In this document: positions 1 through 33,570 of the stretch, piece after piece
Layout of the letters: each line of letters opens with the position of its first letter
Numbering within the stretch: position 1 is the stretch's first letter
DNA from: Nostocoides australiense Ben110
GTDB taxonomy: Bacteria > Actinomycetota > Actinomycetes > Actinomycetales > Dermatophilaceae
Length of the DNA stretch: 33,570 nucleotides
Assembly (NCBI RefSeq): GCF_001050535.1
Contig: NZ_HG764815.1
Coordinates: 191,398 to 224,967 of the forward strand
Reading direction: 5' to 3'
Notes under the pieces: generated by a model
What the model saw: only the letters and a program-made list of their open reading frames with translations
The model's database searches: none
What the model was told of the DNA's origin: nothing
Translations under genes and position numbers: made by a program

Positions 1-1157
1 GGCTGGCCACGGAGGCCGGTGACCGCCGCGTGCCGGGACTACGCGACGCCATCGCCAAGGACGTATGGGTCGTCGGCGAAGGCCCGGGGCCGCGCGCGTC
101 CGGGGCGACACCCGCCGAGCCGGTGATCACCGGCAGTCATGGGCGCGTCGCGTCGGTCCCGCTGCCGCCACGCGCGGCCGACGACCTGTATTGGTTCGGC
201 CGGTATGCCGAGCGCGCGGAGTCCACCGCCCGGCTGATCATGGTGGCCGACGACCTCGTCGAGGACCACGTGCGGCGCCCCGGCACACCCGGATACGAGG
301 CGATGCAGGTGCTTCTCGACGCCATCGACGGCGTCACCGTCGTGCACCGCGACCGACCCTCCCGGCGGGACGCCGCTCCCCGGCAGCAGGCGGACCGGCC
401 GAGCGCACCGCTCGCGCACCTGCATACGCTCACCTTCGACGGCGCCCGCTCGGGGACGGTGCGCTATTCGGCACGCCGGGCAGCACGCGCCGCTGGTCAA
501 GTGCGACAAGTCCTTTCGCTCGACACGTGGATCGTCCTGAGCCGGCTCGAACGCACCCTCACGACGCCGATCGACCCCAGCGAACAACTCCAATCCGTGC
601 TCGCCCGCACCATCGAGTCCTTCCTCGCGCTCTCCGGAATCGCCGCCGAAGGCATGATCCGCGATGCCAGCTGGGCCTTCTTCGACGCCGGCCGGCGGGT
701 CGAGCGCGCCCAGGAAACCGTGCGGCTGCTGCGGCACGCCCTCGGCGAACCGCATGCCCGCCGTGTCGACACGCTCGTGCTCGATGCGGTCCTGCGGTCT
801 CGGGAGAGCCTGATCTCCCACCGCCGCCGGGTCGCCGAGCGGCACCCCGCCGACACGCGCCTCGCGATCGCCTTGGACCTGCTCCTGACCGACGCGAGCA
901 ACCCCCGCGCGCTGACCTATCAACTCACCCAGCTGGTCGCGGATGTCGGCACGGTGAAGACGCCCGTGCGCGAAGCCCTGAGCGCCGCGACCACGGTGCT
1001 CGACGGGGGCGACATCGTCGCCCTGGCCCGGGACCGCGACCAGCTGACGGCGTGGCTGCGCGAACTGGAATCGTCCTTGCGCGCCGTGTCCAAGGCTCTC
1101 GACACGACCACGTTGCGGCACCGCTCGCCCGGTTTGGCGTTCGAGGAGCCGCGGTGA
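1..1157 (+). CDS. Circularly permuted ATP-grasp / alpha-E domain protein, 3' part
   Basis: The open frame enters from the left edge (codons from base 3) and ends with TGA at 1155-1157, so the 5' part is missing. The first ~25 visible codons, ending in KDVWVVGEG, look like the end of a circularly permuted ATP-grasp domain (DUF404/DUF407, COG2308). From about base 165 the protein has the start of an alpha-E helical domain (DUF403, COG2307), with DDLYWFGRYAERAE and later repeated Arg/Glu-rich helices (AGRRVERAQETVRLLRHAL). Fusions of these two domains are known in actinobacteria and are predicted, not proven, to make an amide or peptide bond with ATP. The stop overlaps the next start (GTGA), so it is coupled to the transglutaminase genes. 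Family assignment is firm; substrate is unknown. A GTG at base 30 is in frame but lies inside the domain and is not the likely start. Confidence 0.85.
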   Translation, partial: LATEAGDRRVPGLRDAIAKDVWVVGEGPGPRASGATPAEPVITGSHGRVASVPLPPRAADDLYWFGRYAERAESTARLIMVADDLVEDHVRRPGTPGYEAMQVLLDAIDGVTVVHRDRPSRRDAAPRQQADRPSAPLAHLHTLTFDGARSGTVRYSARRAARAAGQVRQVLSLDTWIVLSRLERTLTTPIDPSEQLQSVLARTIESFLALSGIAAEGMIRDASWAFFDAGRRVERAQETVRLLRHALGEPHARRVDTLVLDAVLRSRESLISHRRRVAERHPADTRLAIALDLLLTDASNPRALTYQLTQLVADVGTVKTPVREALSAATTVLDGGDIVALARDRDQLTAWLRELESSLRAVSKALDTTTLRHRSPGLAFEEPR

Positions 1158-2062
1158 AAGCCGTTCGCGCCGAACATCATTCGTCGCGGCGCTATGAGGT
1201 GCGCCATGTGACGACGTATGCCTATCCCGACGATGTCACCTCGTCCTACGGCCGGGCCTGCCTGCGTCCGCGAGACACCCCCGAGCAGCAGGTGCTCGAG
1301 CACACCATGCAGATCGACCCGGTGCCCGATGCCTTCGTCGAGCATGTCGACCCCCCCCCCAACCACAGCCACTATCTCGAGATCCACACCCCGCACCGCA
1401 CCCTGCGCGTGGCCAAGCAGAGCATTCTCTGGGTCCACCGGCCCGCGCCCGACCTCGGTGCCCTGGACGCGTGGACCGTGGCGGCCGCCGCCGCAGTCCC
1501 GGACAGGGAGGCGCCGCTGGAGCGCGCGGCATACCTGCTGCCCTCCACCTTGGTCGACCTTGCCCCCGAGGTCCGGGCGTATGCCGAGCGCTACCTCCCC
1601 CCGGACGCGGGCCTGGGCGCCGGGCTGGCCGCTCTGACGACGGGCATCTTCACCGGCTTCCGCTATGCCAAGGGCGCGACGACGGTGCGCACCACCCTGC
1701 CGCAACTGCTGCAGATCGGCGCCGGTGTCTGTCAGGACTTCGCCCACTTGGCCATCGGCGCCCTGCGCTCCGTGGGCATCCCGGCACGCTATGTTAGCGG
1801 CTATCTCGAGACGAGCCCGCCGCCGGGCAAACCCAAACTTCAGGGTTCGGACGCGACCCACGCGTGGGTTTCGGTGCGCACGCCGGACGGCAGCTGGCTC
1901 GATCTCGATCCGACCAACGACTGTGTGGCAGACTCGCGCTACCTGATCACCGCCTGGGGCCGCGACTACCGCGACGTCTCCCCACTCAAGGGCGTGATCT
2001 TCACCGAGGGAAGCGGCAGTTCCCTCGACGTCAGCGTGGACGTCACTCGATTGCCCGACTGA
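1154..2062 (+). CDS. Transglutaminase-like cysteine peptidase family protein
   Basis: 302 aa. The GTG start is chosen because a GAGGAG ribosome site lies 5 bases upstream, it overlaps the preceding stop as GTGA, and the protein then begins with the usual N-terminal beta region (YEVRHVTTYAYPDDV). The C-terminal half is a transglutaminase core with an apparent triad: Cys193 in GVCQDFAHLA, His236 in DATHAWVSV and Asp252 in DLDPTND. Relatives sit beside ATP-grasp/alpha-E genes in many bacteria and are thought to act as a peptidase or amide-transfer enzyme on the ligase product; that role is inference. The family is usually cytosolic, and no signal peptide or membrane segment is visible. A run of ten C at 1351-1360 encodes a Pro-Pro-Pro stretch and could slip. 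Confidence 0.9.
   Translation: MKAVRAEHHSSRRYEVRHVTTYAYPDDVTSSYGRACLRPRDTPEQQVLEHTMQIDPVPDAFVEHVDPPPNHSHYLEIHTPHRTLRVAKQSILWVHRPAPDLGALDAWTVAAAAAVPDREAPLERAAYLLPSTLVDLAPEVRAYAERYLPPDAGLGAGLAALTTGIFTGFRYAKGATTVRTTLPQLLQIGAGVCQDFAHLAIGALRSVGIPARYVSGYLETSPPPGKPKLQGSDATHAWVSVRTPDGSWLDLDPTNDCVADSRYLITAWGRDYRDVSPLKGVIFTEGSGSSLDVSVDVTRLPD
1351..1360 (+). repeat. C10 homopolymer inside the first transglutaminase gene
   Basis: Ten consecutive C bases encode part of Asp-Pro-Pro-Pro-Asn at residues 66-70. Runs this long are prone to slippage during replication and to miscalls in sequencing. The frame is intact as given. Confidence 0.9.
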
Positions 2063-2075
2063 CAGGACCCCCGCC

Positions 2076-2894
2076 ATGACCGACAATCCCGCGCTGAGCC
2101 GCGACGTCTCCGCCCACCTCACCGCCCGCGTGACGCAGGAGGCGGAGATCGTGCTGAGCCTCGCCACGGCATACCGCCCCTCGCAGGAAGAGCTGAGCAT
2201 CACCGTCGACGGTGCGCCCGTGCCTTGCGAACAGGTGGTCTCGACCCACGACACGCGCCTGCACATCGTGCCCAAGACGCCTGTTGGCACGCTCGAAGTG
2301 CGTTATGCGGCAAAGCTTTTCGGCGACTTGCCGATCGATCCACGACGCGACGGTCCGGCTGATCGAATTCTCTATCTGCGGCCGAGCCGCTACTGCGAAT
2401 CCGACACCCTCGCCGAGGTCGCGGCGGCCGAGTTCGAGGGGTTGGCCGGCAAGGACCTGCTCGACGGGGTCAGCTCCTGGGTGGGCCAGCGGCTCGCCTA
2501 TGTCAGCGGCTCGAGCCGCCCGACCGACGGCGCCGTTCAGACCTATCTGTCCCGGGCCGGAGTATGCCGCGACTTCGCCCACCTGGTCATCGCGCTGCTG
2601 CGGGCGCGGGGCGTGCCGGCGCGGCTGGTGTCGGTATATGCCCCGGGTCTGTCGCCGATGGACTTCCACGCCGTGGCCGAAGCCTGTCTGGACGATCGGT
2701 GGTATGTCGTCGACGCCACCACCCTTGCCCCGCGCGCCGGGATGGTCCGGATCGCGACCGGCCGCGACGCCTCCGACACCGCGTTCCTCACCGTGCACTC
2801 CGGGCGCCTCGACCTGACCGGGATCGAGGTCAACGCGACGATGTCCCCCGCCCTCCCCGACGACGACGTCACCGCGCTGGTCTCGCTGGCCTGA
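2076..2894 (+). CDS. Second transglutaminase-like domain protein
   Basis: 272 aa, starting at ATG 13 bases after the previous stop with only a weak ribosome site (CAGGAC). The N-terminal ~130 residues form a beta-rich region like that of the preceding protein. The core follows with Cys164 in GVCRDFAHLV, His198 in MDFHAVAEA and Asp213 in WYVVDATTLA, so the catalytic triad looks complete. It is shorter than, and clearly diverged from, the transglutaminase just upstream: after the His it has AEACLDDRWYVVDAT where the upstream gene has WVSVRTPDGSW..DPTN. Two different transglutaminases behind one ATP-grasp/alpha-E gene suggest a multi-step pathway, but no substrate can be named. No signal peptide is visible. 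Confidence 0.88.
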   Translation: MTDNPALSRDVSAHLTARVTQEAEIVLSLATAYRPSQEELSITVDGAPVPCEQVVSTHDTRLHIVPKTPVGTLEVRYAAKLFGDLPIDPRRDGPADRILYLRPSRYCESDTLAEVAAAEFEGLAGKDLLDGVSSWVGQRLAYVSGSSRPTDGAVQTYLSRAGVCRDFAHLVIALLRARGVPARLVSVYAPGLSPMDFHAVAEACLDDRWYVVDATTLAPRAGMVRIATGRDASDTAFLTVHSGRLDLTGIEVNATMSPALPDDDVTALVSLA

Positions 2895-2914
2895 GACGAG
2901 ACGCGACCCCCGTC

Positions 2915-2969
2915 GAGAGCGCACGACACGCCGTTAACACTCGGTGTTTACGGCGCGTCGTGCACTCTC
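2915..2969. terminator. Long stem-loop between convergent genes
   Basis: Two 26-base arms (2915-2940 and 2944-2969) are inverted copies with three mismatches and a 3-base loop (TCG). The core arm sequence is GCACGAC.CGCCGT.AACAC. It starts 20 bases after the transglutaminase stop and lies before the stop of the convergent flavoprotein gene, so it could terminate both. There is no clear T tract. Its length and high pairing also fit a dispersed palindromic repeat. Confidence 0.6.
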
Positions 2970-2991
2970 CACTGTCTTTCGGGTCCAGGGC

Positions 2992-3041
2992 ATCGACCGC
3001 TGCCGGGCGTAGACCGCGAGTGGCGTCCGGCAGCGATCGAC
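2992..3041. terminator. Second stem-loop before the flavoprotein stop
   Basis: Arms of 15 bases at 2992-3006 and 3027-3041 pair with one mismatch and one G.U pair around a 20-base loop; the core is GCTGCCGG / CCGGCAGC. It lies 3 bases beyond the stop of the minus-strand gene, as expected for a terminator of the PFOR operon. Confidence 0.5.
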
Positions 3042-3043
3042 CC

Positions 3044-5866
3044 TCAAACCAGGCCGTGGCGGGCCCGGCTGGCCTGCTCCTGCTTGCGGAATTGTCCGAA
3101 GCGGGGCAGGAACTTGTCCCAGTCGATGATGTGGGCGTCGATCTCGGGGCCGTCGATGCAGGCGTGCTTGCGCACGGTCTTGCCCTCGATGGTCACCGGG
3201 ACCATGCAGGCGCCGCACATGCCGGTGGCGTCGACCATGATGGAGTTGAGGCTGGCGACGGTGTGCACGTCATACTTCTTGGCGAGATCGGCGACGGCCC
3301 GCATCATCAGCGGCGGGCCGATGGTGACGACCTCGGCGATGCGCCGACCGGTCCCCGCTCGAGCAGCCTCGAGCATGGTCTCCAGCGGCGTGGTGACGAA
3401 ACCCTCGACGCCGAAGGTGCCGTCGTTGGTCGCGTAGACGACCTCCAGCGTGTCCGGGAACTCCCGCTGCAACCCAGCCATCCGCTCGTCCTCGCCCGTC
3501 CAGAACAGCAGTGAGGCAGAACGGAATCCGGCGATCAGCGTGACGTGGTTGCCGCGCCGCAGGTGCTCGCGGGCGATCGGATAGACCGGCGGCAGGCCGA
3601 GCCCGCCGGCGGTGAAGACGACGGTCTCGGTGGCCGGGTCGTAGGCGTTGATCTCGCTCGGCCGGCCCAGCGGGCCGGCGATCCCGGCGAAGGAGTCACC
3701 GACGTTCATCTGGTTCATCTCGATGCTCGAGGTGCCGACGCCCTGGATGACCAGGCAGATCGTGCCCTTCTCGGTGTCCCAGTCCGCGAGGGTGAGCGGG
3801 ATGAGTTCCCCGTCCTCCCACGGCAGCACGCGCACGAATTGACCGGCCTGCGCCGCCTCGGCGATCACCGGCGAGTGCACGATGATCTCCTCGATCCCGT
3901 CGGCCAGGTGCGCCTTGGCGACGATGACCTGGCTCGCCGAGGCGCGCTCGGTGTAGTCCTTGGCCTTGGCCACCATGAGCGGGATCTGGTCGGCGGGGAC
4001 GTCGAGATGCCCGATGATCTCGCGCGCGGCGGCTTGGCCGTCGCCCGCGGCGTTGATCGCCGTTGATCCGCCGCGGGCGGCGTCTCCTCCGGAGTACACC
4101 CCCTCGATGGACGTTTCTTGAGATCCCTTGTGCTCCAGGTCGATCGTGCCCCACTTGGTGGTATGCAGTGTCGGCTCGGAGTCCTTGACGATCGGGTTGG
4201 CAGCGTTGCCGAGTGCCATGATGACCAGATCGGCCTTCATCGTCTCGGTCTGGCCGGTGGGGACCGGGCGCCGGCGGCCGGACGCGTCGGGCTCGCCGAG
4301 TTCCATGACGTCGAGGATGGCGGCGGAGACGAAGCCGGTCTTGTCGTCGCCGAGGAATTCCGTCGGACCACGCAGGACGAGCAGCTTGATGCCCTCCTCC
4401 AGCGCGTGTTCCAACTCCTCGACGCGGGCCGGCATCTCGGACTGGGTGCGGCGATAGACGATCGTCACGTTCCCACCCAGGCGCTTGGAGGTGCGAGCCG
4501 CATCCATGGCCGTGTTGCCGCCGCCGATGATGAGGACTTCCTTGTCCTTGACTTCGGGCAGCGGTGTCTCGTAGTCGTCGCGCAGCCCCTGCATGAGGTT
4601 GACGCGGGTGAGGAACTCGTTGGCGGACATGACATTCAGGTAGTGCTCGCCGGGCACGTCCATGAACCGGGGCAGCCCGGCGCCGGTGCCGACGAAGACC
4701 TTGTAGAAGCCGTTCTCCCGCAACTGTTCGATCGTCGCCGTCTTGCCGACGACGAAGTTGGAGACGAACTTGCCGCCGAGCAGCTTGATCTTGCCGACGA
4801 CGTCGTCGACGAGCTCGTTGGGGAGGCGGAACTCGGGTATGCCGTAGCGCAGCACGCCCCCGAGCGCATGGAAGGCCTCGAACACCGTCACCGGGAAGCC
4901 TTCTGCCGCAAGCAGATAGGCGTTGATCAGCCCCGACGGCCCCGAGCCGATGATGGCCACCGGAGGCTTGCTGGCCACCAGCCACGGGTCGCGCCGATGG
5001 GCGAAGCGTGCCGCATCGCCGTCGGGGTTGACGAGCTTCTCCCGCTCGGGCAGGAACCATTCGAGTTGGCCGATGGCGATCGGCATCTTGTTCTGGATGC
5101 ACACGCCCTGGCACTGCAACTCCTGCGGGCACACGCGGCCGGTGACATCGGGCAGCGGGTTGCACGATTCGATCAGTTCCATCGCCTCGTGGAACTTGCC
5201 GGTCCCGACGAGCTCCAACACCTTGGGGATGTGGATCTTGACCGGGCAGCCGCCCTTGAGGTCCGGCTTGCCGGCGATGTGCACGCCGACCTCACACGGC
5301 TTCTCCTCGCATTGCTTGTCGCGCAACGCTTCCAGCCACACGAAGAGGTCGACCTCGGCCCGGCTGTAGCCGACGTTCATATAGCCGAGATAGCCCTCGT
5401 TGACCAGACCGAAGTCGTGGGAGCGGTCCTCGGGTTCGCGAATGTGCGGCGGGATGGAGTTGCCCGCCGGCCAGTCCACCGACAGGCCCTTGAACATCGG
5501 ATAGCTGTCGGAGAGATGGGCATCGAGCGCCCGGACGAACTTGCGCTTGCCCTTCAGCGGCTGTGCCCACAGGAAGCGCATGATGACCCGGGACGCGTCG
5601 TCCTCGCGCAGCAGCACCTTCCACAATTCCTTGACGAAGTCGGCGCCCAACTCGTCCTGAGAGAACTCCCACATCACGGCGTTCATGCCGTCGTCGATGA
5701 ACATCTGCCGGAAGGTCGCCGGCTCGGCGATCAGCCGCCGCTTGAGCAACTCGATCTGCCGGTTGTAGGACTCCACCGCGTCGCTGTGCTCCAGCGTGGC
5801 GACCTGCGCCTGGGTGGCGGCGAGTTGGTCGCTGGCGGCCAGCCACTCGTGCAGTTCGCCGGTCAT
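3044..5866 (-). CDS. SudA-SudB / NfnAB-like fused flavoprotein (NAD(P)-ferredoxin oxidoreductase type)
   Basis: 940 aa. The ATG start overlaps the stop of the upstream PFOR gene as ATGA, so the two are translationally coupled. Residues 1-185 are an extension with no recognised domain. Residues ~186-280 carry the Cys motifs of glutamate-synthase-small-subunit-type iron-sulfur domains (CEEKPCEVG, GGCPVKIHIP, GRVCPQE..CQGVC). Two dinucleotide-binding motifs follow, IIGSGPSGL near 305 and IIGGGNTAMDAAR, as in GltD/SudA/NfnB. From ~645 there is a ferredoxin-reductase-like SudB/NfnA domain ending in a [2Fe-2S] Cys cluster (MCGACMVPV near 883, KHACIDGPE near 900). Known relatives are two separate subunits that transfer electrons between NADPH, NADH and ferredoxin. 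With PFOR next door, the likely job is moving pyruvate-derived electrons to NAD(P). Whether it bifurcates electrons or reduces polysulfide is not decidable from sequence. Confidence 0.85.
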   Translation of the reverse strand: MTGELHEWLAASDQLAATQAQVATLEHSDAVESYNRQIELLKRRLIAEPATFRQMFIDDGMNAVMWEFSQDELGADFVKELWKVLLREDDASRVIMRFLWAQPLKGKRKFVRALDAHLSDSYPMFKGLSVDWPAGNSIPPHIREPEDRSHDFGLVNEGYLGYMNVGYSRAEVDLFVWLEALRDKQCEEKPCEVGVHIAGKPDLKGGCPVKIHIPKVLELVGTGKFHEAMELIESCNPLPDVTGRVCPQELQCQGVCIQNKMPIAIGQLEWFLPEREKLVNPDGDAARFAHRRDPWLVASKPPVAIIGSGPSGLINAYLLAAEGFPVTVFEAFHALGGVLRYGIPEFRLPNELVDDVVGKIKLLGGKFVSNFVVGKTATIEQLRENGFYKVFVGTGAGLPRFMDVPGEHYLNVMSANEFLTRVNLMQGLRDDYETPLPEVKDKEVLIIGGGNTAMDAARTSKRLGGNVTIVYRRTQSEMPARVEELEHALEEGIKLLVLRGPTEFLGDDKTGFVSAAILDVMELGEPDASGRRRPVPTGQTETMKADLVIMALGNAANPIVKDSEPTLHTTKWGTIDLEHKGSQETSIEGVYSGGDAARGGSTAINAAGDGQAAAREIIGHLDVPADQIPLMVAKAKDYTERASASQVIVAKAHLADGIEEIIVHSPVIAEAAQAGQFVRVLPWEDGELIPLTLADWDTEKGTICLVIQGVGTSSIEMNQMNVGDSFAGIAGPLGRPSEINAYDPATETVVFTAGGLGLPPVYPIAREHLRRGNHVTLIAGFRSASLLFWTGEDERMAGLQREFPDTLEVVYATNDGTFGVEGFVTTPLETMLEAARAGTGRRIAEVVTIGPPLMMRAVADLAKKYDVHTVASLNSIMVDATGMCGACMVPVTIEGKTVRKHACIDGPEIDAHIIDWDKFLPRFGQFRKQEQASRARHGLV

Positions 5867-8800
5867 TGGATGATCTCCGCGTCGCAGGTCTTCTTGACCC
5901 GGTCCATCCGCTTCTCCAGATCCGGCGTGATCTCGACGCTCTCGAGCGCACCGGGGATCATCCGGGCGACCTTCTGCGGCAGCCCGTCGATGATCATCGT
6001 GTGCTGCTCGAACAGCTGCGGCAGCTCCTGATAGCAGGTGCCGCAGTCGTTGCACTTCGGGATGTCGACCTCGTCCAGCCAGATCGGCGCGTCGATCACG
6101 GCGGTTGCAGCCTCGGCCGGCGCGGCCGCCGGGGCTGCGCCACCCGGCATACCTCCGGCGCCGCTCGGGCGCACGGGGATGGCCGAGCCGAGCGAGACCG
6201 GAGCGCGGCTGGAGGAGGCGAGCGAACTCATCGCGTTGGCGATCTCGTCGATCGCGTTCTCGCGCGCCCGCATCGCCTCGTCATACCGCGCCTGCAGATC
6301 CTTCAGGTCGGAGGTGTGCAGTGCCGTCAGCTGGGCCTCGTGGACGCCGGAGAGGTACTGGAGCATCTGCCAGTAGCGGCGCCGGTCCTTCACGAGCGAG
6401 ACGATCGAGGCCGAGCACTGCACCTTGATGAGCTTCTGGTCGTCGTCGGTGGCCCAGATGAAGGGCACCTTGGAGGCCTGTTGCTCCTTGGGCAGTTCGA
6501 TGTATTCGTCCATCGGCACCGCTACGGGTTCGAGGTCGGTCGGCAGCCGGTGGAACTGCTTGCGGAAGCGGGTCTCGCCGAGCGCGAACTCCGCCGGCGT
6601 CAATGCGGCCTTCATCAGCTGGATGTTGCCGTCGTCGTCCTTGTAGGCGAGATCCGTTGTCGTCCAGGTCTTCTCGATGTCGGGGTTGCCCTCCAGGGAG
6701 AACCAGTCGTGCAGGGTCGAGCCGCGCCGTGGGTCGTGCACGAAGACCGGGTTCATCCGGGACTCGACCGCGAGCCGAGCGCGGGCCGCCGAGGCGTCCT
6801 CGCTGATGCCGTGCTCGGATCCACACGGGGTGTAGATGTCGAGCACCGCCGGCGCGTCGGTGTAGCGGAGGAACTCCATCGCATTGGTCAGGAAGTGTCC
6901 CTGGATGGCGGTGCTCGTCGCGCACACGAAGACGTGCGGGTGGAAGGAGGCGAGCAGGCCGAGTTCCTTGCGGGACTCGTGCTTGCCGTCGTGCGCCGAC
7001 CCGAAGCGGGAGAGGTCGGAGTCCTGCGCCGTCAGACTCGCCGTGGAGGCCTGCCCGCCGGTGTTGGAATAGACGCCGGAGTTGAGGACCATGACCTTGA
7101 TCGGGGTGTCGGAGGCGAGGATCCGCGACATCGCGCCGAAGCCGATGTCGTAGGAGGCGCCGTCGCCACCGATGGTCAGCACGGTCGGCATCAGGTCGAG
7201 TTCGGGCTTGGTGAAGTCGCCCCACCCGAGCATCGTCAACTGCTTGTCATGGACGGCCGGGTCATAGCTGTCGCTCAGCTCCAGCTCGGCCAGGCGCATC
7301 GCCTTGACATCCGTAACCAGTTGCGCCGCAGTGCCTTCGAAGATGCCCTTGGCCAGTGGCTGGGCGTCTTGGAAGAGGCTGTTGACCCACGGGTCGGTGT
7401 AGGGGTTGAACGGCATCGTCGAGGCGTAGACGCTGCTGCAGCCGGTGGCGTTGGCGATGATCGTCGACGCCGGGCCGGTGCCGGTCGGGCCGCCCTCGAG
7501 CAGATAGAGCCGGTGCTCGAGCGTCTTGATCGCGCCGTTGATCCGCTCGCGTCGCTCGTCGCTGTCGACGGTCGAGGCCTTGGCGTAGAGCCGGTCGATC
7601 AGGCCGATGAGCTCCTTGGTGTGCGCCTTGCGCCGCCGCTCGCCGAGGGCGTGCGAGGTCGACATGACGAGCCGGATGGCTGTCACCTCACCGCAGCCGC
7701 GGCAGCCGCCGTGCCCGCCGGTGGTCGCCCAGAAGTTGGCGTGGTCGAGCATGAGCCGCTTGATGTCGCCGTCGGGGCTGTCGGAGCCCTCGACGAAGCG
7801 GGTGGGCGTGTTCGGGTTCGCCGTCATGAACGCGAAGCGCTCCTGGAGCGTGGCGAGCACGCCGGCGTCCTGCTCCTGCACGGTCAGGGCCCCCGGTCCG
7901 CAGACCTCGACGCACTCGAGGCAGCCGGTGCACTTCCACGGGTCGATCGTCGCGGCGAACAGGCCGCCGGTGCCCGGCTCGTCCTTCTCGGGTGAGTCGA
8001 AGAACGGGCGAGTGCGCGCCACCGGGTAGGTCGCGAGCTTGGCCACGAGCTTGTCGACCGTATGCTGCATGGTCGGGTCCGTCGCGACGCTCGCCGCGGC
8101 GGTGGCCACGATCTCGTGGAACGGCTTTTCTTCCCTGTGCCGCAACGCTTCTCGGGTGCGTTCGGCGATGCCGAAGATCTCCTTGCGGAGCACATCCTTC
8201 TGTCCGTCGGTGGCGTCGATCTCGGTGACCGCCGTGAGGATCAGGTCGTGTATCTCGTGGACCGTGTTGGGGATCGCCGCGTCCGGGCAGACCAGCGCGC
8301 ACTCCATGCAGCCGGTGCAGATGTCGGGGTTGAACGCCGGCACCTCACGCCGGAAGAGGCCCTTGTCCTTGCCGGCGGCGGTGCCGGGCGGCATGAACAG
8401 ACCGGCACCCGGGAGCACCGGGGCCTCGCCGATGGTGCCCTCGCGGAAGGGTCGCGCCATCAGGTCCTCGTAATAGGTGGGGTCGAACAGGCCGGAGGTC
8501 CGCTCCGCGCGAGCGCTCGGGCACATCGACGCCGACAACGCCACCGTGAGCAGGGGTTTCGGCGCCGGGTGGTCGTCGATCTCGAGGAAGGCCGCGGTGT
8601 CGTAGTCGATCTGCGTCGTTGCCTCGATGCCGTCGAGGATGACGGACATATTGCTCTCGACGACGGTCTCGCCCTTGCGGCCGAACTTCTTCTCGATCTG
8701 CTTGTGGACGCGCTCGAGGATCTGGTCGCGCGAGGCACCGTGGGCGACGCGGTCGACGTGGGCCGCGACCGCACCGATGAACGCGATGCCCATCATGCGA

Positions 8801-10863
8801 GTCTCGAGTTCGGGGATCGGCGCGTGCTTCTTGGCCACCGTGAAGGCGTCGACGACGAAGAAGCGGATCTTCTTGTCACGGATCGTCTTTCGCGCACCCC
8901 GCGGCAGGTCCGCCCAGACCTGCTCGGGGCTGAGGTTGGACTGGAGGATGAACGTGCCACCCTCGGCCAAGCCCTTGAGCGGGTTGGTGTGGATGAACGC
9001 CTTGTGGTCGGGCGCGATGACGACTTCGACGTCCTCCAACTCGGCGTTGGTCGTCAGGATCGGCTCCGGCGAGAGCGTGATGTAGTAGTTCGTCGGCGCG
9101 CCGGACTTCTCCGAGCCGTATTTCGGCGCCGACTTGCTGTGCATCCCGAGGACGCCGGCGAGGATGTCGGTGAGCAGCTTGCCCGTCGCGATCGTGCCGT
9201 AACCGCCGACGGAGTGGAAGCGGATCCGCATCCCTTCTGCCGGAAGGAGATTCGGGTTCGGCTCGGTCTCGAGCGCCATGAGTTCAGTCTCGGGGTATGC
9301 CGCGCGCAGCCGCTCCTGGAGCTGCGCCATGTGCGGGTCGGGGTTCTTGTCGAAGAACTGCGACCCGAGATAGATGAGCGGAGGAAGGGTGCCTGCATCC
9401 AGCGCCTTGAACGCGGCATTCAGGTGGCGCGGCTGCAGGTCGTGTCCACCCAGGCCGAAGATGGCCGTGGTCAACACGGGCGACTGAGCCAGTGCGGGGA
9501 TTCCGTTGTGCCGCTGCGACTCCGCGTTCTGCTGCGCCTTGAACAGGGCCGCCGTGACGAGGGACGTCAGCGCCGTCTGGTCGGAGCGCTCCAGGACGAT
9601 GACGGACTTCTTGCCCGCGAGCGCAGCAACGACCTCGGCCTCGGGGAAGGGCTGCAGCATCTTGACGGAGACCAGGCCGGCCTTGATGCCCTGCTCGCGC
9701 AGGTAGGGCAGGACGGCGCGCACGTCGTCGCAGACCGAGCCGAGCCCGACCATGACGACCTCGGCGTCGTCGGTGTCATAGGTGTGAACCGGGGTGTAGG
9801 TGCGGCCCGTCAGTTCCGAATACTCCGCCATGGCCTGGCGCACCAGCGACGGCACGGCGGAGGCGAAGTGGGTGCGGTGGTCGACGGCGCCGGCCTGGAA
9901 GTCGGGCTGGTTCTGCACCGGCCCGGTCAGGCCGGGGTTGTTGACGTCGACGAGGGAGGGCACCAGCTGGCGCGTCCCCTTCTCCCACGCATTGACCCAT
10001 TGGCGACGCCACGGCCCCTTGAGGTCCTCGGGGACCCAGGCGAGCGTCATACCCACCAGCTCTCCGTCGTTGTCCTTCTCCACCTCGTCCGCCTTGGCGG
10101 CGAGGAAAGCCTGCAGCGCCGCAACATCATCCGCCGGGATGTCCCGGCCGTGGCGACGCAGGAACCCCTCCAACTGGAAGACCCGGCCCTTGGCGCCGAA
10201 CAGCATCTCCTGCGCCAGCGTCGGGCAGGCGATCCGGCCGGCGGGGTCACCCAGATATTCGCGCAGCAACTCCGGCTCCGGCATCAACGCCTCGGAGAGC
10301 ATGTGGCTCGTCGAGAAGCCGTCCATCGCGTTGGCGACGGGGATCAGCGAGAGCGAGGAGGCGCGGTAGGAGATCGCGGCGAGGTCGGCGGCCTCCTGCG
10401 GGTTGGCGCCGAAGAGCACGGTGTAACCGGAGGACAGCAGCGCGTAGATGTCGTCGTGGCCGGCCATGACGTTGAGGGAGTGCTTCGACACCACACGCGC
10501 GGCGACCTGCAGCACGAAGCCGCCGATCTTCTTGCCGACGGTGACGAAGTGGGACTCCATCGCGTAGAGGATGCCCTGGCTGGAGGAGGCGTTCGAGATG
10601 AACGCGCCGCCGGTCAGGGCCGCGCCGAGCGCACCGGACTGGGCGGAGTGCTCGCCCTCGGGCTCGAAGAAGAACGCGTGCTTGCCCCAGACGTTGACAC
10701 CACCCTCGGCGCGCGCGGCTTCATACAGCTCGGAGATCTCGGTCGAGGGGGTGATGGGGTAGCCGATGACCCCGCCGCAGACCTGGCTCATGACGTGAGC
10801 CACGGCGGCGTTGCCGTTGATGACGGTGGGTTGCCCCGGGTACTTCGCTGTGTTCGCGGTCAT
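5863..10863 (-). CDS. nifJ: Pyruvate:ferredoxin (flavodoxin) oxidoreductase, extended form
   Basis: 1666 aa; the usual single-chain enzyme is about 1170-1230. ATG at 10863 follows a good GAAGGA site. Order: N-terminal pyrimidine-binding domain (VINGNAAVAHVMSQVCGGV, GYPITPSTEI), a second transketolase-type domain, the gamma domain near 540-740 (HSVGGYGTIATGKLL), two [4Fe-4S] motifs (CTGCMECALVCP from 849, CTGCLECVEVCGPGAL from 978), and the thiamine-diphosphate domain (HGGCRGCGE, GGDGASYDIGFG near 1230, NSGVYSNTGGQ). It oxidatively decarboxylates pyruvate with CoA to acetyl-CoA, reducing ferredoxin or flavodoxin. The last ~250 residues are extra: a helical stretch, an Ala/Gly/Pro linker near 1550-1590, then Cys1604, 1607, 1610 and 1660, which resemble a single-cluster ferredoxin. 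Oxygen-sensitive in general, so probably used under low oxygen. Another 2-oxoacid substrate is possible. Tyr-Ala pairs here use TAC, unlike most neighbours. Confidence 0.93.
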   Translation of the reverse strand: MTANTAKYPGQPTVINGNAAVAHVMSQVCGGVIGYPITPSTEISELYEAARAEGGVNVWGKHAFFFEPEGEHSAQSGALGAALTGGAFISNASSSQGILYAMESHFVTVGKKIGGFVLQVAARVVSKHSLNVMAGHDDIYALLSSGYTVLFGANPQEAADLAAISYRASSLSLIPVANAMDGFSTSHMLSEALMPEPELLREYLGDPAGRIACPTLAQEMLFGAKGRVFQLEGFLRRHGRDIPADDVAALQAFLAAKADEVEKDNDGELVGMTLAWVPEDLKGPWRRQWVNAWEKGTRQLVPSLVDVNNPGLTGPVQNQPDFQAGAVDHRTHFASAVPSLVRQAMAEYSELTGRTYTPVHTYDTDDAEVVMVGLGSVCDDVRAVLPYLREQGIKAGLVSVKMLQPFPEAEVVAALAGKKSVIVLERSDQTALTSLVTAALFKAQQNAESQRHNGIPALAQSPVLTTAIFGLGGHDLQPRHLNAAFKALDAGTLPPLIYLGSQFFDKNPDPHMAQLQERLRAAYPETELMALETEPNPNLLPAEGMRIRFHSVGGYGTIATGKLLTDILAGVLGMHSKSAPKYGSEKSGAPTNYYITLSPEPILTTNAELEDVEVVIAPDHKAFIHTNPLKGLAEGGTFILQSNLSPEQVWADLPRGARKTIRDKKIRFFVVDAFTVAKKHAPIPELETRMMGIAFIGAVAAHVDRVAHGASRDQILERVHKQIEKKFGRKGETVVESNMSVILDGIEATTQIDYDTAAFLEIDDHPAPKPLLTVALSASMCPSARAERTSGLFDPTYYEDLMARPFREGTIGEAPVLPGAGLFMPPGTAAGKDKGLFRREVPAFNPDICTGCMECALVCPDAAIPNTVHEIHDLILTAVTEIDATDGQKDVLRKEIFGIAERTREALRHREEKPFHEIVATAAASVATDPTMQHTVDKLVAKLATYPVARTRPFFDSPEKDEPGTGGLFAATIDPWKCTGCLECVEVCGPGALTVQEQDAGVLATLQERFAFMTANPNTPTRFVEGSDSPDGDIKRLMLDHANFWATTGGHGGCRGCGEVTAIRLVMSTSHALGERRRKAHTKELIGLIDRLYAKASTVDSDERRERINGAIKTLEHRLYLLEGGPTGTGPASTIIANATGCSSVYASTMPFNPYTDPWVNSLFQDAQPLAKGIFEGTAAQLVTDVKAMRLAELELSDSYDPAVHDKQLTMLGWGDFTKPELDLMPTVLTIGGDGASYDIGFGAMSRILASDTPIKVMVLNSGVYSNTGGQASTASLTAQDSDLSRFGSAHDGKHESRKELGLLASFHPHVFVCATSTAIQGHFLTNAMEFLRYTDAPAVLDIYTPCGSEHGISEDASAARARLAVESRMNPVFVHDPRRGSTLHDWFSLEGNPDIEKTWTTTDLAYKDDDGNIQLMKAALTPAEFALGETRFRKQFHRLPTDLEPVAVPMDEYIELPKEQQASKVPFIWATDDDQKLIKVQCSASIVSLVKDRRRYWQMLQYLSGVHEAQLTALHTSDLKDLQARYDEAMRARENAIDEIANAMSSLASSSRAPVSLGSAIPVRPSGAGGMPGGAAPAAAPAEAATAVIDAPIWLDEVDIPKCNDCGTCYQELPQLFEQHTMIIDGLPQKVARMIPGALESVEITPDLEKRMDRVKKTCDAEIIQ

Positions 10864-10876
10864 TTCGTTTCCTTCA

Positions 10877-10921
10877 CCGGATTGCCACATCCGGTCTCGT
10901 CGGCCGCGCGCCACCGCGGCC
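10877..10921 (-). promoter_or_regulatory. Paired hairpins in the leader between small ORF and nifJ
   Basis: Two perfect inverted repeats occupy the 75-base gap between the small ORF and nifJ. One has 7-bp arms, GGCCGCG 10902-10908 and CGCGGCC 10915-10921. The other has 6-bp arms, CCGGAT 10877-10882 and ATCCGG 10889-10894, and ends just before the nifJ ribosome site. They could attenuate transcription, mark an RNA processing site, or protect the nifJ mRNA end. No T tract is present. Confidence 0.45.
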
Positions 10922-10938
10922 CTGTCGCGGTTGGAGTC

Positions 10939-11082
10939 CTAGGTGTCGGACTCCTCGGGGTCGACATGCGGGAAGAATCCCGACGTGCCAAGTTCGGGTG
11001 ATTCAAAGAGGTCCGTGGCGAAGTCCTCCGGCGGGGGCTGGTCGAGGACGTCCGATTCCGCTCGGGTCATCACGTCGCTCAT
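10939..11082 (-). CDS. Small acidic protein upstream of nifJ
   Basis: 47 aa, ATG at 11082 to TAG at 10939. A strong GGAGG ribosome site sits 7 bases before the ATG, and most third codon positions are G or C, both in favour of a real gene. The protein begins MSDVMTRAESDVLDQ and ends HVDPEESDT. It has at least fourteen Asp/Glu against one Arg, no Cys, no signal peptide and no membrane segment. No family is recognised. It is the first gene of the PFOR operon, 75 bases before nifJ, with two hairpins in between. It could be a small partner or assembly protein for the oxidoreductase, or a translated leader; there is no run of a single amino acid as in classic attenuator peptides. Confidence 0.6.
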   Translation of the reverse strand: MSDVMTRAESDVLDQPPPEDFATDLFESPELGTSGFFPHVDPEESDT

Positions 11083-11147
11083 CGCCTGCCTCCAGTCGTA
11101 GGTGACTCATCGGCAGCGGGCGGCAAACCTCGACCCCTTGCGCGGCG

Positions 11148-11159
11148 CACCACGTGGTG
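11148..11159. promoter_or_regulatory. 12-bp perfect palindrome between divergent genes
   Basis: CACCACGTGGTG is a perfect palindrome in the 202-base gap between the small ORF/nifJ operon (minus) and the toroid protein gene (plus). Its position fits an operator for a dimeric regulator of either promoter. The regulator cannot be named. Confidence 0.35.
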
Positions 11160-11271
11160 GCCGACGCTTGTCCTCGCTGTGGACCTTTTCATCAAGTCAC
11201 TTCGCGCGGAGGAACGCAAGATGGAACGGAGTGGATTACGCCACACCGCGACGGGTGTCGGTCCTCGTTCC

Positions 11272-11277
11272 TAGAGT
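11272..11277 (+). promoter_or_regulatory. -10 box of a leaderless promoter
   Basis: TAGAGT lies 7 bases before the ATG at 11285, and no ribosome site precedes the ATG. This is the usual actinobacterial leaderless arrangement. No convincing -35 box is seen. Confidence 0.45.
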
Positions 11278-11284
11278 CGCGGGT

Positions 11285-12247
11285 ATGACGTCGCTCCAGT
11301 TCTCGTCCGATGCCCTCGACCGCTCGCGCGCCTGGCTGGCTGCTCATGGCCGGCCTCTCGAGCGGGTGCGGCTCGCGCAGGTGCTCGGCACGGCCACCCC
11401 CGGTCAAGTCACCGATGCCGTGTCCGCCTATGCCAACTCCGACGGCGGGGTCGGCAACGCACTCGAGTCCGACTGCCGCGCACCGGAATCCAGTGCCCTC
11501 GGTGCGCTGACGGCGCTCGACATCCTCCGGGCACACCGCGTGCCGGGTGACCATCCGCTGGTGGGTCAGGTGTGCCGATGGCTCGTCGAGAGTGTCGAGT
11601 CCGATAGGCAAGGGCGCTTGGTATGGCCGTTCCTTCCCCCGTCGGCCCAGGCCAGTCCGCATGCGCCCTGGTGGGACCAGAGCGAGCCGGGTCAGCTCGC
11701 CGAGACGTTTGCCGGGTATGCCGCGAACCCGGGTGTCGCGTTGACCGCTCACCTGTGGCGGCGCGAGGTGGCTGCGCCGGGGAGCGTGCCTGCCGAGATG
11801 CTGGCCCAACTCACCCAGCAGGTGCGCGATGTGGCTGCTGACGGTGTCTCGGCGGAGGAAGTGAACGCCCACGATGCGTTGGCGCACTTCGCCGGAGAAG
11901 CCGCCACGCCCGCGGACGCGCGGGAGGCGGTCACGGCATACCTCCGTCGGGTGCTTCCGGAGCGGGTGATGGCGACGGAGGCCGACTACGCGACATACGG
12001 GATCCACCCGCTGTGGATCGCGCCCACGCCGGCGCACCCGCTCGCCGCCGCCCTGGCCGACACGCTGCCGATGGCTCTCGACCGGACGATCGCGAGCCAG
12101 CAGCCGGACGGCTCGTGGGCGACCTTCTGGGACTGGGGTGGCTGGCACCCGGATGTCTGGCCACAGGCCGAGCAGGAATGGCGCGGTTCGCTGATCGTCC
12201 GCAATATCGCCGCCCTGCTGGCTCATGGCCGGGTGGTTCGCCCGTAG
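11285..12247 (+). CDS. Terpenoid-cyclase/prenyltransferase-like toroid protein, function unknown
   Basis: 320 aa. The ATG at 11285 is preferred over an in-frame upstream start at 11102 because a TAGAGT box lies 7 bases before it and the extra 61 codons are low-quality basic sequence. The protein looks like an alpha-alpha toroid: repeated helices (SSALGALTALDILRAH, VCRWLVESVE) and a QW-type motif near the end (QQPDGSWATFWDWGGW), with Trp-rich loops (WPFLPP, PWWDQ). Squalene cyclases and protein prenyltransferases share this fold, but the cyclase DxDD acid motif is not visible, so catalysis of that kind is doubtful. No signal peptide or membrane segment is seen. It is divergent from the PFOR operon and 60 bases ahead of gpsA, possibly in its transcript. 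Confidence 0.75.
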   Translation: MTSLQFSSDALDRSRAWLAAHGRPLERVRLAQVLGTATPGQVTDAVSAYANSDGGVGNALESDCRAPESSALGALTALDILRAHRVPGDHPLVGQVCRWLVESVESDRQGRLVWPFLPPSAQASPHAPWWDQSEPGQLAETFAGYAANPGVALTAHLWRREVAAPGSVPAEMLAQLTQQVRDVAADGVSAEEVNAHDALAHFAGEAATPADAREAVTAYLRRVLPERVMATEADYATYGIHPLWIAPTPAHPLAAALADTLPMALDRTIASQQPDGSWATFWDWGGWHPDVWPQAEQEWRGSLIVRNIAALLAHGRVVRP

Positions 12248-12307
12248 CGGTGGGTTCGGGCATTACGCTCGGCGCCACACCGGTCGCCGATTCCCGAAGG
12301 AGCCCTC

Positions 12308-13318
12308 ATGCGCCGACCCAATGTCACTGTCCTCGGCGGAGGGTCGTGGGGCAGTGCGATCGCCTCGATCGCCGCTCGAAATGCGCCGACTCTGTTGTGG
12401 GCGCGCGACGAGGCCACGGTCGCGGACATCAACGAGCGGCACGTCAACTCGCGCTACCTCGACGACCTGCCTTTGAATCCTGCGCTCCGGGCGACGAACG
12501 ATCTGGAGCACGCCATCGCGACGGCAGACGTGCTGGTGCTCGGCGTGCCGTCACAAGCCTGCCGGGGAGTTCTCACTGAAGCAGCCGAGCACCTCCGCCC
12601 GTGGGTGCCGATCGTCTCGCTCGTCAAGGGCTTGGAGCAGGGCAGCCGGCTGCGGATCACGGAGGTCGTCCGCGAGACCCTGCCGGGCCATCCCGTCGGT
12701 GTGCTCAACGGGCCTAATATCGCGCGCGAAATCGCGGCCGGGTACGCCGCCGCCGCGACGCTGGCGATGCCTGACCAACAGCAGGCGGAGTCACTGCAGA
12801 ATCTGTTGCGCTCCACCATGTTTCGCGTCTACACCTCAACCGATGTCGTGGGTGTCGAGGTGGCCGGGGCGCTGAAGAACATCTTCGCCATCGCGACCGG
12901 ATTCGGCGACGGCCTGGAGGCCGGTGACAACACCCGGGCCATGGTCATCACCCGGTCGCTGCGCGAACTCTCGCGGCTCGGAGTCGCGATGGGCGGGCAC
13001 GAGCAGACCTTCTCCGGACTCGCCGGGATGGGCGATCTCATCGCCACTTGCACCTCCCCCCATAGCCGCAACCGCCGCGTCGGCATCCGCTTGGCTCAGG
13101 GCAAGACGCTGCCCGAGATCGAGGCCGAACTGAAGCAGGTCGCCGAGGGCGTCAAGTCCGCCCCCGTCGTCATGGAGCTGTCCCGAGAGCATGGCGTCGA
13201 GATGCCCATCGCCCGCGAGGTCGACGCCGTCCTCAACCACGGCCAGACCGCCGTCCGTGCCTACCGGGGATTGCTGCGGGAGGCGCCGGAGCACGAGTTC
13301 CACGGCGATGCCTGGTAG
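12308..13318 (+). CDS. gpsA: NAD(P)-dependent glycerol-3-phosphate dehydrogenase
   Basis: 336 aa, typical length. ATG is preceded by GAAGGAG at 12297-12303. It reduces dihydroxyacetone phosphate to sn-glycerol 3-phosphate in the cytosol, the first step of glycerolipid synthesis. Visible features are the N-terminal Rossmann motif VLGGGSWGSA (residues 8-17), GPNIAREIAAGYAAA, the conserved Lys190 in VAGALKNIFAIATG, and the C-terminal substrate region (AGMGDLIATCTSPHSRNR, GVKSAPVV). Here the usual Leu of GPNLA is Ile, a mild change. Its product feeds PlsB, the HAD-PlsC fusion and the WS/DGAT encoded at 17774-23119, so the window holds most of a triacylglycerol route. A GC-rich hairpin follows. 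Confidence 0.95.
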   Translation: MRRPNVTVLGGGSWGSAIASIAARNAPTLLWARDEATVADINERHVNSRYLDDLPLNPALRATNDLEHAIATADVLVLGVPSQACRGVLTEAAEHLRPWVPIVSLVKGLEQGSRLRITEVVRETLPGHPVGVLNGPNIAREIAAGYAAAATLAMPDQQQAESLQNLLRSTMFRVYTSTDVVGVEVAGALKNIFAIATGFGDGLEAGDNTRAMVITRSLRELSRLGVAMGGHEQTFSGLAGMGDLIATCTSPHSRNRRVGIRLAQGKTLPEIEAELKQVAEGVKSAPVVMELSREHGVEMPIAREVDAVLNHGQTAVRAYRGLLREAPEHEFHGDAW

Positions 13319-13354
13319 GGGCTCCCCTTGTCAGGACCGGTGCTCCGGACCTCT

Positions 13355-13372
13355 CACGGCGACTGCGCCGTG
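13355..13372 (+). terminator. Hairpin after gpsA
   Basis: Perfect 7-bp arms CACGGCG (13355-13361) and CGCCGTG (13366-13372) with a 4-base loop, 36 bases after the gpsA stop. No T tract follows, which is common in high-GC actinobacteria. Confidence 0.5.
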
Positions 13373-13429
13373 TCACGGTGAACCACCGCCGATCATCGGC
13401 CGACGCGACCTGGACAGAGTCGATTCTGC

Positions 13430-13444
13430 ACCACTGTCAGTGGT
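13430..13444. promoter_or_regulatory. 15-bp palindrome upstream of the HNH gene
   Basis: ACCACTG-T-CAGTGGT is a perfect 7+1+7 inverted repeat, about 65 bases before the -35 box of the DUF222-HNH gene. The following ~95 bases are clearly A/T-richer than the surroundings, as in a promoter region. It may be an operator. Confidence 0.35.
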
Positions 13445-13508
13445 CAGTGCTATAAGCTCGGCGCACACGTAATCCCTTGGGAGACAATGATATTTCTCGA
13501 AATGGGGG

Positions 13509-13537
13509 TTGCGCGATCAGTCGAACAGATGTAGCAT
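13509..13537 (+). promoter_or_regulatory. Promoter of the DUF222-HNH gene
   Basis: TTGCGC (13509-13514) and TAGCAT (13532-13537) are spaced by 17 bases, and the ATG follows 5 bases later without a ribosome site. This fits a leaderless or near-leaderless transcript. Confidence 0.5.
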
Positions 13538-13542
13538 GAGGT

Positions 13543-15105
13543 ATGGCAGTCCACCCCAGCACACCACGCGATCCCAGGTCCGGTGACCTCGGGATCAGCG
13601 ACGTGCTGAACCTCGTGCGCGACTGCACCGCCGCGCTGTCATCCGTGCGTCAGGAGGTCGGCGCAGCCACCGAAGCGCAACTTCTCGACCTCGTCAGCGA
13701 ACTGGGCGAACTCGCCTTGTGGAGTGACGCCGCGGAGGTCGCCGTCGTCGGCGACGCTCTCACCCGCGGCCTGCCCGCCGCCTCTCAGGTGCCTCTGAGC
13801 CCCGCCGACTGGATCGCCACGGCCTCGCGGCGGCATACCCGCGGTTCGGCGTCCCGCGTGGTGAAGATCGCCGAGGCCCTGCGGTCGCCGACGATCACCC
13901 GACCCGCCGGGGCGTTGGCCCCCGGCCAGGACGGCGAGGTTCTCGGCGAGGCGATCCTCGGCGCCGTCGTGCCGCTGCCCTGCGGCCAGGTCGCCATGGA
14001 CGAGATGCGGCGCCTGGCACCAGATCTGCAGCCCGCCTTCGTGCCGGCAGCGTGGGAGGCCTACGCCCTCGTGGGGGCAGGCGGCGACCCACGAGAGGTC
14101 CGGCGCATCCGGCCCGAGCTGTATGCCCGCTTCGGCCGCCCCGACCGGTTGAACGATCGCGACGAGGGAGCCCGCAAGCATGCGTTCCTCTCCACCGGCG
14201 CCGTCGACCCGGTCGACGGCCTGACTGACTACCGGATGTCTCTCAGCGCCGAATCCGCTGCGATCCTCGAGGCCGCGCTCGACCGTCTCACCAAACCCCA
14301 ACCCGGCCCCGACGGGGGCGCCGACCCCCGCTCCTACCCCACCCGACGAGCCGATGCCTTGATCGAACTGGTCCGGCGCGCGACGACACACGGCGTCGTC
14401 CCCACCGTCGCGCCCGACACCGGCGCCGGGCTCCAGGGGGATGGCCAGGGCCGCCCAGCCGCCGATCGCCGAGCCGCCGAACGCCCAGCCGCCGGGCGTC
14501 CGGCCAGCCAGGTGAGCCTTATCGTGCGCCTGGGTGACCTGCGCGACGAGGACGGTTGCGCCACCACCATCACCGGCCTGGACGCCGGGCGCTACCTGTC
14601 GATCGCGACCGCCCGGCTGCTGTCGTGCAACACGATGCTCGCCCCCATCATCGTGGACGAGCACGGCACGCCGATCATCATCGGTCACAGCAAACGGCTT
14701 TTCACCAGCCAACAGGTGCGAGCCATGCAACTGCGCGATGACGGGTGCTCTTTCCTGCACTGCAGCAGGCCGGCCGGCTGGGCCGATGCTCATCACCTGA
14801 TCCATTGGGCCGACGGCGGTGCCACCGAGATCGACAACGGCGCGTTGCTGTGCAACTACCACCACCACGTCGTCCACTCCCGACGCCTCGCCGGCTGGGT
14901 CACCACCGACCCACCCGACGACACGCTGGGACGACCTCCCGGGAGCAGCGAGACCAGCGACGCCGAGGACCTCGCGCGCCGCCGGGACCGCGGCGAGCCC
15001 GCAGCTGCCGACCGGCCGGCCGGGCCACCCCGCGTGCACTGGGACTTGACCCCCGGCAGTTACGACCGGCTTCTAGCCGCCCGCGCCGGCGGCAGCGCCG
15101 CCTGA
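13543..15105 (+). CDS. DUF222 domain HNH endonuclease (13E12 family)
   Basis: 520 aa. The N-terminal ~300 residues match the DUF222/13E12 helical domain (TEAQLLDLVSELGELALW, DYRMSLSAESAAILEAALD). A Pro/Ala/Arg linker follows near residues 285-325. The HNH nuclease motif is at ~400-450: a Cys pair in GCSFLHCSRPAGW, His417-His418 in ADAHHLIHWADGG, Asn in DNGALLCNYHHH, and a final His. All metal-binding and catalytic residues appear present. These proteins occur in many copies in actinobacterial genomes, often near mobile DNA; the biological role is not established. Here the gene borders a zone of repeats, broken genes and an IS fragment, in line with that habit. The tail after ~455 is Pro/Arg/Ala-rich and probably disordered. 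Confidence 0.9.
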   Translation: MAVHPSTPRDPRSGDLGISDVLNLVRDCTAALSSVRQEVGAATEAQLLDLVSELGELALWSDAAEVAVVGDALTRGLPAASQVPLSPADWIATASRRHTRGSASRVVKIAEALRSPTITRPAGALAPGQDGEVLGEAILGAVVPLPCGQVAMDEMRRLAPDLQPAFVPAAWEAYALVGAGGDPREVRRIRPELYARFGRPDRLNDRDEGARKHAFLSTGAVDPVDGLTDYRMSLSAESAAILEAALDRLTKPQPGPDGGADPRSYPTRRADALIELVRRATTHGVVPTVAPDTGAGLQGDGQGRPAADRRAAERPAAGRPASQVSLIVRLGDLRDEDGCATTITGLDAGRYLSIATARLLSCNTMLAPIIVDEHGTPIIIGHSKRLFTSQQVRAMQLRDDGCSFLHCSRPAGWADAHHLIHWADGGATEIDNGALLCNYHHHVVHSRRLAGWVTTDPPDDTLGRPPGSSETSDAEDLARRRDRGEPAAADRPAGPPRVHWDLTPGSYDRLLAARAGGSAA

Positions 15106-15139
15106 CACTCGCCGTCCCGTCGCGGCGATTTCCGCTGCC

Positions 15140-15209
15140 CTGTCAGTCGGCCGGCTGTCAGTCCGCTGCCCTGTCAGTCGGCTGGCTGTCATTCATCTGG
15201 CTGTCAGTC
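15140..15209. repeat. Five tandem CTGTCAGTC-type repeats, 15-16 bp period
   Basis: Copies start at 15140, 15155, 15171, 15186 (CTGTCATTC) and 15201, separated by GC-rich spacers such as GGCCGG or GGCTGG. The array lies between the HNH stop and the GNAT remnant; the last copy contains the GNAT stop codon (TGA on the minus strand). Confidence 0.75.
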
Positions 15210-15467
15210 GAATGTCCGGCGCATGGCGATGCGTTTGTGGCCCGCGTGATTGCCGCGCACCTCACCCAGAGGCGTGAAGCCGGCATCATCGAAGATGGTG
15301 CGCATCCCGGGGTAGGCCAGCGTCCTGTCGATTGTGTCCCCCTGGTTGTCGACGGGGAAGCCGTCGATGGCTTTGGCGCCCTTGCTCTTTGCGTAGTCAA
15401 CGGCCCCGTCGAGCAGCGCTCGGGTGACGCCCGACCCAGTCCCCCACAGGCTGGCCGGCATGCGCAC
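15204..15467 (-). pseudogene. GNAT N-acetyltransferase, 3' remnant without its N-terminal part
   Basis: The readable end encodes GVTRALLDGAVDYAKSKGA, then IDGFPVDN, YPGMRTIFDDAGF and IAMRRTFD. This is the second half of a GNAT acetyltransferase from the acetyl-CoA-binding loop onwards (SGVTRALL in place of GxGxA/G). The first ~80-100 residues of a normal GNAT are absent: upstream on this strand lies the head of the MFS remnant. An ATG at 15467 or 15461 could still start an 87-85 aa product, but it would lack the N-terminal strands, so it is most likely non-functional. The stop codon falls inside the tandem repeat array. Probable cause is a deletion or recombination joining it to the MFS gene. 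Confidence 0.7.
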
Positions 15468-16412
15468 CTACGGCGACTCTTCGCCATCGGCGAGTTCCGA
15501 GCCCTGTTCGTCTCCCGCTGCCTCGTCATCGCCAGCCTCAGCTTGGCCTCGCTCGCCCTGGCCACGCTCGCCTACAAGGAGACCGGGTCGCCCATTCTCA
15601 GTGCGCTGGCCCTCGTCGGCGGTTCGCTGCTGACGCTGCTGGGATCGCTGACCGCCCTGAGCCTGTTCGACGGGCTGGACGCGCGCAGCGCCATCCTCCT
15701 CGTCATCGCCGTCACCGGAGCGCAAGCCGCATTGCAGGCCGTCCCTGGGTTGCCGTTGCCCGTGCGGTTCGCCGTGCTGCTCGCGGGGGTCAGGGCCCGA
15801 CCCATACCTGCGCGTCCGGGGAATATCCTCGCCGAGACCCACCGGGTCAACGCCCATGTGCTGGGCTCGCCCATCCTGCGCCCGATCATGCTCAGCGCGT
15901 GGCTTCCCAATGGCCTCATCGTCGGATGTGAAGCCCTCTTCATTCCCTACGGAGGCAAGGCGTGGTCCGGCTTCCTCTTCGCGGCCGCAGCGGGCGGGAT
16001 GCTCCTCGGCGACATCGTCGTCGACCGCATACTGACCACCGACCGCCGGGACCGGCTGCTGACACCGCTGCGCCTGCTGCTGGCACTGCCCTACCTCGGC
16101 CTCCTCTTCCACACGCCGGTCGGCGTGGCGTTGGTCCTGGGATTCGTCGCCAGCGCCGGCTACTCGGCTTCCCTTGTCTTGCAGGAGCGGCTCGCCCATG
16201 AGGCGGATCCGGACGTCGAAGGGCAGGTCTTCGGACTCTTCGGCAACGGGCAGATGGTGGGACAGTCCCTCGGCGCCCTGGCCGGTGGGCTGCTCGCCAC
16301 CGTGCTGTCGCCCGCTACCTCGATGGGCCTCCTCGTCGCGGCGTCGGTGCTCGTCACCGTGTCCTTGAACGCCGGCCTGCGCCGCTCCCGACGCAGCCTC
16401 CCCAACGTCTGA
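15460..16412 (+). pseudogene. MFS transporter, frameshifted and internally deleted
   Basis: From about 15472 the +3 frame reads RRLFAIGEFRALFVSRCL and continues as a major-facilitator protein to TGA at 16410-16412, with hydrophobic helices and the later motif LPNGLIVGCEALFIPYGG. No start codon fits this frame. An ATG at 15460 reads Met-Arg-Thr-Tyr and then leaves the frame; one missing C in CTAC(C)GGCGACTC would restore Met-Arg-Thr-Tyr-Arg-Arg-Leu-Phe, a natural MFS start. In addition, the chain jumps from a helix ending VRFAVLLAGVRARP straight to a cytosolic-loop-like segment (ILAETHRVNAHVLGSP), so about two helices (~80 residues) appear lost; only ~318 residues remain of about 400. Two independent defects argue for a decayed gene rather than a sequencing error. 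Confidence 0.7.
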
Positions 16413-16419
16413 CGCCTCA

Positions 16420-16425
16420 TACACT
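16420..16425 (+). promoter_or_regulatory. -10 box of the aminotransferase gene
   Basis: TACACT lies 7 bases before the ATG at 16433 with no ribosome site, so the mRNA is probably leaderless. It starts 7 bases after the MFS remnant stop, so this gene has its own promoter. Confidence 0.5.
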
Positions 16426-16432
16426 CGCGCGT

Positions 16433-17656
16433 ATGCCGCTGACCCCCTCCCGCCGCTCTGAGGTCCCGCCGTTCACCGTGATGACGGTGCTGCAAGCCGT
16501 GGCCGAGGCCCGCGCCCAGGGACGCGAGGTCATCAGTCTGTGCGCCGGCGAGCCCGGGCAGGGCGCGCCCGGGCCGGTGCGCGACGTCGCCGCTCACCTC
16601 ATGATCAACGAGATTCCGTTGGGCTACAGCGAGACTCGCGGTCTGCTCGCGCTCCGTCAGGCCATCGCCGGTCACTACCTGAAGTGGTACGACCTCGACC
16701 TCGACCCCGAGCGGATCTGCGTGACAACCGGCAGCTCCGGGGCCTTCCTCCTCGCCTTCTTGAGCGCCTTCGACCCCGGCGACCGGGTGGCGGTCGCCCG
16801 GCCCGGCTACCCGGCATATGTCAACATCCTGCGCTCGCTCGGGTGCGAGGTCGTCGAGTTGGACACCGGCGAAGAGGTGCGCTTCCAGCCGACGGCCGAA
16901 CTCTTGGCGGCGGCGCACACCCAGGCACCGCTGACCGGCGTCATCCTGGCGAGCCCGGCAAATCCGACCGGCACGATGATCGCCGACACCGAACTCGAGG
17001 CGATCCTCACGTGGTGCCGCGACAACGAGGTCCGCGTCGTCAGCGACGAGATCTATCACGGTGTGACCTTCACCGGCTCGGTCGGCACCTGCGCCTGGCA
17101 GTTGGATGAGAACGCCGTCGTGATCTCTTCCTTCAGCAAGTACTGGGGCATGACCGGGTGGCGCCTCGGGTGGATGCTCATGCCCGCTGACCTCGCACCG
17201 CGGATCGACGCCCTCGCCGGCAATCTCGCCCTCTGCGCGCCGGTGCCCGCCCAGCATGCGGCGGTCGCCGGGTTCACCGAGGAGTCGTATGCCGAGTGCG
17301 AACGCGCCGTTGCCGGATTCGCGCTCGCCCGCAAGATCGTCCTCGATGCCATCCCGCGACTCGGCTGGGCCGGCGTCGCCCCCGCCGATGGGGCCTTCTA
17401 CGTGTATGCCGGGATCCGCGATCAGCTTGGGCCATATGCCGATTCGGTCGCCTGGTGCTCGGCGCTGCTCGCCGAACAGGATGTCGCCGTCACCCCCGGC
17501 ACTGACTTCGACGGGGCGCACGGACACGAATACATCCGGTTGTCGCTGGCCCGGGGCCCGGACGCGGTCGCCGAGGCGATCCGCCGCATACTCCCATTCC
17601 AGCACTCCCTGGCCAACCGAGGAACCTCTGCTAGTGTCCCGCGCCGGAAGTTCTAA
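16433..17656 (+). CDS. Pyridoxal-phosphate aminotransferase, class I/II
   Basis: 407 aa. A fold-type I aminotransferase of the aspartate/tyrosine aminotransferase group: GEPGQGAPGPV near the start, VTTGSSGAFLLAFLSAFDPG, RPGYPAYVNIL, ASPANPTGTMI, SDEIYHGVTF, the PLP lysine Lys236 in SSFSKYWGMTGWRLGW, and YIRLSLAR with the carboxylate-binding Arg. It moves an amino group between an amino acid and a 2-oxo acid; the exact substrate is not predictable. The last residues (after about SLANRG) are coded by the inverted repeat and the end of the IS630 fragment, so the native C-terminus has probably been replaced by about ten foreign residues (SVPRRKF). The catalytic part is complete, so it is probably still active. 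Confidence 0.9.
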   Translation: MPLTPSRRSEVPPFTVMTVLQAVAEARAQGREVISLCAGEPGQGAPGPVRDVAAHLMINEIPLGYSETRGLLALRQAIAGHYLKWYDLDLDPERICVTTGSSGAFLLAFLSAFDPGDRVAVARPGYPAYVNILRSLGCEVVELDTGEEVRFQPTAELLAAAHTQAPLTGVILASPANPTGTMIADTELEAILTWCRDNEVRVVSDEIYHGVTFTGSVGTCAWQLDENAVVISSFSKYWGMTGWRLGWMLMPADLAPRIDALAGNLALCAPVPAQHAAVAGFTEESYAECERAVAGFALARKIVLDAIPRLGWAGVAPADGAFYVYAGIRDQLGPYADSVAWCSALLAEQDVAVTPGTDFDGAHGHEYIRLSLARGPDAVAEAIRRILPFQHSLANRGTSASVPRRKF

Positions 17657-17757
17657 TGAGAAGTCTTCCGAGGGATTTGAGGATGTCTTCGGCGGTTTTG
17701 GTCCAGATGAAGGGTTTGGGGTCGGTGTTCCAGGTCTTGATCCAAGCAGAGGTTCCT
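17620..17757. repeat. 13-bp perfect inverted repeat flanking an IS fragment
   Basis: AGGAACCTCTGCT at 17620-17632 and its exact reverse complement at 17745-17757. The IS630 tail lies between them. The arms could be a former bidirectional terminator of the convergent aminotransferase and plsB genes, split by the insertion. Confidence 0.6.
17631..17756 (-). mobile_element. IS630-family element remnant: last ~41 codons of the transposase
   Basis: On the minus strand the frame ending at TAG 17631 reads SAWIKTWNTDPKPFIWTK, then TAEDILKSLGRLL and a final SGAGH. This matches the conserved C-terminal end of IS630-family (Tc1/mariner-related) transposases (W..TWN.DP.PF.W.KTA). Only about 40 of roughly 350 codons remain; the DDE catalytic core is absent, so the piece is inert. 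The stop sits at the element's outer end beside a TA dinucleotide, the usual IS630 target. The region is less GC-rich than its neighbours, as expected for foreign DNA. The inner break coincides with one arm of the 13-bp inverted repeat. Confidence 0.75.
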
Positions 17758-17773
17758 TGGGAGGGAACGGGTT

Positions 17774-20155
17774 TCACGCCCGGGCGGCGCGCATCTGCTC
17801 GGTGAAGACCTCTGTGGAGACGGCCGCGATGAGGGCGACGGCTTCGGTGATCTCGCGGAGCTCCTGCTCGAAGCGGGCGGCCCGCTCGGAACGGTCCGGG
17901 CCGTCTACCAAGACCCCTTGGTTGTCCGCCAGTTGCAGGCCGGTGGCGAAGAGGAGCGCCGAGACCGGGTCCGCCGAGGCGACCCGGCGCTGGGCGATCA
18001 GTTGCTCGCCGTAGGCGAGGGCGTCCTTGGTGACCTGGGCCTTGTCGATCGGTCCCGCTGCGCCATGGTGGGCGAGCACGTCGGCGACGATGCCGTAGGC
18101 CTCGAAGAACGGCCGGAGACTCACGGGTGCGACGAGCGGCATCCGGCCGCGCAGCATCGTGCGGATATCGAAGTCGGCGGCAGTCAATTTCGCCTCCCAC
18201 CCGGGGTCGGCCATCGCCATCTGCGCGGCGATCTGCTCGCGATAGACCGACTTCTCCTGGAAGTAGAAGTCGAACTTCAGCAGATCCCGCAGGCGGTCGA
18301 CCGCGCGCCAGAACCGCTCCAATCGCTTTGTGCCGGAGTCGGATCGGGCGGCGAGCGCCAGGGCGATCTCGCAGATGGCGCCGAGCTGGAAGAACTGGAT
18401 GATCGAGTTCCGATAGAAGGTCGCGGCGAGTTGCTTGTCCGGGCCGATGAGCCAGACGACGTCCCGTGCGCCCTCGACGCGCGTGACGATGCCGGACGCC
18501 GCGAGAGCGCGCAGCACCTGCTCGACGCCGGCTTCCGCGCGCAGGTTTGGCACGCTCGAGGCCAGCGGGGCGGCGAGGTTCTCGAGATAGTCCAGGACCT
18601 GGCTGAGCGCGACCGTGACCTGTCGCGAGGTCAGGGCGGCACCTTGCGTCGCCAGCAGCGTCGCGGTGACCAGTGCCGTCGGTGTCACCGGCATCGCCAT
18701 GTTGATCCGCCAGGCCACCTCGAAGGCCATCTTCTGCAGGGCGAGCGCACGCCTGGCCTCGTCCTGGGCGATCTCGCCATTGGGCGGCCCCATGAGCGAT
18801 CGCATCGAGACCGGTTCCGGATAACGGATGTAGATCTTGCCGAAGTTGCCCTGCCCCTGTGCCTTGATGAAGCCGTAGAGCCACTTCATCCCCTCGGCGG
18901 CCTTCTTGCCGCCGCGCGCGTATTCGGCATACTCGCCGACTTCGTGCAACTGGTCGAACGCGATCGAGACCGGTTGCAGGGCAATGTCGTCCGACCGGCC
19001 CTCGATGTAGGCATCGGCGACGAAGGACAACAACCCGAGCTTGGGAGGAAGCATCTTGCCCGTGCGAGAGCGCGTGCCCTCGATCGACCACGAGAGGTTG
19101 AACCGCTTCTCGGCGAGATAGCCGACGAACTCTTTGAGAAGGAACTTGTAGAGAGGGTCGCCGATAGAGCGTCGGATGAAGATGACACCGCTACGCCGCA
19201 GGATCGCGCCCATCGGGCCGAACGACATATTGATGCCGGCGAACATGTGCGGCAGCGGGAGACCGTTCTCGTGGAGCGATGCCGCCAGCACCGGGGTGTC
19301 CAGATTGGAGCGGTGCGACCACAAGAAGATAACGGGGCGCTCGGCCAGTGTCTGCTTGAGCCGCGAGATCTCGGTGGTGTCGGTGTCGATCGTGGGGTCG
19401 AAGCCGCGCTGGAACACCGCGCGGCCCACGCGAGGGTAGACGTCGATGAACAGCCGGCCCCACCCGGTCGCCATCTCTTCGAGGATCTCCTCGACCTTCT
19501 CCTCACTCGTTGCGTCGGGGCCGAGTTCGAGCCGAATCCGTTGCAGCCCGGCCTGGAAGTGCTTGTTGGCGAGGATCTCGTCCTTGACCAGTTTGGCCGA
19601 CTTGAACTGTGGCCCCAGCAATTGGGCCTCCGCGCGCTGTAGGGCCAGTCGGGCCCGGCGAATGACGAATCTCGCGAAGCCGTCGGCATCTGCGGCGGGA
19701 TCCTTCCCGGACTCGACGTAGCGCTCCCGGAGGGTCGCCACGCTGGCGCTCGCCCCCTCGGTCACGCGGCCTCGATCGGGCTCCTTGCGCGCGATCGCGC
19801 CTTGCTGGCGCGGTGTCGGCTTGTAGGGATTGTGTCCGCGCGCCAGGTCGCGCAGCCGCACCTTACGCTCGCCGTCCGTGTGCTCGGACGGCAGCCAGGT
19901 CACCCCCATCGGCAGCAGTTCGACGTCCCCGAACTCCGCCAACCGCACCCGCAGGCCCTCGATATCGGCCGGTGACGCCTTGGCCCGGGGCACGCCGAGG
20001 ACTTCCGGCGCGTCCGGACCGTCACCGAAGAGCTGGCGGACGCGGTCCCGGACCAGCCGTTCCTCGACGGCGGTGCGCGTGACCGCGAAGACGACAAGGC
20101 GGCCAGCGACGGTGCGTTCAGAAGCGGTGCGTTCAGAGACGGTGCGTTCAGACAC
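17774..20155 (-). CDS. plsB: Glycerol-3-phosphate 1-O-acyltransferase
   Basis: 793 aa, typical for the membrane-associated PlsB family. GTG at 20155 overlaps the stop of the preceding gene by 8 bases. Visible motifs: the HX4D acceptor site HRSNLD (His281, Asp286), the region GVIFIRRSIGD, and SIEGTRSRTGK (motif III, with EGTRSR). It places an acyl group on position 1 of glycerol 3-phosphate, the first acylation step of phospholipids and triacylglycerol, at the inner membrane face. The N-terminus is odd: three 5-residue repeats (SERTV, SERTA, SERTV) coded by 15-bp tandem repeats. A later start is possible, but no better ribosome site is seen. It is the last gene of a coupled lipid operon; the gene order matches the M. 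tuberculosis Rv2484c-Rv2482c type. Confidence 0.93.
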   Translation of the reverse strand: MSERTVSERTASERTVAGRLVVFAVTRTAVEERLVRDRVRQLFGDGPDAPEVLGVPRAKASPADIEGLRVRLAEFGDVELLPMGVTWLPSEHTDGERKVRLRDLARGHNPYKPTPRQQGAIARKEPDRGRVTEGASASVATLRERYVESGKDPAADADGFARFVIRRARLALQRAEAQLLGPQFKSAKLVKDEILANKHFQAGLQRIRLELGPDATSEEKVEEILEEMATGWGRLFIDVYPRVGRAVFQRGFDPTIDTDTTEISRLKQTLAERPVIFLWSHRSNLDTPVLAASLHENGLPLPHMFAGINMSFGPMGAILRRSGVIFIRRSIGDPLYKFLLKEFVGYLAEKRFNLSWSIEGTRSRTGKMLPPKLGLLSFVADAYIEGRSDDIALQPVSIAFDQLHEVGEYAEYARGGKKAAEGMKWLYGFIKAQGQGNFGKIYIRYPEPVSMRSLMGPPNGEIAQDEARRALALQKMAFEVAWRINMAMPVTPTALVTATLLATQGAALTSRQVTVALSQVLDYLENLAAPLASSVPNLRAEAGVEQVLRALAASGIVTRVEGARDVVWLIGPDKQLAATFYRNSIIQFFQLGAICEIALALAARSDSGTKRLERFWRAVDRLRDLLKFDFYFQEKSVYREQIAAQMAMADPGWEAKLTAADFDIRTMLRGRMPLVAPVSLRPFFEAYGIVADVLAHHGAAGPIDKAQVTKDALAYGEQLIAQRRVASADPVSALLFATGLQLADNQGVLVDGPDRSERAARFEQELREITEAVALIAAVSTEVFTEQMRAARA
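20111..20155 (-). repeat. Three 15-bp tandem repeats at the plsB start
   Basis: Units 20111-20125, 20126-20140 and 20141-20155 share GGTGCGTTCAGA on the plus strand and differ in the last bases. They encode SERTV/SERTA repeats. The outermost unit also contains the stop codon of the upstream gene, so copy number affects the overlap region and the length of the PlsB N-terminus. Confidence 0.85.
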
Positions 20156-21611
20156 GAGGATCCCCTTCGGCAGGCCAGTTGCTCAGCACGTCCAGATACA
20201 GATCACGCACCCCGTCAATCCGTTCGACGAGTTCCTCCTCGGGCCACTGGGATACTGAAATTGGTTGCAGCACGGCTATATTCACGGTGCCCGGGTTCAC
20301 GGTCATCGAGTCGCGAGCCGCAACGTCGTCGGCATTGCCGATCACGATCGGCACGACGGGCACACCGGCAGACATGGCCATCCGGAAGGCGCCCTTCTTG
20401 AAGGCGCCGACCTCATGCGTGTCGTAGCGGTGACCCTCAGGTGACACGACGACGGAGATGCCCTTCGCGAGAACCCGTTCGACGTCCTGCATGGAGGACA
20501 CCGCCGCGTCGGTGTTCTCCCGGTCGATGAAGGCGATGTCCATGGCCCGGCCGAAGGTGCCGAAGAGCGGGTTGGACTTCAGTTCGTGTTTGGCGACGCC
20601 CGTGAAATCAGTGCGCACCACCGCCGACACGATGAACGTGTCCATCGCGGTGCGGTGGTTGAAGATGAAGATCGCCGGCCGGTGTGCATCGAGGTTGTGC
20701 GCCCCGACGACGTTCAGCTTCACGCCTTGTGCTTCGAGCAGCGCCCGGGGCCACAGGCCCGTGACGACATTGAGACCTGAGCGCTTGCTGCCGGTGATCG
20801 CTCCGACCACGGCCGCGCCGGCGGCGGTGATCGGGGCCAGCAGTGACGCCCCGATCAGGTTGCGGACCAACGACTCCCGGCCATCGATACCGCGCGTCGA
20901 ATAGCGCGAGATCGGCCAGCCGCGTTTCTTGGCCACCTTGGCCATCAGCGGTCCGGGGTTGGTCGGGCGCGGATTGCCGACCAGGTGCATCAGCGCGACA
21001 TCCTCGTCCCCGTCGGCATAGAAGTAACAGTCGGCGAGATCGACACCGGCAGACGCGGCATACCGCTGGGCCGCTGTGGCCTTGCCCTCTCCCCAGATCA
21101 CCGGCTCCACCAGACCACCGGTCAAGGTGCCGTCGGCGTCCACCACGAACTGATTGCACACCACGTCGTCGATGCCGAGATAGTCGGCGACCGGTTGCAC
21201 CTGCATGCTCGTCGCCGACGAACACAGCACGACGCGATGTCCCCGCTCGCGGTGCGCCCGCACCAGCGCCCGGGTCTCGGGATAGAGCAGATCGGCGACC
21301 TGGTCACCGAAGACCTTCTCCCCCAACGCATGCAGCTCATCCAGCGTGCGCCCGCGAAAGACGGACGACGCCTGTTGTACCAGGCTCTCGAACGGTGCCG
21401 CGCCCGCCTGATAACTCAGCCCCAGGCCGACCATGCGCAGGAAGTCGAGAACGCCGATGTCCCGGTTGCGCAGCCCGGCCTTGGTATAGATCGTGACCGT
21501 GTACCCGGCGACGAGTGTGCCGTCGAGGTCGAAGAAGGCCGCGATGTGATCACCCTCGGGTGAACCGAGGACCTCGGCGACGGTGCCGGGGACCCGGGGG
21601 GCGGAGTTCAC
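20148..21611 (-). CDS. plsC: HAD-IB phosphatase fused to 1-acylglycerol-3-phosphate acyltransferase (PlsC)
   Basis: 487 aa. GTG at 21611 overlaps the upstream stop (GTGA). The N-terminal ~270 residues are a SerB-like HAD phosphatase: the nucleophile motif FFDLDGTLVAG (Asp28, Asp30), CSSATSMQVQPVADYLG (motif II), the Lys in GEGKATAAQRYA, and YADGDEDVALM (motif IV). The C-terminal ~200 residues are a PlsC acyltransferase with FNHRTAMDTF (HX4D: His319, Asp324), the segment FIDREN, and SPEGHRYD. The order fits acylation of lysophosphatidate to phosphatidate, possibly followed by dephosphorylation to diacylglycerol by the HAD domain; the second activity is inference, since the homologous mycobacterial proteins are only annotated as bifunctional. 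It lies between WS/DGAT and plsB, which supports a lipid substrate for both domains. Confidence 0.9.
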   Translation of the reverse strand: MNSAPRVPGTVAEVLGSPEGDHIAAFFDLDGTLVAGYTVTIYTKAGLRNRDIGVLDFLRMVGLGLSYQAGAAPFESLVQQASSVFRGRTLDELHALGEKVFGDQVADLLYPETRALVRAHRERGHRVVLCSSATSMQVQPVADYLGIDDVVCNQFVVDADGTLTGGLVEPVIWGEGKATAAQRYAASAGVDLADCYFYADGDEDVALMHLVGNPRPTNPGPLMAKVAKKRGWPISRYSTRGIDGRESLVRNLIGASLLAPITAAGAAVVGAITGSKRSGLNVVTGLWPRALLEAQGVKLNVVGAHNLDAHRPAIFIFNHRTAMDTFIVSAVVRTDFTGVAKHELKSNPLFGTFGRAMDIAFIDRENTDAAVSSMQDVERVLAKGISVVVSPEGHRYDTHEVGAFKKGAFRMAMSAGVPVVPIVIGNADDVAARDSMTVNPGTVNIAVLQPISVSQWPEEELVERIDGVRDLYLDVLSNWPAEGDPRV

Positions 21612-23119
21612 CGGGCCCGCTTACGCGTTGCCGCCGCTCGCGTCCCGGACGCGGCCCGCGCGGCGGGAACCTTCGGCGACGGGGCGAGCCGCGCGGCCTT
21701 CTTCTTCACGACGGGATGTGTTCCTGCCAATGGCGCGATGACACCGCCGGCGGCCAACACCTCGGCGAACCCCTCACGCAAGCACTTCTCGAGCAGGTCA
21801 TCGTCGACGAAACTCGCTGTGTCATAACGGAAACCGATGAAAGCACGCCCCAGGCGAGTGATCATCGTGGCCATCATCCCGACGCCCGGCACCGGGCCCA
21901 TGCCGTATTGCGCGACGACCTGGGCCCCGGCCACGAAGGTCGGCCCGGGATAGGACATGACGTTGCTGCACTGGACGTCCACCGGCGCCACCGCGCCGAC
22001 CAGCGGGTCCACCACGAGGTCCGGCAGCATCGCCGTCAGCGAGGACACGACACCCATCACGTCCAGCGCCGGCTCGTCGCGGCGCGTCGCCACGATCCGC
22101 CGGATCGCGGCGATCCGCGCGGCGGGATCGGCCTCGCCGATCGGCGCCGCCAGGATCAGGCCGGTCCACCGGTTGCCTCCCGCGTCGTCCGAGGTTGCGC
22201 GCAGGCTCACCGGGATCGCCATCGGCAGCGAGTCGACCGGCAGCCCGAGCCCCTCGTGATAGCGCCGCAAGGCGCCGCACATCGCGGCGAGATAGGCGTC
22301 ATTGACACTGCCGCCCAACGCCTTTCCGGCAGCTTTCAACCCCGGCAGGTCGAGTTCCAGGGTCAGCATGCGACGCTGGATCCCGCGGCCCGCAAGCAGC
22401 GGCGACGGTTGGGCCTGGGCGACCGCGCCCAGCACGCGGCGCAGCGACGCGGCATACCCCAAGGCGCCGGAAACAGCGCCCACGGGATCGCCCACGGCCT
22501 TCAGTCCCAGCCCCAGCGCCGAACGCGTGACGCCCACGGCCCGCCACGGCAGTTCCTTGACGCCTTGCAGCGCCAGATCGTTCGGCTCCAGATCGTGCGG
22601 CACGGGCAGCTCGGGCATCGCCAGCCCGCGGCCTTCGCGCGTCAGGTCGTAGACCTGCGCGAACATCTCGACGCCACCGACGCCGTCGGTGATGGCGTGA
22701 CTGAGCTGCGAGATCATGGCGGCGCCGCCACCCTCGAGCCCCTCGACCAGCGTGACCCGCCACAAGGGCCGCTGCAGATCCAGCGGGGTGATGAACAGCT
22801 GCTCGGCGAAGTCCAGCAACTCCCGGTGGGATCCGTTGCCGGGCAACGCCACTCGGCGCACGTGATAGGACAGGTCGAAGTCGGGATCGATCACCCAACG
22901 CGGTGACGTCGTCGGCGCGCTGGGCACCACCACCCGCTGACGCAGCCGCGCAACCGAGCGCGACGCCCGCTCGAAGGTCTCCAGGAATCGATCCCAGTCC
23001 GGCGGGGCCTCCAGCAGTTCGACGCTCAGGACGCTGCTGCGGGTGCGCGGATTGGCCTCACCGCGGTGCAAGAAGTGATCGGCCGCCGTCATCGGCACTT
23101 GGCCGGTCGCTGAACTCAT
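21608..23119 (-). CDS. Wax ester synthase/diacylglycerol acyltransferase (WS/DGAT)
   Basis: 503 aa, normal for the family, which makes triacylglycerol or wax esters from acyl-CoA and diacylglycerol or fatty alcohol at the membrane/lipid-droplet surface. ATG at 23119 is chosen because it lies 7 bases from a -10-like box; an internal Met ten codons later is also possible. Visible: the N-terminal MTAADHFLHRGEANPRT region, PLWRVTLVEGL, the active-site motif as SHAITDG (residues 140-146; the usual first His of HHxxxDG is Ser, the catalytic second His141 is kept), GSVNDAYLAAMCGALRRY, and SNVMSYPGP. The C-terminal ~40 residues are a Lys/Arg/Ala/Pro-rich tail not typical of the family. First gene of the lipid operon, coupled to the HAD-PlsC gene by GTGA. 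Confidence 0.9.
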   Translation of the reverse strand: MSSATGQVPMTAADHFLHRGEANPRTRSSVLSVELLEAPPDWDRFLETFERASRSVARLRQRVVVPSAPTTSPRWVIDPDFDLSYHVRRVALPGNGSHRELLDFAEQLFITPLDLQRPLWRVTLVEGLEGGGAAMISQLSHAITDGVGGVEMFAQVYDLTREGRGLAMPELPVPHDLEPNDLALQGVKELPWRAVGVTRSALGLGLKAVGDPVGAVSGALGYAASLRRVLGAVAQAQPSPLLAGRGIQRRMLTLELDLPGLKAAGKALGGSVNDAYLAAMCGALRRYHEGLGLPVDSLPMAIPVSLRATSDDAGGNRWTGLILAAPIGEADPAARIAAIRRIVATRRDEPALDVMGVVSSLTAMLPDLVVDPLVGAVAPVDVQCSNVMSYPGPTFVAGAQVVAQYGMGPVPGVGMMATMITRLGRAFIGFRYDTASFVDDDLLEKCLREGFAEVLAAGGVIAPLAGTHPVVKKKAARLAPSPKVPAARAASGTRAAATRKRAR

Positions 23120-23126
23120 GCGCCAA

Positions 23127-23155
23127 GGATCACGGGCGCCGGGACACCTGGTCAA
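23127..23155 (-). promoter_or_regulatory. Putative promoter of the lipid operon
   Basis: On the minus strand TTGACC (23155-23150) and TGATCC (23132-23127) are separated by 17 bases, and the ATG follows 7 bases later. The -35 box is good, the -10 weak. It lies in the 105-base gap to the divergent DUF429-RelA gene. Confidence 0.35.
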
Positions 23156-23224
23156 CTCACCGCCGCCACGTGAGCACGGGTCCGTGACGTGGCCAGGATC
23201 CCCGTGGCGTGACAGGGTGTCGAG

Positions 23225-24970
23225 GTGCACTGCATCGGAATCGACCTCGCGTGGGGCGACCGCGCTCACACGGGCGTCGCCGTGCTCGACGACGGCGGGC
23301 GCCTCGAGCTGGTCACCGGCGCCACCGACGACGCCTCGATCGCGCGGGCCCTGGCCCCGTATGCCGAGCGCGACGTCGTCGTGGCCATCGATGCTCCGAT
23401 CGTGGTCACCAATGCGACCGGAGCCCGCGCGGCCGAGCGCGCGCTGGGGGCGGACTTCGCGCGCTTCGACGCCGGCGCCCATCCGACCAACACCGGCAGG
23501 CCGGAGTTCGCCGAGGGTTCCCGGGCCTCCCGCCTGGTCGCTGCCCTCGACCTGACGGTGACCTTGGACCCGCAGACGAGCCGCCGGGCGATCGAGGTTT
23601 ATCCGCACGCCGCTTCCATCGCTCTGTTCCGCCTCGGCCGGACCCTCAAATACAAGAACAAGCCCGGCCGCTCGCTCGTCGCGATGCGGGGTGAGCTGCT
23701 GCGGCTGACCCAGCTGCTCGAGTCGCTCGCGGACGCGACCCCCCGGCTGGACCTGCATACGGCCGCCTGGAGCGACCTGGTCGCCGGCATCGCCGGCGCG
23801 ACCCGCAAGGCCGACCTGCAGCGCGCCGAGGATCAGGTGGACGCGGTGCTGTGCGCGTATGTCGCTCGGCTGGCCGCGCTCGATCCGCAGAGTCTGGCGA
23901 CCTACGGTGACGACGCGAGCGGGGTCGTCGTCACACCCCGGCTGCCCGCCGATCACCAGCCCGAGCCCCGCCCGGCCCGCCAACCCGGCCGTGACCGCAT
24001 CGTCGACGAGGCAGTGCGGATCTTTCGCGAAGGGCACCCGCGACTGGAACGTGCGGCCGCGGCCTATGTGGATCACGTGCGGGGCATCCTCGACGAGGCA
24101 GGCATCAACTATCTGTCGGTGACCGGCCGCGCGAAGAGCCTGAAATCGTTCTCGGAGAAGGCGGCCCGCAGCCGAGACGGCCGACCGCTGCACCCCGAGC
24201 CGCTCGCCGACATCCACGACCAGATCGGGCTGCGGGTGATCACCTTCCTGCGTCGCGATGTCGCGGCGGTCGCCGAGCTGCTCGCCGGCGAGTTCACGGT
24301 GCTCGACGACCGCGATCTGGGGCTGGAGACCGCCGGCGAGGGTCGCTTTGGGTATGCCAGTCGCCACCTGCAGCTCGCCGTCGACACCCCGGGCATCGCC
24401 GGCGACGGGCCGCTGACCGCGACCGAGGTGCAGGTCCAGGTGCGGACGGTCCTGCAGCACGCCTGGGCCGAATACGAGCACGCGATCCGTTACAAGGGGT
24501 CGATCCCGCTCGCACACGCCTCCGAGCTGGATCGACGGTTCACGCTCGCTGCGGGGCTGCTGGAGCTGGCCGACGAGCAGTTCACCGCGATCCACGAGCA
24601 ACTGCAACAGGATGCCGAGCTGGTCGAAGAGGCGGACGACACCGCACTGTCCGGCCGCGACCTGGCCGCCTATCTCGCGGGGCACTATCGCGACGCCGGC
24701 TGGTCGCGCGAGGACCACTACGTCTGGATGGCCGCGCTGCTCGGCGAACTGGGCATCACCCGGGTGCCCGAGCTGGCCGCGGTCCTCGCCGAGGTCGACG
24801 AGGCCGAGCTGACGAGCCGGCTCGGCTACCGCTATCCCGCCGCCGCCGTGCGCCGTCTCGACGATGCCCTGCTCGCCCACTTCGGCGAGCGGTATGCCGC
24901 CCTCCCGGGCAACGCCGCCCGCCGCGAGTTGCTCGCGGCTCGCCTCGCGCGGATCGGCACGGCCGGCTGA
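23225..24970 (+). CDS. DUF429 domain fused to RelA/SpoT (alarmone synthetase) domain
   Basis: 581 aa; GTG at 23225 begins directly at the DUF429 core. Residues 1-~240 are DUF429, a predicted RNase H-fold protein: GIDLAWGDRAHTGVAVLDD, DAPIVV.N, EVYPHAASIALF, LKYKNKPGRSL, AEDQVDAVLCAYVA. A Pro/Arg linker follows. Residues ~265-440 are a RelA/SpoT nucleotidyltransferase: GRAKSLKSFSEKAAR, IHDQIGLRVITF (Asp332 for the metal), FGYASRHLQ (Tyr377, guanine stacking) and VQVQVRTVLQHAWAEYEH. In the usual E-x-Q-x-R-T motif the Glu is replaced by Gln403, with Glu401 two residues before. No HD hydrolase domain, TGS or ACT is present. Residues 440-581 are helical, unrecognised. It may make (p)ppGpp-like nucleotides or pyrophosphorylate tRNA like toxic small synthetases, or be a degenerate sensor; which is open. 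Divergent from the lipid operon and convergent with fgd. Confidence 0.85.
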   Translation: MHCIGIDLAWGDRAHTGVAVLDDGGRLELVTGATDDASIARALAPYAERDVVVAIDAPIVVTNATGARAAERALGADFARFDAGAHPTNTGRPEFAEGSRASRLVAALDLTVTLDPQTSRRAIEVYPHAASIALFRLGRTLKYKNKPGRSLVAMRGELLRLTQLLESLADATPRLDLHTAAWSDLVAGIAGATRKADLQRAEDQVDAVLCAYVARLAALDPQSLATYGDDASGVVVTPRLPADHQPEPRPARQPGRDRIVDEAVRIFREGHPRLERAAAAYVDHVRGILDEAGINYLSVTGRAKSLKSFSEKAARSRDGRPLHPEPLADIHDQIGLRVITFLRRDVAAVAELLAGEFTVLDDRDLGLETAGEGRFGYASRHLQLAVDTPGIAGDGPLTATEVQVQVRTVLQHAWAEYEHAIRYKGSIPLAHASELDRRFTLAAGLLELADEQFTAIHEQLQQDAELVEEADDTALSGRDLAAYLAGHYRDAGWSREDHYVWMAALLGELGITRVPELAAVLAEVDEAELTSRLGYRYPAAAVRRLDDALLAHFGERYAALPGNAARRELLAARLARIGTAG

Positions 24971-24979
24971 GCCGGGCCC

Positions 24980-25996
24980 TTAGGTCGCCGGCTGCAGCTC
25001 GCGCAGGCCGGGGAGCACCTGCTCGGCCAGCGTCCTCAAGAAGCGCTCCTGGTCGTCGCCCGGCCCGTGCAGGACGAGTTGGTCGAAGCCGAGATCGGTA
25101 TAGAACTTGACGGCCTCGACAGCCGCCGAGGGGTCGGAGGCGACGATCCACCGCTTGGCGACCTGCTCGATCGGCAACTCGTCCGCCGCCTTCTCCATCT
25201 CGGCCGGGCTGGTGATCGAGTGCTTCTGCTCCGCCGTGAGCGACAGCGGCGCCCAGAAGCGGGTGTTCTGCAGCGCCAGCTCGGGATCCGGATCCCAGGA
25301 GATCTTGATCTCGATCATCCGCTCGATCGGATCGCCGGCCCGGCCGGCCTTGGCCCGGCCCTCGGCGACGGCGGGGATCAGCTGATCGGCATACAACTCC
25401 CGGCCCTTGCCCGAGGTGCAGATGAAACCCTCACCGTGCCGGCCGGCATACCGCGCCACCATGGGTCCGCCGGCGGCGATGAACACCGGAACCGGGTGCT
25501 CGGGACGGTCGAAGATCCGGGCTCCCTCGGTGCGGTAGTAGTCGCCCTCGAAGGTGACCTCGTCCTCGGTCCACAGCCGCCGCATCACCGTGACAGCTTC
25601 GCGCAGGCGCGCGAACCGCTCCTTGAATTCCGGCCACTCCCCCACCGCCCCGACGGCGATCTCGTTGAGCGCCTCCCCCGTCCCCACACCGAGGAAGACC
25701 CGCCCCGGCGCCAGGCACGCGAGCGAGGCGAACTCCTGCGCGACCACCGCGGGATTGTAGCGGAAGGTCGGGGTGAGCACGCTGGTGCCGAGCGTGACCC
25801 GCTCGGTGCGGGCCGCGACATACGACAACCAGACGAGCGCGTTGGGGGCGTGACCGCCCTGCAGCCGCCAGGGCTGGTAGTGATCGGAAACGGTCACCGA
25901 GTCCAGCCCCACCTCCTCCGCGAGCACTGCGAATGCCGCGAGGCGGGCGGGGTCGAACTGCTCGGCCGATGCCTTGTATCCGATCTTGAGCGTCAC
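24980..25996 (-). CDS. fgd: F420-dependent glucose-6-phosphate dehydrogenase
   Basis: 338 aa, the family's usual length, in a luciferase-like TIM barrel. It oxidises glucose 6-phosphate to 6-phosphogluconolactone and reduces coenzyme F420. Strong agreement with mycobacterial Fgd1: [32 protein letters not shown] (His40 at the F420 site), [29 protein letters not shown] (catalytic Glu109), [12 protein letters not shown] and [20 protein letters not shown] (Lys of the phosphate site). GTG at 25996 is chosen because TAGGGT lies 7 bases upstream and the protein then starts exactly as in the family. It implies F420 biosynthesis elsewhere in the genome. Convergent with the RelA/SpoT gene, only 9 bases apart. 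Confidence 0.93.
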
Positions 25997-26003
25997 CCTG
26001 GTG

Positions 26004-26009
26004 ACCCTA
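26004..26009 (-). promoter_or_regulatory. -10 box of the leaderless fgd promoter
   Basis: TAGGGT on the minus strand, 7 bases before the GTG start at 25996; no ribosome site is present. Confidence 0.45.
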
Positions 26010-26015
26010 CCGGTG

Positions 26016-26027
26016 CGTTGGCCAACG
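26016..26027. promoter_or_regulatory. 12-bp palindrome CGTTGGCCAACG between ridA-like gene and fgd
   Basis: A perfect palindrome 6 bases upstream of the fgd -10 box and 3 bases after the preceding stop codon. It may be an operator covering the fgd promoter spacer, or a short terminator stem of the upstream gene. Confidence 0.4.
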
Positions 26028-26030
26028 GGT

Positions 26031-26414
26031 TCAGTCGTTCAGGATGGCGTCGACCTCGACCTCGACGAGCCAGCGGGGGTCGAGGAGGGCGGAGACCACG
26101 ACCATGGTCGCGGCCGGCCGGACGTCGCCGAAGGTCTCGCCGTGGGCTTCCGAGACTTCGGTTGCGACATCGGTGCGGGTGATGAACATGCGCGTGCGCA
26201 CGACATCGGTCACCGCGCCGCCCAGCTCGGCGAGCGCCTCGAGGGCGATCTCGAATGCCCGCTTGGCCTGCGCGTGCGGGTCGAGCACGATGCCCCCGTC
26301 AGGCCAGATCGGCGCGGTGCCGCTGACGGCGACGTGATTGCCGACGCGCACCGCGCGGCTGAAGCCGATCGAGGCCTCGTAGGGCGAGCCGGACGAGGCG
26401 TGACGACGTTCCAT
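26031..26414 (-). CDS. RidA/YjgF-family enamine/imine deaminase-like protein
   Basis: 127 aa, the usual size of the small trimeric RidA family, whose best-known members hydrolyse reactive enamine/imine intermediates from PLP enzymes. ATG at 26414 has AAGGAGA upstream (10-base gap) and yields a standard N-terminus ([18 protein letters not shown]). Motifs: [43 protein letters not shown] (with the substrate-binding Arg) and VEVEVDAIL with the family's C-terminal Glu. An upstream in-frame ATG at 26474 would add residues unlike the family and run into the hairpin. Lies between the PPi-type PFK gene and fgd on one strand, perhaps co-transcribed with the former. Confidence 0.9.
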
Positions 26415-26461
26415 CAGGGATGAACTCTCCTTTGAGCCTGCGTGGGTTTTATGCCGCATCC

Positions 26462-26476
26462 CGTTGCCCGGCAACG
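26462..26476 (-). terminator. Short hairpin after the phosphofructokinase gene
   Basis: CGTTGC / GCAACG arms with a 3-base loop, 4 bases after the stop of the minus-strand PFK. No T tract, so it may only slow transcription or cap the mRNA end. Confidence 0.35.
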
Positions 26477-26480
26477 TATT

Positions 26481-27683
26481 TCAGGCCTGGCCGATGCTCT
26501 TCAGGAGCGCCTGGAACCAGTCGACCGAAGGGTCGAAGGGCTTGGCGCCACGGATGCGCGGGAACTCGATCGCGCGCAACTCGTCGCCCTGCTCCTCGTC
26601 CTCGCCCACCACGCCGGACTCGCCGCGCAGCGCCGCGTCCACAGCGAAATCGGTGCAGCGCTTGATCAAGGCGAGGTCTTCGTCGTTGGCCGCAGCCGAG
26701 CGGGAGAAGTAGCCGGACTTCTGCACCATGGTCTTCTCGGCGCCGATCGCCTCGGCGAACTGCTTGGCGAACCACGCGCCGGGGTTGACCTTGTCGAGTT
26801 GGACGTGACCGAAGGCGTCGCGCGGGACATCCTCGCCCGCGGCCTCAAGTTCGGCGATGACGTCCTCGACGCCGGCGCCCTCGGACAGGAAGATGTTGAC
26901 GCAGCCGAGCTCGTCCATCACGTGGCGCAGTCGCTCCCCCTCGGCCTTGATGTCGATGTGACTCTCAGGCACATAGACGGCGTGGACATCCCAGGCCTCC
27001 TTGGACGCCGCGACGACGCCGGGGAGGTATTCGCGCCCGGCCATCCGCTCCCGATAGCGGCGCGCGGTCTCGGCGGTCAGCCACCCGCAGTGGCGACCCA
27101 TGACCTCGTGGATGATCAGCATCCGCGGGTTGGAGGTGTGCTCGCCGATGATGTTCTCGGCGTAGATCGCCCCCTGCTCGGCCGCGGTCCAGGCACCGAG
27201 GGTCTGCTTGATCGGCACGACGTCGTTGTCGATCGTCTTGGGCATGCCGACCACCTGCAGTTCGTAGCCGTTCTCGTGAAGGTAGGCCGCGAGGTCGGCC
27301 GCCGTGGTGTTCGTGTCGTCACCGCCGATGGTGTGCAACACATCGACGCCGTCCTTGGTGAGCTGGTCGGCGGCAACCTTGAGCGGATCCTCGCCCTCTT
27401 GGACCAGCCCGCGCTTGACGCAGTCCTTGACATTGGTCAGCTTGACCCGGGAGTTGCCGAGCGGGCTACCTCCGAAGCCGTGCAGCAAGTGCGCCCCGGC
27501 GCGCACCTCGGGGGTGACGGTGATCGAGTTCCCGGTGAGCAGCCCGGCATACCCGTCGAGATAACCGATGATCTCGACCTCCGGGGCGAGTTCGGTGTAG
27601 CGCTCGATCAGTCCCCCGACCGCACTGGACAAGCACGGGGCGATCCCTCCGGCAGTGAGCATGGCAACCTTACGAACCGGCAT
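26481..27683 (-). CDS. pfp: Phosphofructokinase, PPi-dependent type by active-site motif
   Basis: 400 aa. ATG at 27683 has AGGAAAGGG seven bases upstream. A group II/III PFK: the N-terminal loop VAMLTAGGIAPCLSSAV, the motif IGGDDTNTTAA (residues 119-129), PKTIDNDVVPIKQTLGAWTA, EVMGRHCGWLTAE and GESGVVGEDEEQGDE. Asp122-Asp123 in GGDD instead of GGDG, plus Lys in the PKTIDND motif, are the accepted signs of enzymes using pyrophosphate, not ATP, for fructose-6-phosphate phosphorylation; the reaction is reversible, so it can also serve gluconeogenesis. Cytosolic. Saving ATP in glycolysis fits the PFOR operon in the same window. ATP use cannot be fully excluded from sequence alone. Confidence 0.88.
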   Translation of the reverse strand: MPVRKVAMLTAGGIAPCLSSAVGGLIERYTELAPEVEIIGYLDGYAGLLTGNSITVTPEVRAGAHLLHGFGGSPLGNSRVKLTNVKDCVKRGLVQEGEDPLKVAADQLTKDGVDVLHTIGGDDTNTTAADLAAYLHENGYELQVVGMPKTIDNDVVPIKQTLGAWTAAEQGAIYAENIIGEHTSNPRMLIIHEVMGRHCGWLTAETARRYRERMAGREYLPGVVAASKEAWDVHAVYVPESHIDIKAEGERLRHVMDELGCVNIFLSEGAGVEDVIAELEAAGEDVPRDAFGHVQLDKVNPGAWFAKQFAEAIGAEKTMVQKSGYFSRSAAANDEDLALIKRCTDFAVDAALRGESGVVGEDEEQGDELRAIEFPRIRGAKPFDPSVDWFQALLKSIGQA

Positions 27684-27794
27684 GACGAGACCCTTTCCTG
27701 GAGTCGACGAATCGTCTGCCTCCCATCCAAGCACTCTCCCGGCGCGTCGGGAAACGCGTCCCACCTCACTCCGGCAGGGGCCTTCGCGGAGGAG

Positions 27795-28700
27795 CTACTT
27801 GGTGCAGGGCCGCTCGATCGTGTCGGGCTTGGGCTCGGGCCGCGGGGCCGGCTTCGGGATCTCCGCCTCGGGGGTCAGCGCGGCGTAGTCGTTGCCGAGG
27901 ACCAGGTCCAGCGAGGTGTCCTCGCGGGTGTCCGTCACGAGGCGAGCACCCGGAATGTGTTGCAGCAGAACGTCTGCCGCGTCGGCGCCTTCGGGTCCGT
28001 GCCGGATCACCGCGACGTCGTCGGGCAGGAACGACATCAGCGGGTCGTTGCCGACGGAGCCGAGTTCGAAGCTGCGGTCGCGCAACGCGTCGCCCACCTC
28101 CCTCGCCAGGCCTTCACGGTATGTCGTGTTGTAGACGTTGACGGTGATCTCACCGGGCAGCGGCGGCGGGGCGGGCGGCACGTAGCTGAGTCCGTTGAAG
28201 CCGTAGCCGATGACGAGTTCGACGCCGGTGCCGGCCCTGCCGTCGTTCCAGGCGCGGGCCCCCGGGATCTGGGCGGCCACGAGGAGCGCCTGGTCGAGCC
28301 CCTGCTTGCCGTGATAGACGAGGGCGGACCGCTTGATATAGACCCCGTCGGGAGCATTGGTGACCTGGGTCACCGTGAAACCGCGCTTCGTCAGGTCCTT
28401 GGCGACCTTGGCGCCTTCGCCCGGGGTCTCGTTGGAGTTCTGGACCTCGATCTTGAAGGAATCGCGAGCCGGGGCCTCGACGACCGTGGGTTTGCAGACG
28501 GCGGCGGGTTTGCGGGTCAACAGGCCGGCGCTATAGGCGCCGCCGACGCTGACCGTGCCGAGGATCAGGCTCGGGAGGGTCACGAGCAGGGCAAGGCGAC
28601 GGCGCTGCCGACCGCGGTAGCTGCGGCGGGCGTACTCAGGCGCGGTCGGCATGACCATCCCCATCTGGTCGAGTAGCTGGCGTCCACCATGGTGCCTCAT
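27795..28700 (-). CDS. Membrane-anchored protein with two LytR_C domains
   Basis: 301 aa. Basic cytosolic start (YARRSYRGRQRRR), one membrane helix at ~36-61 (LALLVTLPSLILGTVSVGGA), then an extracytoplasmic part with two repeats of the LytR/CpsA/Psr C-terminal domain: residues ~80-165 (FKIEVQNSNETPGEGAKVA) and ~185-270 (EITVNVYNTTYREGLAREVG). It ends in a Pro-rich tail. Stand-alone LytR_C proteins are common in actinobacteria and are thought to act at the cell wall; the catalytic LytR_cpsA_psr domain is absent. The start is uncertain: ATG at 28700 gives MRHHGG..., while ATGs at codons 13-17 are also possible and would leave a normal short N-terminus. It follows lysC by 106 bases. Confidence 0.85.
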   Translation of the reverse strand: MRHHGGRQLLDQMGMVMPTAPEYARRSYRGRQRRRLALLVTLPSLILGTVSVGGAYSAGLLTRKPAAVCKPTVVEAPARDSFKIEVQNSNETPGEGAKVAKDLTKRGFTVTQVTNAPDGVYIKRSALVYHGKQGLDQALLVAAQIPGARAWNDGRAGTGVELVIGYGFNGLSYVPPAPPPLPGEITVNVYNTTYREGLAREVGDALRDRSFELGSVGNDPLMSFLPDDVAVIRHGPEGADAADVLLQHIPGARLVTDTREDTSLDLVLGNDYAALTPEAEIPKPAPRPEPKPDTIERPCTK

Positions 28701-28760
28701 GAGTCACACGAAGCACTAGAGCAACACGATGACGATCGGGGTCGCCTTGATAACGAGTCG

Positions 28761-28779
28761 GTGAATAGCCGGCATTCAC
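28761..28779. terminator. Hairpin between lysC and the LytR_C gene
   Basis: GTGAAT / ATTCAC arms of 6 bp with a 7-base loop, 27 bases after the lysC stop. Might terminate lysC; no T tract. The surrounding 106-base gap is A/T-richer and probably also holds the promoter of the LytR_C gene. Confidence 0.35.
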
Positions 28780-28806
28780 GGCACCGAACGGCCAGGAGTG
28801 GGCCTG

Positions 28807-30078
<1,272 letters not shown>

Positions 30079-30178
30079 TGGCTTGCACTCCCGTTGTCGG
30101 TCGGTCGGGAAAGGACGCCCTGATGGTAGGCGACGCCCGGTATGCCGTGCCCGCGCCGTTCGCGACTCGGGCGCGCGG

Positions 30179-30775
30179 CTAGGGGTGCAGGGCGTCGAAC
30201 TCGGCTTCGGCGACGAGGTCGTCGTCGGCGTCCAGGCGCACATGCGCCAAGAGACCGTGCAGCACGCGTAGCGCCATCGCGGCCCGCTCGCCCCAGTCGG
30301 AGAGGTAGCTGAACTGCCACCACCACAGGGCCTCGACCTGGTTGCCGCGTGCGAAGTGCTTCAGGCCATGGTCCAGGGCGCCGACGATGACCGAGAAGTC
30401 GGTGGCGAGGGAGCCGGTGGTCAACTCCGTGGAGGTCACCGGATCGACGAGGTCGGCATACTCGTCCAGGCCCTCGAACACGTTGGCAAGCGCCGCCCGG
30501 AGTGCGGCCAGATCGGTGTCGTCGCCGTCGTCGGGCTCGTAGCGCTCGTCAAGGACGATGTCCTGGATGGCGCCGAGCCGGGCGCCGGTGGTGAGGATGT
30601 CCGCGGTGGCGAGCAGGGCGAGGGGTAGCGCGGCGTCGGGCGCCGAACCGGAGGCGATCTCGGTGATGGCGGCGATGAAGTGGCGCGCCTCCGACGCGGT
30701 CAGCCCGGCCAGTTCGGCCAGGTCGGCGTCGCCGCCGACGCGTGGGGGCGGCTGCATGCTCGTCAAGTCAGGCAT
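30179..30775 (-). CDS. DUF5063 domain-containing protein
   Basis: 198 aa. ATG at 30775 overlaps the recR stop by 8 bases and has GGAG eight bases upstream, so it is coupled to recR. A soluble, acidic, helical protein: [46 protein letters not shown], and the Trp-rich motif [18 protein letters not shown] followed by [17 protein letters not shown]. This pattern is the actinobacterial DUF5063 family, often found between recR and lysC. No catalytic residues can be named and the role is unknown. The 100-base gap to lysC holds no gene. Confidence 0.88.
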
Positions 30776-31367
30776 CGATCAGTCTCCGTCCTTCGAAGGC
30801 GCGGCCCAGGGTGACTTCATCGGCATACTCCAGGTCGCCGCCGACCGGCAACCCGGAGGCGAGGCGGGTGACCCGGATCTCGAAGGTCTTCAGCTGCCGG
30901 GCGAGGTATGACGCGGTGGCCTCCCCCTCGATATTGGGGTCGGTGGCGAGGATGACCTCGGTGATCTCGCCGTCGCCGAGCCTGGCCATCAGCTCCGCGA
31001 TCCGCAGCTGCTCGGGGCCGACGCCGTCCATCGGGCTGATCGCGCCACCGAGCACGTGATAGCGCCCCCTGAACTCGCGGGTGCGTTCGATCGCGACGAC
31101 GTCCTTGGGCTCCTCGACCACGCACACGGCGTGTCCGTCACGCCGCGGGTCCTGGCAGATCCGGCACAGCGCAGCCTCGGCGACATTGCCGCACAGGGTG
31201 CAGAAGGTGACCTTGTCCTTGACCTCCGAAAGGGCGGTGATGAGGCGCTGGACGTCGGCCGGATCGGCCTGGAGCAGGTGGAAGGCGATGCGCTGGGCAC
31301 CCTTGGGGCCGACCCCGGGCAATTGCCCGAGCTCGTCGATCAGGTCCTGGACCACACCTTCATACAC
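30768..31367 (-). CDS. recR: Recombination mediator protein RecR
   Basis: 199 aa. The GTG at 31367 begins the standard N-terminus ([19 protein letters not shown]). Order: helix-hairpin-helix ([16 protein letters not shown]), a C4 zinc finger with [18 protein letters not shown], the Toprim domain ([18 protein letters not shown] through [34 protein letters not shown]) and a C-terminal Walker-B-like tail ([20 protein letters not shown]). It loads RecA on gapped DNA with RecO/RecF. A TACCCT box lies 7 bases before the GTG, so it seems to have its own leaderless promoter rather than being read from dnaX. The ybaB gene that normally precedes recR is missing; a lipoprotein gene on the other strand lies there instead. 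Confidence 0.95.
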
Positions 31368-31374
31368 ACCGGCA

Positions 31375-31380
31375 AGGGTA
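31375..31380 (-). promoter_or_regulatory. -10 box of the leaderless recR promoter
   Basis: TACCCT on the minus strand, 7 bases before the GTG start at 31367; no ribosome site. Divergent from the lipoprotein promoter 43 bases away. Confidence 0.45.
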
Positions 31381-31422
31381 GGCGGTGGGGCCGACAACCG
31401 CCCGGCGGCGCGGCGGGCGTCA

Positions 31423-31428
31423 TACAGT
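31423..31428 (+). promoter_or_regulatory. -10 box of the lipoprotein promoter
   Basis: TACAGT, 5 bases before the ATG at 31434, without a ribosome site. Together with the recR box it forms a compact divergent promoter region in a 66-base gap. Confidence 0.4.
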
Positions 31429-31433
31429 CGGGT

Positions 31434-31805
31434 ATGCCGAACAGCCGGGGTATGCCGCGCTCTCGCCTCCTCCCGCTGCTCACCGTGCTGGGTCTGGCCG
31501 GCGTGACCGGGTGCGGCGACCCGCCGCCTGCCGCCGACGTGGCCCCCGTGGAGGTGGTCCTGCCCGGCTGCACCCTCAACCGCGACTCCGTGGCCGTCGG
31601 CACCCACGAGTTCTCCGCCGCCGGGACGGGGTATGTCGTGGTGACCGGCGCGGACAGCACAGTGCTCGCCGAGTTCGCCGCCCCCACGACCACGCCCGCG
31701 TCGGTCACGCTCACGGCCTCCGGTCCGCTTACGGTGACCTGCCGTGCCGCCAAGGACGCCGACTCCGGCGCGACCGCCACCTTGACGGTCAACGCCGGGA
31801 ATTGA
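31434..31805 (+). CDS. Small secreted lipoprotein, unknown function
   Basis: 123 aa. N-terminal signal: [11 protein letters not shown], a hydrophobic stretch [12 protein letters not shown], and a lipobox VTGC with Cys27 as the lipid-bearing residue. The mature part (~97 aa) is rich in Val, Thr and Ala and looks like a beta-sandwich: [60 protein letters not shown]. Two further Cys (in PGCTL and VTCRA) may form a disulfide. ATG at 31434 sits at a -10 box; a second Met at codon 7 is possible. No family is recognised. It is inserted on the opposite strand between dnaX and recR. Confidence 0.75.
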
Positions 31806-31824
31806 CGCGGGGCCGGGTGCCTCC

Positions 31825-31857
31825 CACGGTGTTACCCGTCCTCACACGGTGTTACCC
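31825..31857. repeat. Two direct repeats CACGGTGTTACCC exactly 20 bp apart
   Basis: Copies at 31825-31837 and 31845-31857, both followed by (G/A)TC. The 20-bp spacing is about two helical turns, so both sites face the same side of DNA, as in protein-binding sites. They lie in the 168-base convergent gap between the lipoprotein stop and the dnaX stop; nothing else clear is seen there apart from an 8-bp palindrome GTGATCAC at 31871-31878. Confidence 0.6.
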
Positions 31858-31973
31858 ATCAGGAATGGTGGTGATCACAACAACTCGTGATGGTTAACGC
31901 CGTCGAAGGCCTAGGCAATCGAGTGCGCCTGCGCTCGACAGCGATGGCACCGACGGCTGACACGGCGGCATCG

Positions 31974-33570
31974 TCAGGAGGATTCGTCCTCGCGCCAGAT
32001 CACGGTGCCGCCCAGGACGCGCTCGACGACGGGCTGGCCGACCTCGCCGAGATCCATCAGGTCCTCGTCGTCGGCGCTGACCAGGTCCTCATCACTGAGC
32101 CCGGCGGTCGGGTCCATCGTGGCAGGGTCCGTCGTGGCGGGGGCCATCGTGGCAGGGTCCGCAGTGCTCGGGTAGGCAGTGCTCGGGTAGGAAGTGGTCG
32201 GGTAGGAAGTGGTCGGGGTCCAGGCGCTCGGATCTGCGGAGGCGTTGGCGGAAGCGTTGGCGGCGGCCCCGGCTGGTTCCGGCTCGGGGCTGGCCGTGGT
32301 AGGCGAACTCCGACCGGGGGAGGACTGCGGGGACATCCTCTCGGTGGGGACGGCGGCGCCGGCGGCCGAGTGGGCGGAAGCAGCTGAGTACGGAGCAGCT
32401 GAGTCAGGGGCGGCTGACCCTGGCGCAACTGAGACGGAGGCAGCTGAGGCCAGGGCAGCTGAGTCGGGGACAGCTGAGTCGGAGGTGGACGCAGCCGGTC
32501 CGGCGCCTCCGGACGCCCAGCTGGGGGCGCCGGAGGCCGGTCCGCTCCCCCACGCCGGCCCGCCCTCCGACCAGTCACGGCGCATTGCGGGGTCAGCACC
32601 GGGATCGGGCGGTCCACCAGGTTGGGTCCGTCGGCCGCCCGCGACGGATGCTCGCTCAGGTCCGCCATGCTCACGGTGGGAGGACTCGGCGGCGCGATCC
32701 GGCCCGTTGCTCCCGGCCGGCGCGCCGGGCCCCGGCGAACCCGAGGCGACCGGCTGTTCATCGCGTGTCGATTGCCACTGACGGCTGTAATCTCCTCGCG
32801 GGCCAAGCACATCGGAGCCGTTGCGGGCACCACCGTTGCTGGTGCCAGGACCACCCCCACGACCATCACGACGACCATCACCGGGTCCGTCGCCACCGCC
32901 GGGACCTCCCGCGCCACCGGTGCGCGCGATCGCGTCGACCCGGGCGTCGAGGCCGAGGACGTCGATCAGCGCTTGCCGGACGATCTCGGGGTGGATGCCG
33001 GAGCGGAAGGTGTTGGCGAGCCCCACCGTGCCGATGGACAGGACCAGCCGCTGCCCGTCATAACTGTCGACCTGGGCGTGCTCGGACAGGAAGGTCCATG
33101 TCGTCCGCTTGAGGGTGAAGATGCGGGCGAGCACGTCGGGCCACGATCTGCGCAGCGCCTCGAGGTCGAGCCCTCCCGGCCCGCGGCCACCGCCCGCGGA
33201 TGCGGCGGCATCCGGTCCGGGTGCCGGTGCGCTTGGCTCGGGTGACCCCATCCGGATCCGGGGCCGCGGCCCGGCCGGTCGCTGCTGAGGCTGCCCACCC
33301 CCTCTGGCCTGCTGGGGCTGCTCCCCATCCGGGCCGGCATCGAGACGACCACCGGACGGGCCGGAGACGGATGGCGCAGCGGCGTTCGCAGCTTGCGTGA
33401 GAGGCGCCGTTCCCGGCTGCGATGCGGCTGGCCCGGGCGGTGGCGGATCAGACTGCCGCGCTCCGCCGTCGGGCTGCGGGGCAGCAGGCGGGTTCGGGCC
33501 GGGCTGCTGTGGCTGGGCCTCGCCTCTCGGCTGGGCCTCGCCTTTCGGCTGGGCCTCGCCTCTCGGCTGG
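31974..33570 (-). CDS. dnaX: DNA polymerase III subunit gamma/tau, C-terminal part
   Basis: 531 codons plus stop are visible; the frame stays open to the right edge, so the AAA+ ATPase domain lies outside. The visible start is a Gln/Pro/Gly-rich linker. A folded domain follows at about 33190-32930: LDLEALRRSWPDVLARI, TWTFLSEHAQVDSYDGQRLV, GLANTFRSGIHPEIVRQAL, as in actinobacterial tau subunits. Then comes a very long low-complexity Ala/Ser/Pro/Gly/Thr region with two 15-bp tandem arrays. The conserved end is GLSDEDLVSADDEDLMDLG and VVERVLGGTVIWRED, typical for the family. It is the clamp-loader subunit of the replicative polymerase. The low-complexity part is probably disordered and varies in length. 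Confidence 0.88.
   Translation of the reverse strand, partial: QPRGEAQPKGEAQPRGEAQPQQPGPNPPAAPQPDGGARQSDPPPPGPAASQPGTAPLTQAANAAAPSVSGPSGGRLDAGPDGEQPQQARGGGQPQQRPAGPRPRIRMGSPEPSAPAPGPDAAASAGGGRGPGGLDLEALRRSWPDVLARIFTLKRTTWTFLSEHAQVDSYDGQRLVLSIGTVGLANTFRSGIHPEIVRQALIDVLGLDARVDAIARTGGAGGPGGGDGPGDGRRDGRGGGPGTSNGGARNGSDVLGPRGDYSRQWQSTRDEQPVASGSPGPGAPAGSNGPDRAAESSHREHGGPERASVAGGRRTQPGGPPDPGADPAMRRDWSEGGPAWGSGPASGAPSWASGGAGPAASTSDSAVPDSAALASAASVSVAPGSAAPDSAAPYSAASAHSAAGAAVPTERMSPQSSPGRSSPTTASPEPEPAGAAANASANASADPSAWTPTTSYPTTSYPSTAYPSTADPATMAPATTDPATMDPTAGLSDEDLVSADDEDLMDLGEVGQPVVERVLGGTVIWREDESS
32161..32220 (-). repeat. Four 15-bp repeats in dnaX (TSYPT-type)
   Basis: Units at 32161, 32176, 32191 and 32206 of the form G(C/A)AGTG(C/G)TCGGGTAG encode pentapeptides TSYPT, TSYPS, TAYPS and TADPA in the tau tail. 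Degenerate copies continue to about 32110. Confidence 0.8.
32380..32484 (-). repeat. Seven 15-bp repeats in dnaX (SAA-type)
   Basis: Seven consecutive 15-base units starting at 32380, each based on GCAGCTGAGTCGGGG, encode Ala/Ser pentapeptides such as DSAAP and DSAAL. Array copy number can change without breaking the frame. Confidence 0.8.
33511..33570 (-). repeat. 18-bp tandem repeats in the dnaX linker, running off the window
   Basis: Units 33511-33528, 33529-33546 and 33547-33564 of GGCTGGGCCTCGCCTCTC (one T variant), plus a partial unit to the edge. They encode hexapeptides QPRGEA/QPKGEA. The array may continue beyond the window. Confidence 0.85.

Follow-up and report, generated by a model that had tools for sequence, protein, structure and literature searches.

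A conserved pair of genes for a ferredoxin-tailed PFOR-like protein and a one-chain Nfn, probably a pyruvate-to-NADP+ redox module

The stretch of Nostocoides australiense Ben110 DNA analysed here (the window, 33,570 nucleotides) carries on its minus strand the gene of a long protein resembling pyruvate:ferredoxin oxidoreductase (PFOR) and, overlapping its end, that of a fused Nfn. The two genes are conserved as a pair, and we think it probable that they form a two-gene redox module in which electrons pass from pyruvate through a tethered ferredoxin to Nfn and on to NADP+, with or without NADH confurcation. The original prediction had seen a direct pyruvate-to-NAD(P)H path in this pair, and such a route is still the best reading. 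Three features came to light beyond that prediction, namely a C-terminal ferredoxin domain on PFOR, inserts within PFOR and an altered cluster ligand in Nfn (Table 1).

Table 1 Features of the gene pair, in positions of the window
Feature	Position	Strand	Basis or remark
Fused Nfn P0001, 940 aa, NF009415/PRK12779, 'Pattern C'	3044..5866	-	Profile and structure-sequence matches; PMC6405883
NfnA/NfnS-like part: FAD, NAD(H) site, [2Fe-2S] D879, C884, C887, C903	3065..3937	-	VIA Z 35.5 to 5jca_S
NfnB/NfnL-like part: two cluster sites, bifurcating-type FAD, NADP(H) site	3986..5344	-	5jca_L match; VIA Z 32.4 to 5jfc_L
Asp183 for first Cys of ferredoxin-facing cluster	5318..5320	-	RDxQCxxxPC vs RCxxCxxxPC
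N-terminal helical extension of Nfn, about residues 1-130, no assigned family	5477..5866	-	Domain search and model
ATGA stop/start overlap of PFOR and fused Nfn genes	5863..5866	-	Common to both frames; 4-nt overlap in 42/78 non-duplicate loci
Long PFOR-like protein P0002, 1666 aa	5863..10863	-	Domain, profile and structure-sequence matches; present in 78 loci
C-terminal single-cluster ferredoxin domain: C1604, C1607, C1610, C1660	5866..6078	-	Fer4_15; pLDDT 80-87
Ala/Pro-rich low-confidence linker	6091..6225	-	pLDDT about 30, model residues 1080-1124
Beta/TPP domain; proximal-cluster Cys C1054, C1057, C1142, C1347	6664..7716	-	Structure match to PFOR and PorB-type chains
Two [4Fe-4S] motifs C849/852/855/859 and C978/981/984/988, about 120 residues apart; insert length 98-102	7900..8319	-
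PFOR domain I, TPP/pyruvate side; T38, E71, R123	10255..10863	-	Pfam POR_N; alignment to 1b0p/6cin
47-aa open frame, 75 nt upstream of PFOR; may not belong	10939..11082	-	C-terminal half conserved only in nearest relatives

Both reading frames were open and complete, that of the PFOR-like gene from an ATG at 10863, with GAAGGAAACGAAATG just before it, to a stop at 5863, and that of the fused Nfn gene from an ATG at 5866 to a stop at 3044; the coordinates, sizes and ATGA overlap with which a PFOR and a fused Sud/Nfn enzyme had been predicted were all correct on this check. Scanning contigs with the fused Nfn yielded 126 loci, 80 of which were kept and to which the window was added to give 81. 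The long PFOR gene lay directly upstream in 78 of the 81, spread over the Actinomycetota and the Alpha-, Beta- and Gammaproteobacteria, and the remaining three (L105, L112 and L116) were contig ends. The four-nucleotide overlap, found at 42 of these 78 loci (47/84 with the partly duplicate loci L036-L044 included), is not due to chance because it is conserved across phyla, and the equal production predicted from it is plausible as translational coupling of PFOR and Nfn. Chance overlap and a neighbourhood of unrelated genes were both ruled out by the conserved pairing among the scanned loci. No other gene was conserved in place within 10 kb of the pair.

Searches anchored on PFOR gave the same picture. 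Seven of 186 genomes in the window's family encoded the long PFOR and all seven also encoded Nfn, so that the pair, which the prediction had proposed to look for in other actinobacteria, is present there but rare. In the Propionivibrio family PFOR occurred in 12 of 200 genomes; Nfn was listed in 11 of them, and in the twelfth (G537) it begins right behind PFOR and runs off the contig, while no Nfn without PFOR was found among the other 188 genomes of that family. PFOR and Nfn distances were closely correlated (Mantel r 0.93, with 0 of 2000 permutations as high), a correlation to which shared host ancestry contributes. The predicted coupling of PFOR to Nfn is thus strongly supported by the conservation of the gene pairing in both search directions together with correlated divergence.

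An exception was provided by genus g202 of the window's family, three genomes of which contained Nfn, two of the copies being strongly diverged, and no long PFOR anywhere; the g202 Nfn can therefore work, or decay, without long PFOR. At two loci (L126, 9740-12268; L127, 7566-10109), in a genome setting without long PFOR, a diverged fused Nfn of 842-847 residues and about 40% identity adjoined genes for FG-GAP repeat proteins and, at L126, also a cytidine-deaminase-like gene. These proteins kept the cofactor ligand residues, and it is therefore possible that they do a different job. A closer relative (L125, 10110-12908; about 70% identity) stood alone without long PFOR in a genome of the same family rated 100% complete. 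Conservation of an operon is in itself no proof of contact, and we keep as a tentative alternative that PFOR and Nfn are co-expressed without forming a complex, a free ferredoxin linking both of them and also other acceptors such as hydrogenase or other reductases. The orphan Nfn of g202 and the predicted flexibility of the ferredoxin linker fit this arrangement, but the invariant pairing across phyla, the tethered ferredoxin and the unique N-terminal extension of Nfn suggest a private route.

Around the pair, the end of the 47-residue frame upstream of PFOR, FESPELGTSGFFPHVDP, recurred before the PFOR gene of Piscicoccus and of a few more close relatives and was not found in other groups. At the other side, the fused Nfn gene converges with a transglutaminase-like gene ending at 2894. 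The gap between their ends contains a near-perfect hairpin of more than 20 bp (2915-2969; the stretch has -55 kcal/mol, z -8.5), where transcription of both genes probably ends, with no run of T. A sigma-70 promoter scan gave no match, a result that says little for a GC-rich actinobacterium.

The PFOR-like protein aligned by sequence to the PFOR structures of Moorella (1.7e-83) and Desulfovibrio (1.2e-70). Against TIGR02176 it scored 397.7 bits in scattered pieces only, below the curated cut-off of 911.35; since it falls far below this cut-off yet aligns to PFOR structures, it is best described as a divergent PFOR. Residues T38, E71 and R123 were identical in 61/61 homologues and align with T31, E64 and R114 of D. 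africanus, of which the Thr and Arg are the pyruvate contacts and the Glu the TPP residue, so that the TPP glutamate and the pyruvate-contact pair of PFOR are all present. The eight cysteines of the two [4Fe-4S] motifs were invariant in the 61 homologues, as were all twelve that make up the three [4Fe-4S] clusters characteristic of PFOR. In known homodimeric NifJ-type PFORs (Desulfovibrio africanus, Moorella thermoacetica; TIGR02176) the domain order, the TPP/pyruvate residues and the twelve cluster cysteines are the same.

Those enzymes, of about 1170-1230 residues, differ in lacking both a tethered ferredoxin and inserts of about 100, 60 and 60 residues. In the protein of the window and its homologues the inserts are of nearly constant length: domain I is followed by one of about 100 residues, the NATGC motif is preceded by one of about 60, and the spacing of the two dicluster motifs exceeds the usual by about 60. 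The C-terminal domain matched Pfam Fer4_15 with 31.9 bits (cut-off 22.4), and its four cysteines, C1604, C1607, C1610 and C1660, were again invariant in 61 homologues, bringing the invariant cluster cysteines to 16. In the structural model (residues 468-1666), which has a pLDDT of only 70 and matches Moorella PFOR with Z 28.6, the ferredoxin domain is preceded by a long helix and an Ala/Pro-rich linker of about 45 residues predicted with low confidence. Our reading of the long protein is a PFOR that carries a ferredoxin of its own on a tether. That its substrate is a 2-oxoacid other than pyruvate, such as 2-oxobutyrate or a branched-chain or aromatic 2-oxoacid, seems very unlikely: the score below the TIGR02176 cut-off, the low identity to pyruvate enzymes and the 100-residue insert after domain I would suit such a substrate, but both pyruvate-contact residues and the TPP glutamate are invariant and the best structural matches are PFORs.

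Over residues 4-939 the fused Nfn matched NF009415/PRK12779 with 1672.7 bits, above the curated cut-off (1519) along its full length. This family's name, 'glutamate synthase subunit beta/2-polyprenylphenol hydroxylase', labels homology, and a role as the small subunit of glutamate synthase was rejected, there being no large subunit as a conserved neighbour and the C-terminal half being NfnA-like. Sequence matches to the PDB placed the NfnB part first (residues 175-621, Pyrococcus NfnL, 5jca_L, 4.9e-106) and the NfnA part last (residues 648-933, Pyrococcus NfnS, 5jca_S, 7.5e-66), with the N-terminal 130 or so residues in neither; that extension had no Pfam match and no sequence relative in the PDB. 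An AlphaFold2 model (pLDDT 82) reproduced both folds, superposing on NfnL (5jfc_L) with Z 32.4 over 445 aligned residues (rmsd 2.5) and on NfnS (5jca_S) with Z 35.5 over 269 (rmsd 1.7). The fusion is itself already known and not new: under the name 'Pattern C' Nfn, Liang et al. 2019 (PMC6405883) report chains of this order, NfnB then NfnA, that carry about 200 additional residues, from Actinobacteria, Alpha- and Gammaproteobacteria, call them uncharacterised and single them out as needing study. In the Nfn tree of Poudel et al. (PMC6085437) a Mobiluncus member takes the basal position.

We next considered the cofactor sites of Nfn. The proximal [4Fe-4S] ligands, assigned by alignment to NfnL, were C207, C246, C252 and E269, the three cysteines and one glutamate of bifurcating Nfn, and were invariant in 83 homologues. 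Equally invariant in the 83 were the [2Fe-2S] ligands D879, C884, C887 and C903; the NfnA motif DGTGMCGxC...CV with its Asp ligand reads D879-ATGMCGAC...C903 here, with a G to A change inside it. The outer cluster departed from this pattern. In place of the four cysteines of the distal [4Fe-4S] cluster of bifurcating Nfn, the first position was D183, and aspartate stood there in 83/83 aligned homologues and 90/90 loci, against cysteine in 29/29 ordinary GltA/NfnB-type controls. From the ungapped match, Asp183 is a predicted cluster ligand. The flavin-strand motif ERxPxT of NfnA reads ELIPLT, keeping the T and exchanging the R for L, and this change together with the outer-cluster Asp may mean that redox tuning differs from that of characterised Nfn.

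Nfn-type sequences can be non-bifurcating and sequence alone cannot tell function, as stated in PMC6405883. The fused Nfn could thus be a plain, non-bifurcating ferredoxin:NAD(P)+ reductase and the pair a simple pyruvate:NAD(P)+ oxidoreductase, for which the lost R of ERxPxT, the Asp in the outer cluster and P. furiosus Nfn2, which appears non-bifurcating despite similar sequence (PMC5861303), all speak. We give this reading a minority chance; against it stands the invariance of both flavin parts, of the Asp/3-Cys [2Fe-2S] site and of the Glu-ligated proximal cluster that bifurcating Nfn typically has.

Put together as the favoured module, PFOR would convert pyruvate to acetyl-CoA and CO2, and the electrons would move one by one across its three internal [4Fe-4S] clusters to the fourth cluster, in the C-terminal tethered ferredoxin. 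In Nfn, the distal NfnB cluster is the proposed docking site of ferredoxin (PMC5861303), and the one-chain Nfn would accept electrons at its Asp-ligated outer cluster and pass them to the NfnB FAD, where NADP+ would probably be the nucleotide reduced. With confurcation as in known Nfn, NADH would supply extra electrons by way of the FAD of NfnA and its [2Fe-2S] cluster. The net reaction would be pyruvate + CoA + NADP+ (with or without NADH) to acetyl-CoA + CO2 + NADPH, with free ferredoxin as no obligatory carrier. Possibly, though we hold this more specific form with some doubt, the pair is a channelled pyruvate:NAD(P)+ oxidoreductase in which the tethered ferredoxin docks on the Asp-ligated cluster of a dedicated, bifurcating one-chain Nfn.

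The direction of flow could also be the opposite. NfnAB is reversible and runs both ways (PMC5861303), and the pair might act as a pyruvate synthase, NADPH bifurcating to NAD+ and the tethered ferredoxin while acetyl-CoA is carboxylated during anaerobic or phototrophic acetate assimilation. Many carriers are by name phototrophs or storage-polymer formers (Rhodopseudomonas, Rhodopila, Blastochloris, Accumulibacter), in keeping with such a role. Several others, Propionivibrio dicarboxylicus and Roseiarcus fermentans, are described fermenters, however, and no carbon-assimilation genes were conserved nearby (10 kb), and we consider this direction unlikely.

In a midpoint-rooted tree all copies from Actinomycetes formed one clade among betaproteobacterial copies, which suggests that the module moved between phyla as one unit. 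The nearest named carriers were Dermatophilaceae, Piscicoccus and Kineosphaera; no full-length match was found in the plasmid collection. The window's genus is represented by three further genomes, and both genes were absent from all of them. The pair had been called unusual for an actinobacterium, and the rarity stands, with the full-length fused Nfn in only the window's genome among a sample of 296 Actinomycetota (1/296) and in 10/186 genomes of its family; fused Nfn in actinobacteria is, however, already on record in PMC6085437 and PMC6405883.

The window's genome (4.26 Mb, a single contig) keeps aceE, the E1 component of pyruvate dehydrogenase, and replacement of pyruvate dehydrogenase by PFOR was accordingly rejected. 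Because aceE and further 2-oxoacid oxidoreductase clusters are present, the module is an addition and no substitute for that enzyme. One such cluster (L130, genome 755001-774000) holds a second PFOR of the standard 1193-residue NifJ type at 5562-11845, with a GltD-like NAD(P)-binding protein (PRK12771) directly before it and a dihydroorotate-dehydrogenase-like (PyrD-like) protein after it, and adjoins acyl-CoA dehydrogenase and carboxyltransferase-like genes. Another (L131, genome 36001-56000, about 4490-9815) encodes separate NfnA and NfnB followed by KorA/KorB-type 2-oxoacid:acceptor oxidoreductase subunits. One actinobacterial genome thereby carries three 2-oxoacid oxidoreductase/NADPH-type clusters.

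PFOR and the fused Nfn are both of known kinds, and it is their conserved pairing with these modifications that is apparently undescribed. We found no description of the constant pairing, the ferredoxin-tailed PFOR or the Asp-for-Cys change in the open-access literature, our coverage of which was incomplete, and no correspondence could be established between the long PFOR gene and the porAB genes reported for the related Ca. Phosphoribacter. Two-subunit NfnAB/NfnSL of Thermotoga, Pyrococcus and Clostridium kluyveri shares the FAD domains, the Glu-ligated proximal cluster, the Asp/3-Cys [2Fe-2S] site and the folds, and differs in its separate subunits, its free ferredoxin and its four-Cys distal cluster. 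Euglena pyruvate:NADP+ oxidoreductase, a PFOR fused to a flavodoxin/cytochrome-P450-reductase type domain, catalyses the same overall reaction as proposed here, likewise with PFOR joined to an NADP-reducing module, but has no ferredoxin and no separate Nfn. 'Pattern C' Nfn of the Mobiluncus curtisii ADI67453 type (NF009415/PRK12779), compared here through its description in passages of PMC6405883, is the same single chain with NfnB first and NfnA last and is, like the protein of the window, about 200 residues longer than other fused Nfn; relative to that account, the PFOR pairing, the Asp-for-Cys change and the Betaproteobacteria are added here.

With this pairing, the uncharacterised 'Pattern C' Nfn gains a constant partner and therefore a testable function. 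The module may represent a pyruvate-to-NADPH route in facultative bacteria, including wastewater-treatment groups and phototrophs, and it offers a natural model for electron transfer through a tethered ferredoxin, with a single-residue cluster variant. If the channelled reading is true, facultative bacteria would be able to run, and reverse, ferredoxin-level pyruvate chemistry with no low-potential electrons lost to free ferredoxin.

Follow-up and report, generated by a model that had tools for sequence, protein, structure and literature searches.

A 47-residue acidic reading frame ahead of a large pyruvate:ferredoxin oxidoreductase in Nostocoides australiense: a probable small-protein gene and putative partner of the enzyme

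Small genes beside larger ones

TnaC, SecM and MifM are leader or arrest peptides encoded before regulated genes, and PorE and ForE of Hydrogenobacter are small extra subunits of multi-subunit 2-oxoacid:ferredoxin oxidoreductases. Pyruvate:ferredoxin oxidoreductase (PFOR) belongs to an oxygen-sensitive enzyme class. CrsL is reported to be a disordered actinobacterial protein of 5.7 kDa that binds CarD, is widespread in actinobacteria and carries a conserved MLGIGP stretch (PMC12709188).

The locus studied here lies in a window of 33,570 nucleotides, the whole stretch of DNA that was analysed, and can be set beside these systems. Its product resembles CrsL in its very short length and, as predicted, in disorder of the protein alone and in docking on a large partner; unlike CrsL, none of the four peptides known to us contains MLGIGP, and profile A1, built from these four peptides, has no relatives in the class sample. 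As with TnaC, SecM and MifM, a short ORF lies directly 5′ of a gene and its conserved residues are near the C-terminus, but the spacer here has no significant structure and in one relative (G022) there is no spacer at all. As with PorE and ForE, the small protein is encoded together with the enzyme; however, PFOR here is one chain while theirs are multi-subunit. In the literature on small proteins accompanying PFOR or nifJ, judged by titles and opening lines of abstracts, none of this kind is described.

The small ORF, its operon and its relatives

The small ORF occupies positions 10939–11082, as the initial annotation had placed it, and lies on the minus strand, with its ATG at 11082 and a TAG stop at 10941–10939; the plus-strand reading of the same positions is interrupted by an internal stop. 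Its 47-residue product, MSDVMTRAESDVLDQPPPEDFATDLFESPELGTSGFFPHVDPEESDT, is very acidic, as claimed, with 13 D or E residues, one R, no K, no C and a net charge of −12. The GGAGG Shine–Dalgarno-like site that had been noted is present at 11089–11093 (minus strand), six bases 5′ of the ATG, and the spacer between the small ORF stop and the PFOR ATG at 10863 is indeed 75 nt long (10864–10938, minus strand). The GC content at codon positions 1, 2 and 3 is 0.67, 0.42 and 0.81, a coding-like pattern in which the third position is high, although below the 0.92 of PFOR. It should be noted that the GGAGG site by itself is not decisive, since five ATGs preceded by GGAGG at 4–9 nt occur on the two strands of the whole window; what we take as decisive is the conservation of the small ORF in three other genomes.

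The gene downstream (5863–10863, minus strand) encodes a large PFOR variant of 1666 aa, in which Pfam POR domains and a C-terminal single-cluster ferredoxin-like domain were found with a query piece starting one codon upstream of the ATG at 10863. Against NCBIfam TIGR02176, which describes the ordinary single-chain enzyme, the protein scores 397 bits, under the cut-off of 911. This large divergent variant has a helical insert between two cluster motifs and an Ala/Pro-rich linker leading to the C-terminal ferredoxin-like domain. The genome also has a second PFOR of ordinary length (G000:C1:762266-765625; L027, L035), an open frame of 1193 aa that is about 30% identical, and no profile A1 match was found at this second PFOR. 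The third gene (3044–5866, minus strand) encodes a PRK12779-type (NfnAB/GltD-like) oxidoreductase; its ATG overlaps the PFOR stop as ATGA (5863–5866, minus strand), and this start was inferred from the overlap together with the family match, which sets in at residue 65 of the longer ORF.

The order of PFOR followed by the NfnAB-like gene is found in all four genomes that have the small ORF. In G022, the small ORF stop and the PFOR start share ATGA, in parallel with the ATGA of genes 2 and 3 in the window. The called genes upstream of the four operons have no relatives in common; the crude gene calls missed the G009 oxidoreductase, which a direct search found in place, so such calls may be wrong elsewhere too. 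A promoter and terminator scan of 10850–11320 found none. The conserved position before PFOR and the ATGA overlap in G022 indicate that the small ORF very probably heads an operon of three genes, for the small protein, the large PFOR and the NfnAB-like oxidoreductase, which agrees with the leading place it had been given initially.

Other genes of the window can be mentioned briefly. A divergent 320-aa ORF (11285–12247, plus strand) adjoins the small ORF and has no Pfam match and no credible NCBIfam match. A run of three lipid genes at 17774–24880 (minus strand) encodes a glycerol-3-phosphate acyltransferase, a HAD–acyltransferase fusion and a wax ester synthase/diacylglycerol acyltransferase, and a pair of adjoining transglutaminase-like genes lies at 65–2062 and 2076–2894 (plus strand).

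When 38 genomes were searched with the window peptide, the best two matches outside the genome studied (E = 4.2e-4 and 0.025) lay directly 5′ of PFOR homologues. Reading upstream of PFOR revealed a homologous ORF of 53–57 aa in the corresponding position in three further genera of this family (G009, G022 and G183), and none in G097 or G056. The window peptide was also compared with up to 450 nt of DNA before each PFOR, leaving out L072, whose contig begins inside PFOR: the scores for G009, G022 and G183 were 65, 54 and 88, respectively, with none of 300 shuffles as good in each case, and those for 26 other PFOR loci were 19–29. Among 186 family genomes, profile A1 matched in the same four only, each time 5′ of this PFOR; since the profile was built from these four peptides, only the absence elsewhere is new information.

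The four peptides share the core [LP]F[DE]xxExxx[SG]GF[FL]P[HR], which in the window protein comprises residues 25–39, LFESPELGTSGFFPH, near the C-terminus, and the N-terminal half is poorly conserved in this alignment of four sequences only. Across 14 core codons, identity at positions 1, 2 and 3 is 0.71, 0.81 and 0.39, with 6, 5 and 13 variable sites, respectively (Fisher p = 0.001, a guide only, the rows being related). In the core, third positions vary while first and second positions are conserved, a coding-like pattern. The third-position excess is less marked when all 37 ungapped columns are counted (95, 91 and 135 differences at codon positions 1, 2 and 3). One antisense frame of the core also retains amino acid identity (0.58 vs. 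0.61 in the proposed frame), and the proposed frame is favoured because of the position-3 pattern and the GGAG site that precedes the ORF in all four genomes. The coding-like codon pattern, these GGAG sites and the ATGA overlap in G022 indicate that the small ORF is very probably a genuine, translated small-protein gene, as first suggested. An accessory microprotein would be expected to have an ORF under coding constraint and a conserved linkage to one enzyme gene; such constraint is found here in the sequence, and all four ORFs precede PFOR, accounting for four of the six PFOR-bearing genomes of the family.

Possible roles of the small protein

The window peptide had no match in Pfam, all four peptides had none in NCBIfam and nothing convincing in PHROGs (a single peptide hit an unnamed family at E = 0.11), profile A1 had no match in the PDB, and the G022 peptide had none among plasmids. 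The small gene is unnamed in the Pfam, NCBIfam, PDB and PHROGs libraries searched. A ferredoxin-like or metal-binding small subunit was considered and rejected; with no Cys in any of the four peptides and no His common to all of them, the His being Arg in G183, the small protein is unlikely to have a metal-binding or redox function itself. A lasso-type RiPP precursor, prompted by the GF...D spacing, was dropped because a Pfam scan of 16 ORFs of the window, the small ORF among them, revealed no maturation enzymes. The AlphaFold2 model of the small protein is of low confidence (pLDDT 64), which fits, without proving, a peptide that is unstructured alone, as this one probably is.

The initial annotation had left open a partner, a chaperone, an inhibitor or a translated leader, and the candidates can now be narrowed towards a partner of PFOR acting in trans. 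The coding signature, the conserved position and the operon layout can be read in the sequence itself. Both the conserved linkage to PFOR and the short core shared by the peptides point to a protein binding the enzyme of the operon, and such binding is most likely, while the direction of its effect is a guess. In the reading that we favour, and consider about evenly poised between right and wrong, a strongly acidic peptide, probably unstructured alone, would be made from the first gene of the operon, would dock in trans on PFOR through the C-terminal core F-[DE]-x-x-E-x3-[SG]-G-F-[FL]-P, and would stabilise or tune the enzyme or its electron hand-off.

The main rival of a trans-acting partner is a cis-acting translated leader, in which translation of the small ORF would open or close the ribosome-binding site of PFOR, either through coupling or through stalling of the nascent chain at the core, the peptide itself having no target. 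The location of the small ORF directly before PFOR in four of four genomes, the ATGA overlap in G022 and the conserved residues near the C-terminus are consistent with this possibility, but the length of the spacer differs (75 nt in the window vs. none in G022), and the three spacers, folded alone, gave no better folding than shuffled sequences did (z = −1.58, 0.64 and −0.67). In addition, no Rfam match was found at 10700–11400, and families of arrest peptides mostly depend on a ribosome-binding site that is masked, which also counts against a leader. We regard regulation in cis as the less likely reading.

A special case of the trans-acting partner is suggested by the core itself. Because the core resembles PFOR residues 952–975 (PFFDSPEKDEPGTGGLFAATIDP and flank; 7939–8010, minus strand), the small protein might mimic this segment, which leads into the second [4Fe-4S] motif, and might compete for its packing site in PFOR or on the partner of PFOR. 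The mimicry is a hypothesis from a post hoc comparison, not a result, and we would give it only a minor share of belief. When the consensus core was compared with the PFOR of the genome studied (G000), none of 2000 shuffles was as good, and its best seven matches among 96 called proteins were all PFORs. A skeleton common to all four peptides has a single occurrence in every one of six PFORs, at this segment, against an expectation of 0.0095 for a shuffled PFOR, and 35,034 aa of other proteins contain none. Ten PFORs conserve the segment, whose last part lines up with the residues preceding the second cluster in PDB 6cin. However, the resemblance was found after the fact, and gap costs and pattern were loosened once it had been seen; under the stricter gap costs used at first, the comparison had not reached significance (91 of 500 shuffles did as well). 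The G009 and G183 peptides alone do not find the segment, profile A1 has no significant match against PFORs, and a genome-wide search with the consensus returned the small ORF only. The segment also occurs in PFORs that are not preceded by the small ORF, and in an AlphaFold2 model of a PFOR fragment it falls in a region of low confidence, residues 146–198, where nearly all values are below 50. If the mimic took the place of the segment on PFOR or on its NfnAB-like partner, it could gate electron flow or shield the clusters from oxygen, a microprotein switch for PFOR that we consider improbable; to our knowledge, such a switch of a pyruvate:ferredoxin oxidoreductase is without precedent.

Finally, GC-rich DNA is rich in open frames (183 of at least 60 aa in the window) and the peptide is absent before most PFOR homologues, but a chance open frame without a product is very hard to reconcile with a core conserved with third-position divergence across four genera, a GGAG site in every case and the ATGA overlap in G022.

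Distribution and significance

PFOR of this kind is carried by six of 186 family genomes, by 25 of 396 genomes of the order and, in the phylum sample of 366, by the genome studied only; three genomes of the same genus have neither PFOR nor the small ORF. The initial annotation had proposed checking whether the frame is conserved before nifJ in close relatives, and the outcome is mixed: it is kept in three of the five other PFOR-bearing family genomes, and it is absent in the remaining two (G097 and G056) and at 24 additional PFOR loci, of which 23 belong to other families of this order and one (L042) has no family assigned. Since all these loci manage without it, the small protein is not essential to the enzyme.

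Beyond the genome studied, profile A1 found nothing credible in the sample of 396 order genomes (best weak match E = 0.06) or in the sample of 364 class genomes. Weak matches in L084, L088 and L089 belong to a single type of longer protein, presumably a sugar-phosphate isomerase/epimerase, and a match in G790 (E = 0.008, class sample) falls within a longer reading frame that is unrelated; we attribute all of them to chance. The small-protein family thus appears to be lineage-restricted and narrow as far as searched.

In a tree of 30 PFOR N-terminal parts, the four genomes with the small ORF fall in a mixed, partly unresolved group, and G097, which lacks it, branches with the genome studied. 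A single label change is insufficient on this tree, indicating that the small ORF was lost or gained more than once. The G097 PFOR has 37 private columns, compared with 29–66 for the other four taken singly, and with no excess of private changes it bears no trace of a lost partner.

The small gene is short enough for routine annotation and ordinary gene finders to miss. If the mimicry were true, it would encode a microprotein directed to the enzyme of its own operon through likeness to a part of that enzyme. A dedicated small protein accompanying a single-chain PFOR would offer a way to study how enzymes of this oxygen-sensitive class are tuned or protected in actinobacteria.

Follow-up and report, generated by a model that had tools for sequence, protein, structure and literature searches.

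A DUF429-alarmone synthetase fusion protein in Nostocoides australiense, a probable orthologue of RelZ with a replaced ExQxRT glutamate

The window, as the whole 33,570-nucleotide stretch of Nostocoides australiense Ben110 DNA is called here, encodes a protein that is probably an orthologue of mycobacterial RelZ. It would combine a nuclease with an alarmone synthetase that lacks the catalytic Glu of the ExQxRT motif and tolerates this loss. The domains, the folds, the conservation of residues, the distribution, the selection, and the solitary gene come from the present analysis. The two activities, the preference for GMP, the independence of Mg, and the need for the full-length chain for each activity come from the published work on RelZ. 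The design of the fusion is already known as RelZ and is not novel. The part that is worth pursuing is the loss of the catalytic Glu across the clade.

Domain layout of the fused protein

The ORF begins with a GTG codon. Pfam identifies DUF429 (PF04250) at residues 5-220 (E 4.8e-26, 92.3 bits against a cut-off of 23) and RelA_SpoT at residues 301-425 (E 6.6e-12, above the gathering score), in that order in a single chain. A scan of the whole protein against Pfam with E up to 1 returned these two families only, and the RNase HII family model gave no match. The same order of domains and a closely similar length are found in the distinct fused homologues that are counted in Table 1. Compared with its nearest relative, L093, the window gene has dN 0.196 and dS 0.828 (dN/dS about 0.24 overall), and all of its domains are under purifying selection. 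Because of this selection and of the homologues with the same order and length, the fusion is real and conserved and not a chance arrangement. The preliminary description, which had read the two domains from the letters, is upheld on this point, and both domains are kept together in these 129 homologues.

The protein was modeled by AlphaFold2 on 45 fused homologues (mean pLDDT 87.4), with a pTM of 0.54 that leaves the placement of the domains relative to each other uncertain. Residues 1-235 of the model align with RuvC of Thermus thermophilus (Z 10.3, rmsd 3.5, 146 residues, VIA-align). The domain possesses conserved acids at Asp7, Asp56, and Asp203-x-x-Asp206, and Glu124 is also invariant. 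The arrangement of these acids resembles the active-site quartet of RuvC. The DUF429 profile had no sequence match among PDB chains at E up to 10. In a published classification, DUF429 belongs to the clade of the RNase H superfamily that contains RuvC (PMC3985635). Since DUF429 is RuvC-like both in fold and in this classification, the term RNase HII, as used for the DUF429 of RelZ, is the name of a reported activity and not of a sequence family.

The extra C-terminal region that had been described before is a helical domain. It is modeled with confidence at residues 476-578 (pLDDT 92.2). In the PDB, Foldseek found no match to its fold under E 0.8, and the best VIA Z was 3.7. This domain is conserved and is common to the stand-alone relatives.

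Table 1. Positions of the fused gene and its features in the window.
Feature	Position	Strand	Basis
RelZ-type DUF429-synthetase gene	23225..24970	+	Uninterrupted ORF, 581 aa plus stop; 129 distinct fused homologues
DUF429 domain (aa 1-235), RNase H/RuvC-like fold	23225..23929	+	Pfam; model against T. thermophilus RuvC
Asp7, invariant acid of RuvC-like set	23243..23245	+	Conservation
Asp56, nearly invariant acid at the end of strand 4	23390..23392	+	Conservation and model
Asp203-x-x-Asp206, invariant acids of the last core helix	23831..23842	+	Conservation and model
Alarmone-synthetase (SYNTH) domain, aa 259-465	23999..24619	+	Pfam, alignment, model
Asp332, metal ligand equivalent to SaRelP Asp107	24218..24220	+	Invariant in 168; PMC5794853
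Tyr377 and Ser379-x-His381, guanosine side (Syn3 SxH)	24353..24367	+	Invariant
Gln403 (CAG), at the site of the catalytic Glu of ExQxRT	24431..24433	+	Alignment, conservation, codons
C-terminal all-helical domain, aa 476-578	24650..24958	+	No Pfam family, no clear PDB match

The synthetase domain and position 403

The nearest sequence relatives of the protein in the PDB are RelQ/YjbM and RelP/YwaC. Residues 262-462 of the model align with RelQ (BsRelQ) and SaRelP with Z 17.9 and rmsd 2.6 over 181-185 residues (VIA-align). In SaRelP, the ATP site is formed by Arg78, Lys80, Ser84, Lys88, Arg91, Asp107, Arg112, Glu174, and His190, and Mg is held by Asp107 and Glu174 (PMC5794853). Going by order and spacing, the counterparts in the window protein are Arg302, Lys304, Ser308, Lys312, Arg315, Asp332, Arg337, Gln403, and His419. 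The metal-side Asp that comes before strand 2 in RSH/SAS synthetases is therefore present as Asp332. The SxH motif is a guanosine signature (PMC12226406). Asp332, Tyr377, and Q403-V-Q-V-R-T are found as they had been described from the letters.

The profile alignment to RelQ has no gaps between position 403 and the HAWAEFEH segment, and the distance from Gln403 to His419 is +16, as it is from Glu174 to His190 in SaRelP. Therefore, the Glu is truly replaced and there is no offset of two residues, which agrees with the Glu-to-Gln change that had been noted. The residue at position 403 was compared among 168 distinct synthetase halves of the clade: 108 have Ser, 53 have Gln, six have Ala, and one has Glu, so that the catalytic Glu of the Syn4 motif ExQxRT is replaced by Ser, Gln, or Ala in 167 of them. 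Gln403 itself, whose conservation had been in question, thus varies. Fused and stand-alone forms lack the Glu alike, and the codons at this position are mostly CAG, TCG, and TCC. The genera used for comparison are taken to be Mycobacterium and Corynebacterium. Ser is present in 63 of the 63 Mycobacterium fusions examined, which are part of the 129 fused homologues, and Glu is present in 30 of 30 Corynebacterium relatives.

Changes were counted on a tree with 80 members of the clade. There were none at Arg302, Lys304, Ser308, Lys312, Asp332, Arg337, Tyr377, His381, Gln405, Arg407, Thr408, Glu418, or His419, and two at Arg315. Position 403 has changed at least eight times. Because the other mapped residues have next to no changes while position 403 has this many, the synthetase of the clade is under constraint, with a carboxylate at position 403 probably no longer needed. 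Asp290 and Asp362 are invariant in the RelZ clade and are not so in Corynebacterium RelS.

The one Glu-bearing clade member, L021 (1489-3315, minus strand), reads VEIQIRT. Two Kineosporia members, L113 and L119 (fused gene at about 7182-8972), both have Ala at position 403. In L113, the DUF429 domain also has Asn at the position of Asp56 and an altered W10-G11. Judging from these substitutions, both of its active sites may be decaying.

Distribution and genomic surroundings

Counting that of the window, 29 full-length fusions were present in 395 genomes of the class, along with 12 C-halves of this type that stand alone; DUF429 alone was found in other genomes of this set. Carriers of the fusion include Nocardioides, Cellulomonas, Blastococcus, Klenkia, Kineosporia, and Ornithinimicrobium. 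The C-half is found alone in Terrabacter, Knoellia, Janibacter, and Serinicoccus. Of 396 Mycobacterium genomes, 122 have the C-half of RelZ, almost always in a long frame that would fit the fusion. DUF429 alone is present in many Mycobacterium genomes (L073-L082), where it is about 45-55% identical to the fused domain, and some of these genomes have two DUF429 genes.

On the tree, the synthetase half of the window protein groups with the Mycobacterium fusions and apart from Corynebacterium RelS (outgroup branch support 87). Seven changes between fused and DUF429-less states fall on the synthetase-half tree, and two changes between fused and DUF429-only forms fall on the N-domain tree. This suggests an old fusion from which DUF429 has possibly been lost several times, although the parsimony counts leave the direction unfixed. 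A plasmid or phage origin was rejected. No plasmid or phage record covers 80% of the protein, and the partial matches have less than 60% identity and, with few exceptions, involve the synthetase domain alone.

The gene is solitary. Its upstream neighbor is a divergent WS/DGAT gene whose start is 105 bp away, and the end of a convergent luciferase-like gene lies 9 bp downstream. No adjacent antitoxin candidate was found in the flanking genes and gaps. A conserved operon or partner was also rejected, with this arrangement of neighbors recurring only beside the gene of the closest relative, L093. The genome contains one other RelA_SpoT gene, a 777-aa frame that is consistent with a long Rel; no second DUF429 and no second small synthetase were found in it.

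Elsewhere in the window, the minus-strand region 3044-10914 encodes a 1003-aa protein with Fer4_20, Pyr_redox_2, and DHODB Fe-S domains, which resembles fused NADH-ferredoxin:NADP oxidoreductase subunits. There is an overlap with the end of a 1683-aa pyruvate:ferredoxin oxidoreductase that carries an additional ferredoxin-like domain at its C terminus. A DUF222-HNH endonuclease-like gene of the 13E12-repeat type, typical of actinobacteria, is present at 13543-15105 (plus strand).

Predicted function and comparison with known systems

Some actRel proteins of M. gilvum, M. smegmatis, and M. vanbaalenii have an N-terminal DUF429 (Atkinson et al., 2011, PMC3153485). That of M. smegmatis, MSMEG_5849 (MS_RHII-RSD, later RelZ), is reported to have RNase HII action through its DUF429 (PMC4429107). 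RelZ is reported to act on RNA:DNA hybrids and R-loops, which it degrades. Removal of R-loops and synthesis of pGpp, ppGpp, and pppGpp are reported for it, the latter with a preference of GMP > GDP > GTP; the full-length protein is reported to be a hexamer and the isolated domains to be inactive (PMC7591505). Its activity is reported to be Mg-independent (Ruwe et al., 2017, PMC5566576). The same authors noted that homologues in Mycobacterium and Marmoricola possess a second domain and that RelS_Cg and Rel_Cg deviate slightly from ExQIRT. The preliminary description knew of no characterised protein of this design, and RelZ is one, already described biochemically (PMC7591505, PMC4429107, PMC3153485). 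Its suggestion of a nuclease/alarmone effector matches the activities reported for RelZ. That the RelZ clade as a whole has lost the Glu is mentioned nowhere in the literature searched, with the 2012 RelZ paper outside it.

We infer by analogy that the window protein does the same as RelZ. DUF429 would serve as a RuvC/RNase H-fold nuclease, probably cutting RNA:DNA hybrids or R-loops. The C-terminal half would be an actRel small alarmone synthetase in which the standard Arg/Lys/Ser/His set binds ATP and the Tyr377/SxH site binds a guanosine nucleotide. Pyrophosphate transfer (guanosine 3'-pyrophosphokinase) would then probably give pGpp, ppGpp, and pppGpp. The second metal-side carboxylate is gone in the clade, leaving Asp332 alone. 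The loss would be tolerated through a relaxed requirement for the metal or the base, either because the Glu acts only via water or because its place is taken by another residue.

The loss is a difficulty for this reading. In RelSeq, the same Glu-to-Gln change (E323Q) is reported to abolish synthesis (PMC13299517, citing Hogg, 2004). Gln in place of the mycobacterial Ser, and an identity of about 52-57% to the mycobacterial fusions, also count against this reading. The difficulty is softened because the Glu of SaRelP contacts Mg only through two waters (PMC7983052), because RelZ is reported to be Mg-independent, and because Asp290 and Asp362 are invariant in the clade. These three facts are leads and not proof. 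Alarmones could arise in the RelZ clade from a Glu-free form of the RSH reaction, with Asp332 as the one carboxylate, a relaxed or absent Mg dependence, a preference shifted to GMP, and Asp290 or Asp362 possibly as the base; this proposal is tentative and, on balance, doubtful. If true, the RSH superfamily would have a second mode of catalysis. A residue that is called catalytically essential in RSH synthetases is absent from almost the whole clade, presumably including RelZ, and the one enzyme with a reported preference for GMP and a reported activity without Mg is a member of this clade. Unless the textbook view of the Glu is too strict, the reported synthetase activity of RelZ needs to be re-examined. 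The window protein (Gln), mycobacterial RelZ (Ser), Kineosporia and Pimelobacter-type members (Ala), and the one Glu-bearing member provide a natural series of mutants.

It is rather unlikely that the synthetase has turned into a sensor, which makes no alarmone and in which the binding of ATP or a guanine nucleotide switches the RuvC-like nuclease on or off. The RelSeq result, with the exact change that is present here, speaks for it, as does the freedom of position 403 (Ser, Gln, Ala) beside fixed binding residues, a pattern that a binding-only domain would share. Against it, the metal ligand Asp332 and the residues contacting the transferred phosphates are invariant as well; RelZ, the one studied clade member, is reported to make all three products, and its Mycobacterium relatives lack the Glu. 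In addition, the synthetase half is probably functional without the nuclease, since DUF429 appears to have been lost repeatedly while this half persists alone.

A toxSAS-like toxin of a toxin-antitoxin pair, pyrophosphorylating tRNA or making ppApp, had also been suggested and is very improbable, because the gene is solitary without an antitoxin beside it. The synthetase fold is common to CapRel (Z 12.7) and Tas1 (Z 11.7), but the protein is closer to RelQ/RelP and actRel, its Syn3 is of the guanosine type, and the gene is carried by a large share of the species in several genera, such as the Mycobacterium genomes counted above. Finally, an offset of two in the motif, with Glu401 as the real catalytic residue, has a negligible probability: Glu401 does lie on the same strand (residues 401-408 in the model), two residues ahead of Gln403, so the letters of the supposed shift were read correctly, but it occurs in one of 168 relatives, the window protein itself, and Gln405, Arg407, Thr408, Trp414, and His419 hold the exact RelQ/RelP spacing.

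The preferred reading remains that of a RelZ orthologue. As in RelZ, a single chain of about 575-600 residues carries DUF429, the synthetase, and a C-terminal extension in this order, with the ATP and guanosine residues conserved. The ExQxRT Glu is absent from the sampled Mycobacterium fusions and, by extension from them, RelZ of M. smegmatis would have Ser at the equivalent of position 403. The window protein differs in its Gln, in its identity of about 52-57% to the mycobacterial fusions, and in its host, which belongs to a different family, that of Janibacter (J. melonis) and Arsenicicoccus (A. cauae). Corynebacterium RelS (RelS_Cg, cg2324; actRel) also has a synthetase followed by a C-terminal extension, with a C-half identity of about 35-43% across the genus, but it has no DUF429 and keeps the Glu. 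RelQ/YjbM and RelP/YwaC share the fold and all of the mapped ATP-binding residues; they are single-domain proteins that keep the Glu (Glu174 in SaRelP) and have neither DUF429 nor the helical C-terminal domain. RuvC-type nucleases resemble the N-terminal domain in fold and in the acids on strand 1, strand 4, and the D-x-x-D of the last helix, whereas this domain has no PDB sequence match and the substrates reported for RelZ are RNA:DNA hybrids and R-loops.
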